Source: Sphingomonas sp. PAMC26645
GTDB lineage: Bacteria > Pseudomonadota > Alphaproteobacteria > Sphingomonadales > Sphingomonadaceae
Length of the DNA: 64,000 bases
Assembly (NCBI RefSeq): GCF_004795835.1
Contig: NZ_CP039249.1
Span: 3,199,001-3,263,000, forward strand
Direction of reading: 5' to 3'
Both the position numbers and the translations under genes were made by a program. A model generated the notes under the pieces. It had not been told where the DNA came from. It saw only the letters and a list, made by a program, of their open reading frames with translations, and made no database searches. Of this stretch, positions 1 to 64,000 are shown one piece after another. Each line of letters opens with the position of its first letter. Position 1 is the first letter of the stretch.

Positions 1-524
1 TAGGCTTTCCCCGCGATGCACCATGTAACTGGTCATGCCCTCACCTTTCACAGAAGATGGTCGTCGCTCCGCAGAGATACCCAACGATTTGCATTCAGTC
101 GAGGGGCGTTGGCCGTTAATCGCCGACGTAGGGGTACTTTACCGACTAAGATCACACAAGTTGGGGAGGGTATCTACAATGCCCGGCTCGCTACCCCGTC
201 AGTGGGCATGCTCGTCCGTACGGCCCCCTATGTAGAAATCGGCCTGTCCTCCATTCACGCCATACTTAGCATTTACCCGAACTCGCCGAAACGGCCGTCA
301 GCCGTATGAACGAGCGACCGGTTTCGGGTTGCGGCCAAACCGTGGCGGGCGTCCGGGTTTGGGCGATCCAAGCCAATCCGGCTTTCTCAATTGGGATACC
401 TTTGAGAACGTCGGTTTGATGGTTTGGAGCTGTAAACATCAGCGCTAATTGGCACGGCTCCGTCAGCGATAAATGGCACGTAGTCACGGGCTAGCCCCCT
501 GTTTCCAGGAAGCTAACCGGTGGG
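1..524. other. no recognisable gene
   Basis: I see no convincing gene here. Short open frames exist on both strands, but their predicted peptides are arginine- and proline-rich, as expected from chance reading of high-GC DNA, and none matches a family I recognise. The stretch lies downstream of the minus-strand MucR-type gene and may hold its terminator or part of an island border. Confidence 0.5.
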
Positions 525-1031
525 TTATTCCGCCGCTGCTTCCTCGGTCCTGCGCTTCCGCGGAGTCGGAGCGGGCTTGGTGTCCGCCTTAGCTGCATTC
601 GTCTGACCCGGCTTGCGACCCAGGCCAATGCTCTTGGCCATGGTACGACGCGCTTCCGAATAGGTAGGAGCGACCATAGGGTAATCCGCCTTCAGGCCAT
701 AACGCTCGCGATACTCCACTGGCGTCATGCCGTTAGTGGCGAGGTGACGACGCAGCGTCTTGTACGGCTTGCCATCGATCATGCTGATGATGTGATCGGG
801 GCTGGCAAGCGACTTACGAGCTGTCACTGCCGGGGTGTACTCTTGAGCAGACGCTTCGGGCTCAGCAGCGGTCGCGTTTCCGCCGACCAGCACCGAAACA
901 GTTTCGTACATTTTGTTCAGGAAGGCCGGAACGTCGTCAGCATTGGTACGCGTGTTGGGGTTGGCTAGCCAGGCGATTGTCAATTCCGTGGCGAGTTCAA
1001 CGGGTTTCGGGTCGAGAGTAGTATCAGACAT
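525..1031 (-). CDS. MucR/Ros-family transcriptional regulator
   Basis: This encodes a 168-aa MucR/Ros-type regulator, a family of alphaproteobacterial DNA-binding proteins with a modified zinc-finger fold that control exopolysaccharide, motility and cell-cycle genes. The central part shows the usual family pattern: SPDHIISMIDGKPYKTLRRH, then GMTPVEYRERYGLKADYPMVAP and SEARRTMAKSIGLGRK. The C-terminal tail is Lys/Arg/Ala/Pro-rich. An ATG 27 bases further upstream is in frame, but the chosen ATG has a GGAG 8-9 bases ahead of it and gives the typical MSDTT-type start. The gene sits at the left edge of an accessory region, so it could be either a core regulator or island cargo. Confidence 0.85.
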   Translation of the reverse strand: MSDTTLDPKPVELATELTIAWLANPNTRTNADDVPAFLNKMYETVSVLVGGNATAAEPEASAQEYTPAVTARKSLASPDHIISMIDGKPYKTLRRHLATNGMTPVEYRERYGLKADYPMVAPTYSEARRTMAKSIGLGRKPGQTNAAKADTKPAPTPRKRRTEEAAAE

Positions 1032-1381
1032 TGAAGAGCTCCATTTCCGGAGGCACATCTAGGTATTTGGTTGGTCTCTGGCAATCTCAGACCATAACGC
1101 ATTTTTCGCTTATTATTTGCTAAACGGGGCATTCTGCGTTTGCAGCTACGGGAATAAGGGCAATTTCCGATGAACGTTTCCCACTGCTGAGCGGCTTCGA
1201 CAAATACGTCTGCGTTCGTGGTGGTAGGACCTGCTTCGGAGTTATAACTGAGGAAGCATACTTTCGGCGTTCCCGCCAGTCCGGGGAAATGAACCAGTTC
1301 CACCTTTCCGCTTCGCCAGTTGTCGTCCCGATGCTCTCCATGCTTGAACGTGCTTGATATATCTCTGAACGCAACCTGCAT
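980..1381 (-). CDS. hypothetical protein, doubtful
   Basis: This is a possible 133-aa protein that I do not recognise. The first 75 residues or so have ordinary composition (for example KVELVHFPGLAGTPKVCFLS), but the rest is basic and low in hydrophobic residues and runs into the 5' end of the MucR-type gene. It starts 14 bases after the stop of the upstream ORF, so the two could be co-transcribed. A frameshift near residue 75 or a spurious ORF are both possible. Confidence 0.25.
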   Translation of the reverse strand: MQVAFRDISSTFKHGEHRDDNWRSGKVELVHFPGLAGTPKVCFLSYNSEAGPTTTNADVFVEAAQQWETFIGNCPYSRSCKRRMPRLANNKRKMRYGLRLPETNQIPRCASGNGALQCLILLSTRNPLNSPRN

Positions 1382-1395
1382 TGGTACTGCATTAG

Positions 1396-2223
1396 CTACC
1401 GTCTTCCGGAGCTTCGAATGACGTCCGCCGCCGCAGGAGCAGCCTGATCACCGCTTCCTATGTACTGAATCACAAGCCAGACGTTCTCAACGAAGCTTGA
1501 TCGCGCCTTCATTCCAGGACCAGTTAGCGGATCGTCGGATGAGCAAATGCAATTCGGGCTATCGGCAACCAATCGAGTATGGCCCGTGTCGAAACCGATA
1601 GTAGTCAACGCTTCGTCCACCGGCTGCTTCACCCGCGTAACCGGGTAATTCCTACCGTCGAGTAGTGGGTGGCTGACGATATCCCCCACCGGCCGATCCA
1701 GCATCCGGGATCCCATCGTCAGGGGTAACTTCACGGACAATTGAAGGCACCCCTTCCCTGCCTCAGTCGCAAGAAAAAAGTCCCGCGATATCATTGCGAT
1801 TTCCAAAGTGTGGGCAGACACCCGAAAGGCCAGCCGCCCCCTGTCGCCGCCCTTGCTTGGCATGATGAAACCGACAGCGGCTTCGATCAAACGCTCGAAC
1901 CGCCGGCCGGTGACTTGATTGGAATGATCGTTCGCGTTGCGGAAACGGAAGTTCCCCGAGCCAAACGGGTTGCTGGTCTGGAGACCCCGGTGAGGCCAAT
2001 CACCGGGCGGACTTATGCGCTCGATTGCATCCTGGACACTCAGCCCTTCTCGTTCCAACGCGTCGGCAGCTACCGGCGAGACGTAATGGATCATCGCTCG
2101 GAGTTGCGCCTTGAAAAACGCGAGCCGAACCTCCCCGTAGCGACCGGCGAGAGCTTGCAACTCGCCAGTATCCGTCGCCATCTCGGCGCCCGCCATTTGC
2201 GGTTGGGGCTCTGGAATTGTCAT
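1396..2223 (-). CDS. hypothetical protein
   Basis: This predicted 275-aa soluble protein belongs to no family I recognise. The N-terminal third is helical and acidic (GELQALAGRYGEVRLAFFKA); the middle and C-terminal parts look like mixed alpha/beta. There is no signal peptide or membrane segment. It is divergent from the ArsR-type regulator, with about 165 bases between the two starts, so the regulator may control it. An opposing open frame of 182 aa overlaps it on the plus strand, but that one is Arg/Pro-rich and looks like a shadow. Confidence 0.45.
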   Translation of the reverse strand: MTIPEPQPQMAGAEMATDTGELQALAGRYGEVRLAFFKAQLRAMIHYVSPVAADALEREGLSVQDAIERISPPGDWPHRGLQTSNPFGSGNFRFRNANDHSNQVTGRRFERLIEAAVGFIMPSKGGDRGRLAFRVSAHTLEIAMISRDFFLATEAGKGCLQLSVKLPLTMGSRMLDRPVGDIVSHPLLDGRNYPVTRVKQPVDEALTTIGFDTGHTRLVADSPNCICSSDDPLTGPGMKARSSFVENVWLVIQYIGSGDQAAPAAADVIRSSGRR

Positions 2224-2389
2224 GTTCGACTCCCACCATCAAGGGCGTCGGCTCATTCCGAATCGACGCCTCAGGTCGGTAGATTGTGAGACCAGTACGG
2301 TTGTTCAATGTTTCTAGAATTATTGATCTGTGAGATCCTTTTGGTAAATAGGCATTGTAAAGATTCCGCTTACCTTGTATTCTCGAATT

Positions 2390-2704
2390 ATGGAATTGGA
2401 TCGTGCCGTCGTCGCCTTCGCAGCTCTCGCCCAGTCGACCAGACTGCGCACCGTTCAGTTCCTCGTGGGTCACGACGGCCGCGAGGTACGTGCGAGCGAC
2501 ATCGCGGCCGCACTGGAGATCCCATCGAACACGATGTCCACGCATCTGGCCATCTTGAGCCGTGCGGGCTTGGTCCAGTCCGTCAGGAACGGTCGGGAAG
2601 TCCTGTATAGCGCCGATCGCAAAGCGGTCAGCGAACTGCTCGGTCTCGCAGGCGATACTATCCTATCCACGCACCATCGCCCCATGGTCAAGCCTGGGGA
2701 CTAG
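2390..2704 (+). CDS. ArsR-family winged-helix regulator
   Basis: This encodes a 104-aa ArsR/SmtB-type repressor. The recognition region is clear: VRASDIAAALEIPSNTMSTH followed by LAILSRAGLVQSVRNGRE, the helix-turn-helix and beta wing typical of the family, then a tyrosine-containing strand (VLYSAD). There are no cysteines, so a classical thiolate metal sensor (CxC type) is unlikely; it may respond to another ligand or act as a constitutive repressor. A TTG 15 bases upstream is in frame, but the ATG gives the usual family start. It is divergent from the hypothetical protein to its left. Confidence 0.8.
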   Translation: MELDRAVVAFAALAQSTRLRTVQFLVGHDGREVRASDIAAALEIPSNTMSTHLAILSRAGLVQSVRNGREVLYSADRKAVSELLGLAGDTILSTHHRPMVKPGD

Positions 2705-3077
2705 ATCGCACGAACGAGGGAGACGCCGTCAACGGTCGGTCGGTCCTTCCTCGCGTACCGCCCGCTTAGGACCGAGGTTTTCGACCTTTCGCAGCTGAAC
2801 TTCGAAGCTGCCGATCACAACGTCCAGACACTGATGCGAGTGAAGTTATCACGGCCCCGCAAGATGCGCTGCGCAGCCTCGCCGCTGAGTCGGCTTTCAA
2901 ACTGCGCGCTGAAACAGTCGGGGAGTCCTGAAACGAGCCGTAAGGAATTGTCCCCACCCTGACGTTGGCACTCGCCTCTATCCTTCACTCGGTTCCGGCG
3001 AGAACCGTAGATCCGGGCCGGGTATCCCCAGGGGCAATCGACGAACACCGTGGCCGAGACGAAAGCGGGCGTAAGCG
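2705..3077. other. no recognisable gene
   Basis: This is a gap between the plus-strand ArsR-type gene and the 3' end of the minus-strand UDG-like gene, so two transcripts converge here. Only short open frames with chance-like composition are present. I saw no clear intrinsic terminator. Confidence 0.4.
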
Positions 3078-3764
3078 CTAATTCCCGGTCATCGCGTGCG
3101 TATGCAGCATAGCATCGGCGAACATGCGATACCGCTCGAGTACACGCCAGCGGCGATCATGCCCAAGCCGGGGATACAGGCTGTTGAGGCGAGACATGGA
3201 CGGATGGTGAAAATGAAAATCCGGCTCTTTGCCAATGCTTCGGACCGCAAGTTCTGCGGGAGCACTGAAGGCCACGATATGACGACTGTCGGCTAGGTAG
3301 CGGGTCAACCGGTCCAGGTTGCCGACCTCGGTCACCTCCTTGTCCCGGGGCATCGTCCGGCGGTCGCGCGATTTGTAGAGCGAGAACGCAACGGAATTGA
3401 CGATCCGGTAGTCGAGGCGGGACGTCGACGGAAAGACGTCAGGCGCGGCGGCATGCAAATGAACCAGGATGCCATCGATATTGATGCCAGTCTGACCCGC
3501 CGCGGGTCGTCCAGCAATCATCTCAAGCCTTCCCGCCACCGCAAGTACGATAGCCGTGTCGTTTCCTACCGGACCTGGTTGATAATCATGGGACATTGCG
3601 AACAAATGGTTTGTCCGCGAACCGTCAGCAACCATCAGGCCATCGAATTCGAGTTCCTCGATTAACACTCGGACCCGATCGGTCTCACACGGGCCGCCCC
3701 TTTGCCCCTTCGGACTGGCAATCCTCGGCGCATTCACCGAAGCCGGGGCAGGCCCTTGGATCAA
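3078..3764 (-). CDS. uracil-DNA-glycosylase-like superfamily protein
   Basis: This predicted 228-aa protein starts at TTG; internal starts such as the Met at residue 57 are possible. The order of conserved-looking segments resembles the uracil-DNA glycosylase superfamily: AGRPAAGQTG (residues 84-93) in a position like the RPFVGRAG motif of family 4 enzymes, an asparagine in DYRIVNS (N123), a strand HIVAFSAPAELAV, and HHPSMSRLN (186-194) like the HPS motif of UDG motif II. The similarity is weak and by eye only. It is the last gene of a probable three-gene minus-strand unit, 82 bases after the tubulin-like/nuclease gene, which suggests a role in nucleic-acid attack or surveillance. It could instead be an inactive member of the fold. 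Confidence 0.4.
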   Translation of the reverse strand: MIQGPAPASVNAPRIASPKGQRGGPCETDRVRVLIEELEFDGLMVADGSRTNHLFAMSHDYQPGPVGNDTAIVLAVAGRLEMIAGRPAAGQTGINIDGILVHLHAAAPDVFPSTSRLDYRIVNSVAFSLYKSRDRRTMPRDKEVTEVGNLDRLTRYLADSRHIVAFSAPAELAVRSIGKEPDFHFHHPSMSRLNSLYPRLGHDRRWRVLERYRMFADAMLHTHAMTGN

Positions 3765-3846
3765 ACGTTCGGTTTCGCCTCGTGGTATCGACGACCGACC
3801 ACGCCCTAGCTCGCGGACGGCTCGGGTATCGAAACACTCGACGACT

Positions 3847-6090
3847 TCAGTTCGATGTCCAATTGCTGATCTGCCAGCCTGACTGCGTCAGTATGACGTC
3901 GATCACATGCCGTGAAGGATCGCCTTGCTCCGACGTCACGCGAACCACGAGTACCACGTGAATGCCGTCGTAGACCGTCGATACCTGGGTGGCGTCGGCG
4001 TCGATTTCGACTTTCCTGCCATCCGCATTCGAGACGATACCAGCGAGCTGAAGACTGTATCCCCGGGTGGAAACGTCGAAAAGCCTGGCGAAGGCAGCCT
4101 CCGTAATCCGGCTTTTATAGCGTACCTCCTTTCCGTGGAGCGCACGGATCAGATAGGCGTACCGCCGGGCGTAGACCGTCTGCAGCACGTTCAACCGGCT
4201 GACATTGATCGGCAGCCTGCCTTGCAGCACATGCCGGATGTAATCGCCTCGGTACACCGTGCAATCGGTGACGAGAACGATGTCTTCACCGAGACGCCGC
4301 TTAGTCGGAGTGCGCAGTGGACGAGCACCGTCGTCCACGCCGAAGGCCTTGAACTCGGTGAGGATGCGAACATCGCGTCGTGTTACCTCCGCATCGGCGC
4401 GCGTCCCGTCCGGGCTTGTCACTCGCCACCCATGTCCTGTCAGTTCGCGGATGCAGAAATCCGCGAACTCGCTCAACATCAGCGGGCGCCAAGCTACCTG
4501 CTCGAAATGAAGTTCGGCTTTGGCGCCGCGCGGTGCTGGCCAGGTTTGGTGATACGTAAGCGTGAGCTCCGAGAAACCCGCGCGGCGCACCGGCCCCTCC
4601 AAGGCATTGGCCTCGTCCCTGTGCCCGTCTCTCGTGAGGACGAGGTTCAGGCGCGTTCTCGCAGTGCGGTCCAGCGTGAAGGCCGTTGCCCCTCCAAGAG
4701 CATAATCGAACAGCCTCGGTGCCGAGAGCACTCCGCTGGAACTTATCGAACTCAAGACGTGGACGGGCAGTCCCTCGGTTGCGGACATGGAAAGCCCGTC
4801 GATTGACTCCACCTTGCCGGCCTGCAGCGCGGATATGAGGTACTTCAGGCGTGCGGCTGAGGCATCGCATGAGCGTGAAGGTCCGTAAGGCAGACCGTAC
4901 CGGAGATGGGGGCTGTGATCGCTGAGCAGGAAAACCGCCTCGAACCCGGTGGCGAACGAAGACAGGAGTTCCTCGTATTCGTTGGACGATCGCGAAAGTG
5001 CCGGATCGGGAAGGTGAGGTATAACGGCAAGGCAGCGGTACCGGCGGGAGTCGACCGTCCGTGCCAGTCGCACAGCGGCTCTGGCGACATTCCTTTCGCC
5101 CGCGCTCGCGCCAAACACGAACAGCAGATCCGGACGTTCCGCCTCGAACGTGAGGGGCAGTTCGGGATCGATATCCGCCAGCTCGGCGTCACCCTCGAAG
5201 AATAGCCTATCGGCCTCCCAAACCGTCAAGGTAGATGCAGGCCGTTCATGTGCATCGCGGGCAACGCCTACGACTTTACTACCGCCGACTTCCGGAATCC
5301 TGACCAGCCGGTCCACGACCTGCTGGGCTCGCGAACCCACCGCGACCACGACCGGCATGACGGTCGGCTCCCATGCGTCGCCCCCGGTGAAGCGCTCGTC
5401 GGCTATCATCTCCAACGGATTATTCAGGCCGAAGGCGTGACGCACGTCCGCGGTATCGCCGTCGATGTCCAGCAACGCCGATGGGTGGGCCTGGAGGGTT
5501 TCAAACAGGTCGTGCGCGAACGAGACGACGAGAGCTTCACCATCGACGTCGATGCCCACGTCTCGACCGAGGTCGTTGATGGCCTCGATCCCGTGCTTCC
5601 GGATCGCACGTGCGACAGACCGTCTTATCTCGGCGGGCAGTACGATCACATCGCGCCAGGCTGTGGCGCTGCTAGGTGATACTGCGGCCAGATGATCGAA
5701 CGAAGCGCGCCACGCAGCACTCCGGTCATCCGCCATTGCGCAGAAGTCAGCGGCCTGAAGCCTGAGAAGTGGATCCGCGATCCCGTGAACCCGTTCGCGC
5801 AACCAGCCGACCAGTTCGCCGCGTGGGCCGACGTACGGCGGCTGATCGGCAAACGCGTATCCCCACAACGCCTCGTCACCGATGCGCAGTTCGTCCTGTC
5901 GATCAGGTTCGGCCGCGATCATTGCTGAGTCGACGGTGCGGAACCCCATCACATGATCGTCCGTCCCGATGACCTGGGTAAGCGACTCGTTGCTAGTCTT
6001 GGTCCGAAAGACCAGCAGCACGAAGCCGGGCTGATCGGTGACGGGCCGGATGTACCCGATCAGTTTGGCGGCATCGGTTGTCACCAGCAT
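3847..6090 (-). CDS. FtsZ/tubulin-like domain fused to PD-(D/E)XK nuclease-like domain
   Basis: This is a 747-aa protein with no family name I can give. Residues about 245-480 follow an FtsZ/tubulin-like Rossmann pattern: VMPVVVAVGSRAQQVVDRL at the first nucleotide-binding strand, then DLLFVFGASAGERNVARAAV (321-340), where FtsZ has its GGGTGTG loop, and LAVIPHLPD and FEAVFLLSD strands after it. The glycine loop is degenerate (GASAGER), so GTP binding may be altered or lost. Residues about 541-615 look like a restriction-endonuclease core: GWRV, D566 in RADAEV, and E579-x-K581 in LTEFKAF, followed by the strand EDIVLVTD. The start overlaps the end of the upstream ART-like gene by 10 bases. I infer a conflict or defence role; this is not proven. 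Confidence 0.5.
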   Translation of the reverse strand: MLVTTDAAKLIGYIRPVTDQPGFVLLVFRTKTSNESLTQVIGTDDHVMGFRTVDSAMIAAEPDRQDELRIGDEALWGYAFADQPPYVGPRGELVGWLRERVHGIADPLLRLQAADFCAMADDRSAAWRASFDHLAAVSPSSATAWRDVIVLPAEIRRSVARAIRKHGIEAINDLGRDVGIDVDGEALVVSFAHDLFETLQAHPSALLDIDGDTADVRHAFGLNNPLEMIADERFTGGDAWEPTVMPVVVAVGSRAQQVVDRLVRIPEVGGSKVVGVARDAHERPASTLTVWEADRLFFEGDAELADIDPELPLTFEAERPDLLFVFGASAGERNVARAAVRLARTVDSRRYRCLAVIPHLPDPALSRSSNEYEELLSSFATGFEAVFLLSDHSPHLRYGLPYGPSRSCDASAARLKYLISALQAGKVESIDGLSMSATEGLPVHVLSSISSSGVLSAPRLFDYALGGATAFTLDRTARTRLNLVLTRDGHRDEANALEGPVRRAGFSELTLTYHQTWPAPRGAKAELHFEQVAWRPLMLSEFADFCIRELTGHGWRVTSPDGTRADAEVTRRDVRILTEFKAFGVDDGARPLRTPTKRRLGEDIVLVTDCTVYRGDYIRHVLQGRLPINVSRLNVLQTVYARRYAYLIRALHGKEVRYKSRITEAAFARLFDVSTRGYSLQLAGIVSNADGRKVEIDADATQVSTVYDGIHVVLVVRVTSEQGDPSRHVIDVILTQSGWQISNWTSN

Positions 6091-6881
6091 TTGACGCCAT
6101 TGTGCCGCCCTGAATACAGATCGCGACAGATGTCGTAGATCTGACCGACCATGTTGTCGGGGCTGTGCCGCGAAACGGTATCGAATGGAAGAACCAACGC
6201 GCCAAGCTCATCCACCCGTCTCCGAACGGGCTCGCTTGCGAAATTCGAAGGTAGAATGACCGCAGTCAGGTTGCCGGCAAGCGGTATGGATTGGGGCATC
6301 TGCACTTCGATGGCGGAATGCCGTTCGTCGAATGGCCCGTTCGCCTTCGCGCGGATCAATTCGGCATACGATTTCGCCTCGAAATCGAAGGGATCCAGGT
6401 CCATCGCCCGAGCACCTCTATTGTCGAAGTACGCGCGAGGGTCGGACCAGAACAGGTTCATCAGGCGGCCCGGCATGGTCGGGTCCACATCCAGTTCGAA
6501 ATCCTCCTTGATCATGTCGCGATGAACGAAATCGGCAAAACGTCCCTGGTGGAACGCACCGCTGTCGAACGGGTATATGCGCTTCGCCCCCTTTGCCGAA
6601 TTGCGCAGCACGAAGCAGACGGGATAGTACGCTTCGAGACCGCTGGACTCGACCTGGGCGGCGACGCGGTAGGCCGGCCGACCGTAGAAGAGATACAGCA
6701 ACGGTTCGTCGAACACCCGGCACTGCGTCGGCCTCAGGCTTCCCGCCTCGGCGATGTCCCGGAGGTGGTAGGCGTCGCTCAGGTGCGTCATGGGAAGCTG
6801 CTGCTCGATCGGAGGCGACTGGCGAACCAATCGTGCGAAATCCGCTCGCCCCGGCCGGCGCGGGGAACGTTGGCCACTCAT
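6081..6881 (-). CDS. ADP-ribosyltransferase-like protein
   Basis: This predicted 266-aa protein has features of DarT/PARP-type ADP-ribosyltransferases. There is an N-terminal Thr-His (32-33) followed by LRDIAEAGSLRP, reminiscent of the NAD-binding 'H...I...G.L' segment. A tyrosine-rich strand LLYLFYGRPAYR ends near residue 72. The strand ERHSAIEVQMPQSIPL carries Glu192, where DarT-like enzymes have their catalytic glutamate before a 'VPL' element. These are pattern matches by eye. It overlaps the FtsZ-like/nuclease gene by 10 bases, implying translational coupling, and faces the adenine methyltransferase across about 200 bases. An internal start at Met31 is possible. Confidence 0.45.
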   Translation of the reverse strand: MSGQRSPRRPGRADFARLVRQSPPIEQQLPMTHLSDAYHLRDIAEAGSLRPTQCRVFDEPLLYLFYGRPAYRVAAQVESSGLEAYYPVCFVLRNSAKGAKRIYPFDSGAFHQGRFADFVHRDMIKEDFELDVDPTMPGRLMNLFWSDPRAYFDNRGARAMDLDPFDFEAKSYAELIRAKANGPFDERHSAIEVQMPQSIPLAGNLTAVILPSNFASEPVRRRVDELGALVLPFDTVSRHSPDNMVGQIYDICRDLYSGRHNGVKCW

Positions 6882-7081
6882 GGGCGGCAAGTTGGAACGC
6901 GGTCGCATTCAGGCCGCATAGGCGGTTCCAGGGCCGAGATCGACATCGATCGTTGGGCGACCTTCGTGGCGAATCCCACGATCTACCGCCGCAGGGTTTT
7001 CGGTGAGACCGGCAACCTACCCGCCGGCTGCCATGGCGGGCCGTGATTGACGACATCGCGGAAACCTGCGATGACGCGGAC

Positions 7082-7801
7082 ATGTCGGACATCACCACGC
7101 TCTCCCGATATCCCGGCGGAAAGGGCCTCGCCTTTCGCGAAATCATCAATCTGATGCCGCCGCACGAGCGCTACATCGAAACGCACCTCGGCTCCGGAGC
7201 AGTCTATCGCAACAAGCGTCCAGCCGACGCCAGCGTCGGCATCGACCTCGATCCGAACGTGATCGCACGCTGGCGGTCGAACGCGCTGGGACACGGCATA
7301 CGGGTGATCGAAGGCGACGCCGTGTCGATACTTCCCGAATTGTCCCCCGCTCCCGGCGACCTCGTCTATTGCGACCCCCCATACCATCCCGATACGCGGC
7401 GGCGCGGGCGCTGCTATCAATACGACTACGACGTTCCTGAGCACGAGCGACTGCTGTCGCTCCTCGTCCGGTTGCCCTGCCCCGTAGTCGTCAGCGGGTA
7501 TCGGAGCGAGCTGTACGACGACGTGCTATCGGTATGGACCCGTACGGACTACCAGACGCTCACCCACACCGGACAAGTCACAGAGTCCGCCTGGACGAAT
7601 TTTCGGCCCGGACCTCCGCTGCACGACTATCGCCATATCGGCAGCGACTTCCGCGAACGCGAGCAGCTTCGCCGCCGCGCGTCATCACTGTCCCGGCGCA
7701 TCGCTCGCGCCGCGCCTATGGAACTGCACGCGGCTCTGGCCAATCTGGCCGCCGCCCATCCCGAAGCGGTGCTGGCTGCAGCGGAAAGGATACGCCGGTG
7801 A
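7082..7801 (+). CDS. D12-class DNA adenine N6-methyltransferase
   Basis: This 239-aa enzyme transfers a methyl group from S-adenosylmethionine to adenine N6 in DNA. The N-terminal YPGGKGLAFREIINLMPP and the HLGSGAVYRN segment (35-44) form the AdoMet site of the D12/Dam class, and the catalytic DPPY lies at residues 98-101 after DLVY. A GTG 39 bases upstream is in frame; the ATG was chosen because the conserved N-terminus begins right after it. It is divergent from the ART-like/nuclease-like unit. A methylase beside a putative nuclease suggests self-marking, but it could also be a solitary methylase. Confidence 0.85.
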   Translation: MSDITTLSRYPGGKGLAFREIINLMPPHERYIETHLGSGAVYRNKRPADASVGIDLDPNVIARWRSNALGHGIRVIEGDAVSILPELSPAPGDLVYCDPPYHPDTRRRGRCYQYDYDVPEHERLLSLLVRLPCPVVVSGYRSELYDDVLSVWTRTDYQTLTHTGQVTESAWTNFRPGPPLHDYRHIGSDFREREQLRRRASSLSRRIARAAPMELHAALANLAAAHPEAVLAAAERIRR

Positions 7802-8169
7802 TCACTCGGGGACCGCCCGGCCGACGAACCGTGACGTGCGCGGCACGCCCACGCCGCGCGCCCCGCATCCTGTTCGTGCGCAACCGGAACCGACGGGATC
7901 ACCGTCATGTGCCAGACAGACCATTCGTTTCTCGCTTCCGCCATCAAACGGCTGTGGGACACACACTGACGACGCGCCGGTTTCGTGAGCAGGGTGCGGT
8001 ACGCGACGGTCCAGTCCTACGGGGACCGCCACCAGAACTACGATCGTTGAAAAGCGTTAACCCACGACCACTCCGAAAATGCTACCATCGGAGCGACGCC
8101 GTTGATGCGTCGGGAGCCTGGTGATAGAGCACCACCGACTCCGGTCGATCCGACTAGGAAGAAATCGGC
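7802..8169. other. gap with possible fragments of a broken small gene
   Basis: I see no intact gene here. Two short plus-strand peptides in different frames have protein-like composition: one of 20 residues starting at an ATG at 7907 (MCQTDHSFLASAIKRLWDTH), and one ending at the stop at about 8048 (GFVSRVRYATVQSYGDRHQN). A frameshifted remnant of a small gene would explain them. The end of the gap contains an AGGAAGAA ribosome-binding site for the next small gene. Confidence 0.3.
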
Positions 8170-8367
8170 ATGTCCAAGAGGAAGTCCTTGATCAAGAAGA
8201 CACTCAAGACCGGATCCAGCGGCTCTGCCGGACGGGTCCTTGTAACCTCGAACAAACGCAGCGCCATCAATCCCGGCCCCTCCAAGGAGGCCATGACCAA
8301 GATCGAGCGCTTCGAAGCGTCCAGTTCGCGCGCCGAGCAACGGCTCGGCCTGATCCGGCTCGCCTGA
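8170..8367 (+). CDS. small basic protein, unknown
   Basis: This is a 65-aa Lys/Arg/Ser-rich protein (MSKRKSLIKKTLKTGSSGSA at the N-terminus) with no cysteines, membrane segment or recognisable domain. A good ribosome-binding site (AGGAAGAA, about 7 bases ahead) supports translation. Its stop lies 19 bases before the start of the C39-like peptidase gene, so the two probably form an operon. It could be a peptidase substrate, regulator or nucleic-acid-binding partner; nothing in the sequence decides this. Confidence 0.55.
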   Translation: MSKRKSLIKKTLKTGSSGSAGRVLVTSNKRSAINPGPSKEAMTKIERFEASSSRAEQRLGLIRLA

Positions 8368-8386
8368 CGAAGATCGGACGCCGGAC

Positions 8387-10024
8387 GTGCAATGCGAATA
8401 CGGCTATGCCGAACTGACCGATGACGCGGAGTGGAAGAGCTTCCGTCGCGAGCTGGATCCCGATGGCTCGAGCCTGATCATCAAGAATCTGTTGAGCATG
8501 CTTCGGGACGCTGGCGCCGTGTTCGCCATCGAGGAGACCACCTACATCGATAGGGACTTCTCGGCAGCTTACGCCAGCTTCTACTCGACGCTCTACCACA
8601 TGCGTCCGCGGTATTGTCGCCGGATCCACTTCTTCGCGTCATCCGTATCGGACGCCTTCGACGACGGCGATCTCACGGGAATAGCACACGCGCTGGAAGC
8701 CGCCGAAGGCGGATATCTCGGGTTCATCGTGATCCGACCCTTGCGGCACGCCCCCGTCGGCAGCGCAGTGTTGGCCACTAGGTGCGCCGCCGGGCCGGGC
8801 GTCGAGATCTCGGTCCGGTCGACGTACAAGGTCCACTTCCTCGGTGTAGAACTGAGCGTGGAGGGCGTGCCGGTCACGGAGCAGGACACCCGCACGGGCA
8901 GCTGCGCGCAGGCTACGATATGGACCGCAGGTCGGCATTTCCACAACCAGCACTCGACGCCCTGGTTCTCGGTGCCCGACATCACCGAGGCGGCACTTAA
9001 ACCCACCGACTCGATCCTCGCGAAATCACTTCCGGCAGGCTCCGACTACCTGACCGATGACAACATGGTGCGCGCGCTGCGCGCCATGGGCGAGCATCCC
9101 ATCGTCTACGCACCCGAAGTAGGAGCCGACTGGGAGGAGCCGCCGGCCCGGACGATCGCGCGCTATCTGGATTCGGGCATCCCGGTGATCATCGGACTTC
9201 GGCAGGGCGAGGGCATCGGACATGCCGTAGTCGCCGTCGGTACGGTGATCGCGTCGACCAGAAAATCCCCGGACGGCGACGCGCACATGGCCGACCGGAT
9301 CACGCACCTCATAGTCAACGACGACCAGAACGGGGCCTATCGACGCATCGCCGTCGCGTCTCCGAAAAAGGCCGTTCGCAGCGCCGACTACACGCTCAAG
9401 GACGCCATCTTCCTGCTCGTGCCGCTGCCGAGCAAAGTCTACATGAAGGCCGAGGTCGCCGAGACGATCGCTCGGGACAAGGTGCGGTTCGTCGCCACCA
9501 ATCGGTCCAAGCACATCAAGGAGGCCCGCGCCGACATCAAGCCGGCCGATTGGGCGGTCGACCCCGACTTCTACGCAACGAAGCCGGAACAACTCGTGGC
9601 TCGAACGTATCTGACGCATGGTTGGAAGTACAAGCACCGCCTGATGCGCAACGGCGTGGCCGACGACCTGCGGGAGGAACTCGCGTTCGTTCACCTTCCC
9701 CGCTATGTATGGGTCACCGAATTCTCGCTACCCGAAGACGTGGCCAGTCTCGATCCGTGCCGCAGGAAGATTCGCGCCCACGTCGTTCTGGACGCGACGG
9801 GAAGCCGCTTCGAGGACAGTGTACTCCTCACCCACCTCCCGGGGATCATCATCGGCCAGTCCTTCGACCCCGCCAATCCCGGTGCCGAACCGATGACCAG
9901 CCTTCGCGTTCTGCTGGAGGACGCCCCCTACTATCCCAAGATTCGCGGTATGGCGGACTTTACCGCATGCGAGCCGGAGACCGTGACGCCCGCGAACGAC
10001 GCAGGGGGACAGATAGCAGCATAG
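8387..10024 (+). CDS. papain/C39-like cysteine peptidase domain protein
   Basis: This 545-aa protein begins at GTG. A central domain shows the papain-fold signature in the right order: Gln166 and Cys173 in EQDTRTGSCAQATIW, His279 in GEGIGHAVVAVGT, and Asp312/Asp313 in LIVNDDQNGAYR. That layout resembles C39-like or transglutaminase-like cysteine peptidases. The N-terminal 150 residues and the C-terminal 190 residues are not recognisable; the latter contain YLTHGWKYKHRLM and LPGIIIGQSFDP. There is no signal peptide or membrane helix, so it probably acts in the cytoplasm. It follows the small basic protein closely and lies beside the putative nuclease/methylase locus, so a protease-effector role in defence is a reasonable inference. 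Confidence 0.6.
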   Translation: MQCEYGYAELTDDAEWKSFRRELDPDGSSLIIKNLLSMLRDAGAVFAIEETTYIDRDFSAAYASFYSTLYHMRPRYCRRIHFFASSVSDAFDDGDLTGIAHALEAAEGGYLGFIVIRPLRHAPVGSAVLATRCAAGPGVEISVRSTYKVHFLGVELSVEGVPVTEQDTRTGSCAQATIWTAGRHFHNQHSTPWFSVPDITEAALKPTDSILAKSLPAGSDYLTDDNMVRALRAMGEHPIVYAPEVGADWEEPPARTIARYLDSGIPVIIGLRQGEGIGHAVVAVGTVIASTRKSPDGDAHMADRITHLIVNDDQNGAYRRIAVASPKKAVRSADYTLKDAIFLLVPLPSKVYMKAEVAETIARDKVRFVATNRSKHIKEARADIKPADWAVDPDFYATKPEQLVARTYLTHGWKYKHRLMRNGVADDLREELAFVHLPRYVWVTEFSLPEDVASLDPCRRKIRAHVVLDATGSRFEDSVLLTHLPGIIIGQSFDPANPGAEPMTSLRVLLEDAPYYPKIRGMADFTACEPETVTPANDAGGQIAA

Positions 10025-10101
10025 CCGCTCACCCGGACTTTTGCGGCTTACGATAGCCGAACCCGGCCCCACGGGAGCCCTCTTCCTTCAGCGTTGCGCC
10101 A

Positions 10102-10815
10102 TCAGGCGGAGAGTGCCCGCCAGACCAGTGCGCCGACATCTGGATTGGCGACGTCGCTGTGCCCACCAATGATCGCGTCGCACAGGACGTTGTTCACCTT
10201 TGCGCACACTAGATCCGGTGTTTCGCCCACAGTCGCGACATGAACGACGGCCTCGCCGTCGTTCATCGCCAAAGCGCCGTTCGCGCCGAGCCCGCCATGC
10301 AGATCGGCAGGTCCGCCGACCAGACGACTGGTGACCATGCCCTTCGCGATCTCACCACTCACCGATGATGCAATCGCATAGAATATCCCGACGGCCGTGT
10401 CCCGACGGGTGTGCGTCACCATGATGGGTCCCGAGACGACCCCGTCGGCCACGACCCTCCGGAACCCACCATCGATTTTGCGCCGCCCGATGCCGGTGCC
10501 GAAGGCGTTGTGCGAGAAGGCGGCTTGCAGAAGGGAAAGCGAGCGTACGGGAGTTCGCATCGCGGACGCCGTCGATGTCACGAGGCGACCGCCGAAACTG
10601 TGCCCAACGAGATGCACCCTGACGCCTTGCGGCACCTCCCTGTCGATCACCGCGGCAAGCGCCGCTCCGATCGTCCCGGCTCGCGCCTTCATCTCGAAGT
10701 AGGTCGCCTGGTTGAGCATCGACGCCACCGCCGCCCGACCGCCCGAGAGCAGGCGCCAGCCGCCGCCGATCCTCGCCGCGCCAATCCCCGACGCCCCGCC
10801 CACCGCCATGGCGGC
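10102..10815 (-). pseudogene. alpha/beta hydrolase, 5'-truncated
   Basis: The C-terminal 235 residues or so of an alpha/beta hydrolase are recognisable. The nucleophile elbow VRVHLVGHSFGGRLVTSTAS is intact, preceded by SGGRAAVASMLNQATYFEMK and followed by a late strand with aspartate (THTRRD) and a terminal histidine segment (GGHSDVANPDVGALVW). Upstream of about 10815 the frame stays open to 11115, but its translation is simply the reverse reading of tniB, so the genuine 5' end is missing. The gene probably makes no functional product unless the chimeric frame is translated. Confidence 0.6.
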
Positions 10816-10819
10816 ATCG

Positions 10820-11245
10820 ACGGTGTTCCTCGACGCAGGTATCGTACCGATCGTCTTCGCAGGCAACGAGAAGTCGAAGCACTTCTTCGAAAAGAACGAG
10901 CAGCTGTGCGCGCGCCTGGGCCGTCCGTTGGAACTGACCCCACTGACCAGGACGGAACCTCGTGACAGAACGCTGTTCAAGACGTTCTGTCGGGATCTCG
11001 ACGCCGCGCTCGTCAACAACGGCGTGGTGCGGTCGATCTCCGGCTTGAGTGACACGGTGCCGCTCTCGGGACTCATGGCCGCCTCGGGCGGCCGTGTCGG
11101 TCGTGTCGTCCGCATCGTCGAGGCGGCAATGGAACATGCCGTGTCACGCGATGCCGACAGGGTCGAGCTCTACGATCTCTCCCATGCCGTCCAGACCTTC
11201 GCGATGCCCCAGCGTTACATCAACAAGAACCCCTTCGCGAAATGA
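10820..11245 (+). pseudogene. tniB: tniB transposition ATPase, 5'-truncated remnant
   Basis: About 140 C-terminal residues match TniB-type AAA+ ATPases of Tn5053/Tn402-like transposons: GIVPIVFAGNEKSKHFF, LTPLTRTEPRDRTLFKTF, and SGGRVGRVVRIVEAAME in the sensor-2 region. The Walker A and B motifs and the whole N-terminal half are absent, because the sequence switches near 10810-10820 to the antisense of a hydrolase gene. Its stop overlaps the start of tniQ (ATGA), the normal tniB-tniQ arrangement. No tniA transposase is present upstream. The remnant is therefore not expected to support transposition by itself. Confidence 0.65.
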
Positions 11246-13299
11246 CGCAGTCACCATCAGCGTCGCAAGCGGTCAACGAGTCGGCGCTCCCGATCATTCG
11301 ACCGCTCGTGATCCCCGTATCTCCCGCGGACGATGCGAGCCTGATCGGCCTCATCGCCTCCGCCACCGCGGACAACGTCCTGTGTCACACGAGCATCATC
11401 ACCAGTGAAGTGGGCCTGAACCTGTCGAAGCCGGGGCTCGTCGGCCAGCACGTCGAACCCCTGCTCAATCGGCTTGCCCGCAAAATCGGTTGCAACGCCG
11501 AGGACCTCAAACACCGGGTGCATCCCTACACGCCGCAAGCGGCAGCCGAGAGCAAGAACAAGTCCGCGAATTGGCATTGGACCGTCCGTTGGGGCTCGGG
11601 ATCGCTCTATCGGCACCATCTCCTGCTCGAGCGGCGCCGGATCGCGCCGATAACGCTGGAGTCATCACGCCACCATCGGTGGCAGTGGCTTTGTGCGCTC
11701 CTGCCGTATTGCCCCGTCAGTCTCGAACGCCTCGTCGACGAATGCGGCGCTTGCGGCGCTGCATTGGGTTGGAAGCGGTCACGAGGCATTGGGCGCTGCG
11801 AGTCCTGCCGTCAGACGGTCGCGCCATCGGAGGCCCCGGCCCTCCGCAACGAACTTGCCGAAGACTATAGGAGATTCGCGCGCCTGATCTCCCCCACCCC
11901 TGGAGAGAGGGAAGAACAGCTAGCCAGCCTTCACGAGGACTTGAGGGCCCTGAGTCCGCCATCGCTCGTGCTGTTCGTTACACGCATCGGCTGGCTGTTG
12001 GGTGAGCGCGCCGCCGATCCCTGGTCGTTCTCGCCTACATCCCTCGATCAGCCCGCGCTCGCCGAAGCGGTATCCGTTGGCATGGCTACGCTGCCGGATT
12101 GGCCCAAACGCCTCAGGTCCCGCATCGCGGCCGCGATGGCTGGAAGCGTGGGTGACGAGCGTACCGAAATGCTGAGGCGCATCCGCAAACTCGCGGATCG
12201 CTACTCACCCTCCGATCTCGCGCAACTGGTGCGCAAAGCGCTACCCGAGGCCTTCGAGATCACGCAACGCGCACTCTCCCTCGACATGCCGACGATGCTC
12301 TCCTGCGACATATGCAAGCTCACGGGAATCGATGCCAAGGACGTCCGGCGGCTCGAGGAGGCGCGCGTGTTCGATACCATCGAGACGCGTGGCGGCCAAC
12401 GCCGCCACATCCAGTTCTCGAAGGCGCAGGTGCAGGATTTCGCGAAGCATAAGAAGGAGTCCGAGCGCGCGACAAGGCTCGCCGAAGCCCTCGGCCTTCC
12501 GAGATATGCCGTGGAGCAACTGATCGGTTACGGCGAAGTGACGTTGGAAACTCACCCCGCAGTCCTCGTGCTGGACCACAACGTCCGGCTGGTGACGAGC
12601 ACGGTCGACGATCTCTTTAGCGATCTCAACCAGTCCGCGCGGCGCGAACGCCCCCCGAAGAACGCCGTGTCCCTCTGGAACGCGTCCAGGACCGTAGGTG
12701 GCATCATGAAGAACTGGGGCGAGGTCGTACACTTACTTCGTCGCAAGAGGATACGATACTGGCTCGTCGCCGATGAGCATCGTTCACGCGACAGGCGCTC
12801 GAAGTACGTCCGACGCGTGCTCGTCATCCCGGAAGAGGTGATCCGGGCGTTACGCGAGCCCATTGATCCGCATCGGATGAGAAACGTACCGATCGCAACC
12901 GTCATGTCGCAGATCGACGCCGCCGAACTGCTCAACATCGATCCTGTGCAGATGAAGCGGGTGATGGACGCCGGGGATCTCGCATTCGAGAAGGAGGGCA
13001 AAGCAATCTGGTTCAAGACAGCCGACGTCCTGGATCTGGCGAAATCCTACATATCAAGCCCCGAGCTGGCGCATCTCCTCGGCGGATACGGTCCGATGGT
13101 CACAAAGATGCTCTATAAGCGCGACGACATACGTCGCGGTAGCGCGGGATGGCTACGCGCAGACGTGATCGACAAATACGACAGTTTGAAAGTCGGTGCC
13201 GAGCCGGTTCTCCGTCGCTGGACGGGGCCTGGCGGAAATTTCGATCCTTCGTCGCGGAATAGATCAAGATCAGGCCAGCGGCGAGCACTTGATACCTAA
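11242..13299 (+). CDS. tniQ: TniQ-family transposition target protein
   Basis: This 685-aa protein is a TniQ/TnsD-family member, the factor that helps Tn7- and Tn5053-like elements choose target sites. The N-terminal half has the family's region rich in His, Trp and Arg and a zinc ribbon with Cys168-x2-Cys171 and Cys186-x2-Cys189, preceded by LLPYCPVSLERL. The C-terminal half has several helix-turn-helix-like segments (AEALGLPRYAVEQLIGYGEV, ISSPELAHLLGGYGPMVTKM) suited to DNA binding. It overlaps the tniB remnant by four bases. It is open full length, although its partner genes are broken or missing, so its function may be lost or repurposed. Confidence 0.75.
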   Translation: MTQSPSASQAVNESALPIIRPLVIPVSPADDASLIGLIASATADNVLCHTSIITSEVGLNLSKPGLVGQHVEPLLNRLARKIGCNAEDLKHRVHPYTPQAAAESKNKSANWHWTVRWGSGSLYRHHLLLERRRIAPITLESSRHHRWQWLCALLPYCPVSLERLVDECGACGAALGWKRSRGIGRCESCRQTVAPSEAPALRNELAEDYRRFARLISPTPGEREEQLASLHEDLRALSPPSLVLFVTRIGWLLGERAADPWSFSPTSLDQPALAEAVSVGMATLPDWPKRLRSRIAAAMAGSVGDERTEMLRRIRKLADRYSPSDLAQLVRKALPEAFEITQRALSLDMPTMLSCDICKLTGIDAKDVRRLEEARVFDTIETRGGQRRHIQFSKAQVQDFAKHKKESERATRLAEALGLPRYAVEQLIGYGEVTLETHPAVLVLDHNVRLVTSTVDDLFSDLNQSARRERPPKNAVSLWNASRTVGGIMKNWGEVVHLLRRKRIRYWLVADEHRSRDRRSKYVRRVLVIPEEVIRALREPIDPHRMRNVPIATVMSQIDAAELLNIDPVQMKRVMDAGDLAFEKEGKAIWFKTADVLDLAKSYISSPELAHLLGGYGPMVTKMLYKRDDIRRGSAGWLRADVIDKYDSLKVGAEPVLRRWTGPGGNFDPSSRNRSRSGQRRALDT

Positions 13300-13341
13300 G
13301 ACGGTGGATCCGGTCAGCATTGGCAAGTTAAACCCTGGGCC

Positions 13342-13367
13342 TGTCACTTCCAGAATTCTCGTGCCCC
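13342..13367 (+). repeat. possible Tn402/Tn5053-type terminal repeat
   Basis: The sequence starting TGTCACTTCCAGAA resembles the 25-bp terminal inverted repeat of Tn402/class 1 integrons (TGTCATTTTCAGAAGACG...). By eye, 18 of 26 positions agree. It lies 43 bases after the tniQ stop. The orientation is that of an element extending to the right, which is not what the right end of the tniBQ element should show, so it may be a subterminal repeat, the end of a second element, or chance. Confidence 0.3.
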
Positions 13368-13521
13368 GCATTTCTCTTTATCAGAACCTCGTTGCATGTA
13401 TTCGCCACATAACGTCTCTCAGCGATTGGGATCTGTAGCGGAAAAGGAGTTTACGGTGAGTTCATTAAATACGAAAGACTTTTGCCATGTAGCATTCTCG
13501 TACTCGATTCTCGCCTGTAAT

Positions 13522-14385
13522 CTAGCCTATGCTGTACCATCGCATGCGGGTCTTACTGACGATAAGATGATATCCAGCTCCCGCAACGTATCGATAGTTC
13601 CGTTTTTCGAAACGGCTTCGATCGGCATGGTCCGAATACCGCACCCGAAAGACGACATCGGTCTTTCCCTCGGGACCGTCTACCAGCAACCCGGTGAACG
13701 CTCGAACGGTGGTGAAGGGTCGAGCGCAGAGCATGTCCTGCCCCGCCGACAGCTCTTCGATCAGAAACGGGCTGAAGTCCATCGGACCAGTGTGGGCTCG
13801 GCATGCGCCTTCGATTCGAACGCTGAAGAGCGGGCTTACCCCTGTGTTCCTGACTCTGAACAAGATTCGACGGCCAGTGGCATCGATTCGCGTAGGCCTG
13901 ATCGACAAGCGACCCACCGCCTGCCCGTGGGACGAACGCCCCACGAACAAGGCAGTGAGAGCGCCAAGCATACCGATACCGGCCAGGGTCAAGCTGCCGA
14001 TCACCGTGATTATCCAAGGGACCGCGTCCACGTCGGACTTCTTGTCCTTGTCGTGCTCCTCATTTTTTTGAACGTTCTGACCGCCACACTGTCCGGGCTG
14101 TATTGGGGGCGCCGAGCCCTTATCGCTGCGATTGTCGCTGACGTTGTCATTATCGCTTGGGGCCTGCACGTTATCCAACTGATAAGCGCCTGACCGCGGC
14201 ACCTCCCCTGCTGCACCGTTGGGCTGCAAAGCTAGAGCAGGTACAGCCATGAGCATGGGGAGGACTGCAATGACGCGGGCTGGCGAGAGGCGGTGGTTTT
14301 CATTCGCGTCGACTGCGCTTGATTCCCTAACCCCTCGTTTACGGAAGCGCTTCGGAATGGCCCAAGTTGTGCCCTTAATGGCCAT
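13522..14385 (-). CDS. membrane-anchored hypothetical protein
   Basis: This predicted 287-aa protein has an N-terminal hydrophobic segment (VIAVLPMLMAVPALALQP, about residues 38-55) that may be a late signal peptide. A charged, low-complexity Asn/Asp/Lys-rich linker follows, then one transmembrane helix (about 123-148, WIITVIGSLTLAGIGMLGAL). The C-terminal domain of about 140 residues has alternating strand-like segments (GRRILFRVRNTGVSPLFSVR). I do not recognise the family. It stands alone, oppositely oriented to tniQ, in AT-richer DNA than the flanks, consistent with acquired cargo. Upstream ATGs are in frame; this one gives a compact N-terminus. Confidence 0.5.
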   Translation of the reverse strand: MAIKGTTWAIPKRFRKRGVRESSAVDANENHRLSPARVIAVLPMLMAVPALALQPNGAAGEVPRSGAYQLDNVQAPSDNDNVSDNRSDKGSAPPIQPGQCGGQNVQKNEEHDKDKKSDVDAVPWIITVIGSLTLAGIGMLGALTALFVGRSSHGQAVGRLSIRPTRIDATGRRILFRVRNTGVSPLFSVRIEGACRAHTGPMDFSPFLIEELSAGQDMLCARPFTTVRAFTGLLVDGPEGKTDVVFRVRYSDHADRSRFEKRNYRYVAGAGYHLIVSKTRMRWYSIG

Positions 14386-14490
14386 CGAGATTGCAACCCC
14401 GCGAAAGCTGCGAACTCGGTTTGGACGCCGAACTCGTACCACCAGCGATAATCCGGCGTGAAGCTCTCGCATTCACCAGTTGGAATTTGC

Positions 14491-14958
14491 TCAAGCCAGA
14501 ACGAATATCGTCAACCCGCGAATCCCTGTTGATTCAATCATCCATGTTTTCAGGCATGGGACAGTCCCACCGGGTCGTTCGTCGTTAGTAGCGATCCTTC
14601 GGGTAGCGTCAGCGACGCTGGCCTGCGAGTTGCCGCCATCGGCGTTGCAGGTCTGGATGACGGTGTCGATCGCCTGGCACGATAGTCGCACCTCTCCAAA
14701 CCGGCGAAAAGCCAGTCTCATCATTCGAAACGACGTCGCGCGGCGGACATCCGAAGATACTACTCTCGATCTTGAAGCGCCTTCCATCATCGATGCGACG
14801 CGATGTCCTCCTCGCCTCGTGCCGCGGATTATCGTCGCGCCTATGCGAAGTTTGGTGACCCGGAGCCGTGCCGCGTCAAATAGCTCGCGCAGCGCATCCA
14901 GCTGCAGCTTCATACGGCTCGACCGAGTCGCCAGGCGCACGGCAGGAAGTCGCCGCAA
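14491..14958 (-). CDS. hypothetical protein, doubtful or decayed
   Basis: This possible 155-aa protein is rich in Arg (RLRVTKLRIGATIIRGTRRG) and has no domain I recognise. Its plus-strand counterpart of 209 aa looks less protein-like, so the minus-strand frame is the better candidate, but both may be chance. It lies upstream of the membrane protein gene on the same strand. Confidence 0.2.
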   Translation of the reverse strand: MRRLPAVRLATRSSRMKLQLDALRELFDAARLRVTKLRIGATIIRGTRRGGHRVASMMEGASRSRVVSSDVRRATSFRMMRLAFRRFGEVRLSCQAIDTVIQTCNADGGNSQASVADATRRIATNDERPGGTVPCLKTWMIESTGIRGLTIFVLA

Positions 14959-14959
14959 A

Positions 14960-15876
14960 CTTCAGTTCTCTGCCGTACGAAGCAGCGATGCGTTCTCGAA
15001 TGTAAGGGGTCGGCAACGCGCCAACCGGTTCATTAAGGTCAAGCACACTGCGCATGAGATAGGTTCAGCACGGGATACCGGCGGCGCCGTTTCGATGACT
15101 CCATCGTAGAAGCATGGGGGTAGGCATCGAGAGATAGCGAAGTCCGGCAAGATGGGGCTTGCAGGCTCGCACCTGTGCCGACGGTCGTACAACGGCACCA
15201 CATCTCGGGCGGTGTCTTGCGAGGGCAAGGTCTGCGACCGGGCAGACCAATGCCCACTTAGTTGCGGACGGCTCAGGATCCAAGTCGGGTACGGGAACCG
15301 GCGGGTCGTCTGTCTTGATCTCGTCGCCCCGAGTACCTCCTCGCAGATGCGGCTGACGATCGTGTGATGCAGGCGCCGCTTCCTACCAATGAACTCATTC
15401 GTCGTCCGATCCGACCACCCGCGACACAGAGCATCAGCGCGGCCGACGCTAAGCCTCCCAACATTCCATCTGCACAACCGGCAGCCGCGCGTTTCGGCCA
15501 GATCGTATGGACAGGGTCATGATCGCTTGTAATTCGTGGGCCAAAGCCGCTCCAAGCTTTTCAGAGTAAGGTTGCATGGTGCTTTGCCCCCTCTGCGGAG
15601 TGGGTCACGGCAAGAATGCGCCAACATCTCGCCGTGCTTTGAGCACCCATGGGACCTCGCGCATGAGTGCCAGGCTAGGCACGATGATATCGATACCACA
15701 GTTTTGGTAGCGCCTTTGAGGTTTTCCGTACGCAGTTATCGGCTACCGGACACCGCCTTCCCATATTTTAATTGTGCGATTAATCGGTCGCGTTTACTTG
15801 AATCGTCGTTACGTCTGGGACGGGTCACCGACGTGACGTCAGGATTGGGGACTTGACGCTGACGCTGCGCAGCATA
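14960..15876. other. no intact gene; probable decayed island margin
   Basis: About 0.9 kb contains only short frames on both strands. One minus-strand stretch (around 15290-15410, NEFIGRKRRLHHTIVSRICE) has protein-like composition and could be debris of a gene. Base composition is less GC-rich than in the pentose cluster that follows. The last 100-200 bases form the leader of xylX and carry operator-like motifs. Confidence 0.35.
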
Positions 15877-15890
15877 CGGTACCGCTAACA
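15877..15890 (+). promoter_or_regulatory. putative XylR (LacI-type) operator before xylX
   Basis: CGGTACCGCTAACA is an imperfect palindrome close to the TGGTAGCGCTAACA-like sites bound by Caulobacter XylR (recalled consensus, not computed). It lies 21 bases before the xylX GTG and just ahead of the ribosome-binding site GGAGGGG. A half-site-like TTGGTAGCGCC occurs at about 15704-15714. Confidence 0.4.
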
Positions 15891-15910
15891 AAAACGGAGG
15901 GGATAACATC

Positions 15911-17077
15911 GTGGAGATCGCATTCACGTCGGCGGGGGCTTTGCCCGTCGACTGGGAACAGGCGGCGTTGCTCGGTCGTATCGACCTTGGCGACGGTCCT
16001 ACGCCCGTGATCGTTCGCGGTGGCCGCGTGTATGATATGTCCGCCGTTGCGCCGACAGTCGCCGATTTGATCGCGGGTGGGGATTTCGATACCGATGCCG
16101 GCGCGGATCTCGGGGCCCTCGGCGACTTAAACCTAACACCAGCGGCCGATGGCAAGACCCGCCTGCTCAGCCCGATCGACCTCCATGTCGTCAAGGCATC
16201 GGGCGTAACCTTCGCCGTATCCGCGCTCGAACGCGTGATCGAGGAACGCGCACGTGGCGACGCGTCCGCAGCGACCGCGGTCCGTGCCCGTCTCGAAGAG
16301 CGCGTCGGCGGCAGCATCCGCTCGGTCGTGCCCGGCTCTCCCGAAGCGACGGCGCTGAAGGCCGCGCTGATCGAGGACGGCATGTGGTCGCAATATCTCG
16401 AAGTCGCGATCGGCCCCGATGCGGAGATCTTCACCAAGGGACCGACGTTGTCGACGATCGGCTGGGGTGGCGAGATCGGCATCCGCTCCGACTCCACCTG
16501 GAACAACCCCGAACCCGAAGTCGTGCTGGTCGTCGATCGCTCCGGCAAGACGGTTGGCGCGGCGCTCGGCAACGACGTCAATTTACGCGATTTCGAGGGG
16601 CGCTCGGCGCTCCTGCTCGGCAAGGCCAAGGACAATAACGCGTCCTGCTCAATCGGGCCGTTCATCCGGCTGTTCGACGAGAATTTCGGCATGGACGACG
16701 TCCGCGCCGCGCAGATTGCGCTGACGATCGAAGGCGCCGACGGCTACCGGCTCGACGGCAGCAGTTCGATGGACCAGATCAGCCGCGATCCCGAAGAGCT
16801 CGTCCGTCAGGCTATGAGCGAGCATCAGTATCCGGACGGCTTCGTGCTGTTCCTCGGCACGCTGTTCGCGCCGACGCAGGACCGCGACGAGCCCGGCCGC
16901 GGCTTCACGCATGCGGTCGGCGATGTCGTCACCATCTCGAACCCGAAGCTCGGCGCGCTGGTCAATCCGGTGACGACGTCGAAGGATGCGGCGCCGTGGA
17001 ATTACGGGATCGGCGACCTGATGCGCAATCTCGCGAGCCGAGGGCTGCTCGGCCATACCAAGAATCAAGGGGCGTAA
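15911..17077 (+). CDS. xylX: 2-keto-3-deoxy-pentonate dehydratase, FAH family
   Basis: This 388-aa protein belongs to the fumarylacetoacetate hydrolase superfamily. In pentose oxidation clusters such members convert 2-keto-3-deoxy-xylonate (or the arabinonate analogue) to alpha-ketoglutarate semialdehyde. The family core is visible: NNPEPEVVLVVDRSG (198-212) with metal-ligand glutamates, and GNDVNLRDFEGRSALLLGKA (220-239). Length fits Caulobacter XylX. It starts at GTG with a strong GGAGGGG site and opens an operon-like run xylX-xylB-xylC-xylE. The sequence alone does not separate D-xylose from L-arabinose as the substrate. Confidence 0.8.
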   Translation: MEIAFTSAGALPVDWEQAALLGRIDLGDGPTPVIVRGGRVYDMSAVAPTVADLIAGGDFDTDAGADLGALGDLNLTPAADGKTRLLSPIDLHVVKASGVTFAVSALERVIEERARGDASAATAVRARLEERVGGSIRSVVPGSPEATALKAALIEDGMWSQYLEVAIGPDAEIFTKGPTLSTIGWGGEIGIRSDSTWNNPEPEVVLVVDRSGKTVGAALGNDVNLRDFEGRSALLLGKAKDNNASCSIGPFIRLFDENFGMDDVRAAQIALTIEGADGYRLDGSSSMDQISRDPEELVRQAMSEHQYPDGFVLFLGTLFAPTQDRDEPGRGFTHAVGDVVTISNPKLGALVNPVTTSKDAAPWNYGIGDLMRNLASRGLLGHTKNQGA

Positions 17078-17099
17078 GCGCGTGTTGCAGAAGACCGAA

Positions 17100-17867
17100 A
17101 TGGCCGACCAGACGGCGATCTATCCCAGCCTGAAGGGCAAGCGCGTCCTGATCACCGGCGGCGCGTCGGGAATCGGCGCCGGTCTGGTCGAGGCGTTCGC
17201 GCGTCAGGGGGCGCATGTTGCGTTCGTCGACATGTCCAAGGACGCCGCGGAAGCGCTGATCGAGACGCTGACGCCCGACGTCGCGACCGCACCGATATTC
17301 CTGCCGCTCGACCTGCGTGACGTCGATGCGCTGAAGACGACCGTCGCGACGATCGAGGACCGGCTCGGCGGGATTGACGTGCTGATCAACAACGCCGCGA
17401 ACGACGATCGCCACACGATCGAAGAGATCACGCCCGCCTATTGGGACGAGCGGATGGCGACCAATTTGCGCCACCTGTTCTTCGCAGGGCAGGCCGTGGT
17501 GCCGTCGATGAAGCGCGCGGGAGGTGGCGTGATCCTCAATTTCGGCTCGATCTCGTGGCATCTCGCACTGCCCGAACTGCTGATCTACCAGACTGCCAAG
17601 GCCGGCATCGAGGGTATGACCCGCGCAATGGCGCGCGATCTGGGTGGCGACGGCATCCGCGTCAACACGATCGTCCCGGGCAACGTCGAGACGCCACGCC
17701 AGCTGAAATGGTACACGCCCGAAGGCGAGGCCGAGATCATATCGGCGCAGTGCCTCAAGACCCGCGTCCAGCCTGCGGACGTCGCGGCGCTGGTGCTGTT
17801 CCTCGCGTCGGACGATGCGCGGATGTGCACCGGCCACGATTATTTCGTCGATGCCGGGTGGCGTTGA
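17100..17867 (+). CDS. xylB: pentose 1-dehydrogenase, SDR family
   Basis: This 255-aa classical short-chain dehydrogenase probably oxidises D-xylose (or L-arabinose) to the lactone with NAD(P)+. The cofactor loop TGGASGIG (19-26), NNAA (97-100), the catalytic serine in NFGSISW (about 150), and Y163-x3-K167 (YQTAK) are all present. The length matches Caulobacter XylB. A GTG 18 bases upstream is in frame. It begins 22 bases after xylX, and its stop lies one base before the ATG of the lactonase gene, so it is clearly inside the operon. Confidence 0.75.
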   Translation: MADQTAIYPSLKGKRVLITGGASGIGAGLVEAFARQGAHVAFVDMSKDAAEALIETLTPDVATAPIFLPLDLRDVDALKTTVATIEDRLGGIDVLINNAANDDRHTIEEITPAYWDERMATNLRHLFFAGQAVVPSMKRAGGGVILNFGSISWHLALPELLIYQTAKAGIEGMTRAMARDLGGDGIRVNTIVPGNVETPRQLKWYTPEGEAEIISAQCLKTRVQPADVAALVLFLASDDARMCTGHDYFVDAGWR

Positions 17868-17868
17868 G

Positions 17869-18759
17869 ATGAGCGGCGCAATTCCCGTCGAAACGACCGC
17901 GGAAAGCATCTGCGACGTCGGCGCGACGCTCGGCGAGGGCCCGATCTGGATCGCGCGCGATGCCGCGCTCTGGTTCGTCGACATCAAGTCGCCGTGCGTG
18001 CACCGGTTCGATCCGGCGACGGGAGCGCTCGACACCTGGAAGGCGCCAGACCAGATCGGCTGGATCATTCCGGCAGACGATGGAAGGTTTCTCGCCGGCG
18101 TCCGTGGCGCTCTCCACCGGTTCGATCCCGCCACCGGCGCATTCGACGAGATTGCGGTCGTCCACGCCGAGACTCCGGGCAATCGTCTCAACGATGCCGC
18201 GCGCGATCCCACCGGGCGCGTATGGTTCGGGACGATGGACAATGCCGAATCCGAGGACACCGGCCACGTCTATCATTGGCATGACGGTGAACTGACCAAG
18301 ACGGAGATCCCGCCCGTCGCGATCACCAATGGCCCCGCGATCTCGCCCGACGGCCGCACGCTGTATGCGGTCGACACGCTCGGCAAGCGGATCGACGCCT
18401 ACCCGATCGGCGCGGACGGTAATGTCGGCGAGCCACGCCTTTTCCTGACGATCGACCCCGACGATGGTTACCCCGACGGGGCGATCTGCGATTCCGAAGG
18501 CGGCGTCTGGGTCGGGTTCTTCGGCGGTTGGGCGGCACGCCGGTTCGCGCCGGATGGTACCTGCACCGACATCGTCCGCTTCCCGGTCGCGAACATCACC
18601 AAGATCGCGCTCGGTGGGCCCGACGGTCGCACCGCCTATGCGACGACCGCCGCGAAAGGCCTCGACGACGAAGCGCTCGCAGCCCAGCCGCTGGCAGGAA
18701 ACCTGTTCACCTTCCGCGTCGCCATTCCCGGCGTCCCGGTCGAACCCGTCACACTTTAG
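17869..18759 (+). CDS. xylC: SMP-30/gluconolactonase-type pentonolactonase
   Basis: This 296-aa six-bladed beta-propeller lactonase should hydrolyse the pentonolactone made by the dehydrogenase. SMP-30 family hallmarks are present: an early GEGPIW with a metal-ligand glutamate, then RLNDAARDPTGRVWFGTMD with the metal-binding Asn-Asp, and TNGPAISPDGRTLYAVDT carrying the second Asn/Asp set. It follows xylB directly (TGAGATG spacing) and precedes the sugar transporter. Length and order match Caulobacter XylC. Confidence 0.8.
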   Translation: MSGAIPVETTAESICDVGATLGEGPIWIARDAALWFVDIKSPCVHRFDPATGALDTWKAPDQIGWIIPADDGRFLAGVRGALHRFDPATGAFDEIAVVHAETPGNRLNDAARDPTGRVWFGTMDNAESEDTGHVYHWHDGELTKTEIPPVAITNGPAISPDGRTLYAVDTLGKRIDAYPIGADGNVGEPRLFLTIDPDDGYPDGAICDSEGGVWVGFFGGWAARRFAPDGTCTDIVRFPVANITKIALGGPDGRTAYATTAAKGLDDEALAAQPLAGNLFTFRVAIPGVPVEPVTL

Positions 18760-18831
18760 TGCAACCAATTTTACGACACCCCATTCACGATAAGCGTCGC
18801 CGTTAGAGCGCCGTCACGGAGAGGAAAACCA

Positions 18832-20247
18832 ATGACTATAGCGGCAGAATCCGCGCCCCAAGTGAACCGAGCCCTGATTGCGATGATCGTCATCGTCGCG
18901 ACCATCGGCGGGTTCATGTTCGGCTATGACTCGGGCGTCATCAACGGCACGCAGGCGGGGCTCGAGACTACGTTCGCGCTGTCGTCGCTCGGCACCGGCT
19001 TCACCGTCGGCGCGATCCTGATCGGCTCGTCGGTCGGCGCGTTCATGGCCGGGCGGCTTGCCGACAACCTCGGCCGCCGCAACGTCATGATGATCGCCGC
19101 GGTGCTCTTCATCGTCAGCGCACTCGCGGCGGGTGCAGCAACCTCGGCGACGATGTTCGTGCTCGCCCGCATCGTCGGCGGCCTCGGCATCGGTGCCGCC
19201 AGCGTGCTCGCCCCGGTCTACATCTCCGAAGTCGTTCCCGCGAACGTCCGCGGCCGGCTGTCGAGCGTCCAGCAGATCATGATCATCACCGGCCTGACCG
19301 GCGCATTCGTCGCCAACTGGTATCTCGCGCGCATCGCCGGATCCTCGACCGCGTTGTTCTGGCTCGACTATCCGGCATGGCGCTGGATGTTCTGGATGCA
19401 GGTCATCCCCGCCGCGATCTATCTCGCGACGCTGTTCCTGATCCCCGAAAGCCCGCGCTTCCTGGTTCTCAAGGGCCGTTACGACGAAGCACAGGTCGTC
19501 CTCACGCGCCTGTTCGGTGCCGCCGAGGCCACGCGCAAGGTCGCCGAGATCCGCGGCTCGCTGTCGGTCGATGCGCATCGTCCCAAGCTGTCCGACCTGA
19601 TCGACAAGGCGAGCGGCAAGATCCGCCCGATCGTCTGGACCGGCATCGGCCTCGCGATCTTCCAGCAGTTCGTCGGCATCAACATCGTGTTCTACTACGG
19701 TTCGGTGCTGTGGCAGTCGGTCGGCTTCAGCGAGAGCGATGCGCTGCTCATCAACATCCTGTCCGGCTCGCTGTCGATCATCGCCTGCCTGCTCACCGTC
19801 GCGCTGGTCGACAAGGTCGGCCGCAAGCCGCTCCTGCTGATCGGGTCTGCGGGCATGACCGTCGCGCTGGCGATCGTCGCGATCTGCTTCGCCAGCGGCG
19901 CGATCGTCGAGGGTTCGCTGCACCTGTCGGATCGCAACGGCTTGATCGCACTGATCGCCGCCAATGCGTATGTCGTGTTCTTCAACCTGAGCTGGGGCCC
20001 GATCATGTGGGTGATGCTCGGAGAGATGTTCCCGACGCAGATCCGTGGTTCGGGTCTGGCGGTCGCGGGCTTCGCGCAGTGGTTCGCCAACTTCGCGATC
20101 TCGGTGAGCTTCCCCACGATGGCGATCTCGCTCGGCCTGTCGCTCACTTACGGCTTCTACGCCTTGTCGGCGTTCGTCTCGTTCTTCTTCGTCTGGAAGA
20201 TGGTTTCGGAAACGCGTGGCCGCGAGCTGGAAGACATGGTGGGCTAA
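18832..20247 (+). CDS. xylE: sugar porter, major facilitator superfamily
   Basis: This 471-aa protein has twelve predicted membrane spans and sugar-porter signatures: GYDSGVINGTQAGLE in TM1, GRLADNLGRRNVMM between TM2 and TM3, PESPRFLVLKGR after TM6, QQFVGINIVFYYG in TM7, VDKVGRKPLLLIG, and the terminal region before a short cytoplasmic tail. It very likely imports the pentose consumed by this cluster through proton symport. It lies 72 bases after xylC with an AGAGGA ribosome-binding site, so it is either the end of the operon or separately promoted. Confidence 0.85.
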   Translation: MTIAAESAPQVNRALIAMIVIVATIGGFMFGYDSGVINGTQAGLETTFALSSLGTGFTVGAILIGSSVGAFMAGRLADNLGRRNVMMIAAVLFIVSALAAGAATSATMFVLARIVGGLGIGAASVLAPVYISEVVPANVRGRLSSVQQIMIITGLTGAFVANWYLARIAGSSTALFWLDYPAWRWMFWMQVIPAAIYLATLFLIPESPRFLVLKGRYDEAQVVLTRLFGAAEATRKVAEIRGSLSVDAHRPKLSDLIDKASGKIRPIVWTGIGLAIFQQFVGINIVFYYGSVLWQSVGFSESDALLINILSGSLSIIACLLTVALVDKVGRKPLLLIGSAGMTVALAIVAICFASGAIVEGSLHLSDRNGLIALIAANAYVVFFNLSWGPIMWVMLGEMFPTQIRGSGLAVAGFAQWFANFAISVSFPTMAISLGLSLTYGFYALSAFVSFFFVWKMVSETRGRELEDMVG

Positions 20248-20357
20248 TGCCAACCACCGGACCGCGGCTTGGGTCGCGGTCCGGTAGGTACGATTCATCG
20301 CGGGGTTCGACTTGGCGTGTTCGTGTCAGACCGCCATTGTCCTCCCCACGATAGCAC

Positions 20358-20460
20358 TACCCCGGCGGAAGCGGGCCCAGTTGGCGAGGCGGAAATAACG
20401 GCGGCCCCTCCTCCGCTAGCAACGTCCCCCAACTGGGCCCCGGCCTTCGCCGGGGAGGTG
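20358..20460. repeat. palindromic repeat, family A copy 1
   Basis: This is an imperfect inverted repeat of about 100 bases. The arms contain CCCAGTTGG and CCAACTGGGCCCCGG, flanked by CCCCGGCGGAAG and CTTCGCCGGGG. The same architecture recurs at 25742, 40101 and 62479. It sits between the convergent xylE and xylD genes. Confidence 0.8.
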
Positions 20461-20545
20461 CTTTTTAGGGACGACTTCGGTTCATGATACCGCGTTTCGA
20501 GGCGCTTGACCGCCTCCCTCGGTCACTCCAGCGGAGGCGCGAAAC

Positions 20546-20592
20546 CATACTGGCTGACCCTTGCGCTTTTATCGCAAAGGTCAGACAGTATG
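20546..20592. terminator. long inverted repeat between convergent genes
   Basis: Two 20-base arms (CATACTGGCTGACCCTTGCG and its partner at 20573-20592) pair at 18 of 20 positions around a 7-base loop (CTTTTAT). Its location between the 3' ends of xylE (plus) and xylD (minus) suits a bidirectional terminator or mRNA-stabilising hairpin, although it lacks a classical U-tract. Confidence 0.5.
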
Positions 20593-20667
20593 CATTCTGG
20601 ACGCTGAAGATGATCAGTGACTTAAGGATGGGGCGAGACACCGAGCCCCGCCCTCAGGCCTCACGCC

Positions 20668-22446
20668 TCAGTGGTTATGCCGAGGCGTCTTCGCGGAAAT
20701 CCCGCGATACTTCACGGCGAAATCGAGCACGCCGCCCTCGGCCAGCTGCCCGGTCTTCTCGCGGTACAATTCCTCCCACGGCGTATTGCTCTCGGGTACC
20801 GGCGGCAGCCCCTCGCCCTTGCGGCGCGCAATCTCGTCGGGCTCGACCAGCGCATCGCAGGTCCCGGCGACCAGATCGATTCGCACCACGTCGCCCGTCC
20901 GGATCCACGATAACCCGCCGCCGACAGCACTCTCAGGCGACACGTTCAGGATCGACGGACTGTCCGACGTCCCCGACTGCCGCCCGTCGCCGAGCGTCGG
21001 CAGCGCCAGGACACCGCGCTGGATCAGCGCGTCGGGCGGCTGCATGTTGACGACTTCCGCCGAGCCCGGCCAGCCGATCGGCCCCGCCCCGCGGATCACC
21101 AGGATACAGCCCTCGTCGATGTCGAGCGCGGGATCGTTGATCCGGTGGTGATAGTCGTCCGAACCCTCGAACACGATCGCCCGCGCCTCGAACCGATCTT
21201 CCGCGCCCGGCGTCGAGAGATACCGCTCGCGGAACGCCGGCGAGATCACCGACGTCTTCATGATCCCGAAATCGAACAGGTTGCCCTTCAGCACCAGGAA
21301 GCCGGCGCGCTCCATCATCGGCGCATCGAACGGCTTGATCATCTCGCGATCGCGCGTCTCGCGGCCAGCGATGTTCTCGCCGATCGACCGCCCGGTGACC
21401 GTCAGGCAGCTCGTGTCGAGCTTCCCGCCCGCAATCAGCTCATGCAGCACCGCGGGCACGCCGCCCGCCCGGTGGAACCGCTCGCCGAGATACTTGCCCG
21501 CGGGCTGCATGTTGACAAGCAACGGCAGGTCATAGCCGTGATCCGACCAATCTTCCGGATACAGCGTCACCCCCGCATGCTGCGCCATCGCCATGATATG
21601 CGGCTGCGCGTTGCTCGACCCGCCGATCGCACTGACCACGCGGATCGCGTTGAGGAAGCTGTCGCGCGTGAGAATCGTCGACGGGCGCAGGTCCTCATAC
21701 GCCATCTCGACGATCCGCCGCCCGGTCTCGTACGCCATCTGGCCGCGCTCGCGGTACGGCGCGGGAATCGCCGCGCACCCGGTCAGCGACAACCCGAGCG
21801 CCTCGGCGACCGCGTTCATCGTCGAGGCCGTGCCCATCGTGTTGCAATGCCCGGCGGACGGCGCGCTGTCGGTGGCGCGGTTGAGGAATTCCTCCTCGTC
21901 GATCTCGCCCGCCGCCAGCTTGCGCCGGCTACGCCAGATCACCGTTCCCGAGCCGACCAGCTCGCCGTCATGCCAGCCATCGAGCATCGGACCGCCCGAC
22001 AGCACGATCGCCGGAATATCGACCGTCGACGCCGCCATGATCCCCGACGGCGTGGTCTTGTCGCAGCCGGTGGTCAGCACGACCGCGTCGATTGGATAGC
22101 CGTAAAGCGTCTCGACCAGCCCCAGATACGCCAGGTTGCGATCGAGCGCCGCGGTCGGCCGCCGGCAATTCTCGAAGATAGGATGGACCGGGAACTCCAT
22201 CGCGATGCCGCCCGCATCACGAATCCCGTCCCGCGTTCGCTTGGCGAGTTCCAGATGGATGCGGTTGCACGGCGAAAGGTCGCTGCCCGACTGCGCGATG
22301 CCGATGATCGGCCTTCCCGAGCGCAACTCCGCCGGGGTCAGCCCGTAATTCATGAAGCGTTCGAGATAGAGCGCGGTCATGTCCGAGCGGGCGGGATCGG
22401 CGAACCAGTCGCGCGATCGGAACGGCTTCACCGGTACACGGTCCAC
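20668..22446 (-). CDS. xylD: pentonate dehydratase, IlvD/Edd family
   Basis: This 592-aa Fe-S dehydratase probably converts D-xylonate (or L-arabinonate) to the 2-keto-3-deoxy acid. IlvD/Edd motifs are clear: TTGCDKTTPSGIMAAS with a cluster cysteine, SAGHCNTMGTASTMNAVAEA with another, and GSDDYHHRINDP plus GDGRQSGTSDSPSIL near the C-terminus. The length matches the pentonate dehydratase subgroup. It starts at GTG with GGAGA about 8 bases ahead. It runs opposite to xylXBCE, with a putative operator 34-47 bases before its start. Confidence 0.85.
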   Translation of the reverse strand: MDRVPVKPFRSRDWFADPARSDMTALYLERFMNYGLTPAELRSGRPIIGIAQSGSDLSPCNRIHLELAKRTRDGIRDAGGIAMEFPVHPIFENCRRPTAALDRNLAYLGLVETLYGYPIDAVVLTTGCDKTTPSGIMAASTVDIPAIVLSGGPMLDGWHDGELVGSGTVIWRSRRKLAAGEIDEEEFLNRATDSAPSAGHCNTMGTASTMNAVAEALGLSLTGCAAIPAPYRERGQMAYETGRRIVEMAYEDLRPSTILTRDSFLNAIRVVSAIGGSSNAQPHIMAMAQHAGVTLYPEDWSDHGYDLPLLVNMQPAGKYLGERFHRAGGVPAVLHELIAGGKLDTSCLTVTGRSIGENIAGRETRDREMIKPFDAPMMERAGFLVLKGNLFDFGIMKTSVISPAFRERYLSTPGAEDRFEARAIVFEGSDDYHHRINDPALDIDEGCILVIRGAGPIGWPGSAEVVNMQPPDALIQRGVLALPTLGDGRQSGTSDSPSILNVSPESAVGGGLSWIRTGDVVRIDLVAGTCDALVEPDEIARRKGEGLPPVPESNTPWEELYREKTGQLAEGGVLDFAVKYRGISAKTPRHNH

Positions 22447-22479
22447 TGCAAACTCTCCTGAACGCGGTCTGTTATCTCA

Positions 22480-22493
22480 TGGGAGCGCTACCG
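22480..22493 (-). promoter_or_regulatory. putative XylR (LacI-type) operator before xylD
   Basis: TGGGAGCGCTACCG contains a near-perfect palindrome centred on AGCGCT and fits the LacI-family operator pattern TGGTAGCGCTACCA at 12 of 14 positions. It lies between the start of xylD and the end of the repressor gene. Confidence 0.5.
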
Positions 22494-22527
22494 CGACGGT
22501 CGTCGGTCGGTCAAGCGCCAGTCGATA

Positions 22528-23619
22528 CTATGCGTGAACGCGCGACGGTGGTCGGCGACGCGGCGCAGCGTCCGACTGACGGCGGACCAGCGTGTAATCG
22601 AGAACGACATGGCCATTCGCATCCTTGCCGCCGCTGCGACGATTGAAGATCGCCGAGACGAGCAGCTCGACCGCCGCGCGCGACATGTCGGCGATCGGCT
22701 GGTGGATCGTCGTCAGTTCGGGCCAGATCGTCGTCGCAAGCGCGCTGTCGTCGAACCCGCACACCGTCAGGTCGCCCGGCACGTCGAGGCCGCGGCGATG
22801 CGCGACCGCGACGGTCGCCGCAGCCATGTCGTCGTTGCTGGCGAAGATCGCGGTGGGCGCATCCTTCGCGTCGAGCAATTGCTCGGCACCGTCGAGACCG
22901 GAGCGATAGGTGAACAAGCCGCCCACCACCAGCGACTCATCCGGCGCCAGACCGGCATCGGCGATCGCCGCGAGATACCCCTCGTGACGAAGCCGGCTCG
23001 CGGTCTGGTTCGGGTTGCCGATGATGAACCCGATCCGCGAATGACCCAGCTTAACAAGGTGTTCGGTCATCGCGCGGGCCGCTTCGAAATCGTCGATCGT
23101 GACGGCGGCCGACCCTTCCGGCGGAGACCCGGTCGCGACGACCACGGTCGGCACGCCGGCCTCCGTCAGCACGTCGAGCACCGCGCGCGAATCGCAGAGC
23201 GGCGGCGGCAGGATGACGCCGTCGATCCCGCTCTCGATCATATGCCGCGCGACCTCGATCTCATGGTCGCCGATGTCGCATTTCTCGACGATCAACTGCA
23301 CGTCGCTGCGGCTCGCCTGTTCGAGGCTGCCGACCAGGAACTCGCTCAGATACGCAGCGCTCGGGTTGCTGTAGAGCAGGCCGATCCGCATCTGCCCGCC
23401 GCCGGCCAAGCTGCGCGCGGCGCGGTTGGGCGCGTATCGAAGCGTGTCGATCGCCACGTTAACCGCCTCGCGCGTCGCCTCTCGGACCTTCGCTTCCCCG
23501 TTGATGACGCGCGAGACGGTCATCGGTGAGACGCCTGCGAGAACCGCGACGTCGGAAATGGTGGGTGCGCCGCTTCTGCGGCCCGAAGTGTTGCGCGGCT
23601 TGCGCGTGGCGAGGCTCAT
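22528..23619 (-). CDS. xylR: LacI-family repressor of the pentose cluster
   Basis: This 363-aa LacI/GalR-type regulator has an N-terminal helix-turn-helix and hinge (TISDVAVLAGVSPMTVSRVI, then INGEAKVREATREAVNVAI) and a periplasmic-binding-protein-like sugar domain (RIGLLYSNPSAAYLSEFLVG, later DDMAAATVAVAHRRGLDVPG). It probably represses the xyl genes until a pentose or pathway intermediate binds. An in-frame ATG 39 bases upstream exists; the chosen start leaves a short basic arm (MSLATRKPRNTSGRRS), common in the family. It lies downstream of xylD's operator and is divergent from xylA. Confidence 0.85.
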   Translation of the reverse strand: MSLATRKPRNTSGRRSGAPTISDVAVLAGVSPMTVSRVINGEAKVREATREAVNVAIDTLRYAPNRAARSLAGGGQMRIGLLYSNPSAAYLSEFLVGSLEQASRSDVQLIVEKCDIGDHEIEVARHMIESGIDGVILPPPLCDSRAVLDVLTEAGVPTVVVATGSPPEGSAAVTIDDFEAARAMTEHLVKLGHSRIGFIIGNPNQTASRLRHEGYLAAIADAGLAPDESLVVGGLFTYRSGLDGAEQLLDAKDAPTAIFASNDDMAAATVAVAHRRGLDVPGDLTVCGFDDSALATTIWPELTTIHQPIADMSRAAVELLVSAIFNRRSGGKDANGHVVLDYTLVRRQSDAAPRRRPPSRVHA

Positions 23620-23930
23620 GCCGCGCTTTTTAGCAGGTGATCGCAATATTATCAGCATGTAATCTGAGTTACCGTGGTCGTATACTCAGAGAACATCGTG
23701 CCGCGGCCGTTCGCTCTTGCGTGTTATCGCTCCCAAGATTAGTCGGACAATCGGTTTTGCCTTACCGGGCAGCAAGCATATTTGGAACGGACGGGGAGTG
23801 CGCGTGCGATACGATCTGATCCGTACACTCTACCCAAGCCATGGCCTCGGTGTCACATTGCCGTCCGCGACTGCTGCTACGCACTGGAACATGGTTCGCC
23901 TTCGCACCACATTGGAGCATGTGCCGAGAG

Positions 23931-23944
23931 TGATAGCGCGACCT
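23931..23944 (+). promoter_or_regulatory. putative XylR operator before xylA
   Basis: TGATAGCGCGACCT agrees with TGGTAGCGCTACCA at 11 of 14 positions and lies about 90 bases before the xylA start, in the 413-base gap between the divergent xylR and xylA genes. The rest of that gap shows no gene. Confidence 0.35.
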
Positions 23945-24032
23945 TTGCGGCCGCCGCGCATCTTAGCCGACGATTTCCCGACGCACCGCCGTTCCGGTTG
24001 GCGCGTCCCTCGATTTGATTTGGAGAACTGAC

Positions 24033-25586
24033 ATGGACGGTACCTTCCCGATCGGCGCGCGCGCCGTAGACAGCGACGTCACCTTCCTCGCGATCGATCC
24101 GTCGACCGACGCCAAGATCGAACCCGCTTTTGCCGTTTCGAGTGAAGAAGACGTCGCGGAAGCCTGCAAGCTCGCCGAAGCAGCGTTCGATACCTTCCGC
24201 GAAACCGATCCCGAAACGCGCGCGAAATTCCTCGAGACGATCGCCGACGAGATCGAGGCGATCCACGAGCCGCTCGTCGCTCGTGCGATCCAGGAGAGCG
24301 GCCTGCCCCGCCCACGCCTCGAAGGCGAGCGCGGCCGTACCACCGGCCAGCTCCGCCTGTTCGCCAAGCATCTCCGCGCCGGCACCTGGGCCTCGGTCAT
24401 CATCGACGAGGCACAGCCCGATCGTAAGCCCGCTCCCCGCGCGGACCTGCGCCAACGCCGGATCGCGGTCGGCCCGGTCGCGGTGTTCGGCGCCTCGAAC
24501 TTCCCGCTCGCCTTCTCGGTTGCAGGTGGTGACACCGCCTCGGCACTTGCCGCCGGTTGCCCGGTCGTGGTCAAGGGCCACCCCGCGCATCCCGGCACGT
24601 CGGTCATGGTCGGCAAGGCGATCCAGGCCGCGGTTGCCAAGTGTGGGCTGCCCGAGGGCGTGTTCTCGCTGGTCCAGGGTCCCGCGAACGAACTCGGCGC
24701 CGCGCTCGTCAAGGACGCGCGCATCAAGGCGGTCGGCTTCACCGGCTCGCGCGGCGGTGGCTTGGCCCTGGTGGCACTCGCCGCAGCCCGCCCCGAGCCG
24801 ATCCCGGTCTATGCCGAGATGAGCAGCGTCAACCCCGTCATCCTGTTCCCCGCGGCGCTTGCGGCGCGCGGCGAAGCACTCGGCAAGGCCTATGTCGGTT
24901 CGCTGACGATGGGCTCGGGGCAGTTCTGCACCAATCCCGGCATCGTCGTCGCGGTCGATGGTCCTGACCTCGACAAATTCGTCGAAGCCGCCGCCGCTGC
25001 GCTTGGCGAAGCTGCGCCGCAGGTCATGCTGACCCCCGGCATCCATGCCAGCTACGACAAGGGCGTCGCCGCGCTTGCCGGTCACAATGCGGTCGAGACG
25101 CTCGCTCGCGGCACCGAAGCCGAAGGCGCAAACCGCGGTCGTGCGGCGTTGTTCTCCACCACCGGCAAGGCGTTCGTCGCCGACCCTGCGCTGTCGCATG
25201 AAGTTTTCGGGGCTGCCTCGATCATCGTCCGCTGCGCCGACCTCGCCGAGGTCCGCCAGGTTCTCGAACAGGTCGAGGGTCAGCTGACGATCACGCTGCA
25301 GATCGACGAAGGCGATTACGCGGACGCTGCGACGCTGGTGCCGGTGCTGGAACGCAAGGCCGGTCGCATCCTCGCGAACGGCTGGCCGACCGGCGTCGAG
25401 GTTGCTCCTGCAATGGTTCACGGTGGGCCTTTCCCGGCGACGTCGGATCCGCGCACGACCTCGGTCGGTACGGCTGCTATCGAGCGCTTCCTGCGCCCGG
25501 TCTGCTACCAGGACCTGCCGGACGCGCTGCTGCCGAAGGCGGTCAAGCACGACAACCCGCTGGGCTTGCCACGCACCGAGGGGTGA
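24033..25586 (+). CDS. xylA: alpha-ketoglutarate semialdehyde dehydrogenase
   Basis: This 517-aa aldehyde dehydrogenase oxidises 2-oxoglutarate semialdehyde to 2-oxoglutarate, the last step of the oxidative pentose route. Active-site residues are visible: Asn156 in [10 protein letters not shown], Glu262 in [10 protein letters not shown], and Cys299 in [10 protein letters not shown]; the cofactor segment is GFTGSRGGG. The subgroup with [10 protein letters not shown] is typical of KGSA dehydrogenases. The ATG is preceded by GGAG. It faces away from xylR. The symbol follows Caulobacter usage and should not be confused with xylose isomerase. Confidence 0.85.
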
Positions 25587-25637
25587 TCGGAGGAGAGAAG
25601 GAAGGGCGCGCTGCCGAACGACAGCCCGTCCTTCCTT

Positions 25638-25692
25638 GTTCTCCCGCGAAGGCGGGAGCCCAGTCTGGGTCCCCGGCTTCGCGGGGAAACAT
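25638..25692. repeat. short palindromic repeat, family B copy 1
   Basis: A hairpin of about 55 bases: GTTCTCCCGCGAAGGCGGGAG, then CCCAGTCTGGGTC, then CCCCGGCTTCGCGGGGAAAC. The same unit occurs at 50173. It follows xylA and may also terminate its transcript. Confidence 0.75.
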
Positions 25693-25741
25693 GCTTAGGT
25701 TCGAACGCTTTTTACTGGCTACCATCCCGGCTTGCCGGCCA

Positions 25742-25845
25742 CCACCCCGGCGAAGGCCGGGGCCCAGTTGGAGAGGTGGCGATAACGAAGGGCAACGCTC
25801 CGTTAGCGACGTCCCCCAACTGGGCCCCGGCTTTCGCCGGGGTGG
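25742..25845. repeat. palindromic repeat, family A copy 2
   Basis: This is the cleanest copy of the family. The outer arms CCACCCCGGCGAAGGCCGGG and CTTTCGCCGGGGTGG surround inner arms GGCCCAGTTGG and CCAACTGGGCC, with a middle that includes GATAACGAAGGGC. It lies between xylA and the hybrid histidine kinase gene. Confidence 0.85.
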
Positions 25846-25941
25846 AACTAAGTGGGTATGCCCGGATGGATGCGCGATCCGCCCCCCTCCCCCACACCCC
25901 TAATCATTGACACGCGCGCGCGCGATACCCACTAGTCCGGC

Positions 25942-28900
25942 ATGACAACGCCTGACTCGTCGCGCATTATTTCCCTGCCCGCAGACCTCGGCAGCTACAT
26001 CGACGAATTGACCGACGGAGGGCACGGCGACGCCGCCGCCATCGTCCGCACCGCGCTCGAGCAGATGCGCGACCGCAGCGCCGCCTCGGCCGCACCCGCC
26101 GAAATCCTGATCGGCGGCGGCGAATGCGGGATGCTCGTGCGCCAGCGCGACTGGAGCGCGACCTCGCTTGGCCCGATCGACTCGTGGCCCGCCGAACTCC
26201 GCGTCACGCTTGCCAACATCCTCAACTCCCCCGTCGCCAAGGTCGTGATGTGGGGGCCCGAGCACGTCATGCTCTACAACGACAGCTACCGCGCCGTCGC
26301 AGGAGACCGCCACCCGGCCGCGCTCGGCAACCCGGTCGCGACCGCCTTCCCGGAAGTCTGGGACTGGAACCGCGCGGTCCTCGAAGCTGGCCTCCGCGGC
26401 GAGACCGTCGCCTACCGCGACCAGCCGATCCTGTTCCAGCGTCCCGAAGGCCCCGAAACGCTGACGCTCGACCTGTTCTACACGCCCGTCTACTGCGCCG
26501 GCGGCACGGTCGGCGGCGTCCTGTGCACGATGGTCGACAATAGCGGCCGCGTCGAAGCGGAGCACCGCCTCGCCGCCAGCGAAGCCGAACTGCGCCGTGT
26601 CACCGATGCCGTGCCGATGCTGATCTCGTACATCGACCGCGATCACGTCTATCGTCTCGCCAACGCGCAATATGACGAGTGGCTCGGCGTCGCGCCCGAG
26701 TCGATGATCGGCAAGTCCGTCCGCGAAGTGCTCGGGGACGCGGTCTACCAGGATCGCCGCCCATCGTTCGAGCGCGCGCTGGCCGGCGAGAGCTTCATCG
26801 CGCAGACCGTCTTCCCGCACCGCGACGGCCGTCCGCGCCGCTCCGAATTCCGCTATGTTCCGCATGTCCAGGCGGACGGCTCGATCGCCGGCATCTACGT
26901 GCTCGGCATCGACGTCGAGGACCGCGCCGAACGCGAGGCCGCACTCGGCATCAGCAACGGCCGCTTCCGCACCGCGATGGACGCGGTCCACGGCGTGCTC
27001 TGGACCAACAGCCCCGATGGCCGGATGATCGGCGAGCAACCCGGCTGGGCGACGCTCACCGGCCAGTCGATCGACGAATACCAGAATTTCGGCTGGGCCG
27101 ACGCGATCCACCCCGACGACGTCGCATCGACGATAAAGGCGTGGACCGCGGCCGTCCTGAACAAGTCGATGTTCGTGTTCGAACACCGCGTCCGCCGCCA
27201 TTGCGGCGCCTGGCGTACCTTCGCCGTACGCAGCCTGCCGATCCTCGATTCGGCGGGCGAAGTCATCGAATGGGTCGGCGTCCACACCGACATCACGCAT
27301 CAGCGCGCCGCCGAGGCCGCCTTGCGCGAACAGGCCGAAGCGCTCGCCCGCCAGGTCCGCCACCGCGAGCGTGCCGAGGATCAGCTCCGCCAGCTCAACG
27401 AGACGCTGGAGGCGCGCGTCATCGCCGAGATCGGCGAGCGCCGCGAGGCCGAAGCCAAGCTCGCGCAATCGCAGAAGATGGAGACCGTCGGCAAGTTGAC
27501 CGGCGGCGTCGCGCACGACTTCAACAACCTGCTCCAGGTCGTCTCGGGCAATCTCCAGCTGCTCGGCAAGAACCTCGCCGGCAACGAGCGTGCGGAGCGC
27601 TGGGTCGCCAACGCTATGGCCGGCGTCACGCGCGGCTCGAAGCTCGCCTCGCAATTGCTCGCGTTCGGGCGTCGCCAGGCGCTCGAGCCCAAGGTCGTCA
27701 ACGTCACGCGGTTCGTGCGCGGGATGGACGACATGCTGCGCCGCGCGATCGGCGAAGGGGTCGAAATCGAGACCGTGGTCGGCGGCGGCCTCTGGAACAC
27801 CTTCATCGACCCCGCGCAGATCGAAAACGCGCTGCTAAACCTCGCGATCAACGCGCGCGACGCAATGGACGGCCAGGGCAAGCTCACCATCGAACTCGGC
27901 AATGCGCATCTCGACGATGCCTATGCCCGCAGCCACGAGGAGGTCGAAGCCGGGCAATACGTCCTGCTCGCGGTATCCGACACGGGCAGCGGCATGAGCC
28001 CTGAAATCATCGAGAAGGTGTTCGAACCGTTCTTCTCGACCAAGAGCGAAGGCAAGGGCTCGGGCTTGGGCCTGTCGATGGTCTACGGCTTCGTCAAACA
28101 GTCCGGCGGCCATGTGAAGATCTATTCGGAGGTCGGCGAAGGCACCACGATCAAGCTTTATCTGCCGCGTGCGATGGAGAGCGAGGACGTCGAGGTCGTC
28201 GCCGATGCGGGGCCGATCTGTGGCGGCACGGAGACGGTGCTGGTGGTCGAGGACGACGACGAGGTTCGCACCACCGTGGTCGAGCTGCTGACCGATCTCG
28301 GCTACAGCGTCCTGAAGTCGGTCGACGCGGCCAGCGCGCTCAACGTGGTCGAGAGCGGCGTGCCGATCGACATCCTGTTCACCGACGTGGTGATGCCTGG
28401 AACGCTGAAAAGCCCGGAACTCGCGCGCAAGGCGAAGGAGCGGCTGCCCAATCTCGTGGTGCTGTTCACGTCGGGCTATACCGAGAACTCGATCGTGCAC
28501 GGCGGCAAGCTCGATGCCGGCGTCGACCTGTTGTCGAAGCCGTATTCGCGCGAGGCGCTGGCAAGGAAATTCCGCGAAGTGCTGGCCAATCGGCAGCGCG
28601 GCGATTCACCTGCCGCCAAGGTCGCTCGCGATGCGCGGATCGAAGCGGAGCGACGGCTGGACGCGTCGGCACGGCGCACCGTCCTGCTGGTCGAGGACGA
28701 CGAGATGATCCGCGCGAACACTGCCGAGATGCTGCAAGGCAGCGGCTTCGTGGTGGTCGACGCGGCGAGCGCGGAGGATGCGATGACTGCGCTTCAGACC
28801 GTGCCGATCGACGCGCTGGTGACCGACATCAACCTGCCTGGCGTGTCGGGCCCGGACTTCGCCCGCACCGCGCGCGCGCTGCGGCCGGGTGTCGGGATCG

Positions 28901-29064
28901 TCTTCGCGAGCGGAGACACTGCGTCGGTCGAGGGCGATACGGATGCGATTATGCTGGAGAAGCCGTACGGGCTCGATGCGCTGACGGCGGCGGTGCTGGC
29001 ATCGTTGGGTGAGACGGCGCTGGCGGTACCGCTTGCGGCGGACAGGGTGGACTCGGCGGAGTAA
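25942..29064 (+). CDS. hybrid histidine kinase with N-terminal ribbon-helix-helix segment
   Basis: This is a 1040-aa cytoplasmic sensor kinase. Residues about 8-45 (RIISLPADLGSYIDELTDGG, then DAAAIVRTALEQMRDR) look like a ParD/CopG ribbon-helix-helix. Three PAS-like domains follow (about 60-200, 210-330 and 340-455), then a coiled coil, a HisKA domain with His525 in GGVAHDFNNLLQ, an ATPase domain (NLAINARDAM, DTGSGMSPE, GKGSGLGLSMVYG), and two receiver domains with Asp815/Lys866 and Asp962/Lys1007. No membrane helices are seen. The RHH segment is unusual for a kinase. It stands alone between repeat elements, with no partner response regulator next to it. Confidence 0.85.
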   Translation: MTTPDSSRIISLPADLGSYIDELTDGGHGDAAAIVRTALEQMRDRSAASAAPAEILIGGGECGMLVRQRDWSATSLGPIDSWPAELRVTLANILNSPVAKVVMWGPEHVMLYNDSYRAVAGDRHPAALGNPVATAFPEVWDWNRAVLEAGLRGETVAYRDQPILFQRPEGPETLTLDLFYTPVYCAGGTVGGVLCTMVDNSGRVEAEHRLAASEAELRRVTDAVPMLISYIDRDHVYRLANAQYDEWLGVAPESMIGKSVREVLGDAVYQDRRPSFERALAGESFIAQTVFPHRDGRPRRSEFRYVPHVQADGSIAGIYVLGIDVEDRAEREAALGISNGRFRTAMDAVHGVLWTNSPDGRMIGEQPGWATLTGQSIDEYQNFGWADAIHPDDVASTIKAWTAAVLNKSMFVFEHRVRRHCGAWRTFAVRSLPILDSAGEVIEWVGVHTDITHQRAAEAALREQAEALARQVRHRERAEDQLRQLNETLEARVIAEIGERREAEAKLAQSQKMETVGKLTGGVAHDFNNLLQVVSGNLQLLGKNLAGNERAERWVANAMAGVTRGSKLASQLLAFGRRQALEPKVVNVTRFVRGMDDMLRRAIGEGVEIETVVGGGLWNTFIDPAQIENALLNLAINARDAMDGQGKLTIELGNAHLDDAYARSHEEVEAGQYVLLAVSDTGSGMSPEIIEKVFEPFFSTKSEGKGSGLGLSMVYGFVKQSGGHVKIYSEVGEGTTIKLYLPRAMESEDVEVVADAGPICGGTETVLVVEDDDEVRTTVVELLTDLGYSVLKSVDAASALNVVESGVPIDILFTDVVMPGTLKSPELARKAKERLPNLVVLFTSGYTENSIVHGGKLDAGVDLLSKPYSREALARKFREVLANRQRGDSPAAKVARDARIEAERRLDASARRTVLLVEDDEMIRANTAEMLQGSGFVVVDAASAEDAMTALQTVPIDALVTDINLPGVSGPDFARTARALRPGVGIVFASGDTASVEGDTDAIMLEKPYGLDALTAAVLASLGETALAVPLAADRVDSAE

Positions 29065-29082
29065 GCCGGTCGGCAGCCTAAC

Positions 29083-29217
29083 GATCCTCCCCCGCAAGGG
29101 GGAGGTGGCAGGCGTAGCCTGACGGAGGGGGAGGACCAGGTGACCTCTGTTCCGTGTCCTCCCCCTCCGTCACCTTCGGCGACACCTCCCCCTGGCGGGG
29201 GAGGATTGGCAGGCGCG
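29083..29217. repeat. palindromic repeat, family C copy 1
   Basis: Outer arms ATCCTCCCCCGCAAGGGGGA and CCTCCCCCTGGCGGGGGAGG enclose inner arms GACGGAGGGGGAGG and CCTCCCCCTCCGTC. The same layout is found at 36079. It lies just after the hybrid kinase gene. Confidence 0.8.
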
Positions 29218-29257
29218 ACTGTCGATCAAGGCTAGCATAGTCGAGACAAGCCTTAGC

Positions 29258-29350
29258 GCCGCGGCAAAGCCGCGTCGTCGGACGGGGCTTTTGGCCCCGC
29301 CGGCCGGGCGCGATGCCGGATCCGCGCCGGAGCTTTCGCTCCGGCTAGGG
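29258..29350. terminator. cluster of GC-rich hairpins near the end of aceA
   Basis: Three consecutive stem-loops are visible: CGGCAAAGCCG, CGGGGCTTTTGGCCCCG and CCGGAGCTTTCGCTCCGG. They lie between the convergent ends of the hybrid kinase gene and isocitrate lyase, so they may terminate either transcript. Confidence 0.45.
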
Positions 29351-29352
29351 CA

Positions 29353-30948
29353 TCACGCCGCAAACTGGTTCATCGTATTATGCGCGCCGCCCGCCTTCAG
29401 AGCCGCCTCACCCGCGAAATACTCCTTGTGGTCGTCGCCAAGATCCGAACCAGACATGTTCTGGTGCTTCACGCAGGCGATCCCCTCGCGGATTTCCTTG
29501 CGCTGGACGCCCTTCACATAACCGAGCATCCCCGCATCCCCGAAATACTCCTTGGCGAGATTGTCGGTCGAGAGCGCCGCCGTGTGATACGTCGGCAGCG
29601 TGATCAGATGGTGGAAGATGCCTGCGCGCTTGGCCGAATCCGCCTGGAAGGTGCGGATGCGTTCGTCGGCTTCGTCCGCGAGCGTCGTGCCGTCGTAATC
29701 GACGCTCATGAGCCGCGCGCGATCATAGGCCGACACGTCGTCACCCGCAGCCGACCAGGCATCGAAAACCTGCTGGCGGAAGTTCAACGTCCAGTTGAAG
29801 CTTGGCGAGTTATTATAGACGAGCTTCGCATTGGGGACGGCCTCACGGATGCGGTCGACCATGCCGGCGATCTGCTCGATGTGCGGCTTTTCGGTCTCGA
29901 TCCACAGCAGGTCGGCGCCGTTCTGTAGCGACGCGATGCAGTCCATTACGCAGCGATCCTCGCCGGTCCCCGCGCGGAACTGGAACAGGTTCGACGGCAG
30001 GCGCTTGGGACGGAGCAGCTTGCCGTCGCGGTTGAGGATGACGTCGCCGTTCTGCGCCGTCGCCGGGTCGATCTCCTCGCAATCGAGGTACGAGTTATAC
30101 TGGTCGCCGAGGTCGCCCGCTTCCTTGCTGACCGCGATCTGCTTGGTGAGGCCGGCACCGAGCGAGTCGGTGCGCGTGACGATGATGCCATCCTCCACGC
30201 CGAGTTCGAGGAACGCGTAGCGGCAGGCGCGGACCTTCGCGAGAAAGTCCTCGTGCGGAACGGTGACCTTGCCGTCCTGGTGGCCGCATTGCTTTTCGTC
30301 GCTGACCTGGTTCTCGATCTGGAGCGCGCAGGCTCCCGCCTCGATCATCTTCCGCGCGAGCAGATAGGTCGCCTCCGCATTGCCGAAGCCCGCATCGATG
30401 TCGGCGATGATTGGCACAACGTGCGTCTGGTGGTTCTCGATCGCATTGAGCAGGCGCTGTTCCTCGATCGCGTTACCGGCAGCGCGCGCCGCATCGACGT
30501 CGCGGAACATCATGCCGAGTTCGCGTGCATCGGCCTGCCGGAGGAAGGTGTAGAGTTCCTCGATCAACGCGGGGACGCTCGTTTTCTCGTGCATCGACTG
30601 GTCGGGCAGCGGGCCAAATTCGCTCCGCATCGCCGCGACCATCCAGCCGGAAAGGTAAAGATACCGGCGGTCGGTGGTGCCGAAATGCTTCTTGATGCTG
30701 ATCATCTTCTGCTGCGCGATGAACCCGTGCCAGCAGCCGAGCGACTGCGTGTAGTGCGCCGGGTCCGCGTCATAGGCTGCCATGTCCTTGCGCATGATCG
30801 CTGCGGTATAGCGCGCGATGTCGAGGCCCGTGGTGAACCGGTTCTGCAACCGCATCCGCGCGACGGACTCGGGCGAGATCGCGTCCCACGTGCCGTTCTG
30901 GTCGGCAATGAGGTTGGTCAACTGGGCGATGTGCGTCTGGTAGGTCAC
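29353..30948 (-). CDS. aceA: isocitrate lyase
   Basis: This 531-aa enzyme cleaves isocitrate to glyoxylate and succinate, the first step of the glyoxylate shunt for growth on C2 compounds and fatty acids. The active-site segment EKQCGHQDGK (Cys221) carries Gln where short-form enzymes have KKCGH, and the overall length matches the long Pseudomonas-type subfamily. PIIADIDAGFGNAEATYLLA (metal-binding aspartates), NSPSFNWTL and the serine region before it are intact. It is monocistronic, divergent from the SRPBCC operon. No malate synthase gene is in the window. Confidence 0.9.
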   Translation of the reverse strand: MTYQTHIAQLTNLIADQNGTWDAISPESVARMRLQNRFTTGLDIARYTAAIMRKDMAAYDADPAHYTQSLGCWHGFIAQQKMISIKKHFGTTDRRYLYLSGWMVAAMRSEFGPLPDQSMHEKTSVPALIEELYTFLRQADARELGMMFRDVDAARAAGNAIEEQRLLNAIENHQTHVVPIIADIDAGFGNAEATYLLARKMIEAGACALQIENQVSDEKQCGHQDGKVTVPHEDFLAKVRACRYAFLELGVEDGIIVTRTDSLGAGLTKQIAVSKEAGDLGDQYNSYLDCEEIDPATAQNGDVILNRDGKLLRPKRLPSNLFQFRAGTGEDRCVMDCIASLQNGADLLWIETEKPHIEQIAGMVDRIREAVPNAKLVYNNSPSFNWTLNFRQQVFDAWSAAGDDVSAYDRARLMSVDYDGTTLADEADERIRTFQADSAKRAGIFHHLITLPTYHTAALSTDNLAKEYFGDAGMLGYVKGVQRKEIREGIACVKHQNMSGSDLGDDHKEYFAGEAALKAGGAHNTMNQFAA

Positions 30949-31205
30949 GGGCGATCCTCGTCTGCTGCGATGATCGACCTGTAGGTATATTTACATGGTT
31001 AAGTGGCCAAATCGCGCCGAGATTGGCGTGCGTGTGTAACGAACGGTGCTTCCCGAATGTGACGATGTAAACTTCGTGACACTAGGCGGATTTCGCGCGG
31101 GGCCGAATGTCCTGATCGATATCAAGTCTTGCAAATTCAAGACCGAGGCGGCGGAACATAGGTCTTCGGACACTGTTGGAAGGACTTCGCAGCCAGGAGA
31201 CGGTG

Positions 31206-31787
31206 ATGACTGAAAGCGATCCAAGAGATGACGCCCCACTAAGCACGTCCAAGCGAAGCGACGCTGTAGCGGACGCGACGCGGGACCTTGCGGACGGCAA
31301 GGGCAGCAGCATCGTTGCCCGTGCGGTTACGATCAATCGCCCGGTCGGCGAACTGTTCGCCTATTTTCGCGACTTCGCAAACCTTCCGACCTTCATGGAG
31401 AATGTCGAGCGTATCGACGTCCTCGACCAGCGCCGCTCGCATTGGGTGGTCAAGGGTCCGGCGGGCAAATCCTATGAATGGACGTCGGCGGTTACTGATG
31501 AAGCGCAGGACAGCTTCATCGCATGGTCGTCGGAGGATGGTGCCGACGTGCCTAACAGCGGCCGCGTCGAGTTTCGGGATGCGGGCGCGCGCGGCACGGT
31601 GGTCGTTGCGACCATCCTGTACGATCCGCCGGGTGGCGTGATCGGCAAGCTGATCGCCAAGATGTTTCAGCGCGAACCCGCGATCCAGGCCCGCCGAGAC
31701 CTACGCCGTTTCAAGCAGTTGATGGAAACCGGCGAGATCGCGACTGCCGCGATGAACCGCAAGCAGCATGAAGAGGAACTCGCCTGA
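31206..31787 (+). CDS. SRPBCC (cyclase/dehydrase-like) protein
   Basis: This 193-aa protein has a START/SRPBCC-type lipid- or ligand-binding fold. After about 45 disordered residues come [40 protein letters not shown] and [20 protein letters not shown], the pattern of the polyketide cyclase/Coq10-like group often found in stress-response operons. The chosen ATG follows a GTG. Its stop and the start of the alcohol dehydrogenase gene share one base (TGATG), so the two are translationally coupled. Confidence 0.8.
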
Positions 31788-32965
31788 TGCGCGCTCTGGC
31801 ATGGCACGGTAAGCACGACGTCCGCGTAGATACGGTCGACGATCCCGAAATCGTCAACCAGCGTGATTGCATCATCAAGGTCACCGCGACCGCGATATGC
31901 GGTTCCGATCTGCATCTGTACGACGGCTATATCCCGACGATGCAGGCCGGCGATATCCTTGGCCACGAATTCATGGGCGAAGTCGTCGAGGTCGGCGCGA
32001 AGTCGACGCTGAAGAAGGGCCAGAAGGTCGTCGTCCCGTTCACGATCGCCTGCGGCAGTTGCTACCATTGCGGCAAGCACCAGTATTCGGCGTGCGACAA
32101 CGGCCTCCCCGCCGACAACCAGGACATCGCGCAGGAAATCTACGGCCAGCCCATGTCCGGCCTGTTCGGTTACAGCCACATGACCGGTGGCTATGCCGGC
32201 GGCCAAGCCGAATATGTCCGCGTGCCGTTCAGCGACGTCGGCCCGATCGTCATTCCCGACGGTGTGGACGACGAGAAGGTGTTGTTCCTCTCCGACATCC
32301 TGCCGACCGGCTGGATGGCGGCGGAGAACGCACAGATCGAACCCGGCGACACGGTCGCTGTGTGGGGTTGCGGTCCGGTCGGGCTGTTCGCGGTGCAGTC
32401 GGCGTTCCTGATGGGCGCCGAACGCGTCATCGCGATCGACCACTTCCCGCACCGACTGGAGCTTGCCAAGAAGTTCGGCGCCGAGACGATCAACTACGAG
32501 CAATCGGCCGTCTACGAGGCATTGATGGTAATGACCGGCGGCATCGGCCCCGACGCCGTCATCGACAGCGTTGGGCTCGAGGCACACGGCTTCTTCGTCG
32601 ACAACGTCGTTGATCAGATCAAGGCGTCGACGTTCCTCGGCACCGATCGGACGCACTCGATCCGCCAGGCGATCATTGCGTGTCGCAAGGGCGGGCGGGT
32701 GTCGATGCCTGCCGTGTACGGCGGGTTCGTCGACAAGTTTCCGCTCGGCGCCTTCATGGAGAAGGGGCTGACGCTCAAGACCGGTCAGACGCATGTCCAG
32801 CATTACATGCCCGCGCTGCTCAACGCGATCATGGAGGGCAAGATCGACACCACCTTCCTGATCTCGCACCGCATGGACCTGGAGGACGCCCCCAAGGGCT
32901 ACGACATGTTCAAGAACAACCAGAACGAAGTGACGAAGGTCGTGCTCAAGCCCGGCTTCAACTGA
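31787..32965 (+). CDS. zinc-dependent alcohol dehydrogenase
   Basis: This 392-aa medium-chain dehydrogenase belongs to the group annotated as glutathione-independent formaldehyde dehydrogenase-like or general Zn-ADH. The catalytic zinc ligands Cys38 ([12 protein letters not shown]) and His60-Glu61 (LGHEFMGEV), the structural zinc cysteines 89, 92, 95 and 103 ([15 protein letters not shown]) and the cofactor fold [13 protein letters not shown] are all present. The second gene of a stress-type operon, it precedes an SDR by 12 bases. The substrate cannot be read from the sequence. Confidence 0.85.
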
Positions 32966-32977
32966 GGATGACTGACA

Positions 32978-33763
32978 ATGGCTGATAAATTCGCGATCAT
33001 CACCGGCGCCTCGACGGGCATCGGCTTCGAACTGGCGACGCTGGCGGCGAAGGACGGCTACGACATTCTCGTCGTGGCGGACGAGGCGTTGATCGACGCC
33101 GCCGCGCAGGACTTCAAGCAGTTCGGCACCGATGTTCAGTCGCTCCAGGCCGATCTCTCGACGATCGAAGGCGTCGACCAGCTTTTGGCGGCGACGAACG
33201 GCCGGACGATCGACCTGGTCTGCGCGAACGCCGGGCGCGGGCTTGGCAAGGCGTTCCTTGATCAGGACCTCGCGGAGTGGCGCAAGGTCGTCGACACCAA
33301 CGTCGTCGGCACGGCGTATCTGTTGCAGAAGGTGTTGCCGCCGATGGTCGCGCGCAACACCGGCAAGGTGCTCGTGACCGGGTCGATCGCAGGCTACATC
33401 CCCGGTGCGTTCCAGGCGGTGTACAACGGCACGAAGAGCTTCGTCGACAGCTTCGTTGCCGCGATCCAGAACGAGATCAAGGATGCAGACGGCGTCACGC
33501 TGACCAACCTGATGCCCGGCCCGGTCGACACCGAGTTCTTCGATCGCGCGCACATGATGGACACCGATGTCGGGACCGATCCCAAGAAAAGCGATCCCGC
33601 GGACGTGGCGAAGGACGGCTGGGACGCGCTGATGTCCGGCAAGTCCGCGGTCGTGTCGGGCTGGAAGAACAAGATCCAGTCGGCGATCGCCAACGTCACG
33701 CCCAACGCCGTGCTCGCCGAGATGCACCGCAAGATGGCCGAGCCTGGCACCGCGAACGACTAA
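32978..33763 (+). CDS. short-chain dehydrogenase
   Basis: This 261-aa SDR of unknown substrate has TGASTGIG (9-16), CANAG (82-86), Ser136 and Y149-x3-K153 (YNGTK). The C-terminal third (NKIQSAIANVTPNAVLAEMH) resembles SDRs commonly found next to Zn-ADH and SRPBCC genes. It is the third gene of the operon beginning at 31206 and is followed by a DUF4142 gene 29 bases on. Confidence 0.8.
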   Translation: MADKFAIITGASTGIGFELATLAAKDGYDILVVADEALIDAAAQDFKQFGTDVQSLQADLSTIEGVDQLLAATNGRTIDLVCANAGRGLGKAFLDQDLAEWRKVVDTNVVGTAYLLQKVLPPMVARNTGKVLVTGSIAGYIPGAFQAVYNGTKSFVDSFVAAIQNEIKDADGVTLTNLMPGPVDTEFFDRAHMMDTDVGTDPKKSDPADVAKDGWDALMSGKSAVVSGWKNKIQSAIANVTPNAVLAEMHRKMAEPGTAND

Positions 33764-33792
33764 GCTAAAGGTTCAACAGGAGAGAGAAGACC

Positions 33793-34278
33793 ATGACACG
33801 ATTTCTGACTGCCGCCGCGCTGATCGCGCTGCCGATCGCCGCTGTCTCGGCACAGGCGCCGATGCCCGCTTCGACTTACGTAATGAAGGCCGGTGCCGGC
33901 GACCTGTACGAGAAGACGTCGAGCCAGATCCTGCTCGAGACGACCACCAATCCGAAGCTTAAGAGCTTCGCGCAGATGATGATCACCGATCACACCAAGA
34001 GCACCGAGGACGTGAAGGCGGCGGCGATGGCGGCGCATGTGAAGGTCGCACCACCCAAGCTCGATCCGATGGGCGCGAAGAACGTCGCGGCACTTCGCGC
34101 GGCGAAGGGCACGGCGCGCGACCGGCTGTACGTGACGCAGCAGAAGGCGGCGCATGCCAAGGCGCTGACGTTGCAGCAGGGCTATGCGAACAAGGGCACC
34201 GTGGCGGGCCTGAAGACTGTTGCAGCCGGAATCGTACCAGTCGTCCAGTCGCACATTACCGAACTGCAGACGATGTAA
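33793..34278 (+). CDS. DUF4142 periplasmic protein
   Basis: This 161-aa protein has a signal peptide (MTRFLTAAALIALPIAAVSAQA) and a ferritin-like four-helix DUF4142 domain: MKAGAGDLYEKTSSQILLE, LKSFAQMMITDHTKSTEDVK, and a C-terminal helix with HITELQ. The family is often linked to stress responses; its biochemical role is not established. A good ribosome-binding site (AGGAGAGA) precedes it. It ends the operon and is followed by a strong hairpin at 34311-34340. Confidence 0.85.
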   Translation: MTRFLTAAALIALPIAAVSAQAPMPASTYVMKAGAGDLYEKTSSQILLETTTNPKLKSFAQMMITDHTKSTEDVKAAAMAAHVKVAPPKLDPMGAKNVAALRAAKGTARDRLYVTQQKAAHAKALTLQQGYANKGTVAGLKTVAAGIVPVVQSHITELQTM

Positions 34279-34310
34279 TCTCGCGTCGTTTCACTGATTG
34301 CCAGATACCG

Positions 34311-34340
34311 ACGGCGCCTGCCTTAAAAAGCAGGCGCCGT
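34311..34340 (+). terminator. perfect 10-bp stem-loop, terminator or fhs leader
   Basis: ACGGCGCCTG pairs perfectly with CAGGCGCCGT around the loop CCTTAAAAAG. No U-tract follows, so it may be a terminator of the DUF4142 operon or a structured element in the fhs leader, whose start is 62 bases further on. Confidence 0.55.
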
Positions 34341-34401
34341 TCTGCATTCGGGACGCCCAACAGTCTGGAAAGCTATCTCCGGGCCCGCTAGGCCGGGACT
34401 C

Positions 34402-36072
34402 ATGGAAACCGATATCGCCATCGCTCGCAGCGTCGCCCTGCGCCCTATCGCCGCCATCGCCGAGAGCCTGCACATTCCCGACGACGCGATCGAGCCTTAT
34501 GGCCGGTACAAGGCGAAGATCTCGCTCGAATGGCTGAACGCACGCAAGTCTTCGCCCAACGGCAAGCTCATCCTCGTCACCGCGATCAATCCGACCCCGG
34601 CAGGCGAAGGCAAGACCACGACCTCGATCGGGCTCGCCGACGCGCTCCGGCATACCGGGCGCAAGGCCGTGCTCGCCCTTCGCGAACCCTCGCTGGGCCC
34701 GTGCTTCGGGACCAAGGGCGGTGCGACCGGTGGCGGTCGTGCGCAGGTGGCGCCGATGGAGGACATCAACCTCCACTTCACCGGCGATTTCCACGCGATC
34801 ACCGCGGCGCACAATTTGCTCGCGGCGATGATCGACAACCACATCCACTGGGGCAACGCGCTCCAGATCGACGTCCGCCGCGTGGTCTGGCGGCGCGTGC
34901 TCGACATGAACGACCGTGCGCTGCGCGACATCGTCCAGTCGATCGGTGGCGTCGCCAACGGCTATCCCCGCGAATCGGGCTTCGACATCACGGTCGCGTC
35001 GGAGGTGATGGCGATCCTTTGCCTCGCCGACGGGCTCGCGGACATGGAGCGGCGGCTGGGCGATATCGTCGTCGCCTACACGCGGGGCCGCAAGCCGATC
35101 ACCGCGCGCGACTTGAAGGCGGACGGCGCGATGGCGGTGCTGCTGGCGGAGGCGATCAAGCCGAACCTCGTCCAGTCGCTGGAAGGGACGCCCGCGTTCC
35201 TCCACGGCGGGCCATTCGCCAACATCGCGCATGGCTGCAACTCGGTAATCGCGACGCGGGCAGCGCTGTCGCTCGGCGATTACGTGGTGACCGAGGCGGG
35301 CTTCGGCGCGGATCTCGGCGCGGAAAAGTTTTTCGACATCAAGTGCCGCCAGGCGGGGCTGGCCCCCGACGCGGTCGTGATCGTCGCGACCGCGCGTGCG
35401 CTGAAGATGAACGGTGGCGTCGCCAAGGCCGACCTGGGACGCGAGGACGTCGACGCGGTACGACGGGGCGCGGTCAATCTCGTCCGTCATATCGAGAACA
35501 TCCGCCAGTTCGGCGTGCCCGCGGTCGTCGCGATCAACCATTTCTACACCGACAGCGATGCGGAGATCGCCGCGATCGTCGAGGCCGCCGCACATCACGG
35601 CGCGCGCGCGATCCTCTGCCGGCATTGGGCCGAGGGTGGTGCCGGTGCCGTCGAACTGGCCGACGCGGTCGCCGAACTGTGCGACACGCACGGGGGCGGG
35701 TTCGCGCCGATCTATGGCGACGAACTGTCGTTGTTCGACAAGATCGATACCGTTGCACGCCGCATCTATCGTGCCGAGCACGCCGTCGCCGAGCCCAGCG
35801 TGCTCGCTCAGTTGAAGCGCTGGGAGGATGCCGGATACGGTCACCTGCCCGTCTGCCTCGCGAAGACGCAGTACAGCTTCTCGACCGACCCTGCCCTGCT
35901 TGGTGCACCGACCGGGCATATCGTGCCGGTGCGCGAAGTGCGGCTAGCGGCAGGTGCCGGGTTCGTGGTGGCGATCTGCGGAGAGATCATGACCATGCCG
36001 GGCCTGCCGCGCGTTTCGGCCGCCGAGGCGATCCGGTTGAATAACGAGGGGCTGATCGAAGGATTATTCTAA
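34402..36072 (+). CDS. fhs: formate-tetrahydrofolate ligase
   Basis: This 556-aa enzyme makes 10-formyl-tetrahydrofolate from formate, ATP and THF. The P-loop-like [18 protein letters not shown] (66-83), [18 protein letters not shown] and [10 protein letters not shown] motifs of the family are complete, and [16 protein letters not shown] lies near the C-terminus. The length is normal. It is monocistronic. With the FdhF/YdeP-type oxidoreductases, fdhD and the formate channel 20 kb away, it points to active formate assimilation or detoxification. Confidence 0.95.
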
Positions 36073-36078
36073 GTCTCA

Positions 36079-36204
36079 ATCCTCCCCCGCCAGGGGGAGG
36101 TGGCACCGAAGGTGACGGAGGGGGCGGACAAGGAACAAGCGTTTCGCGTACCTCCCCCTCCGTCTGGCAAGTGCCAGCCACCTCCCCCTGGCGGGGGAGG
36201 ATTC
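36079..36204. repeat. palindromic repeat, family C copy 2
   Basis: Outer arms ATCCTCCCCCGCCAGGGGGA and CCTCCCCCTGGCGGGGGAGG surround inner arms GACGGAGGGGG and CCTCCCCCTCCGTC. The layout is the same as at 29083. It lies between the convergent fhs and asparagine synthase-like genes. Confidence 0.85.
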
Positions 36205-36213
36205 GTAGCCGCC

Positions 36214-38100
36214 CTACCCGAACATCCGCTTCATCGACCGCTCGAGCATCACGAACTGCCACAAGGTCCGACCGTGCTCCGCACGCCCCATCCGGTGCTC
36301 GTCGGCGATCCGAGCGATCGTCGCCATGTCGAACCACCCCGTCTCGCCTAGCGTGCGCGACTTGGCGAGCGCGGTCGCCTCGCCTGCCAGTGCGCCACGA
36401 AACCACGCGCTGATCGGCGTCACGAAGCCCATCTTCTGGCGATAGAGGATGTCGCGCGGCAGATACGGCTCCATCGCTTTCTTCATCAGCCATTTGCCCT
36501 CGCCGTGCCGCAACCGCATGGTCGCCGGCAGCGTCGCGCAGAACTCGATCAGGCGGTGGTCGAGCAACGGTTCGCGCGCTTCGAGGCCGACTGCCATGCT
36601 GGTCCGATCGACCTTGGTCAGGATGTCGCCGGGCAGCCAATGCTTGATGTCGGCATATTGCGCGCGGTCGATCGCGTCGCGCGCGGGCGCGTTCGCCATA
36701 GTCGCGACATAGCGATCCTCGGCACGGTACCCGCCAAGCTTCGCGCGCGCGCCGGCGTTGAACAACTGCGCGCGGAGTTCGGGCGTAGTGACGCCGACCG
36801 ACCGCGCATAGGCCTCGCCGCCGCCTTGCGCGAGCGCGAGTAGCGTCGACTTCGCGCGAAGCGGTCGCGGCGCCCAGTCGGCCTTCGGATACCAGCGGCC
36901 GAGCGTCCCGAAGACGTCGGCGCGGAGATGCGACGGCAGCAAGCCGCGGACGCGCTCTTCGACCGACTGGAACTTGTAGCGGCGATATCCGGCGAGCGCT
37001 TCGTCCGCCCCATCTCCGGACAGCGCGACGGTGACGCTCTCGCGGGCAAGCGCGCAGACCTGATAGGTGGCGAGCGCGGAGGCGTCCGCAAAGGGCTCGT
37101 CGAAGCTCGCGACCAGCGTGTCGATCAGCCCGAAATCACCCGACTGGACGACGCGCTCACGGTGATCGGTGGCAAAGCGGCGCGCGACGGTGTCGGCATA
37201 GCTGCGTTCGTCATGCCCGGCCTCGTCGAACCCGATCGTGCAGGTGCGGACCGCCTTGGGGCTCGCCTCGGCCATCAACGCGACGACCGCGGAGCTGTCC
37301 ACCCCGCCCGACAAGAACGCACCCAGCGGCACGTCGGCGACCATCCGCGACCGCACGCCCGCGCGCATCCGGTCGACCAGTTCCTCGCCCAGAGCCTTGG
37401 CCGAGCCGGTCGCGCGGTTGGAGAAATCGATGTCCCACCATTTGCGCGGCTGCGGCACCGACTTGCCACGCTCGACCAGCAGAAAATGCCCAGCCGCCAG
37501 CTTCTTGACGCCCGCGACCATGCAGGAATCGTCGGGCACGTACCCGAATGCCAGGTAGTCCTCGACCGCGCCGAGATCCGGCACGCGGCGGAGTTGCGGA
37601 TGCGCGAGCAGGCCCTTCAACTCAGAGGCGAACGCCAGCGACCCGTCAGCCAGCTCGACATAATGAAGCGGCTTCACGCCCATCCGGTCGCGCGCGAGGA
37701 ACAGCGTGTGCGCGGCGGTATCGTGGATCGCGAAAGCGAACATGCCGTTCAGCCGGTCGAGCATCGACGGCCCCCAGGCGCGCCACGCGTGCAGCAGGAC
37801 TTCGGTGTCGCCGGACGTCCGGAAGATCGCGCCCTTGGCGGCTAATTCGTCGCGCAGTTCGACGAAGTTATAGATCTCGCCGTTGTAGGTGATCGTGAGT
37901 GTGCCATCGGACATCGGCTGCGGCGAGCCTTCGAGGTCAATGATCGACAGGCGGCGATGGCCGAGACCGACGCCCGGCGCAGTCCAGATGCCGTCGCCGT
38001 CGGGGCCACGATGCGACAGTGCGGCGATCATCGCGTGGACGCGGTTCGGGTCGACCGGCTTCGGGGTACCGGGGTGGAAGATCCCGGCGATGCCGCACAT
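36214..38100 (-). CDS. XrtA-associated amidotransferase (asparagine synthase type)
   Basis: This 628-aa glutamine-dependent amidotransferase has the N-terminal nucleophile Cys2 (MCGIAGIF), the GATase motifs SHRGPDGDG and NGEIYNF, and a synthase domain with FLSGGVDSSAVVALM and SGDGADEALAGYRRYKF. In exosortase A loci this subfamily is thought to amidate an exopolysaccharide sugar acid rather than make free asparagine. Its ATG immediately follows the stop of xrtA. It is the last gene of the long minus-strand EPS operon. Confidence 0.85.
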   Translation of the reverse strand: MCGIAGIFHPGTPKPVDPNRVHAMIAALSHRGPDGDGIWTAPGVGLGHRRLSIIDLEGSPQPMSDGTLTITYNGEIYNFVELRDELAAKGAIFRTSGDTEVLLHAWRAWGPSMLDRLNGMFAFAIHDTAAHTLFLARDRMGVKPLHYVELADGSLAFASELKGLLAHPQLRRVPDLGAVEDYLAFGYVPDDSCMVAGVKKLAAGHFLLVERGKSVPQPRKWWDIDFSNRATGSAKALGEELVDRMRAGVRSRMVADVPLGAFLSGGVDSSAVVALMAEASPKAVRTCTIGFDEAGHDERSYADTVARRFATDHRERVVQSGDFGLIDTLVASFDEPFADASALATYQVCALARESVTVALSGDGADEALAGYRRYKFQSVEERVRGLLPSHLRADVFGTLGRWYPKADWAPRPLRAKSTLLALAQGGGEAYARSVGVTTPELRAQLFNAGARAKLGGYRAEDRYVATMANAPARDAIDRAQYADIKHWLPGDILTKVDRTSMAVGLEAREPLLDHRLIEFCATLPATMRLRHGEGKWLMKKAMEPYLPRDILYRQKMGFVTPISAWFRGALAGEATALAKSRTLGETGWFDMATIARIADEHRMGRAEHGRTLWQFVMLERSMKRMFG

Positions 38101-39576
38101 CTAGCGCATCCCCGCGGCGTGATCGGCGACCGGCGCGATCGGGCCGAGCGCCGCGAGGAAGCGCGCGATCGGACGCGCGTCGGCTCCCTCGACCGAAAGG
38201 TGGATCGCCACCGCGCCTTGCGGCCCCCCGAGCAACCGCGCCTTCATCGTCTCGATCTTCACCAGCGTTTCGTCCTGCGTGGTCGTGTCGCCGACCCGGT
38301 ACCACGTCGCGACGATCCGCTCTACGGGTCCGGGCGCGGTGATCCGCATGACGCTGCCACCCGCAATTTCGGGCAGGTCGGCGACGCGGACCCAGCGATC
38401 TTCCTCGCGCAGGACGCCGGTACCGTAGGCGATCAGTTCCTTGCCCTCGTGCTGGCTGCCGAACACCGCGACGCTCATGTCGACTCGCGCGCCGGTCGCG
38501 TCGGCGTAGCGGCCGAACAGATAATGGTCTGCGCCGGGGTAATAGGGGGTCCACGGCGCGCGCGTGCTGACGGGAACGCGGTGCCAGCCGGCAATCTCAG
38601 GCAGGTCGATATGCGCGGGAAGTGGCTGTGCGCGACCGGCGATCGCCGCGCTCCACGCCGGGAACACCGCGAACGTGGTGAGAGCGAGTGCGGTCGCAAT
38701 GGCTAGATCGGTCCGGTTGCGTGGTGTCGCCTGGAGCTTCGCCGGATCGAACGCGGGGTCGTCCGGCCCGCGGTCGAACCAGCGCCAGCCAATCGCCATC
38801 ACGCCCGCCATGACCAGCGCGAAGAACACCCAGCCATAGACGATATGATCGATCCCGGTGGCCGCCTCGACCGAAGTGAGGTCCGCCGCCCAGATTGTCC
38901 CGAACGCGCGGAAGCCATTGGCGATGACCGGCACGACGACGGACACGACGAGGAACACTGCGCGCCGCCTCCACGACACGAAGCAGAGGTTGGCGACGAG
39001 CACCCCGAACGCGAACATCGCGATGACGAACTTCGCGCCCGAACATGCCTCGGCCACCTCGAAATAATAGCGCCCGGCGTGGATCAGCACGCCGTCGACC
39101 ACTGCCGGCACGCCGACGAGGTGGAGCAGCGGCATGACGATCGCAACCGTGACGGTCTGCAGCGGCGGTTCGAGACCTTCGCCGAACGGTACGAGGAAAA
39201 ACGCGTAGGCGAGCGGGAAGAGCAGCCCGCGCGCGACGTTGGGGCCGAGGATCGTCACGACCGCACCTTGCAGCATCATGACGAGCCCCAGCTGGCGCGC
39301 GAATCCGACGGAAGCAGCGTCGCCCATCAGCCAGCCGCCGCCCCCGATAGCGATGAGCGCGAGGCCGGGCCACCAACCGGTCGGGGTTAGTTGCGCCAGT
39401 TCGGCACGACGTTGCCAGACGAGCCATGCGATCACCGGGCCGATGAAGAGGCAGTGGCCGAAGGTGGTGCTGGTCCACCAGATATGCGCGAGATCGGCAA
39501 CGTCGCTTCGGAATGTCAGGAGTATCAGCGCCGCGACGACCGCGAGCGCGATACCGTGGCGACGCCATACGGTCAT
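38101..39576 (-). CDS. xrtA: exosortase A with C-terminal EpsI domain
   Basis: This 491-aa membrane protease/transpeptidase is predicted to recognise PEP-CTERM tails. The catalytic Cys178 (EACSGAK), Arg223 (NGFRAFG) and His244 (GIDHIVYGW) of exosortases are in place within eight or so membrane helices. After residue 300 a periplasmic EpsI-type domain follows (DLPEIAGWHRVPV, VDMSVAVFGSQHEGKELIAY), as usual for XrtA. Its start overlaps the stop of the glycosyltransferase gene (ATGA), and its stop abuts the amidotransferase start. Confidence 0.9.
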   Translation of the reverse strand: MTVWRRHGIALAVVAALILLTFRSDVADLAHIWWTSTTFGHCLFIGPVIAWLVWQRRAELAQLTPTGWWPGLALIAIGGGGWLMGDAASVGFARQLGLVMMLQGAVVTILGPNVARGLLFPLAYAFFLVPFGEGLEPPLQTVTVAIVMPLLHLVGVPAVVDGVLIHAGRYYFEVAEACSGAKFVIAMFAFGVLVANLCFVSWRRRAVFLVVSVVVPVIANGFRAFGTIWAADLTSVEAATGIDHIVYGWVFFALVMAGVMAIGWRWFDRGPDDPAFDPAKLQATPRNRTDLAIATALALTTFAVFPAWSAAIAGRAQPLPAHIDLPEIAGWHRVPVSTRAPWTPYYPGADHYLFGRYADATGARVDMSVAVFGSQHEGKELIAYGTGVLREEDRWVRVADLPEIAGGSVMRITAPGPVERIVATWYRVGDTTTQDETLVKIETMKARLLGGPQGAVAIHLSVEGADARPIARFLAALGPIAPVADHAAGMR

Positions 39577-40859
39577 GCCGAAAGGCCGAGCAGCGCGTCC
39601 AGCGGCGCGAGGCGGGCGTCCCAGCCATAGCGGCGGATGACCTGCGCGCGGGCGGACTGGCCGAGCGTTGCCGCGGTGTCGGGGGCTTCAAGCAGGTCGC
39701 AGATGCGGTCGGCGAACTCCTGTGCGGTCATGGCTACCCGGATCGTGCCGGCATGATCGATGCCCTCGGCCGCGGCTGTCGACGTGACGACGGGTCGGGC
39801 CATCGCCATCGCCTCGAGCACCTTGTTCTGGATGCCGCGCGCGAGTTTCAGCGGGGCGACGCAGACGTCCGCAGTAGCGAGCCAGCCTCGCACGTCGTCG
39901 ACTGCGCCGGTGACGGTGACGTGATCGTTCGCGAGCGCCTGGACGGCCGCAGTCGGCGCGCGGCCGACGATCGCGAAGTGAGCGGGGTGGCGCTCGCGGA
40001 CGAGCGGGAGGATGTCGCGTGCGAACCACGTCACCGCGTCGATGTTGGGGCGGTAGTCCATCTGGCCGGTGAAGACGATGAAAGGCGAACCACTTAACGG
40101 CTCCCCCCCGGTGGAGGCCGGGGTCCAGTGGGGGGACGTCGGTAACGACGGATTGCGCTCCGTTACAGCGACCTCTCCAACTGGGCCCCGGCGTTCGCCG
40201 GGGTGGTGGCTGCCGGTAAGTTTGGTAAACTCAGCCGCCGGATCGAACTTCGCCGAATCGATGCCGTTCTCGACCGCAATGATCCGCCCGGTCGCCCCGC
40301 CCTCCCGGAACAACGCAGCCTCCGCGTCGCTGACGAACAGGCTGGCCGACACCCTGCCCGCTACCTCACGTTCGAACGCGCCGAGTAGCCGAGCCTCGCG
40401 GCGCATCATCCACCGCATCGGGCCCCACGCGTCGTCGGCAAACCCAGCAAACTTGGCGGAGTCGACGTCGACGAAGTCCATGACGACCGGCGGACCGCCA
40501 ACCGGCAAATACTGCGCCATTTGACCGGAGAAGCAGTAGACTGCGCTTACCTGGGGCAAGACGCGATCGACAGCACCTTGCATCGCCGCCGCCGCAAAGG
40601 CGGTTAGCGAGACCGGCTTACCGGTCGCGAGCGCTTCGACCGCAGCACGCTGCTGCGACTTCTGACGCGGCAGGATCGTGCAGCTTGCCAGCATATCGGT
40701 GAACGCCGCAGGCGGATCGAAGTCGGTTTCGTCGTCGGCGAACGCTACCAGATGCACCGGCGTTCGCGTCGCCAGATACTGGAGGATGTGGAAACTGCGG
40801 ATCTTGTCGCCGCGGTCGGGCGGAAATGGGACGCGGTGCGCGAGGAAGAGCAGGCTCAC
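39573..40859 (-). CDS. XrtA-associated glycosyltransferase with repeat insert
   Basis: This 428-aa GT4-type glycosyltransferase resembles the TIGR03087 group of PEP-CTERM loci. The N-terminal VSLLFLAHRVPFPPDRGDKI and the C-terminal donor-binding half (IVFTGQMDYRPNIDAVTWFA, then LARGIQNKVLEAMAMARPVV) are typical. Residues about 217-254 are encoded by a family A palindromic repeat and look like a low-complexity linker between the two Rossmann halves. The GTG start overlaps the stop of the FemAB gene (GTGA); an upstream ATG in frame lies inside that gene and is less likely. Confidence 0.85.
   Translation of the reverse strand: MSLLFLAHRVPFPPDRGDKIRSFHILQYLATRTPVHLVAFADDETDFDPPAAFTDMLASCTILPRQKSQQRAAVEALATGKPVSLTAFAAAAMQGAVDRVLPQVSAVYCFSGQMAQYLPVGGPPVVMDFVDVDSAKFAGFADDAWGPMRWMMRREARLLGAFEREVAGRVSASLFVSDAEAALFREGGATGRIIAVENGIDSAKFDPAAEFTKLTGSHHPGERRGPVGEVAVTERNPSLPTSPHWTPASTGGEPLSGSPFIVFTGQMDYRPNIDAVTWFARDILPLVRERHPAHFAIVGRAPTAAVQALANDHVTVTGAVDDVRGWLATADVCVAPLKLARGIQNKVLEAMAMARPVVTSTAAAEGIDHAGTIRVAMTAQEFADRICDLLEAPDTAATLGQSARAQVIRRYGWDARLAPLDALLGLSA
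40101..40207. repeat. palindromic repeat, family A copy 3, inside a coding sequence
   Basis: Arms CCCCCCCGGTGGAGGCCGGG with GTCCAGTGG, and CCAACTGGGCCCCGGCG with TTCGCCGGGGTGG, enclose a middle containing GTAACGACGGATTGCGCTCC. This copy lies in frame inside the glycosyltransferase gene and is translated through. Confidence 0.85.
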
Positions 40860-41893
40860 CCCAGGCCTCGGGAAATCCACGGTCCTGCTGCGTTGGCCGC
40901 CCATAGCGGAACCTTCTTCCACGTCCGCACCATCAGCGCGTATTTGGGGTTCAGCGGGTTCACCTCGCGCGCCGGCCCGTTGCTGCGCTTGGCGTAGAGC
41001 CGCGGTTCGGGCATGAATCCCCAGTTCTTCTTGAACGCCGCCGCCCCCGTGCCGGTCTTCGAACGGCCAAAGTCGAACCGCGTGCAGCCCCGCGCGCGCG
41101 CATGCGCCATCAGTGCGAAATACATCCGGTCATTGGCGCGCAGTCCTCGCGCGGCATCAGTCCCGCCGCCCCAATAGGGAAAGACGGTACCGTTGAAATA
41201 CAGGCTCAGGACGCTAGCTACCGCGCGGCCTTTGTGTCGAACGGTGAGAACATCGACGTCCATCATGCTCGCGACGCAGCGGAAAAGCTTGGCGGGAAAA
41301 ACAGGTGTACCGAGATTGCGAACCGACTCCGCATAAACGCGGTAATGCTCGGCGAGCAGTTTCCGATCGTTGCCGATGACGATTTCAAGGTCGAAGCCAA
41401 GCGCCCGACGGACTTCGGCACGCTGCTTTCGAGGGATCGCGAGCAGTTCCGCATCGTCGTCCGCGGCCAGATCTCGAACGAAGCCGAGATAGCTGGTGTC
41501 ATCGCTATCCCAGCCGCTCGGCGCAGGACCGCCGCGCAGTTCTACCGAAGGGCAGCCGATCCGCAGCGCGACGTTCCAAGCCCCCGCCGACAGCGATTCG
41601 ACCGCGCCACCCAAGATGCCGCCATCGACGCCGAACCCGGTCGACACCAGCGCACGCCCGAACAGCGGCGAACGCATCTCGGTCAACGGCAGCACGCCGT
41701 CGATCACGCCTCCATTCTCCGACACCAAATAGTGCGCACGCTGGCCGCAACCATCCTGCACCGCGAGGCTCCACGCTGGCAGGTGGAACGGCGTAGCACC
41801 GTCGCTAGCCTCGACGAACGCCGTGACCCGCTCACATTCGGCCGGATCGCGAAGATCGACTTCGCGCACGCCGACAGGCATCGGCGCGGTCAC
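40856..41893 (-). CDS. XrtA-associated FemAB-like acyltransferase
   Basis: This 345-aa GNAT/FemAB-type protein is found in exosortase A clusters. The family's double-GNAT pattern is visible in FHLPAWSLAVQDGCGQRAHY, LAIPRKQRAEVRRALGFDLE and the late LRANDRMYFALMAHARARGC with FDFGRSKTGTGAAAFKKNWG. It presumably transfers an acyl or aminoacyl group during EPS building. The GTG start overlaps the deacetylase stop by four bases (GTGA), and its own stop overlaps the glycosyltransferase start. An alternative longer frame upstream lies within the deacetylase gene. Confidence 0.85.
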   Translation of the reverse strand: MTAPMPVGVREVDLRDPAECERVTAFVEASDGATPFHLPAWSLAVQDGCGQRAHYLVSENGGVIDGVLPLTEMRSPLFGRALVSTGFGVDGGILGGAVESLSAGAWNVALRIGCPSVELRGGPAPSGWDSDDTSYLGFVRDLAADDDAELLAIPRKQRAEVRRALGFDLEIVIGNDRKLLAEHYRVYAESVRNLGTPVFPAKLFRCVASMMDVDVLTVRHKGRAVASVLSLYFNGTVFPYWGGGTDAARGLRANDRMYFALMAHARARGCTRFDFGRSKTGTGAAAFKKNWGFMPEPRLYAKRSNGPAREVNPLNPKYALMVRTWKKVPLWAANAAGPWISRGLG

Positions 41894-42750
41894 GCCAGTC
41901 GCGCCGCTTCGCGTGCTACGACAGTGTCCACACGGCCCCAATCGTGCCGGCCAAGCAGTCCGCGCAACTTGCCGGCCATCGCCCCGAGCCGCGAGTAATG
42001 ACGAATCTTCGACCGCATCGGTGCCGCGTCGACCCGCGGCTGCGACGGATCGATTTCCCACGGGTGAAAATAAAACATCGCCGGGCGGTCTTCGCGATTG
42101 ACCTGCCGCACCGCGAGATCGGTGATCGCCGCCGGGAGCAGCCGAAAGAATCCGCCCCCGGTCGCCAGCTTGCGCTCGCCGAACTTGGCGACCGTCACCG
42201 GGACTTCGATCAAGGCGCTGTCCGCGAGCGGCTTGAACCCGTAGCGCGGCGCATCGAGCCAGCCGTAATGATCATGCTTCACCGGAGCGACGCTCGAGGA
42301 ATAGGCATAGCCCGCCTCGGCAAGTTCGACGTGCGCCCAAGGCGTGCGCTGGTCGATCGAGAAGCTCGGTGCGCGGTAGCCGGTGACCTTCGCCCCCGCC
42401 GCGTCCTCGATCGCCGTCCGAGCACGTGTGAGGTCGGCGCGAAACACGTCCGGCGTCATCGTGAAGACACGCTGGTGATCCCAGCCATGGCTGGCGATCT
42501 CGTGTCCGGCGTTGACGATGCGGCGGATCAGGGCGGGGTAGCGGTGGGCTACCCAGCCTAACGTGAAGAACGTTGCCTTCGTGTCGCGCTCGGCGAACAG
42601 GGCCAGGACGGCGTCGGTATTGGCCTCGACGCGCGGCTGGAGCGAGTCCCAGTCGGCCTTGTCGATCACCTTTTCGAACGCGCCGACCTGGAACCAGTCC
42701 TCAACATCGACGGACATGCCATTGATAACGGGGCCATTGAGAACAGGCAT
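41890..42750 (-). CDS. XrtA-associated polysaccharide deacetylase
   Basis: This is a 286-aa NodB-homology deacetylase. Active-site pieces are present: SVDVEDWFQVGAF near the N-terminus, ATFFTLGWVAHRYP, the metal-ligand pair in AGHEIASHGWDHQ, GYRAPSFSID, and a late MFYFHPWEIDP. It should remove acetyl groups from a nascent exopolysaccharide in the periplasm. It begins one base after the stop of the XrtA ATPase gene; an ATG 12 bases upstream (inside that gene) is an alternative start. Confidence 0.85.
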   Translation of the reverse strand: MPVLNGPVINGMSVDVEDWFQVGAFEKVIDKADWDSLQPRVEANTDAVLALFAERDTKATFFTLGWVAHRYPALIRRIVNAGHEIASHGWDHQRVFTMTPDVFRADLTRARTAIEDAAGAKVTGYRAPSFSIDQRTPWAHVELAEAGYAYSSSVAPVKHDHYGWLDAPRYGFKPLADSALIEVPVTVAKFGERKLATGGGFFRLLPAAITDLAVRQVNREDRPAMFYFHPWEIDPSQPRVDAAPMRSKIRHYSRLGAMAGKLRGLLGRHDWGRVDTVVAREAARLA

Positions 42751-42751
42751 T

Positions 42752-43825
42752 TCAGGCAGCATCGTGCCAGGCGGCCACACCGCGGATGGGTGCGTATTCC
42801 GGCTTGGTATCGTCGCCCTCGACCCAGTCGACCAGCAGCGTCAGGACGCGACGTAGCGCCTTGTCCTGCATGTCCACCCGCGCCTCGAGTTCAGCGAGCC
42901 GCTCCTCGACCGCAGGATCGGTGATCGGCGTGTCGACACGCGGCGTGGACACGGGTTCGCGCGGTTCGTGCGCGTTATGCGCACCTTTTCCCCGGTCCTG
43001 CGCGATCATTGGCAGGTCGCCCTCAAGGTCACGTTGCACCGCCCGCACCGTATCGCCGTCGATCACCGTCAAGTCGTCGATCGCCGCGTGCAGCATCACC
43101 CGCCCGGCAAGCTGGTTCAGGCGACGCGGCACACCCGCCGACCCGGTGAAGAACGCCGCGAACGCATCCTCGGTAAAATCGGGGTTCCCCGTCCAGCCGA
43201 CCACCGTCAGGCGGTGCGCGAGATAGTCGGAGACCTCATGCTCCTCCATCGGATCGAGATGGTGGATCGCGATCACGCGCTGGCGGAGCTGTTCGAGACG
43301 CTCCGAGCCGTGGAGCCGGTCGCGGAACTCGGGCTGTCCGAGCAGGACGATCTGCAGCAGCGCGTGGCCGCCCGCCTGGAAGTTCGACAGCATCCGCAGT
43401 TCTTCGAGCGCATCGACGGGCAAGGCCTGCGCCTCGTCGACGATCAGCAGCGTCCGCTTGCCGGTGCGCGCGACCGCGTGCAGCCCGCGCTCGATCGCGG
43501 TGAGCAGTTCGGCCTTGCTCAGCCCAGCCGGATCGACTTGCAGGTCGGTAGCGACGATCCGGAGCAGATCGTCCGCCTCGATCGCGGTCGAGACGAGCTT
43601 GATCGCGTTCAGGCGCTGAAGGTCGATCGTGTCCATCAGGTGACCGACGAGCGTCGTCTTGCCCGCGCCGATATCGCCGGTGATGACGATGAAGCCCTCG
43701 CCCTGCGCCAGACCATAGCCGAGATACGCCATCGCCTTGCGGTGGGTGCCGGTCTCGAACCAGAATTTGGGATCGGGGGTGAGCTGGAAAGGCCGACCCG
43801 TCAGTCCATAATGTTGATCGTACAT
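42752..43825 (-). CDS. XrtA-associated AAA ATPase
   Basis: This 357-aa ATPase resembles the TIGR03015/ExeA-like group of PEP-CTERM loci. It has an N-terminal MYDQHYGLTGRPFQLTPDPK segment, Walker A in GDIGAGKTTLVGHLM, Walker B in LLIVDEAQAL, and sensor motifs around VLLGQPEFRDRL and VPRRLNQLAGR. A predicted coiled coil (AELEARVDMQDKALRRVLTL) sits near the C-terminus. It may regulate or energise EPS assembly. The ATG is 13 bases after the outer-membrane protein gene's stop. Confidence 0.85.
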   Translation of the reverse strand: MYDQHYGLTGRPFQLTPDPKFWFETGTHRKAMAYLGYGLAQGEGFIVITGDIGAGKTTLVGHLMDTIDLQRLNAIKLVSTAIEADDLLRIVATDLQVDPAGLSKAELLTAIERGLHAVARTGKRTLLIVDEAQALPVDALEELRMLSNFQAGGHALLQIVLLGQPEFRDRLHGSERLEQLRQRVIAIHHLDPMEEHEVSDYLAHRLTVVGWTGNPDFTEDAFAAFFTGSAGVPRRLNQLAGRVMLHAAIDDLTVIDGDTVRAVQRDLEGDLPMIAQDRGKGAHNAHEPREPVSTPRVDTPITDPAVEERLAELEARVDMQDKALRRVLTLLVDWVEGDDTKPEYAPIRGVAAWHDAA

Positions 43826-43838
43826 AAGCTGCTCGCCT

Positions 43839-45515
43839 TCAGAACTGGTACCGCGCACCGATCAGCGCCTGCGCCGACCAGTCGCTGTCGAGGTCGCCGA
43901 CCTTGAAGCTGTAAAGCCCGAGCGACGCGGTGGTGCCGAGACGCCCGAAATTATGAAAATATGTCCCCGTCCCGCCGTAAGACCACACGCCGGTATCGCC
44001 GGTGATGTCGTCGACGCCGCTGTCGTAATAATTGACGAACAGGTCGGCGTTGACGCCGGAAACCGGGGTCAGCCTGCGCGTGTAGAATAGCTGGCCGTAA
44101 TAGCTTTCATCATCGAGACCCGCGACGACCAAGCCGGGCGCGAGCCGCGGCGCATAGAGCTTGCGATTGGCGTAGCCGATGCCCGCGCCCCAGGTGGAGC
44201 GCCCGCGCGTGGCGGAGATCACGCCGTCGATCCCGCGTGCGCGGTAGCTGGCGGTCGAGATCGACTGGAAAACGTCGTTGAGGCACCCGCCCGGTTGCGC
44301 ACCGGTGGAGCCGAACACGCAGCCATTGAATTGCTGCCCGAAACCCTGCTGGTTGCCGCTCAGGAAGCTGGTCGGCAAATTGCCGATACCGGTCCGGAGC
44401 TGACGGCCGAAGGTCTGCACGCCGTCATACACGTTGACCGCGAGGCCGACGGAGTCCGATGCCTGATAGGTCGCAGTGCCGGTGTAGCTGAGCGATCCGT
44501 AGCGGCGCCCGACATGCCCCTCCACCGAGGTCCGGCGATTGGGCCGCCAGACGACACCGGCGTCGTAATAGATGCCGTCGGTGCGATAGGCGACGCGGCG
44601 CGGCGATGCCTCGTTGGTGACGAAGCGACCGTCGCGATCGAGCACGGGCGTGCCGGTCGCGTCGACGACCGGATCCTTCTGGCTCGTCTCGATCTTCTCG
44701 TAACCGACGCCGGCGGTGAGCGCGACATAGGGCGAGATCGGCTGGAGTATGTCGCCGCGGCCGTAATAGCCCTCGTAACGCTGCTTCAACTGGCTGGCGG
44801 TCTCGCGGTCGTAAGCGCCGCTGACCGTGAGCCCGAACGGCGCGATCGCACCGGGGCGCACCGAGGCGCTGGCGGTCACGGTGTTGCCGATCGAATCGTC
44901 GTAATAGTCGAGCCGTTGCCCGCCCAGGCCCGCATCGCCGAACGTCGGCGTATCGACCTTGGTATAGCCGAGCCGGTAGTTCGCGTTCAGCGTCACCGGG
45001 CCGGCGTTGCTGGTGAAGCTGGGGCCGGCATAGACCGAATAGATCTGGCTGACGTTGCTGACATTGCCGACGAGGACGCCAGGTGCCGCGCCGCGGATAT
45101 CGGAGCGCGACCGCGTGGCGATACCGGCGGCCTCCAGCGTGAGGTTCGGCGTGACGCGGGCATCGACGCGCGCGAGGCCCGAATGGATGTCGTTGTCGCC
45201 GAGACGATCGCCCCAGCCGAATCGATGCTCGTACCGATAGCTGACTTGGCCCGAGATACGCTGGGTCTGGACCGCCGCGTCGATGCCGGCGGCGAGGCTG
45301 GTATAGGTCAGCACGTCGCCGCCGTTGAGATCGGCGGACAGCGTCTGGTTTGCCTCGACATACGGATTGATCGTGACGCGGCGCGACGAATGCGCGGGTT
45401 GCGTCGGCAGATCAGCCTGCGCGACGACCGGCGTGGCGGGCAGTGCCGCGAGCACGCAACCGCCGGCGATCAACGCCAGCTTCCGCGCCATACACTTGGT
45501 GTGCAGTGTCCGCAT
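43839..45515 (-). CDS. XrtA-associated outer-membrane beta-barrel protein
   Basis: This 558-aa protein has a signal peptide (ARKLALIAGGCVLAALPATP before VVAQA) and many alternating strands rich in Tyr, Gly and aromatic residues, ending in a C-terminal Phe (ALIGARYQF), the outer-membrane barrel signature. It fits the TIGR03016 family of PEP-CTERM loci and may form the EPS exit pore. The ATG shares one base with the stop of the kinase gene (TGATG); a second ATG 24 bases in gives a tighter signal peptide. Confidence 0.85.
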   Translation of the reverse strand: MRTLHTKCMARKLALIAGGCVLAALPATPVVAQADLPTQPAHSSRRVTINPYVEANQTLSADLNGGDVLTYTSLAAGIDAAVQTQRISGQVSYRYEHRFGWGDRLGDNDIHSGLARVDARVTPNLTLEAAGIATRSRSDIRGAAPGVLVGNVSNVSQIYSVYAGPSFTSNAGPVTLNANYRLGYTKVDTPTFGDAGLGGQRLDYYDDSIGNTVTASASVRPGAIAPFGLTVSGAYDRETASQLKQRYEGYYGRGDILQPISPYVALTAGVGYEKIETSQKDPVVDATGTPVLDRDGRFVTNEASPRRVAYRTDGIYYDAGVVWRPNRRTSVEGHVGRRYGSLSYTGTATYQASDSVGLAVNVYDGVQTFGRQLRTGIGNLPTSFLSGNQQGFGQQFNGCVFGSTGAQPGGCLNDVFQSISTASYRARGIDGVISATRGRSTWGAGIGYANRKLYAPRLAPGLVVAGLDDESYYGQLFYTRRLTPVSGVNADLFVNYYDSGVDDITGDTGVWSYGGTGTYFHNFGRLGTTASLGLYSFKVGDLDSDWSAQALIGARYQF

Positions 45516-46609
45516 CACGACGCGTGCCCGTAATAGCTGCCGAACCGCGCACCGCCCTGGACGAACGACACGGCATTCAGCACGAGCTGGATATGCTCGC
45601 ACCCGTCGAGCAGGTTCACTGCCGCCCGCAATTCATTCTCGGGGGTGTGGTCGGCGCGAACGACGAGCATCACCTGCCCTACCCGCATCGCCAGCACCGA
45701 CGCCGGCGACGCAGCGAGCGCAGGCGGCGAATCGAAGATCACGACACGGCGCGGATTGGCCTCGAGCAGGCGCGCGATCACCGACTTGGTCCGCGCGCTG
45801 GCGAGCAGTTCGGTATCCATGCTGGTTTTGGACCCGGCAGGCAGGATCGAGAGATGCGGCACGTCGGTCTGGATGACGAGATCCTCGACGTCGATCCGGG
45901 TATCGCCCAGCGCATCGAGCAGTCCGGGGCCATCAGTGAGCCCGAGTTGCGCGACGACATCGGGCTTGGCGACGTCGGCATCGACCAGCAGCACTTCGGT
46001 ATCACGCTCGGCGGCGATCGAGAGCGCGAGGTTGATCGCGCAGAACGTCTTGCCGTCGCCGGGGCGCGCCGAGCAGACCAGGATCATGCGCGCCTTGTCG
46101 GCGCTGCCGCTCTCCGCGATCCGCGCGCCGGTGATCAGCAACTGCCGCTTGATCAGCCGGAATTCCTCGGCAAGCGGGCCGACGGGCGCACCGGGGACGA
46201 TCATGCCGTTCGCGGCCAGCATCCCGCGATCGATCCGCACGGTGTCGGATGCTTCGTCGGGCAGGTAGAATTCGTCGGGAAGCTCGTCACCGACCGGTGC
46301 GCGCAGTTCTTCCGGGATCGCGAGAAAGGTGGGGTCGACGAATTCGTGCGACGGCTCGGCCTCGGATACCGGCGCATACGTCGCAGCAGGCGTTTCTTCG
46401 ACCGGCGTTTCAGGCTTTGGCGATTCGAGCTCCGGCACCTCGACGACGGGCGGGACCTCGCGCGCGACCGCGGGCGCAACCGGCTGCGTCTCGACCTGCG
46501 GCGGAGTCGGCACGACGGTACCACGCAGCTGGGCGTGCGCGTTGAAATCATACACCTTGGCCGCTCGTTCGAGCAGCGAGGGTTCGCGATCAGGCTTCGT
46601 CACGGTCAT
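45515..46609 (-). CDS. XrtA-associated tyrosine autokinase (CpsD/Wzc-C type)
   Basis: This 364-aa BY-kinase controls chain length or export of the exopolysaccharide through autophosphorylation. About 140 Pro/Glu-rich residues precede the ATPase core with Walker A SARPGDGKTFCAIN (180-193), A' motif VLLVDADVAKPD, and Walker B VVIFDSPPAL. Near the C-terminus FGSYYGHAS supplies two tyrosines, a short cluster compared with classic BY kinases. The ATG lies 4 bases after the chain-length gene's stop. Confidence 0.85.
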   Translation of the reverse strand: MTVTKPDREPSLLERAAKVYDFNAHAQLRGTVVPTPPQVETQPVAPAVAREVPPVVEVPELESPKPETPVEETPAATYAPVSEAEPSHEFVDPTFLAIPEELRAPVGDELPDEFYLPDEASDTVRIDRGMLAANGMIVPGAPVGPLAEEFRLIKRQLLITGARIAESGSADKARMILVCSARPGDGKTFCAINLALSIAAERDTEVLLVDADVAKPDVVAQLGLTDGPGLLDALGDTRIDVEDLVIQTDVPHLSILPAGSKTSMDTELLASARTKSVIARLLEANPRRVVIFDSPPALAASPASVLAMRVGQVMLVVRADHTPENELRAAVNLLDGCEHIQLVLNAVSFVQGGARFGSYYGHAS

Positions 46610-46613
46610 CCCC

Positions 46614-48137
46614 CTATGCCGCCAGTCCGCGCTGGAGGATCTCGACCCCCAGCAACAAGACATAGGCGACGCCCAGTGCGGCCGTACCGCCCAGGAACAT
46701 CTTCAACTTGTGCCGACGCTGGCCGGATTGCACGCGCGTCACCACTTCGCCGATCGACCCGATCACCGGCATGCCTGCCCCCTTTTCGAGCCGCGCGGTC
46801 GTCGCGAACGTGGATCGCAGCTGCCCCATCGCGAAGGCCGCGCCGATTCCCGCCGCGAGTCCCGCGATCAGAACCCCCGTGAGTAGCAGCAATCTGTTCG
46901 GCGCGCTCGGCTTGCTCGGCATCGTCGGCGGATCGATCACGCTGAACTTCACGTGATCGCTCTGCGACTGCGCCTGGCCGACGATCGCGGTCTGCTCGCG
47001 CTGTTTAAGCAGCGCGTCGTACTGGTCCTTCAGCACCTGATAATCGCGATCGATCGAGCCCTGTTCGGCGGCGACTTCGGGATCGCCCGACAGCTTCGAA
47101 TTGAGCAGGTCGAGGTCGCCCTGCAACTGGCTCCGCCGCATCCGCAACGAGGCGACCGTGGCGGTGCGATCCGCGACCATCGACTGGAGCGACGCGTAGA
47201 GCGGGTTCTGCGCGCTGCCCCCTGCACTGCCGCCCGCCAGCGGCTCGCTGCGCGCCGCCGCGGTGGCCGATGCGAGCTGGCTCTTCAGCGCGATCACGTC
47301 GGGGTGGTTCTCGGTATAGCCGCGCGCGCGGGCGTCGGCGAGCTGACCCTGGATCGCCTGGAGCCGTGCGCGCGCCGGCCCGGCCGCGCCAGCGACGCCC
47401 CCCGTCCCCGCGACCGTTGCCGGCGTCCCGGCCATCTGGCCCTGGACCGCGGCTAGACTCGACTGCGCGGCGGCGAGATCGCCGTCGACCTGCGACATCT
47501 GCGACCGCGCGGCGCTGATCCGGTCGCTGACCGAACCCGTGCCGGGGAGAGCGCCGAGATAGCGGTTCTGGAAGTCGGCGCGCTTGGCCTCGGCATCGGC
47601 GAGCTGCTTCTGGCGCGAGGCGAGCTGCTGGTCGAGGAAGGTCAGGCTCTGCGTCGTCTTCGAGCGATCGCCGGCGAGGTTCTGCTCGACGAACAGGTCG
47701 ATCAGTTTCTGCGTGATCTGGCGTGCGAGCTTCGGGGTCGCCGCGCTGGTCGTGATCTGGAACAGATTATCCTGTTGCGACACGATCTTGATGTTCGGGG
47801 CCAGCGCCGCGACGCGGTCGGCGACGTCGCGGTCGCTCGACACGGTGTTCGCGAGATCGGTGCCGCGCACGACCTTTTCCAGGTTCACCGCGGAGATCAG
47901 CGTCGTGCGGATCGTGTCGACCGTCATCGGCGCGACCTGAGGTACGCCGTCCATACCCGAGGGCAGGATCGTCTGCATCTGCACGAACACCCGCGCGGTC
48001 GAATCGTAGCGGCTCGGGATCTGCGATACGACCAGCCAGCCGAGCACGCACACGCCCCATGCCACCGCGAGCGCCAGCCAGCGCCGCGTCCAGATCGCAT
48101 GCAGCGCGATCCGCACCTCGTCGTAGATCCCGTTCAT
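46614..48137 (-). CDS. XrtA-associated chain-length determinant (Wzz type)
   Basis: This 507-aa inner-membrane polysaccharide co-polymerase has an N-terminal helix (RWLALAVAWGVCVLGWLVVS), a long periplasmic coiled-coil region rich in Gln and Ala (FLDQQLASRQKQLADAEAKR), a proline-rich FSVIDPPTMPSKPSAPN just before the second helix, and another hydrophobic segment at the C-terminus. It partners with the adjacent autokinase and sets polymer length. It follows the export protein gene by 10 bases. Confidence 0.85.
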   Translation of the reverse strand: MNGIYDEVRIALHAIWTRRWLALAVAWGVCVLGWLVVSQIPSRYDSTARVFVQMQTILPSGMDGVPQVAPMTVDTIRTTLISAVNLEKVVRGTDLANTVSSDRDVADRVAALAPNIKIVSQQDNLFQITTSAATPKLARQITQKLIDLFVEQNLAGDRSKTTQSLTFLDQQLASRQKQLADAEAKRADFQNRYLGALPGTGSVSDRISAARSQMSQVDGDLAAAQSSLAAVQGQMAGTPATVAGTGGVAGAAGPARARLQAIQGQLADARARGYTENHPDVIALKSQLASATAAARSEPLAGGSAGGSAQNPLYASLQSMVADRTATVASLRMRRSQLQGDLDLLNSKLSGDPEVAAEQGSIDRDYQVLKDQYDALLKQREQTAIVGQAQSQSDHVKFSVIDPPTMPSKPSAPNRLLLLTGVLIAGLAAGIGAAFAMGQLRSTFATTARLEKGAGMPVIGSIGEVVTRVQSGQRRHKLKMFLGGTAALGVAYVLLLGVEILQRGLAA

Positions 48138-48147
48138 CCCGATCGCC

Positions 48148-48792
48148 TCAGAACATCGATTCGGGGATGATGATCACGTCGCCCGGCGCGAGCCGGACGT
48201 TGGCCGACGAATCGCCCTTCTTCAGCAGGTTGTTGATCTGCAACCCGAACTCGGTCTGCTTGCCGGTCGCGCGATCGTAGCGCACCAGCCGTGCCTTGTT
48301 GCCCGCCGCATACTGGCTGAGGCCGCCGACCGCGATCATCGCATCGAGCAACGTCATGTTGGCGCGGTACGGGATCGACGCGGGCTTCTCGGTCGCGCCG
48401 ACGATGCGGACCTGCTGGCTGTACGTGCCGCTGAAATTCTCCACGATCACCGAGACGATGGGGTCCTTGATATAGGCCCCCAGCGCCTTCTTGATGTCGT
48501 CGCTGAGCATCGCGGGGGTCTTGCCGACCGCGGGCAGGTCGTTGATCAGCGGCGTCGTGATCCGGCCGTCGGGACGCACCTGGACCTTCGACGACAGCTC
48601 GGGATTGCGCCAGACGAAGATGTTGAGCTGATCGAGCGGGCCGATCACATATTCCTCGCCCGGCAATTCCTGCTTCGCGACGAACGAGGCGGGCGGCAAG
48701 GCGGGCGGCGTGCTGCCGGTCGTGCACGCGCCGAGCGTGGTCGCGGCGAGGCCTAGGGTCAGCAGGGATTTCGATACAGATCCGAAACGCAT
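48148..48792 (-). CDS. polysaccharide export lipoprotein (Wza type)
   Basis: This 214-aa lipoprotein has a signal peptide with lipobox LGAC (LAATTLGACTTG), a Poly_export domain (YVIGPLDQLNIFVWRNPELS, VRPDGRITTPLIND) and a SLBB domain (VRIVGATEKPASIPYRANMT with DAMIAVGGLSQYA). It forms the outer-membrane end of the EPS export channel. AGGAGAA before the chosen ATG decides the start; the frame stays open further upstream with unlikely sequence. The 140 bases before it probably carry a promoter. Confidence 0.85.
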   Translation of the reverse strand: MRFGSVSKSLLTLGLAATTLGACTTGSTPPALPPASFVAKQELPGEEYVIGPLDQLNIFVWRNPELSSKVQVRPDGRITTPLINDLPAVGKTPAMLSDDIKKALGAYIKDPIVSVIVENFSGTYSQQVRIVGATEKPASIPYRANMTLLDAMIAVGGLSQYAAGNKARLVRYDRATGKQTEFGLQINNLLKKGDSSANVRLAPGDVIIIPESMF

Positions 48793-48932
48793 GGGTAACT
48801 TTCTCCTGGCGCCGCACCGTCCATCGGTTGCCCGACGGGCGGCTAACTCAGCCTTCGCTATGCAAGTAACAGGTGAAGATAGCGTTAGGAGCGCCCCGTA
48901 ACCATGCCCCGCCAAGGCACTGCAACTGCGCC

Positions 48933-50156
48933 TTATATACCAGTAACGATCTCGGACGCTGGTGGATGCCCGAGAAACGCAGTCGGGCTGGCGCTCGCCC
49001 CGTAGGCGCCGGCCATGAAGATTGCGATCAGGTCGCCGACGTGGACGGGGGGGAGCGCGACCTTGTCGCCGAGGCGGTCGAGCGGGGTGCAGAGCGGACC
49101 GACGACGGAGACGGTTTCGGTCGGCGTGTGGCCCATCCGGGCGGCGACCGCGATCGGGTAGTTGCGGCGAACGACGGTGCCGAAATTGCCGCTCGCCGCC
49201 AGTTGATGGTTGAGGCCGCCGTCGACGACGACGAAGGTCTCGCCCTGGCTTTGCTTTATGTCGATGACGCGGGTGAGGTAGACGCCTGCTTCCGCCACGA
49301 GCCAGCGGCCGAGTTCGATCGCGAATCGGGTTTTGGCGAGGATCGCGGGGCGGGATGCGAGTGCTTCGGCCAGCGCCTTGCCGACGCGTTCGACGTCGAG
49401 CGCCGCGTCGCCGGCGAAGTACGGCACGCCGAAACCGCCACCGAGGTTGACGAGTGGGGGGGCGACGCTCGCCTCCTCTGCCAATCGCGCCGCGAGTGCG
49501 ATCGTCGCGGCCTGCGTCTCGATGATCGCAGCGGGATCGAGCGCCTGGCTGCCAGCGTAGATATGGAACCCGCGCCAGTCCGCGCCCGCTGCGACGATCG
49601 CCTTTACGAGCGCTGCCGCCCGTACCGCATCGACCCCGAACGGCGACGCGCGACCGCCCATCCGCATGCCCGATCCGCGGAGTTCGATATCTGGGTTCAC
49701 GCGGACCGCCATGCGCGGTGTTTGTCCGAGGCGGTCGCCGATCGCGAACGCCCGCGCCGCCTCGCCTTCCGATTCGACGTTGAGCGTGGCGCCGGCGGTG
49801 ATCGCGGCGGCGAGTTCGTCGTCGCGCTTGCCGGGCCCGGCGAAACTGATCGACGCTGCCGGTTTCACGATCATAGCCTTCGCGAGTTCGCCCGAGGAGG
49901 CGACGTCGAGCCCGTCTACCAGCGGGGCGATCGCGGTCAGCAGGTCGGCGTGTGGATTGGCCTTGATGGCGTAATGGAGGTCGATCGCCGGCATCGCTGC
50001 TCTGAAGCGTGCGATGCGGGCGGCTACGATCTCCATGCCGTAGACGAACAACGGGGTGTCGCCTGCGTGCACGGCCCAGTCGTCAGCAGACCGGCCGCCA
50101 ATTTTCAGCACCCCGCTCTGCGAAAACTCCGGCGGAAGAGGACCCATCGGTTTCAT
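48933..50156 (-). CDS. XrtA-associated PLP-dependent decarboxylase
   Basis: This 407-aa fold-III PLP enzyme resembles diaminopimelate/ornithine decarboxylases and the TIGR03099 group of exosortase A loci. The PLP lysine lies in LHYAIKANPHADLL (Lys65); the phosphate-binding glycine region is VNLGGGFGVPYF and the C-terminal barrel contains VGPLCTPLDRL. Its substrate is unknown; it may act with the neighbouring acyl-CoA ligase and carrier protein. The start overlaps the ligase stop (ATGA). The frame stays open upstream through a palindromic repeat, but the usual N-terminus begins at this ATG. Confidence 0.85.
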   Translation of the reverse strand: MKPMGPLPPEFSQSGVLKIGGRSADDWAVHAGDTPLFVYGMEIVAARIARFRAAMPAIDLHYAIKANPHADLLTAIAPLVDGLDVASSGELAKAMIVKPAASISFAGPGKRDDELAAAITAGATLNVESEGEAARAFAIGDRLGQTPRMAVRVNPDIELRGSGMRMGGRASPFGVDAVRAAALVKAIVAAGADWRGFHIYAGSQALDPAAIIETQAATIALAARLAEEASVAPPLVNLGGGFGVPYFAGDAALDVERVGKALAEALASRPAILAKTRFAIELGRWLVAEAGVYLTRVIDIKQSQGETFVVVDGGLNHQLAASGNFGTVVRRNYPIAVAARMGHTPTETVSVVGPLCTPLDRLGDKVALPPVHVGDLIAIFMAGAYGASASPTAFLGHPPASEIVTGI

Positions 50157-51793
50157 GACGCGCTCCCTTCCGTGTTCCCCCGCGAAGGCGGGGGCCCAGA
50201 CTGGACTCCCGCCTTCGCGGGAGAACAAGCTTTTACCTCCGACGCAATGGCAGACCGGTCCAACTTCCCATTGGCATTACGCGGTAATTCATCCCGCCAT
50301 AGATACACACCCGGCTGCATGAAGCTCGGCAGAGCCGTCCGCAATCGCGCCCGCAACGCCGGCTCCTCACCCGCATCCCCGGCCAGCATCACGACGATCG
50401 CCTGCCCCAGCCGCTCGTCCGGCACACCGACCGCGACCGCCTCGCGCGCTTCGCCGCCTGCCAGCACCGCCTCCTCGACCTCGAGCGGGCTGATCCGGTT
50501 GCCTGCGCTCTTGATCATCTCATCGTCGCGGCCGACGAATCGGAGCAGGCCGTCCTCGCCCTCGACGACGGTATCCCCCGACCAGACCGCCATGCCGTTG
50601 CCACCGGGCGCCGGGCGGAACCGCTGCGCCGTCCGCTCCGCATCCTGCCAATAGCCTTGGGCGACGAGTGGCCCCGAATGCACGAGTTCCCCCGCCTCCC
50701 CCGGCGCAGCGCGCGTGCCGTCGGGTTTCACCACCGAAACCTCGGCAAACGGGATCGCCCGCCCCATCGCGTCGGGATGCGTATCGATCAGCGCCGGGTC
50801 GAGATAGGTCGACCGGAACGCCTCGGTCAGGCCGTACATGGCGTACACTTCCGCCGTCGGGAACCGCTCGCGCAGGCCCCGCACGAGTCGCGGCGTCAGC
50901 GCGCCGCCCGAGTTGGTCAGGCGTTTCAACCGAGCGGCGGTTTCCACCGGCCACTCCGCTTCCAGCAATTGCACCCACAGAGGCGGCACGCCCGCCAAGG
51001 TCGTCGCCTCGACCCGCTCGACCGCCTTCACGACATCGCGTGCGACGAGGTAGTCGAGCGGCGCTACCGACGCGCCGGCTGCCCATGTGGAGAACAGCTG
51101 GTTTTGGCCGTAGTCGAACGACAAGGGCAGGACGCCGAGCACGCGGTCTTCAGGCTCCAGCTTCAGATAGTGCGCGACGGAGATCGCGCCGAGCCACAGG
51201 TTGGCGTGGCTTAGCATCACGCCTTTCGGCCGGCCGGTGGATCCGGACGTGTAGAGGATCGCGGCCAGGGTATCGGGGTCGGCGTCGGAGGGACTCATCA
51301 TCTCGTTCCCCCGCGGAGGCGGAGGGTTGGGAATCACGAGCGTCGCGCTTTGCAATCCTGGCCCCCCGCGTTCGCGAGGGAACAGAGAAAGAAGATCGGC
51401 TTCGTCCACGGTCGCGCAGCCATCCGGTACGTCGCCATCGTCTAGCGTGCCGGCTCGCACGCTTTGGGTCACCAGTAGGCGAGCGCCGCTGTCCCCCAGG
51501 ATATGCGCCACCTGCGCTCGCCGGAGCAGTGGGTTGACCGGGACATGCACCAGCCCTGCCCGCGCCGTCGCGAGCGGCATCAGGCAGGCGACGCGCGTCT
51601 TCGGCAGCCACGTCGCGACGCGGTCGCCGGCCGACAGCCCTCGGCCAGCGAGCCACCCCGCCAATGCACCGACGCCTGCCTCAAGCTCGGCAAACGTCAT
51701 CGCGCCCGCCTTGTCGACCAGCGCAATCGCGTCAGGCGCACCACGCAGTGCGATGTGGTCGATAGGGTACGGCTTGGGGTCGAGCGCGATCAT
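50153..51793 (-). CDS. XrtA-associated acyl-CoA ligase (AMP-forming)
   Basis: This 546-aa ANL-superfamily enzyme resembles the TIGR03098 group. The AMP-binding motif LYTSGSTGRPKGVMLSH, VYAMYGLTEAFRSTY, GDTVVEGEDGLLRFVGRDDE and the C-terminal catalytic lysine region (PRNANGKLDRS) are all present. Two repeat-derived stretches interrupt the normal sequence: residues about 137-164 (FPRERGGPGLQ...NPPPPRGNE) and the C-terminal tail (CSPAKAGVQSGPPPSRGN). It probably activates an acyl group for the divergent acyl carrier protein or for PLP-enzyme chemistry. Confidence 0.85.
   Translation of the reverse strand: MIALDPKPYPIDHIALRGAPDAIALVDKAGAMTFAELEAGVGALAGWLAGRGLSAGDRVATWLPKTRVACLMPLATARAGLVHVPVNPLLRRAQVAHILGDSGARLLVTQSVRAGTLDDGDVPDGCATVDEADLLSLFPRERGGPGLQSATLVIPNPPPPRGNEMMSPSDADPDTLAAILYTSGSTGRPKGVMLSHANLWLGAISVAHYLKLEPEDRVLGVLPLSFDYGQNQLFSTWAAGASVAPLDYLVARDVVKAVERVEATTLAGVPPLWVQLLEAEWPVETAARLKRLTNSGGALTPRLVRGLRERFPTAEVYAMYGLTEAFRSTYLDPALIDTHPDAMGRAIPFAEVSVVKPDGTRAAPGEAGELVHSGPLVAQGYWQDAERTAQRFRPAPGGNGMAVWSGDTVVEGEDGLLRFVGRDDEMIKSAGNRISPLEVEEAVLAGGEAREAVAVGVPDERLGQAIVVMLAGDAGEEPALRARLRTALPSFMQPGVYLWRDELPRNANGKLDRSAIASEVKACSPAKAGVQSGPPPSRGNTEGSAS
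50173..50227. repeat. short palindromic repeat, family B copy 2, coding
   Basis: GTTCCCCCGCGAAGGCGGGG, CCCAGACTGGACT and CCCGCCTTCGCGGGAGAAC form a hairpin almost identical to the one at 25638. It encodes the C-terminal extension of the acyl-CoA ligase and lies just upstream of the PLP decarboxylase start. Confidence 0.8.
51304..51384. repeat. palindromic repeat, diverged family B copy, coding
   Basis: GTTCCCCCGCGGAGGCGGAG and CCCCCCGCGTTCGCGAGGGAAC pair as outer arms around a 40-base middle. It is in frame within the acyl-CoA ligase gene before the AMP-binding motif. Confidence 0.65.
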
Positions 51794-51887
51794 GACGCCT
51801 TAATAGCGCCAAGCCCCCCTTAGCGCGAACCCGTTGCCGAATTCACCCCCACACGCTAGCGGGGCCGGGTTCGTAACCGTTCAGGCG

Positions 51888-52166
51888 ATGCTCGTGATCT
51901 TCGAAGGCACTTCCCAAGTCGAAACGACGGTACGCGCCGTCCTCGCCGATATCCTCGGTCTGAGCGCGGACCGCGTCGCTGCGTTCACCGCCGACACACC
52001 GCTGTTCGGCGCGCTGCCAGAACTCGATTCGATGGCGGTGGCGAGTGTGCTGACCGAACTCGAAGACCGTCTCGGCATCCTGATCGAGGACGACGAGATC
52101 GACGGCGAGATGCTCGAGACGTTCGGCGCGCTGGTCCAGTTTGCCGCGAGCAAGGCACTGGTCTAG
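51888..52166 (+). CDS. XrtA-associated acyl carrier protein
   Basis: This 92-aa acyl carrier protein has the phosphopantetheine attachment serine in LPELDSMAVASVL and the usual four-helix acidic composition (TVRAVLADILGLSADR at the start, EDRLGILIEDDEI after it). In exosortase A loci it works with the AMP-forming ligase encoded divergently about 95 bases away. A longer frame upstream is open; the ATG at this position gives a standard-length ACP. Confidence 0.85.
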   Translation: MLVIFEGTSQVETTVRAVLADILGLSADRVAAFTADTPLFGALPELDSMAVASVLTELEDRLGILIEDDEIDGEMLETFGALVQFAASKALV

Positions 52167-52195
52167 CCTTAACGGGGGGTCTAGCCTCACCCGGG

Positions 52196-52873
52196 ATGAC
52201 CGCCCTGCGCTTCGATACCTATGACTGGAGCGGCGGCCGCGAAGCGATGCTGCGGTTCGGCCCCGATGCCGGCCCGATCGTCATCGCCGCACTCCCGCTG
52301 TTCGAGGAAGCGAACCGCACCCGCCAGTTCCTCGTCACGATTTTACGCAAACTTGCTGATCATGGGATCGGCAGCGTGCTTCCCGATCTGCCCGGCACCG
52401 GCGAGAGCATCGTCGTCACTGGCGAAGCGCGACTCCGCAACCAGCGGACAGCCTATATTGAGCTTGCTCACCGACTTGGCCGGAACACTTACGGCATTTC
52501 GATAAGAAGCGGCGCGCTCTTCGATACCGACGCGACCCTCGCCGGACGATGGCAGCTATCCGCGCAAACCGGCGAAGACGTGTTGCGTGAGTTGGATCGC
52601 ACGCGAGTAACGTCACGGTCCGATCCCGCCAACAAAACCGAGTATGCGGGCAACACGCTGTCCCGCGAAATGCTAGCCGACCTCCACGACACCAAATCCT
52701 ATGCTGGAGCCGGCCCCCTGCGCGTTGTCAGGCTCGAATCCGACCCGCGCGACGCAGACGTGAAATATGCTGCATCACCCCTGTGGCGCCGGTCAGAGCC
52801 GGACAATGATATCGCATTGGCTCAGATACTTGCCGGCGACATCTCGAACTGGATCGCATCATGCGAACGCTGA
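52196..52873 (+). CDS. XrtA-associated hydrolase 2-like protein, short
   Basis: This 225-aa protein resembles the N-terminal half of exosortase A-associated alpha/beta hydrolases: IVIAALPLFEEANRTRQFLV and VLPDLPGTGESIV match the PPF-E-N-R and DLxGxGxS patterns. No clear nucleophile elbow (GxSxG) follows, so it may be non-catalytic or diverged. It lies 29 bases after the ACP gene and overlaps the next hydrolase gene by 13 bases. Confidence 0.65.
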   Translation: MTALRFDTYDWSGGREAMLRFGPDAGPIVIAALPLFEEANRTRQFLVTILRKLADHGIGSVLPDLPGTGESIVVTGEARLRNQRTAYIELAHRLGRNTYGISIRSGALFDTDATLAGRWQLSAQTGEDVLRELDRTRVTSRSDPANKTEYAGNTLSREMLADLHDTKSYAGAGPLRVVRLESDPRDADVKYAASPLWRRSEPDNDIALAQILAGDISNWIASCER

Positions 52874-53637
52874 TCGCGTTCGTTTGCGAAGGCGAAACCC
52901 TTGCTGCAACGCTGGACGAGGCAGACGGATCTACAGGGTTGCTCATCGTGTCCGGCGGCAATGAAATTCGCAGCGGCGCCCATCGCGGCATGGCGATGCT
53001 GGCGCATCGACTGGCCTCCGCTGGCATACCCGTGTTCCGTTACGACCGCCGCGGCGTTGGAGACTCGACGGGCGACAATAAGGGCTTCCTTAACGCCGAA
53101 CCTGACCTGATCGCAGCCGCCGCCGCGTTCCACCGCGCGGCACCTAGTGTCACTCGACTGGTCGGCTTCGGCAATTGCGACGCTGCCAGCACGATCGTGC
53201 TGTTCGGACGATCGGCGGGGATCGACCGGATCATCGTCGCCAACCCCTGGGTCGTCCAACCGATCGACGACCTGCCCCCGGCCGACGCGATCAGCGCCCG
53301 CTATCACAGCGCGCTTCGCGACCCCGCGACCTGGCGACGCGCGCTGACAGGGCAGGTCAGCTTTACCAAGTTTCTCAGAGGCTTGAAAAGGGTTGTGACC
53401 GCCAAGACTGAAGAGCGTGCTTCACTAGCGACCAACGTCTTGACCGCGCTTGACGGCTGGCACGACGACGCCGCCATCGTCCTTGCGACAGGCGACGCGA
53501 CCGCGATCGCCTTTGCCGCACGGTATCGCGGTGGCGCGAAAGTGAATCGGTTCGACACGGCGTCACATAGTTTTGCCGGGGCGGAGAACGCCGCAACGCT
53601 CTACGCCGCGATCATCGACGGGATCGAGCAAGAGTAG
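52861..53637 (+). CDS. XrtA-associated hydrolase 1
   Basis: This 258-aa alpha/beta-hydrolase-like protein fits the TIGR03100 exosortase A group: LLIVSGGNEIRSGAHRGMA, FRYDRRGVGDSTGDNKGF and VGFGNCDAASTIVLFGRS at the elbow, where Cys replaces the usual nucleophile serine. A late HSFAGAENAATLYAAI supplies the histidine. It is the third gene of the plus-strand ACP unit. Its role in EPS or protein anchoring is unknown. Confidence 0.75.
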   Translation: MRTLIAFVCEGETLAATLDEADGSTGLLIVSGGNEIRSGAHRGMAMLAHRLASAGIPVFRYDRRGVGDSTGDNKGFLNAEPDLIAAAAAFHRAAPSVTRLVGFGNCDAASTIVLFGRSAGIDRIIVANPWVVQPIDDLPPADAISARYHSALRDPATWRRALTGQVSFTKFLRGLKRVVTAKTEERASLATNVLTALDGWHDDAAIVLATGDATAIAFAARYRGGAKVNRFDTASHSFAGAENAATLYAAIIDGIEQE

Positions 53638-53703
53638 CTGCTCGGGTCCTGATGAACGCAGGACCAGAGCCATAACCGCTATCGTTTAGAAACCTGGATC
53701 CTG

Positions 53704-53742
53704 ACTTTCGTCAGGATGACGATGACGATGACGATGACGAAG
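53704..53742. repeat. short tandem repeat (GACGAT units) after a small hairpin
   Basis: A small inverted repeat (CCTGACTTTCGTCAGG) runs into about four copies of GACGAT between the end of hydrolase 1 and the end of trxB. It may be part of a dispersed repeat and a bidirectional terminator region. Confidence 0.5.
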
Positions 53743-53752
53743 GACGCGGGCG

Positions 53753-54721
53753 CTATTCCGCGGCTTCGGCCAGCTCTGCAAACTCGGCTGCCGCCAGGAA
53801 GCGCTCGGCGTCCAGCGCCGCCATGCAGCCGGTCCCCGCCGCCGTCACCGCCTGACGGTACACCTTGTCGGCGACATCGCCGCACGCGAACACGCCTTCG
53901 ACGCTGGTCCGCGTCGACCCGGTCTCGACCGAGATATACCCGTCCGAATCGAGATCGATATGGCCGCGGAACAGCTCGGTCGCCGGATGATGCCCGATCG
54001 CCACGAACCCGCCATCGACCGCAAGCCGCGAGCGCTCGCCAGTTACCGTGTCCTCGAGCTCCAGCGCGACCAGACCCGCATTGCCGCCGCCGTCGACGAA
54101 CTCGCGAACCTCCTTGTTCCAGAGCACCGTCACGCCCTTGTGGGCGAACAGGCGCTCCTGGAGGATCTTCTCCGACCGCAGCGAATCGCGGCGGTGGATC
54201 AGCGTCACGTCGGGCGAATGGTTGGTGAGGTACAGCGCCTCCTCGACCGCGGTGTTGCCGCCGCCGATCACGGCAACCTTCTTGCCGCGGTAGAAGAACC
54301 CGTCGCAGGTCGCGCAGGCGCTGACGCCCTTGCCCTTCATCGGCTCCTCGCTGTCGATCCCGAGCCACTTCGCCTGCGCGCCGGTCGCGATCACCAGCGT
54401 ATCGCCCTCATACACGTCGCCGCTGTCGCCGATCAGGCGGAACGGGCGGCTGGTCAGGTCGACCTGCGTGACGGTGTCCCACATCATGCGCGTGCCGACA
54501 TGCTCGGCCTGTGCCGTCATCTGCTCCATCAGCCACGGGCCCTGAATCACGTCCTTGAAGCCGGGATAATTCTCGACATCGGTGGTCGTGGTCAGCTGGC
54601 CGCCGGGCTGAATGCCCTGCACGACGATCGGCGCCATCCCGGCACGCGCGCCATAGATCGCGGCGGAGAGCCCGGCGGGGCCCGAGCCGAGGATAAGCAT
54701 GCGGGTCGTGTGCGTCGTCAT
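53753..54721 (-). CDS. trxB: thioredoxin reductase
   Basis: This 322-aa flavoprotein transfers electrons from NADPH to thioredoxin. FAD-binding MLILGSGPAGLSAAIYGARA, the redox pair C136-A-T-C139 (SACATCDGFFY), NADPH-binding VAVIGGGNTAVEEALYL, and the C-terminal GVFACGDVADKVYRQAVTAA are complete. The frame remains open for 2 kb upstream, but that part is antisense to the next gene; the true start is the ATG before THTTRMLILG. It is divergent from the FdhF/YdeP-type gene. Confidence 0.95.
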   Translation of the reverse strand: MTTHTTRMLILGSGPAGLSAAIYGARAGMAPIVVQGIQPGGQLTTTTDVENYPGFKDVIQGPWLMEQMTAQAEHVGTRMMWDTVTQVDLTSRPFRLIGDSGDVYEGDTLVIATGAQAKWLGIDSEEPMKGKGVSACATCDGFFYRGKKVAVIGGGNTAVEEALYLTNHSPDVTLIHRRDSLRSEKILQERLFAHKGVTVLWNKEVREFVDGGGNAGLVALELEDTVTGERSRLAVDGGFVAIGHHPATELFRGHIDLDSDGYISVETGSTRTSVEGVFACGDVADKVYRQAVTAAGTGCMAALDAERFLAAAEFAELAEAAE

Positions 54722-54847
54722 CGGAGTTCCTTGGAGATTCGAGACTGCATCTAGGGGATGCGCGGCCGGATTTGAACCGCCGCTAAATCTGTGCCGCCTG
54801 CATCGAAAGCTTTGCCACTGCGTTGGACGATAAAAGCGGAGATGAGC

Positions 54848-57136
54848 ATGAGCGACGACCGGACCGTAGAGATCGAGGATTACACGGCACCAGCAGGCGG
54901 CTGGGGCTCGATGAAGTCGCTTGTTGAAATCTCCGCGCGCGAGAAGGTCGGCCCGGAAGTGATCCGCGAACTGGCCCGGCAGAACAAGCCGGATGGCTTT
55001 GCGTGCGTCAGTTGCGCGTGGGGCAAGCCCGCGCATCCGCACGTCGCAGAGTTCTGCGAGAATGGCGCGAAGGCGACGGCGTGGGAGCTGACCTCGTTCC
55101 GCGTGACGCCGGCGTTCTTCGAGCAGCATACGGTCAGCGAGCTGATCGGCTGGAAGGACTACGATCTCGAACAGGCCGGGCGGCTCACGCACCCGTTGAA
55201 GTATGATGCCGCGACCGACAAATATGCCGCGTGCAGCTGGGACGAGGCGTTCGCGGGCATTGGCGCCAAGCTGAAGACCTATGATCCGACCAAGGTCATC
55301 TTCTACGCGTCGGGTCGCGCCAGCCTCGAGACGTCGTACATGTATAGCCTGCTCGCGCGGATGTACGGCAGTCAGAACCTGCCCGACAGTTCGAACATGT
55401 GCCACGAGACGACCTCGGTCGGTCTGAAGTCGGCGATCGGGTCGGCGGTCGGCACGATCCACCTGTCGGACTATGAGAAGTGCGACGCGATCTTTTACTT
55501 CGGACAGAACCCCGGGGTGAACAGCCCGCGTTTCCTGCATCCGCTGCGCGATTGCGCGAAGCGCGGCGTCGAGATCGTCGTGTTCAATCCGCTCAAGGAG
55601 CGCGGGCTGGAGAAATTCCAGGACCCGCAGAACCCGATCGAGATGGTGACGGGCAAGTCGACGCCGATCGCCTCGCAATATCACCAGCTGAAGACCGGCG
55701 GCGACGTCGGCGCGATCATGGGGATGTGCAAATATTTGATCGAGGCCGACGACAACGCCAAGCGGATCAATGGCCTGCCGGTGCTCGACCACGCGTTTCT
55801 CGCCGAGCACACTACCGGGTTCGAGGCGTTCGCCGAGGTCGCGCGCGCGACCGAGTGGGCGACGATCGAGCATGAGAGCGGCCTGCCCCGCACCGAGATC
55901 GAGGCGGCGGCGAAGGTTTATGCCAAGTCGAAGGCGGTCATCGCGGTGTACGGCATGGGGCTGACGCAGCATGTCGGCGGGATCGACAATGTCCACATGG
56001 TCGTCAATCTGATGCTGCTCCGCGGCAACATCGGCAAGCCCGGCGCGGGTATGGGGCCGGTCCGTGGTCATTCGAACGTGCAGGGCCAGCGGACCGTCGG
56101 GATCACCGAGAAGCCCGAACTCGCGCCGCTCGACAAGCTTGCCGAGCAATATGGCTTCGAGCCCCCGCGCGAGAAGGGTTGGGATACGGTCGAGGCGTGC
56201 GAGGCGGTGCTCGACGGCAGCGCGCAGGCGTTCGTCGGGCTTGGCGGCAATTTCGTGCGGGCAATCCCGGATCATGCGCGGATGGAGCCGAAGTGGCGCG
56301 CGCTCGATCTGACGGTGCATATCGCGACGAAGCTTAATCGTTCGCACCTTTTGCCGGGCGAGACATCGTATTTGCTCCCCTGCCTCGGCCGGATCGAGAC
56401 CGACATGCAGGGCACCGGGCCGCAGAGCGTGTCGATCGAGGATTCGTTCAGCCAGATCTATGGGTCGAAGGGCAAGGCGACGCCGGCCTCCGAGACGTTG
56501 CTGTCCGAGCCGGCGATCGTCGCGGGGATCGCCAAGGCGACGCTTGCGCCCAATCCGAAGCTCGATTGGGATGCGTGGGTGCGCGATTATGCGCGCGTTC
56601 GCGATGCGATCGAGGTGACGTATCCGGACCTGTTCAAGAACTTCAACGACCAGATGTTCACGCCCGGCGGCTTCTGGAAGGGCGTTCCGGCGGCGCACCG
56701 TGAGTGGAAGACGAAGAGCGGCAAGGCGGAGATCAACGTGCCGCAGGCGCTGAACGTCACTGGGTTCGAGGAAGCGGAGGGCCGGTTCCGGCTAATGACG
56801 CTGCGATCGAACGACCAGTTCAACACGACCGTCTACGGCTATCATGACCGTTTCCGCGGTGTGAAGGGTACGCGCGACATCGTGTTCATGAATCGCAGCG
56901 ACATGATCCGGATGGGGATCACCGATGGCGACGACGTCGATCTGGTCGGCGATGCCGGTGGCAATTCGGACCGCCGCCTGAACAAGCTCCGCGTGGTCGA
57001 ATATGCGATCCCCGAGGGCTGCCTCGGTGCGTATTACCCCGAGTGCAATCTGCTCATACCGGTTGCTCACCATGCCCGCGAAAGCCATGTTCCGGCAGCG
57101 AAATCCGTGCCGGTGCGGATCGAGAAGACGCGCTGA
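54848..57136 (+). CDS. FdhF/YdeP-type molybdopterin oxidoreductase, copy 1
   Basis: This 762-aa enzyme of the formate dehydrogenase H/YdeP superfamily has Cys53-x2-Cys56 (FACVSCAWG) and Cys70 (FCENGAKA) in an N-terminal iron-sulphur site. SSNMCHETTSVGLKSAIG and the FGQNPGVNSPRF segment mark the molybdopterin-binding region, with a C-terminal dinucleotide-binding domain (YHDRFRGVKGTRDIVFMN). The substrate is unproven; formate or another C1 compound is suggested by the fdhD and mobA neighbours. GGAG decides this ATG. It overlaps the mobA start. A paralogue lies at 59255. Confidence 0.85.
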   Translation: MSDDRTVEIEDYTAPAGGWGSMKSLVEISAREKVGPEVIRELARQNKPDGFACVSCAWGKPAHPHVAEFCENGAKATAWELTSFRVTPAFFEQHTVSELIGWKDYDLEQAGRLTHPLKYDAATDKYAACSWDEAFAGIGAKLKTYDPTKVIFYASGRASLETSYMYSLLARMYGSQNLPDSSNMCHETTSVGLKSAIGSAVGTIHLSDYEKCDAIFYFGQNPGVNSPRFLHPLRDCAKRGVEIVVFNPLKERGLEKFQDPQNPIEMVTGKSTPIASQYHQLKTGGDVGAIMGMCKYLIEADDNAKRINGLPVLDHAFLAEHTTGFEAFAEVARATEWATIEHESGLPRTEIEAAAKVYAKSKAVIAVYGMGLTQHVGGIDNVHMVVNLMLLRGNIGKPGAGMGPVRGHSNVQGQRTVGITEKPELAPLDKLAEQYGFEPPREKGWDTVEACEAVLDGSAQAFVGLGGNFVRAIPDHARMEPKWRALDLTVHIATKLNRSHLLPGETSYLLPCLGRIETDMQGTGPQSVSIEDSFSQIYGSKGKATPASETLLSEPAIVAGIAKATLAPNPKLDWDAWVRDYARVRDAIEVTYPDLFKNFNDQMFTPGGFWKGVPAAHREWKTKSGKAEINVPQALNVTGFEEAEGRFRLMTLRSNDQFNTTVYGYHDRFRGVKGTRDIVFMNRSDMIRMGITDGDDVDLVGDAGGNSDRRLNKLRVVEYAIPEGCLGAYYPECNLLIPVAHHARESHVPAAKSVPVRIEKTR

Positions 57137-57648
57137 CCGAGCAGCGTATTCTCGGCGTCGTACTGGCGGGCGGACGGTCGTCCCGCTTCGGGTCCGACAA
57201 GGCGATGGCGGTTTTGGACGGGCGTGCGTTGGCTGAACATGCGCGGGCACTCCTGTTGTCTCATGTCGAGAGCGCGGTGATCGCGGGACGCGATGGGGCA
57301 ATCCCTGACCTGCCGAGGGCAGATATCGGGCCATTGGGTGGCATCGCCGGCTCGCTTGGGTATGCGGCCTTACACGGCTTCACGTCGGTGTTGACGATCG
57401 CGTGCGACATGCCGTGGTTGCCGGACGGGTTGCTTACGGCGCTGTCCCGACGTGCCTCCGCCTATTGCCCCGACGCCCCGGTGCTCGGGCATTGGGAGAC
57501 GGGTTTGCTCGGCAATTTGCTGACCCACATCGAGACCGTGCCACGGCGATCGGTGCGCGGTTGGGCGGAGGCGATCGGGGCTATCCCGATCCCGGCGGGT
57601 GCGCCTATCCCGAACGTCAACACGCCGCAGGACCTCGATACCTTATGA
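57133..57648 (+). CDS. mobA: molybdenum cofactor guanylyltransferase
   Basis: This enzyme of about 171 aa attaches GMP to molybdopterin. The signature LAGGRSSRFGSDKAM is near the N-terminus, with DIGPLGGIAGSLGYA and IACDMPWLPDGLL following. It is shorter than many MobA proteins. No ATG, GTG or TTG fits the normal start; the best candidate is a CTG that overlaps the previous stop (CTGA), although a GTG at 57043 would add 30 unlikely residues. Its stop overlaps fdhD (ATGA), so the three genes form one unit. Confidence 0.8.
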   Translation: MTEQRILGVVLAGGRSSRFGSDKAMAVLDGRALAEHARALLLSHVESAVIAGRDGAIPDLPRADIGPLGGIAGSLGYAALHGFTSVLTIACDMPWLPDGLLTALSRRASAYCPDAPVLGHWETGLLGNLLTHIETVPRRSVRGWAEAIGAIPIPAGAPIPNVNTPQDLDTL

Positions 57649-58436
57649 CCACGTCGCGCAACCAAGCGATCAAAATCCTGCGGGCTGACTCGATTACCGC
57701 GGGCGAGCGCGCCATCGCGATCGAAGTCCCGGTCGCGATCGAGATCGACGGGCTGGGCTATGCGGTGATGATGATGACGCCCGCCGACCTAGCCGAGTTC
57801 ACGACCGGCTTCCTGCTGACCGAGCGGCTCGCGGACATTGTCGATGATGTTCGAGACATCGATATCTTCGAGGCTGAGGCGGGTTGGATCGTTCGGGTCG
57901 GACTGTCGGATCGGTGCAAGGGCCGTATCCACGACCGCGTTCGCCACAGGACTAGCGACACGAGTTGCGGACTGTGCGGGATCTCCGGGCTCGAACAGCT
58001 CCGTAAACCTGTCCCAAGGACACCACCGAAGCCCGATACGCCTGTAGACGCGCTGTTCGCCGCGCTAGGTGGCCTGCGGGCCCACCAGCCCTTGAACGCC
58101 GCTACGGGCGCGATCCACGCCGCGGCGGCCTGCGACCGTGAGGGGCGGATGGTTGCGGCGTATGAAGACGTCGGCCGTCACAATGCGCTGGACAAGCTCG
58201 TCGGCGGCATCGCGATCAGCGGGCAGCCTATCGACGGCTTCATCCTCGTTACCTCGCGGATCAGTTTCGAGATGGTCGACAAGGCGCTGATCGCCGGGGC
58301 GCCGATGCTGGTGGGAATCTCCGCACCGACCAGCCTGGCGATTGATCATGCACGCGAGCACGGCCTGACGCTGCTCGCGCTCGCCCGCAGCGACGCGATC
58401 CTGGTGGTCAACGATCCGTGGGAGGTGTTCGCGTAG
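57645..58436 (+). CDS. fdhD: formate dehydrogenase accessory sulfurtransferase
   Basis: This 263-aa protein delivers sulfur to the molybdenum cofactor of formate dehydrogenases. The CxxC motif SCGLCG, TGAIHAAAACDREGRMVAAY, EDVGRHNALDKLVG and TSRISFEMVDKALIAGAPML are all present. It overlaps mobA and follows the first FdhF/YdeP-type gene, suggesting that this oxidoreductase or its paralogue needs FdhD-type maturation. Confidence 0.95.
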   Translation: MTTSRNQAIKILRADSITAGERAIAIEVPVAIEIDGLGYAVMMMTPADLAEFTTGFLLTERLADIVDDVRDIDIFEAEAGWIVRVGLSDRCKGRIHDRVRHRTSDTSCGLCGISGLEQLRKPVPRTPPKPDTPVDALFAALGGLRAHQPLNAATGAIHAAAACDREGRMVAAYEDVGRHNALDKLVGGIAISGQPIDGFILVTSRISFEMVDKALIAGAPMLVGISAPTSLAIDHAREHGLTLLALARSDAILVVNDPWEVFA

Positions 58437-58469
58437 CAGCAGGCTCGCCGCTGCCACGCGAAACCGGGA

Positions 58470-59258
58470 TTACTTAGCGGCTTGCACCGCGTCCGTCTTC
58501 GACGCGACCAGATAGCCGCCGACCACGAAGACCAAGGCACCGATCGTGTTGCCGACGGTGACGATCGCAAGATTGCGGATCATGCCCGCGAGGTCGATCG
58601 ACGAGTTGGGCACCAGCAGGCCGAGCGTCAGCGCGGTCATGTTGGCGACCGAATGCTCGAACCCGGCGGCGACGAACGCGAGCAGGATCCAGGCCATCGC
58701 GATGCACTTGGCGGTGTCGCCGGTCATCCGCGCCGCAGTCCAGATCGCGAGGCAGACGAGCCAGTTGCACAGGATCGCGCGGGCCATCAGCGCGGTCGCG
58801 TCGACCGACACCTTGTGCAGGACGTACGCGTGGAACATCGTATCGGCGTTGGCGAAGATCGCACCGCCCCCACCTGCCGCGAACACCAGCGACAGTACCA
58901 CGCCGCCGACGAGGTTGCCGATCCACACGACGACGGCGAGCTTGAGTGCGTCTCCGATCGTGATCGTCCGGCGTGCGAGGCCGAAGCCGAGATACATCAC
59001 GTAGCCGGTGAACAACTCAGCGCCGGCGAACACGGTGAGGATCAGCCCGAGCCCGAAGGTCGCGCCCATCACCAACGGTCGCACCCCGGGTTCGAGCCCC
59101 GAGCCCGTGCTGAGCGCGAGGATCATCGCGATGCCGATATACGTGCCCGCTAGGATCGCGCCAGCGAAGAACCCCGCGGGAGAGCGCCGCAGCGCCTCCG
59201 CCTTGGTCGCCGCGAGGGTCGCGTAGGTGTCGATCGTCGACGAATAGCCGGTGCTCAT
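58470..59258 (-). CDS. formate/nitrite transporter family channel
   Basis: This 262-aa FNT-family membrane protein has six predicted helices (FFAGAILAGTYIGIAMILAL, MGATFGLGLILTVFAGAELF, VVVWIGNLVGGVVLSLVFAA) with the family's TG (LFTG) and NLVGG motifs. It probably moves formate, nitrite or a related anion. Its ATG overlaps the stop of the second FdhF/YdeP-type gene (ATGA), so the two are translated together. It converges on fdhD. Confidence 0.9.
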   Translation of the reverse strand: MSTGYSSTIDTYATLAATKAEALRRSPAGFFAGAILAGTYIGIAMILALSTGSGLEPGVRPLVMGATFGLGLILTVFAGAELFTGYVMYLGFGLARRTITIGDALKLAVVVWIGNLVGGVVLSLVFAAGGGGAIFANADTMFHAYVLHKVSVDATALMARAILCNWLVCLAIWTAARMTGDTAKCIAMAWILLAFVAAGFEHSVANMTALTLGLLVPNSSIDLAGMIRNLAIVTVGNTIGALVFVVGGYLVASKTDAVQAAK

Positions 59259-61627
59259 GCGTGTACTTTACTCTCGTGCCCGACGATCCCCGCGCGCACC
59301 ACGCCGCGATCCGAACCCATGTCGGCAGCGGCGGGACGGACGGTCACCGGGATGGATTTGTAGGACGGGGTGAAGCTCTGCGGATCGTGATCCTCGAGCG
59401 CGATCAGTGGCTGCGTCTCGGGGTAGTAGGAGGCGACGCAGCCATCGGGCAGCGCGTAGCGGACCAGCATCAGCTTCTGCACGACACGATCGGGCCGGGC
59501 GAACTGAAGCGCGGTAGCGATATCGACGACGTCGCCTTCCTTGTGCCCCAGCCGTGCCATGTCGCGCTCGTTCATGAACAGGATGTCGCGGCGCCCGAAT
59601 ACGCCACGATAGCGATCGTCGAGGCTGTAGACGGTGGTGTTGTACTGATCGTGCGCGCGCAGCGTGGTGAGCCGCAGCACAGTCGGATCGCCCGCGCTCT
59701 CGTCCTCCTCGACACCCTTGGTGACGAGGAAGTTGGCCTTGCCGCTATCCGTCTTCCACTCGCGCATCGCCGCGGAGTTCGGCAGGTGGAAGCCACCCGG
59801 CTTGCGGATGCGCGCATTGTAGTCGGCGAACGCCGGGAACACTGCCTCGATCTTGTCGCGGATCAGGCTGTAGTCGCCGACATACGCATCCCAGTCGATC
59901 TCGATCGGCGCGCGGCCCTTCGCGGCAAAGGTCGCCTTGGCGATCTCGCCGACGATCCAGATCTCCGACTTCACGTTGTCGCCCGGTGGCATCAGGAAGC
60001 CGCGCGAGGCGTGGACCATCGACATCGAATCCTCGACCGTGACCGATTGCTGGCCGGTGGCCTGCATGTCGAGTTCGGTCCGCCCCAGGCACGGCAACAC
60101 ATACGTCGCCTTCGCCATCAACAACTGCGTGCGGTTGAGCTTGGTGGTGATGTGGACCGCGAGATCGAGGTTGCGGAAGCCTTCCGCACACGCCTGCGGA
60201 TCGGACGAGGCGATCGCGAGGTTGCCGCCGAGGCAGACGATCGCCTTGGCATGGCCGTCGCGCATCGCCGCAATGCTCTCGACCACCGAATGGCCGTGCT
60301 CGCGTGGCGGTTCGAACCCAAACACGTCGCGCATGTTGTCGAGCAGCAAGGGCATCGGTCGCTCGGTGATGCCGACGGTGCGGTCGCCCTGGACGTTGCT
60401 GTGGCCCCGCAGCGGGCAGATGCCCGCGCCTGGCCGGCCCATATTGCCGCGGAGCAGGAGCAGGTTCGCGATCTGCTGGACGTTGGTCGTGCCGGTGCGA
60501 TGCTGCGTGACGCCCATGCCGTAGCAGCAGATCGTCGACTTCGACTTCGAATAGGCGAGCGCGACTTCTTCTAGATCGGTGCGCGAAAGGCCGCTGGAGC
60601 GCTCGATATCCGCCCACTCCGTCGTGGCGAGATCGGCGATATAGTCGTCGAGCCCCGCGGTATGCTCGGCGATGAACGCGTGATCTAGCGCGGGCTCGCC
60701 GCCGGAGACCTTTGCCGCCTCGTCGAGCGCGACCAGTGCCTTGGCGATGCCCTTCAGCGCAGCCGCGTCGCCGCCGACCTTCACCTGGTAATAACTGCTC
60801 GCGATCGGGGTCGCCGACATCGTCGCCATCTCGACCACCGACTGCGGCGATTCGAAGCGTTCGAGCGAGCGTTCCTTGAGCGGGTTGAAGACGATGATCT
60901 TGCCGCCGCGCTTCGACACTTCGCGCAGCGTCGCCATCATCCGCGGATGGTTGGTGCCGGGGTTGTGGCCGATCGACAGGATCAGGTCGGCATGGTCGAA
61001 ATCCTCTAGGCTGACGGTGCCCTTGCCGATACCGATCGACTTCGGCAGCCCAACCGAGGTCGCCTCGTGGCACATGTTGGAACAGTCGGGGAAGTTGTTG
61101 GTGCCGTAGAGCCGCACGAAGAGCTGGAACAGGAACGCCGCCTCGTTCGAGCAGCGGCCCGAGGTGTAGAACTCGGCCTGGTTCGGATCCGGGACGGCGG
61201 CGAGACCGGCGCCGATCTCGCGCATCGCATCCGCCCAGCTCACGACCTCATAGTGATCGGTGGCGGCATTGTAGCGGAGCGGCTCAGTGACGCGGCCCTG
61301 GTCCTCGATCCAGTGATCGCTCTGCTTCCAGATGTCGGACACGCTGTGCGCGGCGAAGAAGTCGGCGCCGATCGTCTTGGCGGTGGATTCCCACGCGACG
61401 GCCTTTGCGCCGTTCTCGCAAAATTCGAACGAGGAGGTATGTTTTGGATCGGGCCATGCGCAGCTCGGGCAATCGAAGCCATCGGGCTGGTTCGACTTGA
61501 GCAGCGTCTGACCGCCGCGGACGACGATCTGCTGCGCCTTCAGCGAGACGGCGACCGCCTTCAGCGCGCCCCAGCCACCGGCCGGACCCGTGTAATCGGC
61601 GATCCCATCAGGGCGTTTGTCGCGCAT
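59255..61627 (-). CDS. FdhF/YdeP-type molybdopterin oxidoreductase, copy 2
   Basis: This 790-aa paralogue of the enzyme at 54848 has the same Cys53, Cys56 and Cys70 pattern (FDCPSCAWPD, FCENGAKAVAWE), CSNMCHEATSVGLPKSIG, and LSIGHNPGTNHPRMM. The two proteins are similar over their whole length but have distinct middles and tails. The chosen ATG (MRDKRPDGIADYTGP) matches the paralogue's N-terminus; an upstream ATG in frame adds unlikely Arg-rich sequence. It is coupled to the FNT channel gene. Confidence 0.85.
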   Translation of the reverse strand: MRDKRPDGIADYTGPAGGWGALKAVAVSLKAQQIVVRGGQTLLKSNQPDGFDCPSCAWPDPKHTSSFEFCENGAKAVAWESTAKTIGADFFAAHSVSDIWKQSDHWIEDQGRVTEPLRYNAATDHYEVVSWADAMREIGAGLAAVPDPNQAEFYTSGRCSNEAAFLFQLFVRLYGTNNFPDCSNMCHEATSVGLPKSIGIGKGTVSLEDFDHADLILSIGHNPGTNHPRMMATLREVSKRGGKIIVFNPLKERSLERFESPQSVVEMATMSATPIASSYYQVKVGGDAAALKGIAKALVALDEAAKVSGGEPALDHAFIAEHTAGLDDYIADLATTEWADIERSSGLSRTDLEEVALAYSKSKSTICCYGMGVTQHRTGTTNVQQIANLLLLRGNMGRPGAGICPLRGHSNVQGDRTVGITERPMPLLLDNMRDVFGFEPPREHGHSVVESIAAMRDGHAKAIVCLGGNLAIASSDPQACAEGFRNLDLAVHITTKLNRTQLLMAKATYVLPCLGRTELDMQATGQQSVTVEDSMSMVHASRGFLMPPGDNVKSEIWIVGEIAKATFAAKGRAPIEIDWDAYVGDYSLIRDKIEAVFPAFADYNARIRKPGGFHLPNSAAMREWKTDSGKANFLVTKGVEEDESAGDPTVLRLTTLRAHDQYNTTVYSLDDRYRGVFGRRDILFMNERDMARLGHKEGDVVDIATALQFARPDRVVQKLMLVRYALPDGCVASYYPETQPLIALEDHDPQSFTPSYKSIPVTVRPAAADMGSDRGVVRAGIVGHESKVHA

Positions 61628-61807
61628 ACTCGTATCTCCCGAACGGCCGGGCCGACGCGTGCGCCCGAGATGCGGCACACTGGCTGACCATTAACCCAAG
61701 GCAATAGAAGCGGATTTTGCGATTGCGAAGACGAGTTTCCCGCAGTTGGTGATCGCTTGCGTCGGTCTGCGGGGATTCGCCGGCGGCGCCGTGCGCCCGG
61801 TCCGAAA

Positions 61808-61884
61808 TGGTAGCGAAGGAGGGACTTGAACCCCCGACCCCAGGATTATGATTCCCGTGCTCTAACCAACTGAGCTACTTCGCC
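61808..61884 (-). tRNA. tRNA-Met (CAT), elongator type
   Basis: A full cloverleaf is readable on the minus strand: acceptor GGCGAAG with CTTCGCT, D-arm GCTC/GAGC, anticodon stem CGGGA/TCCTG with loop ATCATAA (anticodon CAT), T-arm with GTTCAAGTC, and an encoded CCA. The CGGGA stem lacks the GGG/CCC pairs of initiator tRNA. It could in principle be a lysidine-modified Ile tRNA, but the body resembles alphaproteobacterial elongator Met. Confidence 0.9.
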
Positions 61885-61950
61885 GTACCGTCCGTCAGGG
61901 AAGCATTCTTCCCTGCGAGGCGCGGCCTATAGGAAGCGGTTTCGAGGCGG

Positions 61951-62469
61951 TCAAGCGAACATGTGCCGGGAAATCGCTTCCCATGGTCCGCCGCGGTACC
62001 ACCATGCGCCCAGACCGGCGATTTCGACGTCCTTCGGGGTGAAATCGCGCTGCAGATTGCCGAGCAGGAGCTTGGCGACTTGCGGGCTGACCTTGTTCTG
62101 GATCGTGACGTGCGGACGCCAGCCGCCGGCGTCCTGAGGGGTGAGCATTCCGGTGAACGCGTCGGCGAGGCGCTCACGGATGCCGACCAGCTCGGGAGAC
62201 TCGATCCGGTAGGCGACACCCCGCCCTAGCGACATCAGGCCGCCCACACGGGCCTGTGGAGCACGGATGCCGCGCGCTTCCTGGTTGAGGCGGTGCTTGA
62301 GCTCGTCGAGGCCCGAGGGCGGCAGGTGGTGGAACAGCGTCAGGTGCGCGTCGAGCTGGTTGCGCTCGGGCGGGAAATGCTCGCGGCGCATGGAGTCGAA
62401 GAACGCGGTGTCCTTGCGGCCGAACAGGGCGGTGACGATGATCGGGGCTACTTCGGTTGGGCCGGTCAT
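61951..62469 (-). CDS. 2'-5' RNA ligase family protein
   Basis: This 172-aa protein has two HxT/S motifs of the 2H phosphoesterase superfamily: HLTLFHHLP and HVTIQNKVSP, spaced as in LigT/ThpR-like proteins. It may act on 2'-5' or cyclic phosphodiester bonds in RNA; the natural substrate is uncertain. It lies between tRNA-Met and a palindromic repeat and appears to be transcribed alone. Confidence 0.85.
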   Translation of the reverse strand: MTGPTEVAPIIVTALFGRKDTAFFDSMRREHFPPERNQLDAHLTLFHHLPPSGLDELKHRLNQEARGIRAPQARVGGLMSLGRGVAYRIESPELVGIRERLADAFTGMLTPQDAGGWRPHVTIQNKVSPQVAKLLLGNLQRDFTPKDVEIAGLGAWWYRGGPWEAISRHMFA

Positions 62470-62478
62470 CAGAAAGAC

Positions 62479-62583
62479 ACCGCCCCGGCGAAGGCCGGGG
62501 TCCAGTTGGGAAATGTCGATGACGGACGTTGCGTTTCGTTACTGCAACCTTTCCGACTGGACCCCGGCCTCCGCCGGGGCGGT
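62479..62583. repeat. palindromic repeat, family A copy 4
   Basis: ACCGCCCCGGCGAAGGCCGG with GTCCAGTTGG, and CCGACTGGACCCCGG with CCTCCGCCGGGGCGGT, pair around a middle containing GCGTTTCGTTACTGC. It lies between kup and the RNA ligase-like gene, both on the minus strand. Confidence 0.85.
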
Positions 62584-62614
62584 ACGGCTTTGGCGGACCG
62601 TATGGTGTAAATCA

Positions 62615-64000
62615 TCAAATCTCGACCTGACTGCCCAATTCAACGACGCGGTTCGTCGGCAGGCGAAAGAACTCCATCGCGCTTTCTGCATTGCGCAGCA
62701 TCCACGCGAACAGCTTTTCGCGCCAGATCATCATGCCGGGCTTGTCCGACGCGAGCAGCGTCTGGCGGGATAGGAAGAAGCTGGTGTCCATCATCTTGAA
62801 GTCCGCACCGCAATTATGGACCTGGCGCAGCGCCGCGGGGACGTCGGCGTCCTCCATGAAGCCGTAGCGCAGCACGAGGCGGTGGAAACCGTCGCCGAGT
62901 TCCTCGCGCACCGCACGGTCATGCGCAGGCCAATAGGGCTGGCCGACGATCTTGACGGTGAGCAGGATGACGCGCTCGTGCAGCACCTTGTTGTGCTTGA
63001 GGTTGTGGAGCAGCGCGTGCGGCACGCCGTCCGCGGTCGAGGTCATGAATACCGCTGTGCCCGGCACGCGCGATGCCGAACTCGCCGCCGAGCCGATGAA
63101 GACCTTTATCGGCATCGCAGCCTCGTGCATCCGGTCGATCATCAACTGCCGCCCCTTCGACCACGTCGTCAGGAAGGTGAAGATGATGAACCCGACCAGC
63201 AGCGGGAACCAGCCGCCGGCCGGCACCTTGGTCAGATTGGCCGCGAAATAGGCGCCGTCGACGGTAAAGAAGATCGCCAGCAGCGGGATCGCCGCGATCT
63301 TCGGCCAGTTCCAGAGGCGGAATAGGACGACGCCGAGCAGGCACGTGTCGATGAACATCGCCCCGGTCACCGCAATCCCGTACGCGCTCGTCAGGTTCGA
63401 CGAGGTGCGGAAGAACAGCACGAGCAGGATCACCATCACCATCAGCGCGCCGTTGACGAGCGGGATGTAGATCTGGCCGGCGGTCGAGGCGCTGGTGTGC
63501 TCGATCCGGAGGCGCGGGATGAAGCCGAGCTGGATCGCCTGCTGCGTTACCGAGAACGCGCCCGATATTACCGCCTGCGAGGCGATCACCGCGGCCATCG
63601 TCGCGAGGATGACGAGCGGAAGCTGGAGGCTTTCGGGGGCGAGATTGTAGAACGGGCTGACCAGCGCCTCGCGACCATCGCGGAACAGCAGCGCGCCCTG
63701 CCCCATGTAATTGAGGATCAGCGCGGGGAGTACGAAGAACAGCCACGACAGGCCAATCGGCTTCCGGCCGAAATGCCCCATGTCCGCATACAGCGCTTCC
63801 GCGCCGGTGACAGCGAGGACGACCGAGCCGAGTGCGAGGAACGCCCGCTCGGGATCGATGATGAAGAACTCGACCGCATAATGCGGCGACAACGCCCAGA
63901 GCACCTCGGGGGTCTGGACGATGCTGAGGATTCCGAGCACCGCGATGACGCTGAAATACACCAGCATGATCGGCCCGAACACGAGGCCGATGCGCGCGGT
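62615..64000 (-). CDS. kup: Kup-type potassium transporter, 5' end outside the window
   Basis: About 462 C-terminal residues are visible; the gene continues past the right edge. It belongs to the KUP/HAK family: [54 protein letters not shown], and [20 protein letters not shown] are family hallmarks in a membrane domain of about 12 helices. A cytoplasmic C-terminal domain follows. It imports potassium, probably with protons. Nothing in the visible part suggests inactivation. Confidence 0.95.

Follow-up and report, generated by a model that had tools for sequence, protein, structure and literature searches.

The DarTG toxin–antitoxin and phage-defence system ADP-ribosylates thymidines in single-stranded DNA, and plant NLR receptors carry integrated decoy domains. 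VMAP-ternary and related systems were reportedly described by Kaur et al. in 2020. CmdTAC comprises three genes including one for a chaperone, and is not known to contain fused copies of host proteins. The relevant articles present CmdTAC as an anti-phage system with an ADP-ribosyltransferase (ART) (PMC11618068), the DarTG antitoxins DarG2 and DarG1 as having a macrodomain and a YbiA-like fold, respectively (PMC9967889), and FtsZ/tubulin and FGE-type domains as rare components of VMAP-ternary and related systems (PMC7159879).

In the window, i.e. the whole 64,000-nt stretch of DNA that was analysed, an ART gene and its partner, both real genes, represent a bacterial module of two genes that has not been described before and is present there once (Table 1). 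The partner lay directly after the ART gene at 75/80, 19/19 and 8/8 loci in three locus sets, the partner ORF being absent from 5 of the first 80. Overlap of the two genes was found in 84 of 101 pairs, extending over 1–20 nt in 66 of the 84 and over exactly 4 nt in 30. Such regular pairing of two overlapping or adjacent genes is a trait of type II toxin–antitoxin systems. BLASTP linked 71 of the first 75 partners, with links between groups confined to the first ~190 residues, and this N-terminal domain is common to partners with unrelated C-termini. The module was also present in 12 plasmid records and at 5 viral-contig loci.

Table 1. Positions of the two genes and of the regions of P0002 within the window
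Feature	Position	Strand	Basis or remark
ART-fold gene, P0001, 275 aa	6081..6908	-	AF2 model, best folds, family residue counts
Partner gene, P0002, 747 aa	3847..6090	-	10-nt overlap with ART gene
P0002, conserved N-terminal adaptor domain	5401..6090	-	Residues ~1-190, up to 230 in window copy
P0002, FtsZ/CetZ/tubulin-fold domain (pseudo-FtsZ)	4477..5367	-	Residues 242-538; without GGGTGTG box
P0002, region called PD-(D/E)XK-like in the sequence-only reading	4171..4476	-	Residues 539-640; by-eye call, unconfirmed
P0002, C-terminal alpha/beta stretch including stop codon	3847..4170	-	Residues 641-747; model secondary structure

The AF2 model of P0001 (pLDDT 90.3) had DarT, Tpt1 and SopF as its best fold matches; on this modelling evidence the protein has an ADP-ribosyltransferase fold, in agreement with an earlier by-eye call. 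Residues H42, R77, D115, G117, D194 and E201 are kept across the family (residue counts over 102 ARTs; 195 database matches to P0001), and because these active-site-like positions are conserved we infer that the family probably has ADP-ribosyltransferase activity. The true start of P0001 may be internal, the database copy having 249 aa. An ART-fold toxin is thus shared with DarTG at the level of the model, but P0001 differs from DarT in sequence, as there was no match to the Pfam DarT family (PF14487) at E <= 1 and an hhalign comparison with five DarT proteins gave only E 0.27 over 12 columns. Neither a macrodomain (DarG2) nor a YbiA-like (DarG1) Pfam family was found in P0002 or in 50 other scanned partners.

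A further difference from DarTG lies in the swappable C-termini of the partner. Sixteen of 50 scanned partner C-termini had a Pfam match above cut-off, namely DnaA (3), ribosomal protein S9 (2), FtsZ, peroxiredoxin, SNF2, MTase, monooxygenase, cold-shock, RES, Rel (RelA/SpoT), UvrD-like, FGE and TPR. The other 34 had no such match, so that host mimicry is demonstrated for a minority only. One partner ended in a second ART. ARTs that are 45–60% identical carry partners whose C-termini do not align; judged from these comparisons, the rear of the partner is interchangeable among genomes and the FtsZ-like part of P0002 is one of many such C-termini. That part has the FtsZ/CetZ/tubulin fold expected from the sequence-only reading, with the GTP box (GGGTGTG) absent. 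The nuclease proposed to follow it, based by eye on D..E..EFK and on QCK in a relative, is unproven, with a weak match in one search and no support in another; for the C-terminal stretch, a Pfam match to Gln_deamidase_2 was below cut-off (E 0.09). CmdTAC resembles the module in using an ART effector, there in anti-phage defence, but has three genes with a chaperone and no known host-protein fusions. VMAP-ternary and related systems likewise carry fused domains that vary and include cellular enzymes in inactive form, with the occasional FtsZ/tubulin or FGE-type domain; their core, however, is MoxR-vWA-VMAP or GTPases rather than an ART and the N-terminal domain seen here. P0002 had no match to MoxR AAA+ or vWA, and neither 'DnaA' nor 'peroxiredoxin' occurs in the main text of the article on these systems (PMC7159879).

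Comparison of fused and host proteins, drawn from the 16 loci with a Pfam-named C-terminus, detected a separate host copy of the fused protein in 8/8 genomes checked, which is a trait of integrated decoys. The fused copy was altered at key residues in all four enzyme pairs with >30% identity; alterations affected the DNA-binding signature of DnaA and the centres of Rel and peroxiredoxin. Pairwise dN/dS between fused and host copies was 0.07, 0.11 and 0.26 for the three pairs with measurable dS. Thus the fused C-terminus in several copies is an altered, apparently disabled version of the cell's own protein. In one genome (L016) the host dnaA gene is followed after 37 nt by the start of the module, and the fused dnaA copy comes after that.

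The explanation that we prefer, and to which we give an even chance, is a toxin–antitoxin-type intracellular immune module in which an ART effector is restrained by an adaptor with an interchangeable bait. The first protein would be the ADP-ribosyltransferase, with a modelled fold and an activity suggested by the conserved positions, and the second its regulator. Since the pairing is constant and the genes overlap, the conserved N-terminal domain of the partner may bind and restrain the ART. The swappable C-terminal domain would then be a sensor, in several copies an apparently disabled look-alike of a cellular protein, presented to proteins of phages or other invaders that target the genuine one; in the window the putative bait is the pseudo-FtsZ. 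Binding or modification of the bait by an invader would lift the restraint, and the freed ART would ADP-ribosylate its target and stop growth. Such an arrangement would work like a plant NLR receptor, where an immune protein is joined to a replica of what a pathogen attacks and this replica acts as the sensor, although NLRs are unrelated eukaryotic proteins whose effector is the NLR assembly and not an ART.

The main rival to a bait is an antitoxin that imitates the target of the ART: the enzyme would modify DnaA, FtsZ, S9, Rel and others, and the C-terminus, as a dead copy of the target, would occupy the toxin with no need to sense an invader. The pairing, overlap and altered copies fit this explanation equally, the nearest ART fold is that of DarT, itself the toxin of a toxin–antitoxin system, several of the fused proteins are essential or abundant in cells, and in one partner (L056) the rear part is a DarG C-terminal domain (58% identity), the region through which DarG directly blocks DarT. 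We nevertheless consider a target mimic unlikely. Similar ARTs have partners with differing C-termini: at 60% identity one partner carries Rel (L108) and the others a C-terminus not aligning to it (L024/L130), at 51% a DnaA-like C-terminus is replaced by another (L034, L023) and at 50% FGE by TPR (L102, L040). Moreover, the conserved N-terminal domain could already do the binding, and the repeat, AAA-like and FGE (lectin-fold) C-termini found among the partners are improbable ART substrates and would make more sense in a sensor than in an imitation of a substrate. Alternatively, in a system for growth control or conflict, the fused copy may join the cell's own assembly (FtsZ ring, DnaA oligomer, ribosome or peroxiredoxin ring) and bring the ART to it. 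Assemblies are indeed formed by many of the proteins found fused, the fused FtsZ retains the C-terminal peptide IEIPAFLR and fused S9 copies end as host S9 does, exactly so in L055; targeting of this kind is, however, improbable given the altered DnaA signature and Rel and peroxiredoxin centres and the monooxygenase, MTase and repeat C-termini, which do not fit.

The sequence-only reading had itself proposed a candidate undescribed conflict system, and such a candidate is present as ART plus partner, but the reading had extended it to four genes with a restriction-type logic, in which the ART, the FtsZ-nuclease and a UDG-like protein (P0003) would act beside a protecting, self-marking adenine methylase (P0004). 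The four genes adjoin in the window and the UDG-like and D12 methylase calls hold. Neither P0003 nor P0004 had a BLASTP homologue (E <= 1e-3) at 80 loci from other genomes, although this search may have overlooked distant UDG or methylase homologues, and the co-conservation of methylase and effector that marks restriction–modification was therefore not seen at these loci. The matches listed for P0003 are on contigs whose lengths differ from those of all five P0002 relatives. The conserved unit is two genes, the UDG-like and methylase genes look like mere neighbours, and a restriction-like system is highly improbable.

Several observations count against a bait. A Lys/Orn monooxygenase would be an odd one, and some fused enzymes keep the motifs checked (SNF2 GLGKT and DEAH, UvrD-like GSGKS and DEVQD, MTase NPPF), as does the fused FtsZ of L044 (GGGTGTG). 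The DarG domain of L056 can be read equally as part of an antitoxin, and the five loci without a partner ORF are also unexpected. Finally, PADLOC assignments count partly for a bait-carrying immune module and partly against it. In its favour, 9 defence names were assigned in 82 genes near the loci and, mad models aside, 6 in 76 genes farther out, while 78 control genes matched only mad2 and mad3; against it, these names show no near–far gradient, and the control genes come from seven genomes, most of which did not supply genes to either of the other two samples.

Extending the bait-carrying adaptor to the whole family, we consider it slightly short of an even chance that these modules are widespread bacterial immune receptors, in which a cell's own genes (dnaA, ftsZ, rpsI, those for peroxiredoxin and relA, and others) have been captured, disabled and joined, as integrated decoys, to an adaptor that restrains the ART; attack on the look-alike would then free a suicidal ART. 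The L016 arrangement would, with the same reservation, be a snapshot of recent dnaA capture. If so, bacteria would have immune sensors built like plant NLR receptors, with dead copies of pathogen targets fused to a trigger, and the baits would form a readable list of invader targets: division, replication initiation, the ribosome, the stringent response and redox enzymes. Even if the partner were instead an antitoxin, this would be a toxin–antitoxin family whose antitoxins contain captured, disabled copies of host proteins that name the targets of the toxin.

The ART gene, encoding the ADP-ribosyltransferase-fold protein P0001, travels with a partner gene, here P0002. P0001 had 195 database matches. 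Scanning 84,980 species genomes gave 92 matching stretches, 85 of them encoding relatives, the best 80 of which were retained. The analysis covered 80 loci in which an ART ORF was present, the window counted in (L033, truncated by a contig end, gave no ART ORF; L004 and L072 contain fragments). Of these, 75 have a partner, defined as an ORF on the same strand, 150 aa or longer, that starts between -200 and +250 bases from the ART stop; L015, L058, L063, L068 and L072 have none by that criterion. A single BLASTP component unites 71 of the 75 partners, with L031, L032, L057 and L070 outside it. Additional loci, drawn from plasmids and viral contigs as well as genomes, carried a partner in 19/19 and 8/8 cases, four of these 27 (L103, L111, L130 and L132) having partners identical to earlier ones. 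The two ORFs overlap in 84 of 101 measured pairs; the overlap is 1-20 nt long in 66 and exactly 4 nt in 30, as measured from first possible start codons, with longer overlaps perhaps overcalled. Members of the ART family were present in 7 of 385 genomes sampled from the class and 12 of 398 sampled from the phylum, the source genome included in each, and record titles of genome-scan matches also include Bacteroidetes, Lachnospiraceae, Ruminococcaceae, Acidobacteria, Verrucomicrobia, Planctomycetota and Chloroflexi. Related modules were seen in four genomes of the phylum (L134-L137, the last three from one genus; the L136 partner is a short form of 291 aa).

Features of the window and Pfam-named C-termini of partners at other loci (L-numbers)
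Feature	Position or locus	Strand	Remark
ART ORF (P0001)	6081-6908	minus	
Partner ORF (P0002)	3847-6090	minus	10-nt overlap with ART ORF
UDG-superfamily gene (P0003)	3078-3764	minus	82 bases past partner ORF; database copy 196 aa
D12-class adenine methylase (P0004)	7082-7801	plus	adjoins module; matches MethyltransfD12
MucR/Ros-like regulator	525-1058	minus	by eye
ArsR-like regulator	2375-2704	plus	by eye
65-aa basic ORF	8170-8367		precedes 545-aa ORF; by eye
545-aa protein	8387-10024	plus	four libraries searched, no family above cut-off
685-aa protein	11242-13299	plus	weak TniQ (PADLOC E 7e-4); HTH_17 just under cut-off
DnaA, full	L016		Pfam
DnaA, partial	L027, L034		Pfam
Ribosomal protein S9	L055, L061		Pfam
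AhpC-type peroxiredoxin	L022		Pfam
SNF2 helicase	L049		Pfam
Eco57I-type methylase	L078		Pfam
TPR	L040		Pfam
Lys/Orn monooxygenase	L019		Pfam
RES	L029		Pfam
FtsZ, both domains	L044		Pfam
Cold-shock domain	L069		Pfam
FGE-sulfatase	L102		Pfam
RelA/SpoT HD + TGS	L108		Pfam
UvrD-like helicase	L112		Pfam

The sequence-only reading had placed the UDG and methylase genes in one system with the other two. Its gene order, UDG-superfamily call (type-4-like by PDB profile matches) and D12 call all held, and the proposed co-occurrence found no support: by BLASTP (E <= 1e-3) against the ORFs of 82 loci and the window, the matches of P0003 were confined to the window and two copies of it from the source genome (L001, L082), those of P0004 to the window, and neither had a homologue in the 80 other-genome loci, a search that remote relatives or genes past the flanks may escape. 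P0003 has just seven database matches, one the window's own, and none of the other six lies on a contig of the same listed size as those of five P0002 relatives; three P0001 matches share listed contig sizes with P0002 relatives (487342, 3417, 6877). The UDG-superfamily gene looks unlinked to the module. For P0001, P0002 and P0003, Pfam and NCBIfam gave nothing above curated cut-offs and PADLOC nothing at E <= 1; in PHROGs a single family came up, for P0002 (E 0.46). Nearby, the 685-aa TniQ-like protein may mark a transposon-borne island.

Different partner groups are homologous in their N-terminal part only (A6 versus A5, columns 9-194, E 1e-21; A8 versus A7, first 95 columns, E 5e-9). A Pfam scan of 50 partners, picked for cluster coverage, named the C-terminus above curated cut-offs in 16 and gave no match above cut-off in the other 34. 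By eye, the L135 partner has an AAA-like stretch and repeats, extended by homology to L134 and L137. A compact partner type of 243-254 aa in Acetobacter and Rhodobacterales (L045, L048, L052, L060, L103) has a conserved tail of about 100 aa of unassigned fold.

Several C-termini resemble the cell's own proteins, and a separate host copy was present in all eight genomes checked of the 16. Identity between fused and separate copies was 73% and 81% for S9 (two loci), 82% for DnaA (L016; DNA 92% over 1052 bases), 71% for FtsZ, 85% for peroxiredoxin and 34% for Rel; both partial DnaA copies reached only 20-21%. In alignment, the fused peroxiredoxin, full DnaA, Rel and FtsZ are changed at known functional sites. 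In peroxiredoxin, PADYTPVCTT became PADYTLVSTT, with loss of the peroxidatic cysteine; in DnaA, GLGKT (Walker A) became GLSKT and GRDHTTV (the DNA-binding signature) GRAPTTV; in Rel, HDTVED, the hydrolase motif, reads HDSLDT, and the NGYRSIHTAV stretch of the synthetase is absent; in FtsZ, VGGGGGN reads VGEGGGN with GGGTGTG retained. The L064 partner carries a second ART-like domain (ART profile, E 3e-27) in which Tyr replaces the conserved His and the DxR stretch is missing. Against a pattern of disabled copies, the motifs examined in the SNF2, UvrD-like and methylase fusions are intact, and S9 is not an enzyme. Pairwise dN/dS was 0.26 (DnaA), 0.07 (peroxiredoxin) and 0.11 (FtsZ), values that average both branches and therefore speak only against free decay of the fold; dS saturation prevented estimates for S9 and Rel. 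An assembly accident is unlikely for the S9 fusion, because it occurs in two genomes whose partners are 59% identical. At L016 the last base of native dnaA is contig base 14889, the ART ORF follows from 14927 in the same orientation, and the fused copy comes after it; L016 (9950-12558) and L087 share this arrangement, the ART ORF starting 37 nt past native dnaA and the partner carrying a second, altered dnaA.

The closest published idea among the sources, as far as their consulted parts go, is the proposed decoy role of inactive enzyme domains found in VMAP-ternary systems and related ones (PMC7159879). A 2025 review of effector-triggered immunity covers guards and decoys, and its sections consulted mention no fused housekeeping-protein copies (PMC12409349). 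Titles and abstract openings of open-licence PMC papers, bioRxiv's own collection lying outside this set, yielded nothing on this module.

Similar ARTs pair with unalignable C-termini, and so a constant ART and N-domain with a replaced C-terminus looks like a sensor swap, as judged from sequence. L108 shares 60% ART identity with L024/L130, yet the L108 partner ends in Rel and the other in a C-terminus without BLASTP alignment to it; further pairs with differing C-terminal groups, as assigned by us, are L034/L023 (51%), L102/L040 (50%), L069/L110 (48%) and L055/L059 (45%), and their partner alignments stop near the N-domain. The partner could instead be a plain antitoxin, perhaps one imitating the ART's target. 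In favour of an antitoxin are the DarT-like fold of the ART (DarTG as described in PMC9967889) and the DarG C-terminal domain of the L056 partner (10759-11907; BLASTP, 58% identity, E 1e-74, aligning solely from residue 193). A sensing role accounts for the repeat, AAA-like and FGE C-termini better than mimicry of an ART substrate would, and we consider the target-mimic antitoxin rather unlikely. That the ART is an effector restrained by an adaptor whose exchangeable C-terminus serves as bait stands at about even chances. The broader reading is in our judgement quite probable: an ART effector under the control of a partner whose C-terminus can be exchanged and is in some cases a disabled copy of a protein.
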